Assembly (NCBI GenBank): GCA_947561715.1
Contig: OX387200.1
Coordinates: forward strand, 10,728,501-10,792,500
From: Ascidia mentula
Taxonomy: Eukaryota; Chordata; Ascidiacea; Phlebobranchia; Ascidiidae
Length of the DNA: 64,000 nucleotides
Reading direction: 5' to 3'
A program made the translations under genes and the position numbers. The notes under the pieces were generated by a model that was given only the letters and a program-made list of their open reading frames with translations, was not told the DNA's origin and did not search any database. This document shows, in pieces, positions 1 to 64,000 of this stretch. Each line of letters starts with the position of its first letter. Positions within the stretch are counted from its first letter, which is position 1.

Positions 1-3000
1 ACTACCTGTACAACGTCAATAAAATCACGTTCAGGACAAAGTAATCGTCGGCTAATGATATGCCCTGTCAAAAACGGAGGTGTCAGTCGGTTTCCATCGT
101 GATTCGCCGTTTTTTTTGTTTTATGTAATCACTGTCTTTCCCTAATCCTATGATGCCTCATTGCGCTTTGATCGCGCAAATTGCCAAAGACTTAAATATG
201 CGTCAAACTTGCCCAGTGGCTCAGGGACATGTTCAGCTCGAATTTATTAGGGCCTGCTGAGTCTCGAATCGTCCAATTAACGCTTCTGTGTACATGTTGA
301 ACATAACTCTGAATTAAGTTCACTCAAGCTGGCGGTGCTGGGTGACGGCAGGAAACATGAGGGTTCTCTTGCGTCATTGTCCGACATTAAGTGACTGTAA
401 TTCGCAAAGCCCAAACGGCGGTTCGCTCTTTAAAGTTTCCGTTGTAAGTTTCGTGAAAGTAGGAGTTTCTGGAAGCGAGCAACAATACGTAAGCTCCACA
501 AGCACTAAGTTTTAACTTTTGCAAAATCAGATAATCTAATGAGCACAGTAAATTAATTGCTATATTTTTGTCAACTTGTCAGTTTTGCGAAAACAAACAT
601 GCGGTAAAAACCAAGTCGACGCTAGAAAAACAATAACATGGTTGTAAATGAAAGTCAGTTTTTTCTGTCTGTAATTTTGGAATACACCCAAACTTATAGT
701 AAACCACAAATTGCTTTATCTGCCACCATTTAATTGTCTTTAATCTCCAAGTAAATCTCCAAAATCGGCAACTTCAATTGTTCATCCATTTTGGCTTGGA
801 TTTTCTCTGGCCGACATTTTCGTATTTGTTGATTGCTTACTAGTGCGGCGCAAAGTTATAATACGATCAAATTTTGGGCAGTGAAAATTGACCCTTTGTT
901 TTCAACCGCCACTTACCGAACAATGGTCGTAATATCATTTCCCGCAATCATGTAGGAAAGTTTATGTAAGGCACGCGATTTCAGGTTGGTTTTGGCCGTT
1001 TACTGCTGGGCCCAGCTGTTAAGAAAATTACATGGGACATTGGAATTTTGTGCGAATTTGATGAACGATGACGTGACAAATGCGTGGTGTATTGGTTTCG
1101 TCGCCCACTGTTGTCACGCACAGATTTCCGAAATACTTTTCCTTGTTGCGTTCACGTGACTACTGGAAATAATATTTTTTCGCACGACAGCAGCCGATTT
1201 CATATAAGAGTAAATTCCATAGAATAAGTAAATAACATGATCGCTTTTTAATGCCAAAACTTTTCCAAAGCTTTACCTAAATGTGAAAAACACTAAGCCT
1301 TAATCTGTCACAGCACAACCGCTCACGAAGTCAAACCATTGTTATTTGTTTTATTCTGATTATATGATCTGTGGAAAATGTATCAGGTGTCTCCACAACG
1401 TGGACAGCGAGGAGTCGGGAGCAAACAATAATGTCGAGAGCATCGAAAGCGATCCCAAAACGTCCGCTCAGCTGTTGTTCGCAAAACTAATCACCTTGTT
1501 AATTCCAATCGCCCAGAACGAGGTCTTATGTTTGGAGCTATTCAATAGCGCCTGTCTAATCACCATCGACGGGCCAAAGTAGCAGTCGCAAACATGTTTA
1601 GCACCCAGGTTTGCGCCGAGGTCTGTTCTTTACATGTCCAAATATCGTGTTTAAGGCTTGGTGGGGGAGCCGGGTCGCCCAGCAAAAAACAGAAAGGGTG
1701 AATTTAAATGTTAGAATGAACTATCAAGGAAGCAGGCGCAACCCCTCTTCGTCTCGTGTCCGAGGCCGAGAACATTCGTTCTCACGCTGTTGAAGAGAGT
1801 GTGGTATAGGGTTATGAATAAAGTCCGTGAGCACTTCGTGTCGCAGCACTTGGCGAGAAACTTGAAGCTCAATAGTCACATACAGATTTGTGTGGAGCAA
1901 GTGTGTTTTAGATGAAAATTTGTTTGATCGAAGAAAATTTTGTCACATTTTTGTAACGAATTTTCTGTTGGCAGATTTAGACCGCAGGATTAGGCTTTGC
2001 CGTTACAATCCTGGTAAAAACGAGAACGACACACTTGTTCTAAATAAAACCTATTTCTTATCACACAACATTGTATATTGAGGTAAGACGTATGAAATGT
2101 TCTCTTGCGATCGATATTTTTGTGCAATCCCGTATTAAAATCTACATTGGTCTACACGTATGTTTCCAATTGATCGCAAAATCCATTTTATTCCCAATTA
2201 AACATTATCATGCATACACAATGCTGGCTAAAATTCATGTTATTGGCTCCCTGTTTTATTTAAATTTTTTTTTTTTGCTTTGTTTTTCAGGTAATATACT
2301 GCCTTTGAAGCATTTTGATCAGGTGAGTACGTATCCATATTACATAATTCTATGTTACTGTAGTGCTGTGTTTATGCGATGTAGATAACTACGCAGAAGG
2401 CGCAATATTTCGCAGTGGCATTCCCAACATTCGAAACCGGCGTTTAGGCAATCATGCGACACAACAACAGTCTATATATAGCGCAGTAACTCGCAGCAGT
2501 GTTAACTACATGATACAACGCCGTAGCAAACTTGTGTCAACTACCGGTTGCCGGAAAGTATGGACTTATTTTCGAGGCCGATAAAAGATCACAGCGCAGC
2601 TAATAGTCGTTGAAAAGTTGCGAGCTGAGCTTGGCACGCCCAAGGAATAATCTTATCAATTCGACACCAGCATATTAGGAGCAACTGGGCCCGACCCTTC
2701 TCCCACGGTCAGCATTGTGTAGGTACAGACTGGATGCTGAGGAATTCAAACCACAATGACACCGAGCTGTGATAATAATCCTTTTCTATCCGCAAATGCG
2801 CCACCCACGCCCCAATTCCTAAAAGATGCATAAATCCTTCCAAATTTATTTTTACCTGTTTGTTAAAATGCCGGGTGTGCCCCGAGACTTTTAACTAGTT
2901 CGAGCTGAGGGATAAAATCAATCAACAAGTTAACTATAATATACGAACTAACATTACCTCATCCATAGAAGTACGTCACTTTTCTCATGTATTGCTTATC

Positions 3001-4180
3001 GTGGTCACGTTTGTTTTGAGTGAAAATCGACATATTTTATTTATCAACATAACGTTATTCTGGCTTGAAAGAAATGAATTAAATTTAGTAACAGCGTTGT
3101 GATCAATCGCAACATACACAAAAGAACATGTCAACGGAGAGTGGTCGACCGTGTCCCTGATATTTTGGCTCCTGTTACTCGACAAAAATTCACGTCCATG
3201 TTTATGAGCGCACCTGAAGTCAGTTCAGAAAAGGAAACATTTGATCATGTGTACAAAATATACGAAACTTGTTGACACATTTTTTTCATACTTTTGACCA
3301 ACACTTCATTCATTCAGACAAGAAAATAGGGTTAGTGCCAATCAGGCATGTAGACGATATGTAAATAGCCCTGAGTGACGTCAAGGAAGTCCGCTTTAAA
3401 ACTGACTTGTCCTAAACACAAAATAATCGTCATAGCCGAATTTTTTCAACTATGTCGGTTAATAGGATAGTGGACTGGCAAGAACATGAAAGAAAGTATG
3501 AAAAAATGCATTACTGCGCAGTGGAGTAGCGATTAAACAGGAGACTGACGTTAGTCAGGTGATGTAACTCAATACGACGTCATTGTCCTGTGACGCCAAC
3601 GCGAGGGATATTTTAAGCGAGTTGCACGAATGAGAAAATAAAGCTAATCTTACTGAGCAATACTGGTTCATTTCTCTTTAAGTGAAGTCAGCACCATTGA
3701 ATGTGACTAAAGTCAGGCTTTCCACAACATTGTCCACAATGTCACCAAACGGCATCACGTTTTTACCCTTCCATACCGTGCTAAAATCCACAAATAAGAA
3801 GTGAGCAACTTTCGTTTGACTGATAGTGATAGTCGTTAGCGATTAACTTCCCAACTTAAGTGTGACTAATCCGATTTTACGCTTCAGTTTCTTTGTATTG
3901 ACGAGATTCTGGCGCAGATTGCGTGACGTATATAAACAAGACAACCGACAATACCATGTCAAAAATTACCAGCCACCATAAGCATTCTTACAAAGCAAAA
4001 AATAGTTTCTTTCGTTTAAATAGAAAACATGGGATTTTATAATTGGTAGCAAGTGATAAAGCACGTTGAAATACGATGTCTTGGGGGTTGAGGCTTTACC
4101 GGGCATCAATCTTTGTAGGGAGATGTCATCGCCGCAACACCAACACGAACTTTTTCGCTTTAAAAAAAAAGGTCTAACGC
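1..4180. other. Intergenic, no recognised gene
   Basis: I recognise no protein or RNA gene here. Short open frames exist, the longest near 1346-1582 (about 78 codons, Cys-rich start and a hydrophobic middle), but none matches a family I know or carries convincing splice structure. The tract holds one exon-like segment (2291-2322), a perfect CRE octamer at 3376-3383 and a TATA-like site next to a TGACGTA half-site near 3923-3935. It could carry regulatory DNA for the peptide gene at 4360. Confidence 0.5.
2291..2322 (+). other. Candidate 32-nt exon
   Basis: A long pyrimidine tract ending TTTTTCAG (about 2262-2290) is followed by 32 nt and then a strong donor, GTGAGTAC, at 2323. This is the pattern of a small internal exon on the plus strand. 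I cannot connect it to a gene, and it could be non-coding or fortuitous. Confidence 0.25.
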
Positions 4181-4181
4181 G

Positions 4182-4219
4182 TATATAATGGCACGACAAG
4201 GCTTAGCTCTCGGTCAGAC
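4182..4219 (+). promoter_or_regulatory. TATA box and initiator-like site of the PTH-like gene
   Basis: TATATAA at 4182-4188 lies 34 nt before the A (4216) of an initiator-like TCAGACT (4214-4220), the usual TATA-to-start spacing. This would give a 5' leader of about 140 nt before the ATG at 4360. An AG at 4351-4352, 7 nt before the ATG, is an alternative leader boundary if the transcript is trans-spliced. Confidence 0.4.
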
Positions 4220-4359
4220 TAACCCTTCGACGGGCACAACGAAGGGTTTGGTTGGAAACGTAAGCCTGGTAAAAGGAAACTGTGCATAGCCATAAAGTGA
4301 CGATCTTTAACAATGTTTTCTTGTAGAAACTTATTTTATAATAAAAATTTAGACACTGC

Positions 4360-5055
4360 ATGATGAATGTTACGCAACTAATGTTCGTTCTTCTGGGAGC
4401 ACTTAGCACAATTGGCGGAATTCTGTCACGAGCTATTCCGTCGGAAGATGAAAACTACGAGAACAGAATAAGGTAAGCAAGCTATGAACTTTTACAAATA
4501 AGACAAGCGAATAATATAAAATCTGGTTCAGTTGAAACCACGAACGTTAAATAAAACCTTTCTTTCTTTTGCAGCAAACGAGCTGTCGCCGATAAAATTA
4601 TTCAGCACAAAATGGCCGAACGTTACCACAACCGCAATCGCAGGGTGCTAATCACCAAAATCCTGGAGACAATTGGCAGTGGATCACAAATGGCGAGCTT
4701 CCCTGAAACAAAACCATCGGCAACAACGTTCACTCCTTCGGAAACTTCGGGCAGTTCAAGCCGGGGTTCAGGGGAGCAGCGCTCCCGTGGCAAGAAGCGC
4801 AAGAACAAAAAGCGAAACCGAACGCGCGACAAGCGAAAGCGAAGAAATAAGAACAAGAGAAACCGAAATCGCCGTCATCTCGTTAACGCCATTGCAGCCT
4901 TGCTAAATAGTGAAGATGGAGAGAGGATCATCGACACAATTGCAGGAGTTGTCGCTCCTGGCCAGGCGGCCGACATTGAGAAGGCCAGAAAAATCATCAA
5001 GGAAACGGCTGATAAATGTGAGTGTCAATTTATCAAGGGACAGAACAACAACTAA
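4360..5055 (+). CDS. PTH/PTHrP-like secreted preprohormone (two exons)
   Basis: Predicted small secreted peptide hormone of 197 residues. Exon 1 is 4360-4472 and exon 2 is 4575-5055; the intron is GT-AG and splits the serine codon just before the Lys-Arg cleavage site. Residues 1-24 look like a signal peptide (MFVLLGALSTIGGIL core), residues 25-38 a short acidic pro-segment, then KR at 39-40. The mature chain starts AVADKIIQHK and runs to NRRVLITKILETIG. Aligned without gaps to human PTHrP it shares A1, V2, H9, R20, R21 and I31, with conservative matches at 4, 7, 24, 27 and 28. R20 and V2 are hallmark residues of the PTH family. A Ser/Thr/Pro linker follows, then a very basic stretch (mature residues about 63-94, KKRKNKK, KRKRRNKNKR) placed like the PTHrP nuclear-localisation region, and a C-terminal tail ending near CECQF. 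In vertebrate PTH and PTHLH, as I recall, an intron also lies just before the KR codons. A fast-evolving basic secreted protein of another family remains possible. Confidence 0.72.
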
Positions 5056-8000
5056 CAATGATACATTCGACCATAAACTGCTCTAACAGCATGTATATCG
5101 AAACAAGGAAGCAGTGTCCAGCATGGGGACAACTTCCGTTTGGCTGAAGCCAAATGCATGTGCTTGGTATCGTTTAAACTCTGCCACGTTGTTAGGAGGT
5201 GGCTATTTTTTATTACTGCGTATTTTGCATGTATACACATTAGCATTGTCCATGTGCATTTCTAGGCCACAGGTAAACGACTGTGGCTCACAGACTTCAA
5301 CAAAGCTTGCTTTGAGAAAACTTTTTCACCTTTATTTGGGACCAACTTTGACCCGATCGCTACAAGTTGGTCGCCTTGATAGTTTTAGATGTAGCTTCTT
5401 TTGACTGCATGTACTGAGTGCCCGCATTATTATTGATATTGACTGCGCTTATACTGCATAACCGCATCATTATGTGCTTTTCGAACAAGTATCGCTCATT
5501 CGAGAGATACTGTTTTTTTATTGGTATAATCTTACCACATTTCTTACTGATCTTTTTTGCATGTTTTCAGCTGATCTAATGTGGTAAATAGCTTATGCTG
5601 TTAATTTATTGGTTCCCACTGACCGATTTAGACTACTTCGCAAATCGGAAACTTGAGACATTGATGCCTTAGACTTGCCATTTTTAATCAACTTAATTTC
5701 AATAATTTACTTGTCAAAATAAATACTATTGAGGCAAACATACAAATGCGGTAGTTCGGCATTAGATTGAGAAGTTGCCTTTTCGAAAACTTCCATTAAC
5801 TTTCGACCACGCGAGTTTCGAGATGCGAATCAACATCATTATCAGCCTTAAAATCTTGTCACATCTCTCGAAATTCATCACTGTGGTCTTGTCAAATAAC
5901 CTCTGCCCTTTGGTGGTGAAAATAGTGTGTTTTTGTAGAGATATGGCCCTAATGTCAATATCATCACCGAACCAAGGTGTCGCTGACCAAAACCGGACAT
6001 ATCATTTTTGGGGAAACTTAAATGGCATCGAATTTCTCACCACATTTGTAGCCGAAGTTTTGTGTTATTTTTTTCGCCAAACCGCATTTCTCAATTTAGA
6101 CGACATTTCGGCATGGAATTGCATGACGGGTGTGTGCATGTTAGTAGAGTAACTTTATTTGTGACTTTTGCACAAGTGTAAATAATTTAATTTATAAGAA
6201 GGGATTTATTTCCCACTTAACAAAAACGACGATTTCATCACGAAATCCGCGTATATCGTGTACAGCATGCTTTTAATAAAACATTTGTGTGAGTAGTCAG
6301 CCAGCAAGTGTTACAAAGTAAACGTCGTTTTTGACCAACAATTTTCTACACAGGAACGAATGTTGAAATTGAAACTCAACTCCCAGTTCTCTTGGAAAGG
6401 AGGGACGAAACGCTGTAGAAGCTTGCTTATTCGTAATAAATATTCTCTCAATGAAGATGAAAAAAAAACATAAGTAAAACTGCAGGATATGTAGTGTCAC
6501 TGCAATTTTATTGAAATCATCATAAGGAAAGTCAACTGCCAACTTATAAAACAACTCCATTTTATCGCAACACATTGCGATCAACTTCGGTAAAAACAAT
6601 TGTGAAATCCTTATATTTAGTGTGGAGGAGTTAAAAACTTTTGCTTGAACTTTTTACACTTATTTTTGCTACTTTCTATTATTTTTATTTTTCATACACT
6701 TTTATTTATTCGCTTATTTAAATATATGTAACTGCACGCTTATAGCACCAGTCACTTGCAACTAAACCATGAAGTATACGATGTACGCCCACACATGGTG
6801 GCAACTAGTTTTCTAAAACACCATTACACACAAAACTACGAACAATTGTGTAAAATCATCACTGATTTTTGTTGTGCGTTCTTTCTGGCTGTACACTATC
6901 TTTTTCGGTTTTTATTTCAATTTTCACTGTTGTTTTTATTGCATTTGAAAAAAATAAAGATACATTCCGATCAAATTACCTCAAATTGCAAATATTCAGA
7001 AATGACAGTTCGGTACGAAGCGCACAATTTAATGTTCAGCTTCCCGCAAAGAAACTTAGATTAATTGTTTGCTTGCAATGACACTGGAACAGTTCCATAT
7101 AAATGAATACAGTTGTACTTTGTTAAATTATCTGCTCAGAAAATAATACTGTTTTAGGTTTTTTAACAGCAAAAATATTAATCAGAAAAATACTATTTTA
7201 TTTAATTACATCCAAATTAATTAATTTTTTTATTTTAGCAAGAACCGCCAATGTCATCTCCAATGATATGTACAGAATTCATGGCAGAAAAATTGTTAAC
7301 ACGGGGTTTCAATTCCTTTTTTTTAACCAAGAAAAGTAAAATGGAGTACGCCACAGACAAATGTCTCGGCGGCAAAAAAATATGAAGATTGTCATCAATA
7401 CCAAGACGGTATCGCCTCTGTGGGAGTGTGACGTGTTCTCGCTCCGTGCTACAATCAGTCGCTTGTTTGATGCACCGACATCTGCTTCAATATCTCATGT
7501 GCATTCCTTTTGAGTACGTATACACAATCAACAAACATCAGTCATTCAGATGTTCCCAGAAATATGTTGGTTAGCCCTAACCTTGCACTTCATTTTCCGT
7601 ATGGTGACGAGGAATTTCCTATTGATCCAATCTAAAACTTTTGTTATTTTTTTTTTATAAATTTATGAAGTTTTTGCTTTTCTTAAATGAAACTGATTTT
7701 TGTTGTAATCTAATCTTTTCAATTTCCATCTTATCGTTTTTATGGAAAAATGTGGGAAGTAATTAAACTTTCTCCTAAATTTACTGATGTGTTATAAATT
7801 TAGAAACCTAAATCTCTGTGGATGAAATTTAGCCTGCAAGTGTCTGAGGAATGAAGAGGTAATTATTTCAAGAGAAACAAGATATCTTCTTGTAAAAGCC
7901 GTGCAGCTCATGCTGTGATCTTTTAATAACACTAGAAATGTTCGCGTGCGCCTGGAACGATGAACGGCCATCATTGGCCGCGTGGAATTAATTGTCACCG

Positions 8001-11000
8001 ACAAAGTTGTTGCATTTCAAGAGTTATCTTTTAATTTTGAATCCATTTGCATTTTTGGATTTTTGGACAAATGTTACGTAAGTCGCGCCTAAAATGTGAG
8101 TTGATCTTATTTCCCCAAAACAGAAGAAGTTGAAAACAAATTGTCTCTTCTATGTTGTAACAAACTGTTGTGCAACAAGTGATATCGCATTTGTCCATGT
8201 TGCCACAGCCGCAAATGGAAGTTTCATTGAAGTAATACCACCAACGTTTCTATCGCCAAATCATGACATTGCAATGTAGGCGAACACGTGACAAATATTT
8301 TGCTTGAAATGGAATCTCTCGGCAGGAGGATGAAAATTGAGAAAAGATGTCAAACAACTCGCACGACGATCTGTTCCAAAAACAAATTGGGTAATGATAA
8401 TACACGGAGATAGGCCAAGATGCATATCAAGGGGCAATAGAAGGTGTTGCTTACGCAAACAAGCATGTTTCTGCAACTTGCAGGAAGAGAAAGTAGTTTT
8501 TATAATCTTTCATGCGCACGGAAGGAGCCGTGATAAAAGTTCAATCAAAAAAGCGGTTTCTTTGTGTCGGACGTGACTAAGTGTTGCACAAAAAGGCATA
8601 AAATACCCAAACCAACAATTCGTTATCATTATTTCAAGTTTTAATATCTGTTTACCAACTTGGAAAATTTAGCTTTTGCAACTTTTATTATTTTGCACTC
8701 AGTTTTTCTTAAATGTGGCCACAAACAGAAGCGAAGGCGCTTTGCAGTGCTCACAACAAATATACCGGCGATTATGGGATGCGGCTTGCGCCATGTTTGG
8801 TCAACTACTTTGTGACGTGCGTCACCTCGCCTTTACAAGTGACGTCGCGCCTGATACAGGAAGTTTTTACTCGCGCACATTCTGTCGCTGAATCAACCCA
8901 TAATTTGTCCAGGCGATTATCGCGTGTCCTGGATTGTTGTGCGTGGCCAGTCAACACTTCGCTGCTATATCCACACCAATCGAAGGCTGCCCTGTCAGGA
9001 TATGGCCTGTCTCATGTTTATTTATCCTTGGAATTTAGCGCCGGGACGAGTGAGGACAAACGTGCGTCTCGCATTGTTTTGTCGTTTGCGAAGCCGATCT
9101 TCCCCTTGGTTTCGGAACGAATTTCCGCTTTTTGCCGACGTGCGTTTCGCCCTTCTACAATTTAACATAACATATTTCTTGCGTGACAGACTTAGCATTT
9201 TGTTCATACGAAATATAAAAACATTTCTCAGGAAATACTGTTTAAATATGTTTGATTAAGCGCTAAGTTTAAACACCACACAAATTCCTCTTCGTTTCCA
9301 GGAAATAGGACCAAACGCTTCAACGCACTTTGCGCCTAAATGCCTTCGGCTCGACAGCTGTGTTTAAACCACATCGATAGTGTAAACTTATTGTCATGTT
9401 TCGTTGAACGTGACTGCTGCCTTGTCTCCCAATCGGCTACTGATTACTTATTATGACGAAACTGTGGACGTGAGGTATTTCCAGCATATTCACACGTGAT
9501 TTCATGAATCAGAGGTTTCGCTCGTATTCGAGATGCCACCGGGTGAACAATTTGTAATATTCGATATGGGAGGACTTACAAAGCCTGATTACGTTACGAC
9601 TGGTGATGAGTTTCACACGAAAATGTATTATTTTGTTTTTAGCATAAACATTTAAAATCTAGAGTGCGTCTTTTTTTACTACGATTGTGTCATTTTTTAA
9701 GCACATTTATTCTAGTCAGAATAACGTCATCATGTTTTATGTCCAACTAAAAACGTCAAGGTCAATAATATTATCATAAACAGTTTTTGAAAATGTAAAG
9801 TCATGTAGTGACGCTTTTTAGGAAAAATGAGGGGCATACCACGCGTCAAAACATCGGAAGCGTACTTGCGTCATACTCGCGACTGACTACCTTGGGGGCA
9901 ACATCAATGTAGTCAGTTTTCCCATTATTAACACAATGGTTAGACAGGCAACAATCTTATCTTATTATTCCCGACTTTGGTAAATATTGGGCATTGTTTG
10001 AGTTTATTTTGATTTCGACAATGCGATGAAAAGTTTTGTACTCGCGCTCACCAACATGGCAGTAATTTTGAAAGTCGCCCCATGTTATTATGTTATCACT
10101 TAAGGTTGACGGAAGTTTATGTAAGTGAATTTGGCAGATTAGTCATCAGAAATCACGTACGTAACAACAACCCGAAATGACCAACGCGAGGTTCCCTGGC
10201 ACGCGAACTGATAGCAACTGTATGTAGTTGTAATGTTGTTCTTAGCACAAAAGTCACTATACGTTTGTTCCATTCAAAACATGTTCAGCTGCGTAAAAAC
10301 GACTACAAAATTCAATGTTTGGACATTTACGTAAAAAATTGGTCGCATTATGTAATTAGTTTCCAAGCAAAGATATTTTTTCCAAACTTCTGTGATGGCG
10401 TAGAAAGATATTTGGTTGCTCCCATTTCGTACCCTTGTGGAAACTGTTTAAAACGTCGGGGAATTTAACTTATGTTGCTCCGACGCGACACCCCTGGTTC
10501 GAAAAATAAAATCACACTGGACCACCGTATCTCTACCACATGTACTTCGAAGGATCTCAATCAACTTTGCTTACGCAGAAAAAAATGCGACTCGTCCGCC
10601 TTTTTTCAATTGCCGAATCTAAAGTCCTATCTGCCAAAACTGAGTTAGTTGATGAGCGGTTGTAGACAAAAAATGGTCGCGTGCACCTTCTTGCGAAATT
10701 TTAATACCCTACCCCTGAAAATTGTGCAAATATTTAAAAAGCGCACTGCAAGTAAGTGATTTATTGGTACCCACGTCGACTTACGAAATTTGGACAAGTT
10801 TATGCTGGTGCGTTGTGCCATGAAGTGTTTAAATAAATCTCAAAATATATTTATAGCTTTATAGCGAATAGCTTTGGTCTGTATGCAAGTTGTGTCCATA
10901 ATATTTCATGGTTCATGATTTATTGGGGTTGTGGTCCACGTCCCGATTACTACAATTTAATGTTTGGCCAAAACTGGTCTGACAAACGACCTTTCATCTC

Positions 11001-11337
11001 CGTGATGCATCGCGTACCTTGAGCCATTCTACGTAGAACAAACACCATAGCAAAGTCAATCATTGACCTGAGTGCATTGCTCCTAAAACTGATTGTATAA
11101 CCGGGCGGATCCGACATTTGCACTGCCAAGCTAGCGGTGTAATTTTCTACATCATGCATTACACAGCGTGGAAAGAAATATATTAAAAGACGGGTTTTTT
11201 TCGGGTAGCAATAGCTGGTGCAAAGATTGTCGGATTTAAAATAACTCCGTGCGGTTCAAAATATTGTTGGTAGGAATCGGTGGTTGGAGTATAAAGTAGC
11301 GAGGTCTTTCGTGCAATTGAATGCATGTATAAGGTTG
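5056..11337. other. Intergenic, no recognised gene
   Basis: Six kilobases without a recognisable protein or RNA gene. Several open frames of 100-150 codons occur (5775-6152, 6297-6599, 8713-9165), but their translations look like translated AT-rich or mildly GC-rich non-coding DNA and show no domain I know. The stretch around 8760-9180 is richer in G, C and CpG than its surroundings and could be regulatory. Confidence 0.45.
5718..5723 (+). terminator. Candidate poly(A) signal for the PTH-like gene
   Basis: First clear AATAAA on the plus strand downstream of the stop at 5055, implying a 3' UTR of about 680 nt. No other evidence ties it to this gene. Confidence 0.25.
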
Positions 11338-11340
11338 CTT

Positions 11341-11451
11341 TTTTTTACCAAAATTTCGGTAAGAAATTTCGGGTTGTTATAAAATGTAAAATAACGCTTT
11401 TGTTTTAGGCCAATTTGTTTGCAGGAGCTATTTTCATAGAAACTGCCCTTG
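11341..11451 (+). pseudogene. Duplicated SLC5 exon3/intron/exon4 fragment
   Basis: This segment repeats the end of exon 3, the short intron 3 and the start of exon 4 of the downstream SGLT gene (12571-12696), including the GGTAAG donor and the TTTTGTTTTAG acceptor. It has small deletions inside the intron and a few substitutions. Similarity stops after ACTGCCCTTG and no other SLC5 exons are seen nearby, so it is an isolated, non-functional gene fragment about 1.2 kb upstream of its source. Confidence 0.8.
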
Positions 11452-11627
11452 ATATATAAGGCTGCTTTTAGGGTTTTTATGAGTCAAGAAAATGTTAAAT
11501 ATGAGGAAATGTATAAAAATATATGTTGCGATCAAGGCACATGCAGGAAAAATTCAACCTATATCCGTAACTAACATAAACGGAGTTCAATTTCTTCAGT
11601 TTGTCGTGTCTGTCTCTGATCTATGAC

Positions 11628-11805
11628 TATATGCTTGCTTGTGCACTGCTTTTATAAGAGACTGACTGTCAAACAACTTTATTCGCACGAGCTTTCGCGA
11701 GATTGACTGCACCTGATGAAGCGAGATCAATCTCGCGAAAGCTCGTGCGAATAAAGTTGTTTGACAGTCAGTCTCTTATAAAAGCAGTGCACAAGCAAGC
11801 ATATA
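11628..11805. repeat. Perfect 79-bp inverted repeat with 20-nt loop
   Basis: Arms 11628-11706 and 11727-11805 are exact reverse complements; the loop is 11707-11726. A 12-bp direct repeat, ATAAACGGAGTT, lies at 11576-11587 and 11803-11814 and could be a target-site duplication around the insertion. The loop side contains CTGATGAAG followed by CGAAAG, a motif seen at the ends of many animal repeats. It sits about 140 bp upstream of the SLC5 start codon. Confidence 0.9.
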
Positions 11806-11942
11806 AACGGAGTTGGACTTTTATAAGTTTTGATATTTTTCTTGTTGTTTGGTAATGGTTTTTTTTTGCTACAATATTTCATTTCTTTTACTATTACGCA
11901 TCAGCGAGCTAGTTTTATTGTCATATCACTATATACGTAATA

Positions 11943-14900
11943 ATGGATTGTCCTGGAATTGAGGGAACAGAACCACCATTACCAGATGCTGGGTTGGATG
12001 CTGCGGATTATGGAGTAATAGCAGCTTACTTTGTTTGCATCCTACTAGTTGGAATATGGGTACATTTTACGTTTATTACGGTAAACGACCCTTGTTTTGG
12101 ACCATGTATTACGTACGTAAATTTTTAAGGCAATGTGCAAGACGAACCGATCAAACGTCAGTGGATTTTTTCTTGCTGGTCGCGACATAACTTGGTTTCC
12201 CGTTGGAGCATCGCTTTTCAGCAGTAATATTGGAAGTGGACACTTTGTTGGCTTGGCTGGAAGTGGCGCAGCGTCTGGAATAGCACAGGGAACGTTTGAA
12301 TGGAACGTAAGTGTCATAAAAGCAATAAATATTTTACCTTTTTTTTAAAGCATTAATTTAACTTTGCATACTTTAAATATTTCTTGATGATAAAATTCTT
12401 GCGTGTTATACATTCCTTGACAGGCTGTCCTGACCCTTCTTCTGTTGGGTTGGATATTTGCTCCCATATATATTGCATCCGGAGTAGTTACAATGCCAGA
12501 ATATCTAAGAGAACGATTTGGAGGACAAAGAATTCGAACTTTTCTTTCTGTTCTTTCTCTAATCCTCTACGTTTTTACCAAAATTTCGGTAAGATTTTCT
12601 CCGAGTGTAGTTGGGCTGTTAGACAATGTAAAATAACGCTTTTGTTTTAGGCTGATTTGTTTGCCGGAGCTATTTTCATAGAAACTGCCCTTGGCCTAAA
12701 CATATATTTAGCTATTGTGATTTTGCTTTCAATCACGGCATTGTATACTGTGACGGGTGGATTGGCTGCAGTCATCTACACAGACACCGTTCAAACCGTT
12801 ATCATGCTCATTGGGGGACTGGTGATGATGGGACTCGGTAAAACCATATTTCTTATTTTTGCGGTTGCGTACCACTTGGAGGTAAAACAATTTCGACGCG
12901 TACCACCTAGTTGAGTATTATACCTAGGGTATGAAGTAACAAATATTTTGAGATCACTTACGATTTTTTTAAATTCGAACTATATCCGCAAATTACAGAA
13001 AGGTGTTCGCGTACCGCCTGGAATGCCGTCGCGTACCACTGGTTGGGAAACACTGTTAAAGAGTGATAAAATATCAACAATATAACAACAAAAACATTTA
13101 TATATAACAACTTTATATGTCACAAAAATTTCATGGCGACGAAATTATAAAACCAAATACCAGGTACTAATATCCTCTAAAAAGTTTTTGAAATTTGAAA
13201 ATTATCATTTTTTAATAAAAATGTCAACAGATTGAACAGTTTATCTTTATAGTGGGAATAACAATAATATTGTTTTAGCCTTTAACCAAATTGGAGGTTA
13301 TGATCAACTGGAATGTAAGTACATGAACGCGATTCCTGATGAGCGACCTCCAAATACGACATGTGGTTTGCCAAGACCGGATTCTTTCCATGTGTTTCGG
13401 GATCCTATTGATAGCGACATGCCATGGCCAGGAATGCTCTTCGGTATCAGTATAATTGCCACCTGGTATTGGTGCACTGATCAGGTAGATAATGTATGAA
13501 AGCACTGAACTTACATGGACGTTGCTCCTATATAGGAAGCCAACACTATAAGATATTATTTTAAAAGTCAAAACCAAATGTTTTGTGTGACTAAACAAAG
13601 TTACTTCGAGATCCTATTGTAAGTTTATTTGGTGTAGTTTGAAAATTCAGAAACAAGAATGTAGCGTAGATTTGGAGAACTTTTATCGACACCTTTAGGT
13701 AATCGTTCAAAGAACTCTGGCTGCAAAAAACCTTTCTCATGCCAAAGGTGGATGCGTTATGGCTGGATTGCTTAAAGTTTTGCCTATGTACATGATGGTT
13801 ATGGTTGGAATGATCAGTCGCATTGTTTTTCCCAGTAAGCTTCCTCATAGTCGATTTAATTCAATGTTGTCAACACTCCATACGTTTCTGCAGACAGTAT
13901 CGGTTGCGCAACTCCTGAAGTTTGCAAGGCAGCTTGCGGAGTTTCTGTGGGATGTACAAACTACGCGTACGCCAAACTTGTTTTGCAAATCATGCCAACT
14001 GGTCTTAAAGGTAAGAACGAGGCAAAATTTGTTTTTAAAACACTTCCTAAATATGAATCATGCCATACTGTACTGCTTTGGAATTAGTGTTTTTGCTTTT
14101 CACCAATAGACGAGTTGTAGACCATTTTTCACCTCATATGTTGCTTTTGTCGACCCTAACTGTACCAAACTTTATTGTTGCAAAAACGTATTATTGTTTT
14201 TAGGTCTTTTGCTGGCAGTAATGATCGCAGCCCTAATGTCCTCGCTCACATCAGTTTTCAACAGCGCAAGTACTTTGTTTACATGCGATATTTGGGCCAA
14301 ACTACGGCCAAAAGCCGGCAACAAAGAACTGATGATAGTTGGCCGGTAAATAAATTTGGATCCGTTTTATACAATATGCAAAATTATGATGTTTTACAAC
14401 AGAGTTTTCATTCTTGTCATGGTTGGGGTAAGTGTGGCTTGGGTTCCGATTATTCAGGCATTTGCCGATGGAAAGTTGTTTGACTACATTCAGTCAATTA
14501 CAAGTTTCTTGGCACCTCCAATTACTGCAGTGTTTGTAATGTCTGTATTTTGGGACAGACTAAATGAACCGGTGGGTAAAAATAGGCTATTGTAGTTTTA
14601 GACTAAAATACTTTCGCCTGTTTGATGCTGCTTTACCGCGTTAAAGGTGTATGACGTTACACTATTCTTAAACAGGGAACCTTCTGGGGACTTGTTCTTG
14701 GCTTAATTATCGGTCTGGTTCGAATGATTTTCGAGTTTGCAGCAGGGGCCCCAGCCTGTGGAAAACCAGAGTTCAGACCAACCATCCTTTTCAAAGTTCA
14801 CTATCTTTACTTTGCCATGATCCTGTTTGCATTAACCATCGTTATATCAGTGTCGGTTTCACTGGTCACTCCACCAATTGACCCAAGATGTGTAAGATGT

Positions 14901-15571
14901 TAATGGTTCATAGGTTTATTGCGGATTAAATTACTTTTTTTTATTTAACCAGCTTGTACGACTTACTTGGTGGACGCGTTACCGCAAACAAAAGAGGTTA
15001 AATGTGTATGATCTTATCCGAGAAAAGGTTTGACAATTTTTGAGAATATTTTTTACTAGCCATTCCAACCTTTGGAAGGTTGTAAACGTTCTGTGGTGCA
15101 TGATTATTTTCCAATAAAATGTATATTTACAAGACTTGTAATAAAACGATAGACTAATAAGTTATTTGTTTGTTTTACAATGTGACGTAAACGTGTTTTA
15201 GCAAAGCGAGGTAAATGGAGGGTTTGAACCAGAAGCGGAAGAGGAAAATCAAACCCCAGAAAGTGATACAGCAATCTCTCAAGACGTGGAGGCACAATGT
15301 GGGGTTTTCTGAGAATTTTTGTAAAAGTTACCTTACTTTGTTGAGACAAACAAGTTTTATTTTGGTAGCGGAAAGGCCATGGTGGAGAAAGGCAGTGGAT
15401 TTGTTCCTCGGAATAGAAAACTCCTCAGACGAACCCACACCTGAAGAATTGGAGATAATGAACGCGGGGATGCTGGATATAACTGAAGAGAAGTGGCCTG
15501 CAATATATGTGAATATCGCCGCTTTACTGATGTGCTGTGGTGGCGTTTTCCTGTTTGGTTTCTACGCTTAA
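11943..15571 (+). CDS. SLC5/SGLT-family sodium-sugar cotransporter
   Basis: Plasma-membrane Na+-coupled solute symporter of the SGLT branch of SLC5, most like vertebrate SGLT1/SGLT4. Thirteen exons join cleanly: 11943-12059, 12130-12306, 12424-12588, 12651-12837, 13279-13484, 13699-13834, 13894-14010, 14204-14345, 14403-14571, 14676-14891, 14953-15027, 15202-15298 and 15369-15571. Together they give 668 residues, against 664 for human SGLT1. Landmarks include [68 protein letters not shown] and [15 protein letters not shown], which contain the known sugar- and Na+-site residues (Asn, His and Glu early on, Tyr-Trp of WYW, Gln of YIQS, Ser of the SSLTS motif). The last helix ends FLFGFYA, as in SGLTs. 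The exon 12 donor (AAT/GTGGGG) is the least certain junction. The substrate, glucose or another sugar, cannot be told from sequence alone. Confidence 0.93.
12856..13055. mobile_element. hAT-type MITE, copy A (SLC5 intron 4)
   Basis: About 200 bp matching the element at 18229-18443 along its length. The right end is GGTTGGGAAACACTG; the left end is degraded and probably began near 12842. It lies wholly in intron 4 of the SGLT gene. Confidence 0.7.
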
Positions 15572-15789
15572 CTTCCCACAATATACACGGCCAACTCGAC
15601 AATACGGTGTAATTCACTGTGATCTTTGTATAATTCCTAAAACACAACCGACCAAAGCCACTAAATTCGTTTCATATCATGTCGTTTTCGATTACCTTGT
15701 TCAAAACCCAAATTGGGCAACTTCGTCGCTCTGTTCTCCATATTTCTTTATTTGTTCAAAGAGCAATCATTTTCCCAACGTCACCGTTG

Positions 15790-15827
15790 AATAAACAAAC
15801 AATTTATTCACACAACACTTGTTTATT
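15790..15827. terminator. Convergent poly(A) signals of SLC5 and DYNC1H1
   Basis: AATAAA on the plus strand at 15790-15795 serves the transporter, about 220 nt after its stop. On the minus strand AATAAA lies at 15808-15803 and 15827-15822, about 300 nt after the dynein stop. The two transcripts therefore converge within roughly 40 bp and may overlap at their 3' ends. Confidence 0.6.
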
Positions 15828-16119
15828 GGATCCAATTTATCAACTAATTTGAACTAAGCAGTAGGAACTTGAACATTTTATGTACGAATGAAAATTGAAC
15901 TAAGTTGAAACCAAATTCGCATAACATCATACAGGGGTGAATACGTGTTGTTACAGATCTAATTAACACATGGAACAATTAATTAGGAGAGAGTATGGAA
16001 AGTTAGCATGCGTTACAGGACAGTTTACAAGACACGGTGACAAGCTTTTAATACATGTTTTGTACATCTACTGGCATGCTACGTAATTGCTGGTTATTTA
16101 TGTACAATCATAATCATAT

Positions 16120-45779
<29,660 letters not shown>

Positions 45780-46032
45780 GCTAGTTTTGGTTCAACAAAA
45801 AAGCCTAACAAAATACATTAAATGATCAGGAAAGCAAATTACACCGTCACATGTCCTTTATCAGAAGACATGGTGAGGGCTTCAGCAAAGAAAAATAATA
45901 TCGCAGAAAAGTCATTTTCGATTTACTAATAACTGGTGTTTTGGGCAACACTTCATGCACTTAAAACATTATTACTGGAATATTTTACTAAAACGGTAGC
46001 ACTATCAGATACTAAGCAGTTGTTTGGCTATA

Positions 46033-46200
46033 GTGCGCTCCACAATGGTTCGTCTCTGTTGTTTAGTACCTAACAGAATGACATTGACCGAAAGCTACCA
46101 CTAAGTGGAAATCTGTGTGCTAGCACAGAGCCACAGTCAACAGCTGCACTGATGAGACCTTACAGGTTGAAACGGTGTGTAGACCCTGTCTTTAAAACTA
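46033..46200 (+). mobile_element. SINE-like repeat, body and tail
   Basis: Matches the repeat cluster at 59169-59720: GGTTCGTCTCTGTTGTTT, then GACATTGACCGAAAG, AAGTGGAAATC, then GCACTGATGAGACCTTACAG and a decayed tail. It lies about 250 bp upstream of the DYNC1H1 start codon, in or near its promoter. Confidence 0.65.
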
Positions 46201-47042
46201 ATTTGTGAAATAGTCTGTCATTTTAGATTGTTGTTTTCCTGATTTTAAGATCATTGTTTTGAATTTTTGTGGCATTATGTCATTTAAATGTAAAAGATGT
46301 CAACAACAAGAGAACTAGAAGCCCAAACTAAACTAATCACAATTCAAATTCATCAATGGGTCTCACGTCACAATGCCGCAGGTAAAGATTGGCTGAAAAT
46401 GCATTGGTTTACATTCTTCAAAAGTTCTCCAAAAAAACGTGTAGTGCACCAGATTGGATAAAACGTTCGCACTTTTGCGAAAATTTACCGATAATCCCCG
46501 CAATATATACTAGCTAATGGATTAACAAACGAAAAGTGTTGTGATCGTCCACGCAATTAACGATCGCCTAAAAAAATCTTCCGCACAAATAACAAACTTC
46601 CCAATCTGGGTGTCGTGTCAAGAAATATTAGTACCAGGCACCAGTTTAAAAATGTATTGATAAGGCACTTAAATGAAGAACTCCTGTCAAATCCAATGCA
46701 TTTTCAGCCAATCTTTACCTGCAGCATTGTGACGTCAGGCCAATTGACGCGAAGTCGGATTCACAGACATTGCACCTTCACAAACACGATCAAAAATATT
46801 GAAATTGCGTGTTTTACATACAGACCGATAGCATTTTAATGACTACTTTCCATTTCATTTAGTGCAAAATTTTTGAGCTACTATGTGTAAAGTCACGAAC
46901 ACACAACCACAACCACGCCTTCACCAAACGGACAGTCGCCAACGACTGTGAACAAGTTCAGATGTAAAGGAATAGAAACAGGGATTGAACGCATGAATAA
47001 TTTTGCAACGCATAAAAAGATCTTTATGATATTTGTTTAAAT

Positions 47043-47084
47043 GTTAAACCATAGTACACTCTTCTTAGTATACTATGGTTTAAC
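47043..47084. repeat. 14-bp perfect inverted repeat
   Basis: GTTAAACCATAGTA (47043-47056) and its exact reverse complement (47071-47084) are separated by 14 nt. It abuts the probable retroelement tail that starts near 47090. Confidence 0.8.
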
Positions 47085-47089
47085 GTATT

Positions 47090-47450
47090 ACCACAAATCA
47101 AATCAAGTCATGTTTATTTTTACAAGGAAATAAAAAGGCATGTGCACCGATAAGGAAAATCGCCGTCTGCCGTAGAATCCTAGCCAGCCGCACTGTGAGG
47201 TGATGGGTTGCGACATGTGACGGAAGCCACGCGGCCGTACTGGCCAAAGCAAAACCCACCGTAACGCAAACGCTAACTCGGTTCGTGGTGGTTTGAATTG
47301 GAGATGGTCGGGATCGTGTGGAGGTTGCGCTTGATGTTTCATCGTAGATCATGCTGATGGTCAATCACACGTTTCGATGTTGGTGTGCAGCAGCACTCCT
47401 AGGTCTAAAATAACAACGGATCCTACGGCAGTAAATTGTTCATTTAGGTG
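47090..47450 (-). mobile_element. Probable LINE/SINE 3' end fragment
   Basis: Read on the minus strand, a GC-richer block ends in CTTGTAAAAATAAACATGAC followed by TTGATTTGATTTG, the short-repeat tail style of some non-LTR retroelements. Open frames across it are not recognisable proteins. The class is uncertain. Confidence 0.35.
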
Positions 47451-48378
47451 TAAAGTGCACCGTGGAGTAGATAAAAACCCAAGGAAACACTATAGAAAAA
47501 GAGGACATAGAAAAACGCAATAAACGACAAGAGGCCTAGGAAGAAAAAGGGAAATGGACTGCTAACAGGATGTTAGTACTGAGATGTGAAAGATTTTTAA
47601 ATGAAAGAAGAATTTTTAAAAGATTTTAAAAAAAATTTAAAGGACGGGAGAGCGATCCAATGGAAGGGTTTTTTCCTCCCATAAACCACACAAACATTAT
47701 GCAAAAAGTTAAAACCAATGCTTGTACCGTACGATTCATCTACCATAATTTCACCACAGTCATAATTGGATTCTTTTGAGAGTTAACAAACCGCCTGGTG
47801 TTTTGCCAAAATTTCGAAAAAAATATGATGACTGTACAAACACAACACAAACTGTTTCGTGTTAAAGTATGTTCATCACATAGCATACAATTGTATTTTC
47901 TGCTTTAAAATTAAATCGCCATAACCGTGAGAGCTAGTCTTCTCATTTCGTTGTGTAATTGACTGCATGGAGTATAGCAACGAGAATAAATTATTTGAAT
48001 TGCCTTTCTCAACAAAAATCATAATATTTTGATATTTAAAATGCGCTTGCAAAAAAGCACAGGTAAAATAGAAATGGTCTAACCCGTTTCGATCGTTGTG
48101 CACCTGTTAGCCATCTTGACTTGTGACGCGGCACGCTGCTGCGGGCTGTATTGTTCTGATTTTATGCTTTTAAAGTGTTAGACCTAGTGATTTTTCTGAC
48201 TTGCACGCTCGTTTGTAGATGAGTATTTTTAATTAAACTGGTATTTAAATAGTTTTTCAATCAAGTTCATGTCAATGTCATGATTTCGAACCGATATAGA
48301 TTCATAAAAATCAAGTTGGTCAGAGGAGTTTCAAGCATGCTTCTGTATAAATTCTTGTTATGTTTTTGATACACTTTA
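47451..48378. other. Intergenic upstream of SRSF2
   Basis: No gene recognised. It is AT-rich, with a purine-rich patch near 47500-47660. It forms part of the 2.6-kb head-to-head space between DYNC1H1 and SRSF2 and presumably contains both promoters. Confidence 0.4.
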
Positions 48379-48400
48379 GGGAGAAAGCATTTAAGAAAAA

Positions 48401-49275
48401 ATGTCCCGCAGTGCAAGGCCCCCACCAGGTGTGGATACTATGGTTTCATTAAAAGTTGATAATTTGACGTATAGAACTTCACCTGAAAGTTTAAAGCGGG
48501 CTTTTGAGAAATATGGGGATGTTGGAGATGTCTACATTCCACGTGACAGGTAAACCACCTTGTTTTGTAGACTAAACATTTTCACACACTTCTAAATGCT
48601 GAAATAAAAATTGACTTTACAGATACTCAAAAGAAAGTCGTGGATTTGCTTTTGTAAGGTTTTATGACAGGAGGGATGCAGAAGATGCAATGGACAGCAT
48701 GGATGGAAAAATGCTCGATGGAAGAGAATTAAGAGTTGCTATGGCTCGCTATGGTCGACCTAATGAACCTGCTCGTGATTATGGCAGAAGTCGCTATGGC
48801 GAGCGACCATCACATGGAAGACGTCGCCGAAGGTGGGTATTTTGTACATTTTAAAAAAAATTGTTTTAAAGTGATCAATATGAACTGAGCTTGGTTAGGT
48901 CCAGATCTAACGAAAGGAAAAGAAGCTACTCAAGATCGAGGTCACGTTCACGCTCTCGTGGTCGAAGAAATTCAAGCAGAAGTTATTCCAGGTCTAGGAG
49001 TCGCTCAAGAAATCGCGGCCGAAAACACAGTTCCTCTCCAGTTGGCAAAAAGAGGTATAATATATAATAGCAAAATTATTTTTACTTCTTTAACCATATT
49101 TCATCATTGTTCTTGTTTGTGTTTGAGACAGTTGCGATGTATTTTGTAATAAATAAAGTAAAACAATACCCAGTAATAACGCCTGATTTTTGTTTGCAGT
49201 CGTTCTGCTTCTCCTCGAAGTTCACACTCGAAGTCGAAGTCAAGGTCCAGATCACCTGTGGAAAATGGAGATTAG
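48401..49275 (+). CDS. Serine/arginine-rich splicing factor 2 (SC35)
   Basis: Nuclear SR protein that binds exonic enhancers and promotes spliceosome assembly. Four exons: 48401-48549, 48623-48832, 48899-49054 and 49200-49275, giving 196 residues (human SRSF2 has 221). The RRM covers about residues 14-92, with RNP2 LKVDNLTY and RNP1 RGFAFVRF, and is almost identical to human through [20 protein letters not shown] and [15 protein letters not shown]. The remainder is an Arg/Ser-rich domain ([20 protein letters not shown]) ending VENGD. An AG at 48378-48379, 21 nt before the ATG, looks like a splice or trans-splice acceptor. Intron 3 contains AATAAATAAA, so a short isoform is possible. Confidence 0.95.
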
Positions 49276-49987
49276 GCTAAATGTTTGATCTTTGCTGCAG
49301 TCAATCCTGTATAGAAACTCTTGATGAAATGGTAAATGAATTGTTTGTTACAAATCTTGTGCAAACATGTTAAAATGGAAGATAATAGTATCGTACCACA
49401 GATGATGCTACCTAGATGGAATACATCCATATTTTATGAAAACACACATGTTGTTGGTGGTAAATAGGTTTTAATGCTTACAACTCTAAATTTTGTTTCA
49501 AAATTTTCTTTTTCTTCTGCTGAAAACTGTTGATTTTGCCAAAATGTGTACATTACTCATTTTACAATGATAATCTGACTTATTGTGTGAAATGTTGTTC
49601 AAAGGCACATGTTTGCTGTCTAATGGAATCAGAATTTGTGGCAGTGAGCAGTTGTGTGATCCGGATAAGCAGATCCTTGTTTGGGTGATGCTGCAGAATG
49701 TAAAGTTAGCGAAGCAGGGTGCTGTCATGACAACGTATGCTGTGGCGGTTTCTAGCTGCTCAATGGCTGGTGGCTGATCACCTCACTAATATATTATTTA
49801 TCCAGTTAGCTGTGAAAGGTAGCAGGGTTGGAAAAAGGTATTTTTAACATCCACATAAGAGATGTTGCTGAAAAAATTAACATATTATCATAGTAAAAAT
49901 TGTTCCAGCACAATGGTTTTACTGAATAATTTTAATATTGTAGTAGTTCTGAGAATTGTGTGGCACAGAAATATTGTTGCTGGCTGC

Positions 49988-49993
49988 AATAAA
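49988..49993 (+). terminator. Candidate poly(A) signal of SRSF2
   Basis: AATAAA about 715 nt after the stop codon. It is the clearest exonic signal downstream; the intervening DNA would be 3' UTR. Confidence 0.4.
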
Positions 49994-52316
49994 TCTTCAT
50001 AAGATACCTAAGTGACCGCACTGGGGTTTTTATACCTTCGCTGAATACAGGATGAAGTTGCAGGCCATTAATGACGGTAAGATTTTTGTCAAAATAAATG
50101 TTGCTAGCTTAGCTCCATTACTTTACAAGGAACAGCATTTTTATCCTCTTATAAAGTGGTTGGTGCTGATGTTTTGTTTCCTAGACAAGAGCTGTCATAA
50201 AGTAAAATCAGGCTATGGATATTATTTTATGTCATTGACACGAGTTTTATTTCTTAATCTGGGATGAGCATAAAAACATTGTTATAAATGTATGTATTTC
50301 ACCATGAATAACCAATGATCAGATTTATTGGACTGTTTGGAACATTTTAGTGTAAATGTACAGTACTTCAATATTGAAAAGGTTTTCATCTTAAATCTGT
50401 TTCCAATATAGTGGTTAGCGTACACATTGTTAGCTAAATGGTGTGTCACTTCGAACGATTGTCGTGTGTGCACTCAAGTGGACATACCAATGTTGCAGGT
50501 CAAAAAATGTAATTACAAGCCAACAATCTAAACAATACAATCTGCCAACAATTAAAACATATCAATTTCAAGACGTAACCTCGTTTGTGTATTTTTGTTC
50601 TACATGTGCAAAGCAATCAAACGTGAAACCTGTAGTCATGAAATTACTTCAACATATTTTTTCTCGTAGCGGATACCTTCCCGTATGCATTTAGTCGTTG
50701 TAGCGCTCCATTTTTTTAAATTTTTATCAAGTTTGTTTGCACAAATCACGTGATAAAACAAGATCGCCTTGTTTAGCAAACAGCTTCTCTAATGGAATTG
50801 TTAAGTTTTCCGTCACACCCAGCGCCACACAATTGTTTCGTTTGTCGGAAAATCTGATGATTGTTTTTCTCTTGCATAGTATATCAGTTGCAACATTCAT
50901 GTTGGATGTCTAAAACCCTTAAAAATAACCCTCCACACGATATCGAAAACCAGCAAAATTGGCGCAATAACCCAACAAGACCGAGCCTACGTTTTGTAGC
51001 GAAAAATATGTATCGTTCCGTTACATGTATCAAGAATAAATTAATGCAGCGGTGTTGCTCATCAATTATTGTATTGACCTTTGGGTGACTGCAAGTTACA
51101 CCAAAAGAACATTCAAAGAGAGTTATACGAGCTGGACCAGCCTTTCACATGTGGACCTTGATACGCGTGAATGAAGAATATTGTGTGTAGTTTGCCAGTC
51201 AAATTAAAATATTTCTGTCCTGTGAAAGCGAGGTATGATGAGTAGCCCTGTATTACGTGCTAATAGAATCTACTTGAAACGCAAGAAGCAGACCGACTAG
51301 GCGAATCTATTTCCACAAGAAATTTACTAATTTTATCAGAGCATCAACTCCCACTCGAATGAAGGTAATACTTTCAAATGGAAATGATTAGCAAAAAATG
51401 CTGATTGAATGCAAGAACATTGTGATTATGTGGTACAATGAGCTCACAAAAAGCGTATTGCAATAAAAGAGACATATACACAAGCTTGCGGAATTTACAT
51501 TGGTATGCAAAAATTGACTAGACAACTTTTTGTGCACTTTTCACGAACATTTATTTTCGGAATTCACTTTTCCAAATTAGTGTCTATCTAAGCATAGAAT
51601 AATATTCTATGATCAAGCCTTTGAAACATTTTACTAGCAAACACAAATTCCAGTGTAATTTCGTGTGTTAAGAGTTTTAAAAAAAGCTTGTTTAACCGTA
51701 AATGTATGTACAAAATATTTTTTGGGAAAAACGAACAAATTTTTTCCAGTTCTTTTATGACGTCATTGAACTCACAATGGCCCAAGAGCACGTGCGTTTG
51801 TTTGTGGGAAAAAGGTAAGCAAACCTTTCACGGTTTGATATTTCATTCGAAAAATTACACCACATATGGATAATAACTGAGAAATAGGATGTCTCAGTCA
51901 CCTTTCCATAAATAATCATAGTCCAAAAAGTTTGTCATGTGAACCACGCATGTTTATTTTTTTTATGTTTAGTAATTGCTTTAAGTTTGATGAGCTTTCA
52001 CCGAGTTCAACAATTTAGCAAAAAAGCTACAATAACATGTTTTTCACATAAAAAAACATAGAATAGCAAAAAAAACTCCTTTGCTATGTATATTCAACTC
52101 TATTGTACAAAACAAATATAGAAAAATAGACATATTTTTTTAAAGCCATATGCAATGGTAAAGTTTCTCCTGATTTGAGAGGAAATTTCCTGAATTGCTG
52201 TGATGTGTAATGATTTTTCAGGAATTGTTAAGGAAGGCGATTTGGCACACAGACTGATCTCTTTGTTCTCATGCAGTCACTGTAGCATGTATTATATATT
52301 TGTCTTTTTTGAAACT
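49994..52316. other. Intergenic, no recognised gene
   Basis: AT-rich DNA with open frames under 90 codons, none of which I recognise. It could contain 5' non-coding exons of the epimerase gene that follows. Confidence 0.4.
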
Positions 52317-52332
52317 AGGTGATGTTTTAAAC

Positions 52333-54725
52333 ATGAATGAAAGTAAGGTTACTACGGGGGGGAATTTTGTATCTTCCGAAAAGATTGAACTAAATGATCA
52401 ACACACAGTTTTGATTACTGGTGGAGCAGGATATCTTGGTTCACGTCTTTGCGGCCTGCTGCTAGAATGTGGCTACAAGGTAAAGAACAATTTATGTAAT
52501 TGTTTTGTACTTGTATGTAAATTCAATTATCATGAATCTGCCAAAGTAAGAGTAATTGTTTAATAAAACTCTGCAAGTTTTAATCTTTACTTCTGTGGAT
52601 ACAATGAGGAAAACAAAAAAAGTTTATACAACAAAGCATCTTTGATATTTTTTGCAGGTACTTTGAGTTTGAGATACTAGCAGCACATTTTATCCACCAT
52701 GATTTATTTTTATATAGATAGTTCTTACAATGAGAAACTTTGACCACTTGTATGGTATATACCATGCTTTGTAGCCCACCTGAAAAAACTTCTTGGCCCA
52801 CTGGTTTGGGAGAAGTGGTGTTTAATAAACAACTTAAATAAACCCCTATTTTGGATGTTAGTTTTAGCTTTGAGTAAGTGGGTTCACTGTTGTTTACAAA
52901 TACTGTTGGCCAAATTTTCTGCAATGGAACTGGTTGATTTTTAATTAAAACTTGTTTTATTTAAAGGTTCTTATTTATGATTGCTTCCTATGGGGAATAA
53001 CTCCCATACTTCCATTTTTGGGGCATCCAAATATTTCTGTCATTAAAGGCGATGTTTGTGATGAAGACCAACTAAAAACGATTCTACCACACTGTGATAC
53101 AGTAGTACATCTGGCAGCTGTTGTTGGGTATCCTGCATGTGCTAAAGACCCAGAACTTGCAATAGAGGCAATCAGTTTGCTAATATACGCATGTTATAAT
53201 TGTATTAAATATTTACTCTTACATTTATGTAATGAAGAGTATAACTTGATATATGGATTACATGATATTCTCTTAAACACGTTTGCTATTATTTAGTAAA
53301 ACTATGATTGCTCATAGTTACACATAGTTTGGCTTGCTGTTTTCTCAGCTGTTTATCTTGTTTCATAATTTTTTTCTGGTTTAATATTAATTTTACCATT
53401 ATGAAAAATGTCCATATTACTTGATTCAACATCTCCTAAAAAGCTTGACACTTCGTATGCCTAACACTAAATGCGGTTTGTCACTTACATAGGTGAATGA
53501 GTGTGCAACGAAAAAAATTATACAAAACTTGAAACCCTGGCAACAAATCATCTTTGCTTCCACTGGATCCTGCTATGGGTCTGTCAAGGGAATTTGCACA
53601 GAAGAAACACCTTTGGTTCCATTAAGCTTGTATGGCAAAACCAAAGCAGAGTCAGAAAAATTTGTTTTAGGATTTGGTGGTGTTGCATTACGCATGGCAA
53701 CACTCTTTGGAGTTTCTTTCCGAATGCGTCTTGACTTGCTTGTTAACGACCTTACTTACCAGGTAGCAACCAACAAAATCAAATTTGCCTGAACTTCAAA
53801 TCTTGCTGTTGTTTGTAGGCAATCGCAAAGGGGGAATTGAACCTGTATCAGGGTTGGTTTCGACGAACGTTTTTGCACGTTAAGGACGCTGCCCGTGCGT
53901 TTCTTTTTGCAATTAAGCACTACAAGATGATGAAGGGACAAGCGTACAACGTTGGCTGTAATGAACTCAACTTGACCAAGCGAGAAGTTGTTTTGAAAAT
54001 TCAACAAAAGGTAAAGCTCGTGTATTGAGGTTTGGCATTTTTATTGCAGAAACGATTACCCCTTATGGAAATTTATGGCAAAAACCTCGGTAGGAAAAGG
54101 AGATTATCAGAGATTTTTTAAATCATTCTTGCTAGGTTTTTGACGAAACTACGCTGGCCATATGGTATTGCCATCAGGGAATCAAGGACCAGGAAGTTCT
54201 TTCCTTCATTATACAAAAAAGTAGCAAATACAGTTGACAACCAAACGGGCATCACCCATTTTTTTTTTCTAATACCAAATTACCAAGCCTGATTTGTAAA
54301 TACGTTGTCCAACGCAGAAATAAATTTTGACGGTGATATAAATCCGTATTATAACAGTAAGTTGGTTTAGTCCAAAAACTTTTCGAAGCGTTTTCGCACC
54401 TGTCACATATCAGTAGCGTTTATTAAGACCGTGTTACATGCAAGAAACAAACCTACACTTTGATTTGTTGGGGGTCATCGTACAGTTGCACTACAATGCT
54501 GATGTACAACTGATTAACAAGTAGTTTATGCAGATTCCACAATTCACTTTCACCGAGGAACAAACAGACGAGGATATGGACAAGCGTGATTACGAAGTTT
54601 CCTATTGCAAGTTACGCAAACTTGGATTTCGCGCACACGAGACGATTGACAGCGGAATCGAAGAACTTGTAAAAATCCTTCCCCTCTTTTCGGAAGCTGA
54701 TGTTCGAAACAGTAAAAATGTGTAG
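52333..54725 (+). CDS. NAD-dependent epimerase/dehydratase (extended SDR)
   Basis: Predicted cytosolic nucleotide-sugar epimerase or dehydratase of the extended short-chain dehydrogenase family. Exons 52333-52479, 52967-53167, 53493-53762, 53819-54010 and 54534-54725 give 333 residues. The Rossmann motif is [11 protein letters not shown] (about residues 36-46), with acidic D after VLIY favouring [18 protein letters not shown] and the catalytic set FASTGSCYG plus YGKTK follow. Then come [21 protein letters not shown] and [14 protein letters not shown], a substrate-domain pattern I associate with bacterial and algal NAD-dependent epimerases rather than animal GALE. All four introns are phase 0, and intron 2 appears to use a GC donor (GAG/GCAATC). 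The start was chosen as the first ATG after an AG acceptor at 52317-52318. The exact substrate is unknown. Confidence 0.85.
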
Positions 54726-55102
54726 TTTTGTGATAAAGAAAATATGTTTTTTGTTGTTGTGCGCGGAATTAAAAGTTTTAGAACTGATGATGTTTACGTG
54801 TTCACTGCCTTTGTGGTCGCCAATCAGTAGTGTACGATCAGAAACAGTGTTGTCGAAAAAACATAGGAGCTTTTCCACGGACGTGTAGCACTGTTTTCAC
54901 TTAAATTTTTTTTCTGTGATGCTGGTTATTGCTAGTATGTACACTGTCAACCTCTTTTTGTATACGTTTCTTATAATTTCTTGCCAACCACTGCATTTTC
55001 CCCCACTAATGTGTATGTGACATACAAGTTGCTGGGATTCTATTTTATGTGCAATCGGTTTCGAGAACCTGCGCGGTCAGCAATGTTTTTCGTGTCGATT
55101 AA

Positions 55103-55108
55103 AATAAA
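55103..55108 (+). terminator. Candidate poly(A) signal of the epimerase gene
   Basis: AATAAA about 380 nt after the stop, before the repeat-rich block begins. Confidence 0.35.
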
Positions 55109-55162
55109 CTTGTTTTTTGAAAGGATAAAAGTCATGTATAATATTGCGAGTATATGCATGTG

Positions 55163-55261
55163 CAGTAGAACTCGGCTAATCCGGGTTCGATTTGTTGGAT
55201 TAGGCAAAGTTTCGGATTGTCCCTAGGCGTGTAAGGTTTGCCTCGCCAGCAAACCGCTGAT
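55163..55261. mobile_element. pogo/Tigger-like transposon end
   Basis: Begins CAGTAGAACTCGGCTAATCC and continues with a TTGGATTAGGCAAAG and TTCGGATTGTCC pattern, the style of pogo-type (Tc1/mariner superfamily) terminal repeats. No flanking TA and no transposase are seen, so it is a fragment. Confidence 0.4.
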
Positions 55262-55635
55262 TCCAAATAAACAGTTTATTATCAGGCTGTGGGAATAAAT
55301 CCCAAGCCGGCGAATAGCTTGTAGAGTCTCAGTAATAATAGCAGTGTAACATTAATACGATAGACCAAGTAGAATCGAATGGAATCAAATAGAATGAATT
55401 TACCGGTCTAAACTGGGCTTTAAAGCTCTCCATACTGAGAACTGATTGGTCAATAATGTCAAAAGCATAGGAGAACATTTTATGTGGTAAACAGGATGTT
55501 GAATGAATCACTTTACTCGATAATATTCGATGGCTAAATCATTTGGGTCACATTATGGGATTATGCAGTACATGTGCAAAGCTGCGCGCAAAATATTACG
55601 CAATTCAAGCACTGGTTTCTGTGACGTATGTTACA
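55262..55635. repeat. Direct repeat, copy 1
   Basis: A 374-bp sequence almost identical to 56543-56868, differing mainly by about 48 extra bases and a few substitutions. Read on the minus strand it begins TGTAACATACGTCACAG and carries AATAAA near its other end, which is LTR-like, but the far end lacks a clean CA. The class is left open. Confidence 0.75.
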
Positions 55636-55910
55636 AATACTTCACCCCAGATTTGCAGGTGATGAATATAACATCAGCTGTAGGCGATTGAAAAGTTGGT
55701 TAATGCGATTGAGCGAATAAAATGCACAAGTAACAACGAAATTTTGATGCGTTCGATGGTAATCAATATTGTACAGTTTGATACAGACATTACAAAATGA
55801 AAGGCGAACAATGCAATTTGCCAACTTGTGAGACCATGCGAAAAATTGGCCAGCTAGAAGTTACATGCTTCATCAAACCGAAACAACACTGAACTGTATT
55901 GCAAATAGTG

Positions 55911-56018
55911 CGGGACAATGATAAGGAGTAAAGAGTTGCGTTGCGGCTGACCTTGTTGGCAGCAAAAGTAAGAGACAATGTAGAGTAGGGTTGCAGCTGA
56001 CCTTGTTGGCAGCAAAAG
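55911..56018. repeat. Two-unit tandem repeat, about 50-58 bp unit
   Basis: The unit ending TTGCGGCTGACCTTGTTGGC then AGCAAAAG (to 55968) is repeated with one change ending at 56018. Both units start near GACAATG. Confidence 0.7.
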
Positions 56019-56390
56019 ATAATCAAGTCCCGTATTTGTGTGTGCAGCAGTACGTTTGAGGCTATAAATCCACACTTGGCCTCTAAAAGACGTCATTATC
56101 GCAGGAAAAACGTGTCGGTAATACGGATATAGTATAATACGAATGAAAACATGCACAATAGCAAACTAAGTTGTCCTCCTGGGTCCGTTGAAATGTTGGA
56201 CGGACCGTCATCAATGCGAAAAAAAGTTATGTAGTTTTCAGGAGGCGAATTATGAACACAAGCGTGAAAATAATGGTTCTGTTATATACAGGAAGTCGGT
56301 ACAACGTTAAAATGCGAATTACAACATGGTTTTCGGCGCGTTTAGAGTTTGTATGAGCGATCGTTGCTGAAATTGTTTGTTTATTGTACC

Positions 56391-56512
56391 TCTGAGAGAT
56401 TGTCCATGTGACTCCGTTGCTCCTCTGGTTGTATTTCAAGTCGTGAGTGTCCCAATAGGGGTTCCAGTTTTATATTCCTTCTTCTCAAGACGTGAGTTTT
56501 TCCAAAGGGGTA
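56391..56512. mobile_element. DNA-transposon terminus with internal direct repeat
   Basis: Ends AAGGGGTACCACTG followed by TA, so the minus strand starts CAGTGGTACCCCTTTGG, a pogo/Tc1-like terminus beside a TA site. A motif close to CAAG(A/T)CGTGAGT occurs twice (about 56440 and 56490). There is no coding capacity. Confidence 0.4.
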
Positions 56513-56542
56513 CCACTGTAAAGTCACCCGCAAGCCGTGGTA

Positions 56543-56868
56543 TCCGAATAAACAGTTTATTATCAGGCTGTGGGAATAAATCCCAAGCCGGCGAATAGCT
56601 TGTAGAGTCTCAGTAATAATAGCAGTGTAACATTAATACGATAGAACAAGTAGAATCGAATGGAATCAAATAGAATGAATTTACCGGTCTAAACTGGGCT
56701 TTAAAGCTCTCCATACTGAGAACTGATTGGTCAATAATGTCAAAAGCATAGGAGAACATTTTATGTGGTAAACAGGATGTTGAATGAATCACTTTACTCA
56801 GTAGATGTGCAAAGCTGCGCGCTAAACATTACGCAATTCAAGCACTGGTTTCTGTGACGTATGTTACA
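56543..56868. repeat. Direct repeat, copy 2
   Basis: A 326-bp near-identical partner of 55262-55635 in the same orientation, about 0.9 kb further on. The few differences imply a fairly recent origin. No capsid, polymerase or integrase frame is recognisable between the copies, so a short LTR-type fossil and a simple duplicated repeat are both possible. Confidence 0.75.
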
Positions 56869-57781
56869 GGCGTTTGTTTCTGGCCTAGTGCTGGGCAGTG
56901 GAATATCAAAAAAATTAAACGACATCAATTGTTCGAATTAAACACGACATCTTTAATTGTAACTTGGCCCGAAAAATCTTTGCACGCGTGTTTCTAACGT
57001 GGTCAGAAAATAATTACACGGCAAACATGATAAGTGACTGCAACTGAAACAAGATTTTGTTAAAGCAGATGCACAGGAAAATCTACCCAAATCGGGTTTA
57101 TGAGATGTGAAAAAGCAACTTTTAACCGGAATTTGCGAAGATCCCGTTTAGCTAAAGCTTTTCGTTCAGAAAAAAAGATTACCCATCATTTGTTCCTACA
57201 GCGAATTTGGGTTTTTGTTTCGAAATAATAACTGTTTTACCTGAAATCTTTCCAAATTTAAACGCTGTGTTTACGCTAGAAGTTTATTGAACGACAAGGT
57301 TAACAGAAACACAATCGCGAACTAAAAAAATTGCACAAGATTTAAATTCGGACGAAATAATGGAAGCTTCATGTTAAGTGGCTCAAGTAAAAAGTTACAA
57401 GACGAACCTCAAACTAAAAGTAATGTGCAAATTTTGCAATACCGTAAAAATAAGTTCAGTGCAAGCAATATAGCATAAAACAGTTCAAAAGATTGCACCT
57501 TCATCTGTAACTGGTTAGGGATTTATGTGCTCCACAATAAAACTTACAACCTAAAGCTAACAAATGTTCATCAATTTGTATTCTATTGTTGAATACAAGC
57601 TACGCCATGGCACAAAAACATAACAATCTGTGCGTAAAACAATACCATGATCTAATTTTAAAATAATCCTAAATAGTTGTTGACACAATACACAAGACAA
57701 TTTCTAAACATCTAAAGGAGAAAACCTCAAAATTTTTGACCTTTACTACAACACACAACAGAAATGGTTGCTACACAAAAA
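56869..57781. other. Intergenic, SGSM3 3' side
   Basis: AT-rich, with no gene recognised. TTTATT at 57293-57298 gives a minus-strand AATAAA about 485 nt beyond the SGSM3 stop and is a candidate poly(A) signal, so part of this tract is probably SGSM3 3' UTR. Confidence 0.4.
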
Positions 57782-60700
57782 TCATAAGTCCCAGCTGAAG
57801 AGATGGTGTTTTACAAGCATATCTCGAACTCCTTCTTTCAAAGTTTCATTTGCCTGTATTGAAAATACTGTTAACAAACATTGCCTGCAACCACAGTAGT
57901 ATAGCAAATAAATTTGCATTTGCAAAATAAAAAAAACTATCACCCTGATAACATCAATACCAAAATATGTAAAAAGCCATCTCTAAACCAACATAAATGC
58001 ATCAGTGTTTCAAGTTTGATGTTAGTCTAATGTATAATATTGCAAAACCATGAACACAATTGTACAGCCTATGTCTATGTACTGTACAAAAACACCATGC
58101 ATGCATAAACGTTGCAACACATGAAATAAGCTAATCACCATGTTAGATGTAAACAAAATCCATGCTACAAATATGTTACAACACCATTAGTAACCACCTA
58201 TAGCACCTACACATATTTTTCACATTAACTTACCTCTGTTGAAGGTTTTTTTGAGGAAAGCTTTAAAATTACATTCAAGAGTTTATGACAACAAATTACT
58301 TACACTTTTTAACAAATACATTACTAAAATAATTCTCAATACTAGAATAATTCTTTTCTCAATCATTTGGCGTAACAATTAATGATAATGTTTTCAAACA
58401 TTGTGAATTTGTTTTTAAAATTTATCGAAGACTTTTCACAGTACCTCCTGTTTTCTTGGCAGTTCTGAGTCTGGTGGAAGGTAAAAAGTAAACTTTGAAA
58501 GTAATCTGAGTTCACATTTAATTTGCACCCAACCGGGTGAGAGCAAGAAAGACCAAGGATGATACCATTTCTTCACCACTGGAAGACATGAACACAAAAC
58601 TTCCAACCAAAGGTGAAGCACTTGTTCACTGAAAATGATTAGAAACATAAACATACATAAAAACAAGAAACGGGAAAATACTTCCTACTTTAGGCCATAG
58701 CAGATAAGAGATCTGAATTTGACATCCATTTGTGCATGGGCATTGTTGTGCGACAGATTAACAGCTTGCACACACTGAAAAAAAAAAACAAGCAATGTTT
58801 AACACAAGTAAAAACAATAATTATAGTATAATTATTTATTGTATAGTTAGTACCCTGTATAATAGCTCTTCAGGGGTTAAAACTTTGCCATCTTCATCAA
58901 GTCTGTAAAACAAACGAAAAATAATAATTTTAGTCCCCAGAAAAAAATAAAAGTTGACACTGCAGCCATAATACAGTGGAAACAGAAAAAAAACACCTGA
59001 AAGTTTTGCAGAGAACCAGGCGAGAAAAAACAGAATCAAAATCTTTCTCCACTTCATGTGAAGCAGCTTCCTCAATAAATTGCCATGCATGGCATGCACT
59101 TCCCAAAAACACTGGGCGTCTCAGTCCATGCTCGAATATGGCTGTAAGAGCTTGGCACAGCCTACAAATCAATAGTAAGATTGACCGAAAGGTACCACAA
59201 AGTGGAAATCAGTGTTCCCGCTAGTGTAAAAGCTAGCACAGTACCACAACAGCTGCACTGATGAGACCTTACAGGGCGAAACTGTGCGTGTACACACCCT
59301 GTCTGCAGCTCTTAATTATTATGGCTTTTTTTGCACAATTGTAATAGGTAGTACAATTTACAACATACTGTACATAAAGGTGAAATTTTGGTAAGCTGCA
59401 GACAGGGTGTGTACACGCACTGTTTCGACCTGTGAGGTCTCATCAGTGCAGCCGTTGCAGTTGCACTGTACTAGCTTTTACACTAGCAGGCACACTAGAT
59501 TCCACTTTGTGGTACCTGTCCGGTCAATGTCGATCTGTTGGGTACCCTATACTGAGTACCAAACAACAGAGACGAACCACTGTGGTGTAATTATTCTGCT
59601 ATTTATTGGTAACCTTTTTGGGTACTGAATACAGAAGGGCACCATTTCAACCTATGAGGTCTCATCAGTGCAGCTTGTGTGCCTATGGACGATCTTGCCA
59701 GACAAACGGCCAAGCAAATATTTCCATTTTGTGGCAAGATAATCACTAGTCTCATCAAGATGCACTGATGAGGCAACTCGCAAAATTCATATTATTGGCT
59801 TCATGCCTTTTTATTTGTTGGGTACATTTATTTAAAAATTATATATGGCTTCAAAAAGGTTAAATTATTTTTATTTTACAGCATGTCTTTTAAAAAATTA
59901 TAAATTGGTTTTTCATGTGATAATAAACATTAAATAGTCTACATACCCTCCTCTGACGAGATCTGTTATCGATTCATTTACATTTCCATCGCCAGCAACA
60001 GAATACTGAAAAAAAATACACATTCCAGAGCATACTGTTTGACAAAAATTATAACTAAAGACCTTGTCATAGAAGCAAACAATGATTACTCAACTGTTTT
60101 GCTTCGCTCATCAAGCAACTCAACAAATTTGGCTGGAAACCATCCCTGAAGACCATTCTGTTCACCCACCCAGCAGTGTTCATCTTTCATGCTTATTATC
60201 TAAAAACATTCATTAATTTGCTGACTCGTTAACTGTCAACCAAAGTATGTCTACTATGAACACTGTATTACGGTGATAATATCATTTTTCTTAAATCCCA
60301 ATTCATCATCATCATTCCTTTCAAAATCAAGTAAAGCTTTTGCTCTTTGTCTTCTTTGTCGGGAAACATTCATGTACTCATCATGATCCACCAAATGACT
60401 TTCAGGTGAGTAATCAGGGTTCAGGTTCTGTTTGTGCAATATCATGAAAATACAAACCTCAATTTAATTTGGTAATACTGACAGATGTTTAAAGTAAAAA
60501 GTGTAACAATTTTAGCTCTTTTAGTGGAGTTGGTATTGTATTGACATACTAATTGATCTGACAAATACATACAATATCTGGAACTGTCTCCAGTCTGCAG
60601 AAATGACGAGTGATGTGAGAAATTGAGTTCTTCAAATCTGAAACCAACTCAGTTTGTTTGATATTCTTTGCTTTCAGATTTTCAAATTCTTCATCTATGA

Positions 60701-63680
60701 CTGATCCTAGTAAAAAAAAAATTTTCTGATATTGAGACAAAGAACTCAATTTCCAACGCTACCTGAAAAGAGTTTTCCAATAAAAGATCTTCTACGGACT
60801 ATTTGCCTGCGTGGAACCTGAAAAAAATATTATGAATATAAATATGTATAAATTAATATAAAGTTGAACGAAGCACGTTTGTAGGTTAGAACCACTTACC
60901 TGGTGCTCAGTCACAATTTGTTTTCCATGTTTTGCAAGTAAATATGTTTGATGTTTCTCTCTGTGTGTGTTTAACACAACTGTGGTCAGTGATCCAACTG
61001 TTTTGTGTGACGTCTGCAAACAGATAACAACATAAAACAGCCATTGGTAATTTGTTAGTTTTAACAGGCATTTACAGTGAGAAGCAGATCAACGTCATCT
61101 ACTTGTGATGGAATATCAGATAATGTGTTGAAAATTTCAGCAGAATTATCCAAGATGCTTAACTTGTCCTCCTGAAAACATATTTTTTTACTGTCTATTT
61201 TTAATTAGATGCACCATACATAACATCCATGTACACATAATTTACCTTTAACTTCAACATTCCAATTGCGATTTTAAACATTACAATTGACCCATCCATG
61301 AAAAAATGATCCCAGACACGAAGAAGAATTTTTGTATGAAGTACACCGGCAAATATTGTGATGAACCAATGTAAACTTATCAGCGAAAGTTCTGTCAATA
61401 AACAATGAAACCTTATTGTTACAGCCCTTTTTTTCAAAAAAACAAGTTTACCAATATCATGCTCTTGCATAAGTTTGTCCACTGCTGGAAGAAATTGCAC
61501 AATAATCTGACGTAAAACTCTTTGGTCGGCATGCACCCCAAACAAACTAGTTCCAAAATATGACAGTGGCAACAGATCTTCAATTATTGCACACATCATC
61601 CAGAAAACATCTTCCTCTTCCATAAACAGAAGAAGGTGGGAGGCGATCTGATAACAAGACAAAATACAATCAATAAATACTGTGGAAGAAGTAACAAGTT
61701 ATAAAAATCATACCATTCCAGTTCCTTGACAATAGCCATTGTCCGGATAAAGCCAGGCAATGTTTTGCAAAACTCTCCTTAATCTAGAAAAACATTTATT
61801 TACAATTTAATCTTTGTTTTTTCCCCAAATAATTCATCTGTATTATTAGACCAAATTTGTTTCACACCTCAAGTGAGCAAAGTTTTTGCCTGATTTTGTT
61901 TAAAATCTCTAATACGGCGACTTGGACATGTCTTGAGCAAAGGCACAAGCACTTATGGTACCACTAGCAAATTAGAAATGGTGATCATACTGTAAATGGG
62001 ATAAATTTGTGTCCACTGTTCATTTACTAATGTTGTAAGGCTATTTCCACCATGATTTAACACTTTTTGTAGTTATTTAACGCGCTAACTTGTAAAAATG
62101 CCCACTGCTACTAAATATATTATTCAATATTGCAGATCTTGATTCAGCAATTTGTAAAATGCATTTTTCACAACAAACCTGGGAATTCCTGGACTGTTGA
62201 TGTTTGAAAAACAAGCATTGCTTGGTATTGTACGAAGCAAATCTTTTTCAATTGCTTTGGAAATGGCACTGTGAGTGGAACTGGAACTTGCTGTAGTCAT
62301 TTCCTCATATGAAATTTTGCTGCTTAGCTTTTTCTGCATTGCTCCTGATAACCGCATCCAAATCTAAAAAGTATTATTAATTTTTTAACAATGTTTAAAG
62401 GGTTAAGTAAACTATGGAACTATTAATGCAGTCCATGCAAAATAATAAAAAGGAACAGAAAAGGAAAACCTGTGCCCGCATACTGTGTGGAATTCCACAT
62501 CTAACCAGTTGATTCAACTTGTCAGAACGTGGAAGTGTTGAACCAATTTTATCCCAAGTCATATCTTCTACCTTGAAACAAAAAAATTTCTTATAGTTTG
62601 AAACATCAACATAATAAATATTATATCTATAAGCCAATGAGTCATTAGATTAGTGAGCTGCAAATGTTATCATCTGTGCATTTGCTGTAACTTTTATTCT
62701 TTTAAAGTCAGTATTCTTTTAGGTTCTATGAAGATGGAAGACCAAACTTCCTAAAATGTTTAACTTGTCACAAAACCCCATCCATACCTCTAATCACTGT
62801 TTACATCATAATTATGATAGACACCCAGAAATATTGTACACTGTACTACCATCACTATAGTAATCACATGTGTAGAATGAGCGCTTATAACCTAAACAAA
62901 CAGGTGTTCACAACAACTTTACAAAAAACACTTTAATCTTGTGTTACAATATTTAACGTAACCATTTATCATTCTGCAAGCATTTTTCATCAACCCAATT
63001 GCATGATTGAGTGCAACACCATACCTTGGTGTTTAATGTAAATTCCAAGTATGCTTGCCACTGTAATTTTTTGTGATTGTTTTCTGCCCATGGCATACCC
63101 AGCACTTTGCTGCTTTCTGGTTCAGCACCATCTGTACATATCACAAAAAGAATGCTTACATGTATGCCATAAAAGAATCTTTAATACTAAAAGTTTATTT
63201 TTTGAAAAATAATAATAAATACCTTCTTCCTCGACTCGAAATCCAAACTCATCATATCTGTATTCTGGCTGATCAAAACTTTTGTCAACCTGGATGTACA
63301 GAAACACATGAAAGGGTTTGGGTCTAGTGTACGATTGTATGTATATATCTATGTTAAAAAAAATTGAGGAAACCCCAAATTATGACATGATAAAGGTAAA
63401 ATGAAGTTACGCACAATGCTTGGGGGCTTGGGGCAATATGGAAGCCCATCACATTAGGCTTAAAATATGTTGGACTGTCAATATGGTAAATGCTAATTGC
63501 AGAGCTTTATTTACAATAAAATAACTTTTAAAAAAATTAAATCTTAAACTATGTCATTCCAAAAAAAATCCTTACCTCGGGCAAGTTTTCGATAAGAGAT
63601 TTAGGTCTCATTGACTCGATGACAGCCGAAAAGGGTATTCCAAGTGATGCACATGACTGACTACTTTCCGGAAGATCCAT
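57782..63680 (-). CDS. Small G protein signaling modulator 3
   Basis: Rab GTPase-activating and trafficking/signalling adaptor with TBC, SH3 and RUN domains. It reads right to left from ATG 63680 ([10 protein letters not shown]) to TGA 57782 (KHHLFSWDL). The first exon is 63680-63576 and the second 63289-63223 ([15 protein letters not shown]). The TBC domain spans about 62570-61200: [38 protein letters not shown], the arginine-finger motif [15 protein letters not shown] and the glutamine-finger motif YCQGTGM, both catalytic residues present. Then [13 protein letters not shown], a coiled linker [15 protein letters not shown], the SH3 domain [20 protein letters not shown] plus [20 protein letters not shown] (about 60340-60090), and the RUN domain [20 protein letters not shown] to [14 protein letters not shown] (about 59165-58440). 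The domain order and motifs match human SGSM3 (about 749 residues). The gene has many short introns, and a SINE cluster lies in one RUN-side intron. Confidence 0.94.
59169..59720. mobile_element. Cluster of SINE-like repeats in SGSM3 intron
   Basis: One copy on the plus strand (about 59175-59335: ATTGACCGAAAGGTACCAC, then GCACTGATGAGACCTTACAG, ending CCTGTCTGCAG) faces a minus-strand copy (about 59590-59397) with the same modules. A partial third, minus-strand piece follows at about 59720-59640. They share modules with 46033-46200 and the tail with 34875-34945. They resemble published Ciona composite SINEs, though I cannot check that here. Confidence 0.65.
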
Positions 63681-63691
63681 GTTTTATAGAT

Positions 63692-64000
63692 CTGCACGAA
63701 CGTTTAAAACATAAACTTTGTCAATCAACCACATTTATTTTAGCAAGAAAAAATAATAAACACCGTACCGCAGTTGACAAGACTCAAAAGGCAACAGCTT
63801 CGCTGTTTTACAAGGTAGAAGCTGTTGTTGGATGACCATTGCTAAACAAAGCATTAGACAATTAATATATTTGACTTGTCCAAAATGTGTTATGTATTTA
63901 TCAATAATTTTTTGAGCCAGTTGAAAAGTTTACCGTCGTAAAATACATTTTCGTTTAAAACCAAGGAACACACTTGCTTAAACAGTCTACCTGCGCAGAG
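63692..64000. other. Upstream of SGSM3, no recognised gene
   Basis: AT-rich DNA upstream of the SGSM3 start, with an AG acceptor candidate on the minus strand 11 nt before the ATG. Presumably promoter or 5' non-coding sequence; nothing else is recognised. Confidence 0.35.

Follow-up and report, generated by a model that had tools for sequence, protein, structure and literature searches.

The gene at positions 4360 to 5055 of the window (the whole stretch of 64,000 nucleotides that was analysed, C67:10728501-10792500 of a 196 Mb genome) is very probably a tunicate gene of the PTH/PTHrP/TIP39 family. We predict that its product is the ligand for the PTH receptor encoded in the same genome, a role for which we infer cleavage, receptor binding and signalling. 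The initial annotation had placed the gene in the PTH/PTHrP family, and this placement is upheld by the similarity of the peptide, by the receptor and by the tunicate host; the Pfam match and the novelty that went with it were not borne out. The features of the locus are as follows.

4182..4188, + strand: TATA-box-like sequence, possible core promoter, about 180 bases 5' of the start codon (pattern TATA[AT]A, consensus match only)
4360..4472, + strand: exon 1, coding for the putative signal peptide (about residues 1-25) and the greater part of the pro-segment
4473..4574, + strand: intron of 102 bases, phase 2, GT-AG; opens GTAAGC, closes TTTCTTTTGCAG
4575..5055, + strand: exon 2, one base finishing Ser38, then Lys-Arg, the entire mature chain and the stop codon
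4576..4581, + strand: Lys39-Arg40, putative prohormone cleavage site (AAA CGA)
4582..4683, + strand: PTH/PTHrP-like candidate receptor-binding peptide, mature residues 1-34
4786..4875, + strand: strongly basic stretch, about mature residues 69-98 (Lys or Arg at 21 of the 32 residues counted)
4876..5052, + strand: C-terminal segment, about mature residues 99-157, with a Cys-Glu-Cys motif
5718..5723, + strand: AATAAA, possible polyadenylation signal (consensus match only)

The exon coordinates, splice sites and translation of the initial annotation were correct. It had also called the gene cleanly spliced; the splice signals and the open joined frame agree with this, and splicing itself is predicted from them. 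The intron (full pattern GTAAGC...TTTTGCAG, 4473-4574) ends one base 5' of the Lys-Arg codons, and the joined frame of 594 bases encodes 197 amino acids, 157 of which make up the predicted mature chain. A second in-frame ATG lies at 4363 in exon 1. Residues 1-25 resemble a signal peptide, in which hydropathy peaks at 2.25 in an 11-residue stretch starting at residue 8 and the hydrophobic core lies near residues 8-18; the call was made from hydropathy and by eye, and the cleavage site is an estimate by eye. The pro-segment, IPSEDENYENRIS-KR, is 15 residues long, and the mature chain begins with AVADKIIQHKMAERYHNRNRRVLITKILETI (an AVAD start). The predicted precursor has the layout that marks membership of the family: a signal peptide, a short pro-segment and a dibasic site immediately before residue 1. 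The C-terminal segment (4876..5052) had no relative in Pfam or the PDB.

To score mature residues 1-34 we used a matrix built from seven vertebrate PTH, PTHrP and TIP39 sequences, ungapped and anchored at the Lys-Arg site. The peptide scored 19.6 compared to a mean of -26.5 (SD 9.3) for its shuffles, and none of 200,000 shuffles reached 19.6. As a yardstick, TIP39 scored 19.4 against the other six family sequences on the same kind of matrix. When human PTHrP alone was the comparison, 31 of 200,000 shuffles reached the score of the peptide. Realignment confirmed the gap-free match to PTHrP in the initial annotation and the identities to the human peptide at positions 1, 2, 9, 20, 21 and 31 (6/34). 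Arg20 and hydrophobic residues at 24, 28 and 31 serve binding to the receptor extracellular domain in this family, and Val2 serves receptor activation; the peptide has Val2, Arg20, Ile24, Leu28 and Ile31. Residues 1-14 and 15-34 each scored above shuffles against human PTH and human PTHrP with both BLOSUM62 and BLOSUM45, with shuffle frequencies that varied by peptide and matrix from about 1 in 38 to 1 in 500 (weakest, 521 of 20,000). The similarity is therefore independent of one half of the peptide and of one matrix. Against TIP39 only residues 1-14 exceeded shuffles, and residues 15-34 did not (3604 and 2202 of 20,000).

The peptide also stands out from its genome. It ranked first among 126,479 open 34-mers in the genomic sequence sampled, a set in which some loci overlap and three of the rows listed are the PTH-like locus itself; the next distinct locus scored 8.8, and among the matches listed no row of another locus was preceded by a dibasic pair. 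We trained a fourth-order Markov model with 184,000 bases and simulated 1.14 Gb of DNA from it; the score was reached there by one of the 1,361,936 open 34-mers that follow Lys-Arg. This corresponds to a chance expectation of about 0.17 per genome of 196 Mb, before a signal peptide, splice sites or the intron position are required. Against the engineered agonist LA-PTH, 9 of 34 residues were identical (including Ala1, Ala3, Ala12 and Lys26) and none of 100,000 shuffles reached the score. A passage of PMC7340446 describes the LA-PTH substitutions at those positions as deliberate changes; their natural occurrence here is a curiosity and no proof.

Database and profile searches, on the other hand, missed the family or barely registered it. 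The Pfam Parathyroid family (PF01279), proposed in the initial annotation as a check, matched neither the full protein nor a 50-residue mature piece. Ten weak Pfam matches were obtained, all overlapping the basic stretch and none at its cut-off. PF01279 also gave no match over the whole genome, a result that says little because all control genomes were silent too. A seven-sequence HMMER profile gave only 2.9 bits, whereas the anchored ungapped similarity was significant. A phmmer search of the PDB (E up to 10) retrieved no PTH chain and only a MarR regulator (E 0.83 and 0.1). BLAST of the genome with human preproPTHrP missed the locus, returning one unrelated match (E 4.15), and with chicken PTHrP it found nothing. 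When gaps were allowed, local alignment gave high z-scores for the two chicken peptides alone (4.5 and 3.7), and human PTHrP (1.8), human PTH (1.5) and TIP39 (-0.4) aligned weakly. The case therefore rests on the anchored alignment and on context. Pairwise detectability is low even within the PTH family, since a PDB search with TIP39 misses PTH, and one with PTHrP reaches native PTH chains at no better than E of about 0.03-0.7.

Structure prediction was of limited use. Single-sequence AlphaFold2 modelled the exon 2 product with a low-confidence helix over mature residues of about -1 to 33 (block pLDDT 54-69), and predicted the basic stretch confidently as helix (89-96); the mean pLDDT was 65.7 and the pTM 0.33. 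The helix supports little, because lone charged sequences often model as helix. The helical moment of residues 16-32 was uninformative, as it was for known family members.

The sole coding intron of the model, in phase 2 and one base before AAA CGA, splits the prepro part from the mature part. The mature exons of mammalian PTH and PTHLH begin exactly one base before Lys-Arg. If this position is right for vertebrates, a coincidence would have odds of roughly 1 in several hundred, to be discounted for any preference of introns for the boundary between signal and mature segments. Passages of PMC3009671 and PMC4354418 describe vertebrate PTH genes as having a prepro exon followed by a mature exon, and place the intron of vertebrate PTH-family genes "before the KR cleavage site", a wording in which the exact base is not given.

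The initial annotation had proposed looking for PTH receptors in the same genome, and exon matches to human PTH1R revealed one clear gene (C1, about 21,500,760-21,510,750). Identities to PTH1R were 28/36 in the TM2 region, 37/51 in the TM3 region, 28/48 in the TM6 region and 16/16 in TM7. The joined receptor pieces, scored without the signal-peptide exon and the full tail, gave 386 bits against PTH1R, 364 against PTH2R and 289 against the next receptor (secretin). The extracellular domain retains Asp113, Trp118, Asp137 and Phe138, and several of its positions near the ligand contacts differ from human, including Ile115, Ile135 and Tyr136. The receptor also keeps Arg233 and Gln451, whose joint change produced a signalling-incompetent rat PTHR1 according to a section of PMC11144202.

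For its second extracellular-domain exon this receptor gene offers two candidates of compatible phase, at about 13370-13512 and 14415-14535 in the coordinates of the joined C1 loci. Both resemble human PTH1R at about 142-190 and have splice signals that appeared usable by eye. It is possible that the two are mutually exclusive and would give two ligand-binding domains. A second PTH receptor was also sought in the genome, and one clear gene was found. For Ciona, passages of PMC3483286 and PMC2396169 describe two PTH receptors.

Other class B1 receptors are encoded in the genome. One at 16.6 Mb on C72 was considered as PTH-type and rejected: it scored 93.5 bits against VIPR1, 92.6 against GLP1R and 84.1 against PTH2R, and is closer to the VIP/glucagon type. 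The 92.6-bit chain belongs to an entry named "Uncharacterized protein" that we take to be GLP1R; the best chain so named scored 91.0. Eighty residues from a class B1 receptor gene at C72:19479281-19480137 on the - strand scored 63.5 bits against the secretin receptor, 61.4 against the GIP receptor and 60.6 against PTH2R, values that do not separate a secretin/GIP type from a PTH2 type. Receptor exons on C70 are presumably of calcitonin and CRF type, as judged by eye from motifs. Matches to 7tm_2 number at least 153 genome-wide (150 of the 454 candidates scored) and cluster on C2, many of those listed lying between 0.4 and 7.8 Mb, which suggests a lineage expansion of these receptors.

One alternative to a PTH-family gene is an unrelated secreted, highly basic protein, such as a matrix-binding, heparin-binding or antimicrobial one, whose N-terminus resembles PTHrP by chance. 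Such a protein would account for the failure of Pfam, PDB and BLAST searches to find the family and for the placement of all ten weak, sub-threshold Pfam matches in the basic stretch, and a basic protein can score too well against RR-rich peptides. However, the shuffles preserve composition and none of 200,000 reached the score, only 1 of 1,361,936 simulated peptides following Lys-Arg did so, and residues 1-14, which are not arginine-rich, exceeded shuffles alone. Both the intron position and a co-resident PTH receptor in need of a ligand would have to be coincidences. We consider this explanation unlikely.

To compare the peptide with other class B1 hormones we computed anchored z-scores from 2,000 shuffles per hormone. 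The highest values were obtained with chicken PTHrP (5.3), chicken PTH (5.2), human PTHrP (4.0) and human PTH (3.5), and human TIP39 gave 1.8. Twelve other class B1 hormones ranged from -1.4 to 2.8, and four of these unrelated hormones exceeded TIP39 (1.80): GLP2 (2.83), CGRP (2.62), GHRH (2.32) and glucagon (1.82). As a yardstick, TIP39 itself gave z-scores of 2.5-3.9 against the four PTH and PTHrP peptides. The anchored z-scores therefore indicate likeness to PTH and PTHrP and not to TIP39 by itself. Raw scores (human PTHrP 24 and PTH 20; chicken PTHrP 36 and PTH 32; TIP39 3) were too close to separate PTHrP from PTH. A gene from before the duplications would be co-orthologous to PTH, PTHrP and TIP39.

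These comparisons also bear on the possibility that the product belongs to a different class B1 branch, of glucagon/PACAP, CRF or calcitonin type, and is the ligand for another secretin-type receptor. The exons of further class B1 receptors that lie on C70 and C72, and z-scores for GLP2, CGRP and GHRH that are modest but higher than that of human TIP39, could be read in this way; it is nevertheless very improbable, as human and chicken PTH and PTHrP are clearly higher (z 3.5-5.3) and the peptide has neither a glycine-plus-basic amidation site after residue 34 nor the His or Tyr with which glucagon-family peptides usually start. A chance open frame with splice-like signals and no expressed gene is scarcely credible even for a gene model known from sequence alone, given the 594-base joined frame, the strong donor and acceptor, the in-frame signal peptide, Lys-Arg site and family-like peptide, and the TATA-like and AATAAA signals.

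Within the PTH family, the predicted precursor most invites comparison with vertebrate PTHrP. Shared features are Lys-Arg followed by an AV start, His9, Arg20, Arg21 and Ile31, aliphatic residues at 24, 27 and 28, and prepro and mature parts on separate exons. Both have a basic run, from mature residue 69 here and at 87-108 in human, a likeness of place and composition rather than of alignment; passages of PMC6600663 give 67-94 or 67-96 as the limits of the nuclear-localisation sequence in PTHrP. In contrast, Asp4 replaces Glu4, Lys5-Ile6-Ile7-Gln8 stands where PTHrP has HQLL, and the C-terminus has no evident likeness. The convertase site also differs, being Ile-Ser-Lys-Arg here and, in PTHrP, Arg-Leu-Lys-Arg, which is called highly conserved in a section of PMC6600663.

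The two coding exons are a likeness to vertebrate PTH, for which the same number is given in part of PMC3009671; Val2, His9, Arg20, Lys26 and Leu28 are further ones. The differences are the absence of Trp23, the length of the mature chain and the basic stretch. The mature chain of PTH has 84 residues, whereas 157 are predicted here, and to our knowledge PTH lacks a strongly basic stretch. TIP39 shares Ala12, Arg20 and Arg21 and, under a shift of two, the Ala-x-Ala-Asp start, but its overall likeness is weak (z 1.8), no better than that of some unrelated class B1 hormones. Synteny was assessed with one gene, TEAD, a neighbour of vertebrate PTH genes: TEAD lies on C72 and the ligand gene on C67, so that this linkage was not found. 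Synteny is no strict criterion at this evolutionary distance.

PTH-like peptides of amphioxus were reportedly described by On et al. 2015. The initial annotation had presented an invertebrate member as hard to find and had known of no description of this gene. The novelty was not upheld, since a passage of PMC5640766 already reports PTH peptides and receptors in amphioxus, urochordates and vertebrates, and that article and PMC4354418 both cite the tunicate and amphioxus PTH-like peptides of Mirabeau and Joly 2013. Those peptides come from the same clade and are claimed for the same family, a likeness by description only, and our gene may be an orthologue of one already listed by Mirabeau and Joly. 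In view of the urochordate and amphioxus reports, we therefore assign it to a known family and make no claim that it is unreported. An older paper, PMC3483286, reports that its searches of invertebrates yielded no PTH-family ligand, and a beetle peptide called insect PTH exists according to part of PMC7224569. Our finding fits earlier reports that the PTH hormone family predates vertebrates.

The secretion, cleavage, binding, signalling and physiological roles of the peptide are all predictions. The preproprotein would enter the secretory pathway, where the signal peptide and the 15-residue pro-segment would be removed, and a convertase cut after Lys-Arg would release a chain starting AVAD. 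A helix of about residues 16-31 could then bind the extracellular domain of the PTH receptor via Arg20 and hydrophobic residues 23, 24, 27, 28 and 31, while residues 1-9 would enter the receptor core and lead to G-protein (cAMP) signalling. Asp4 might stand in for Glu4, as an acidic residue does in TIP39. The basic stretch may bind heparan-type sugars and so keep the peptide close to its source, or may function as it does in PTHrP (nuclear entry); both are guesses.

A broader proposal is tentative, and we think it doubtful as a whole. It holds that the ancestral chordate PTH gene was PTHrP-like, a single exon that starts one base before Lys-Arg encoding an N-terminal receptor peptide and then a long, strongly basic region with another function (tissue retention or a nuclear one); that vertebrate PTH and TIP39 are shortened derivatives; and that the single tunicate ligand acts on one receptor gene spliced with either of two extracellular exons. 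A PTHrP-like precursor in a tunicate would bear on which vertebrate hormone kept the original form. With a defined peptide and a defined receptor from a single tunicate genome, it could become possible to test what the hormone did ancestrally, in animals that have neither bone nor parathyroid glands. For specialists the value lies mainly in the PTHrP-like precursor, its intron and the ready ligand-receptor pair.

The genome carries a tunicate signature. A fused gene for cellulose synthase and GH6 is a hallmark of tunicates, and two loci with both domains were found. At C71:8043861-8047068 a GT2 cellulose-synthase domain is followed by GH6 2.4 kb away on one strand; at C52:18244911-18249069 the two lie about 3.5 kb apart and the GH6 match contains one stop. 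Both GH6 domains score only modestly, at 32.0 and 27.8 bits where the cut-off is 27. These loci suggest two tunicate cellulose synthase genes.

Several other genes lie in the window. A U6atac minor-spliceosome snRNA (88.2 bits) is found at 16334-16440 on the - strand. A dynein heavy chain gene spans about 19842-45051 on the - strand, with Pfam AAA lid, stalk and D4 domains in three exons among those scanned; its outer limits and the label "cytoplasmic" were assigned by eye. A tRNA-Thr lies within its span at 34986-35062. Exons of a sodium:solute symporter (13699-14106, + strand), an NAD-dependent epimerase (52949-53293, + strand) and a Rab-GAP TBC protein (61204-61698, - strand) were also observed.
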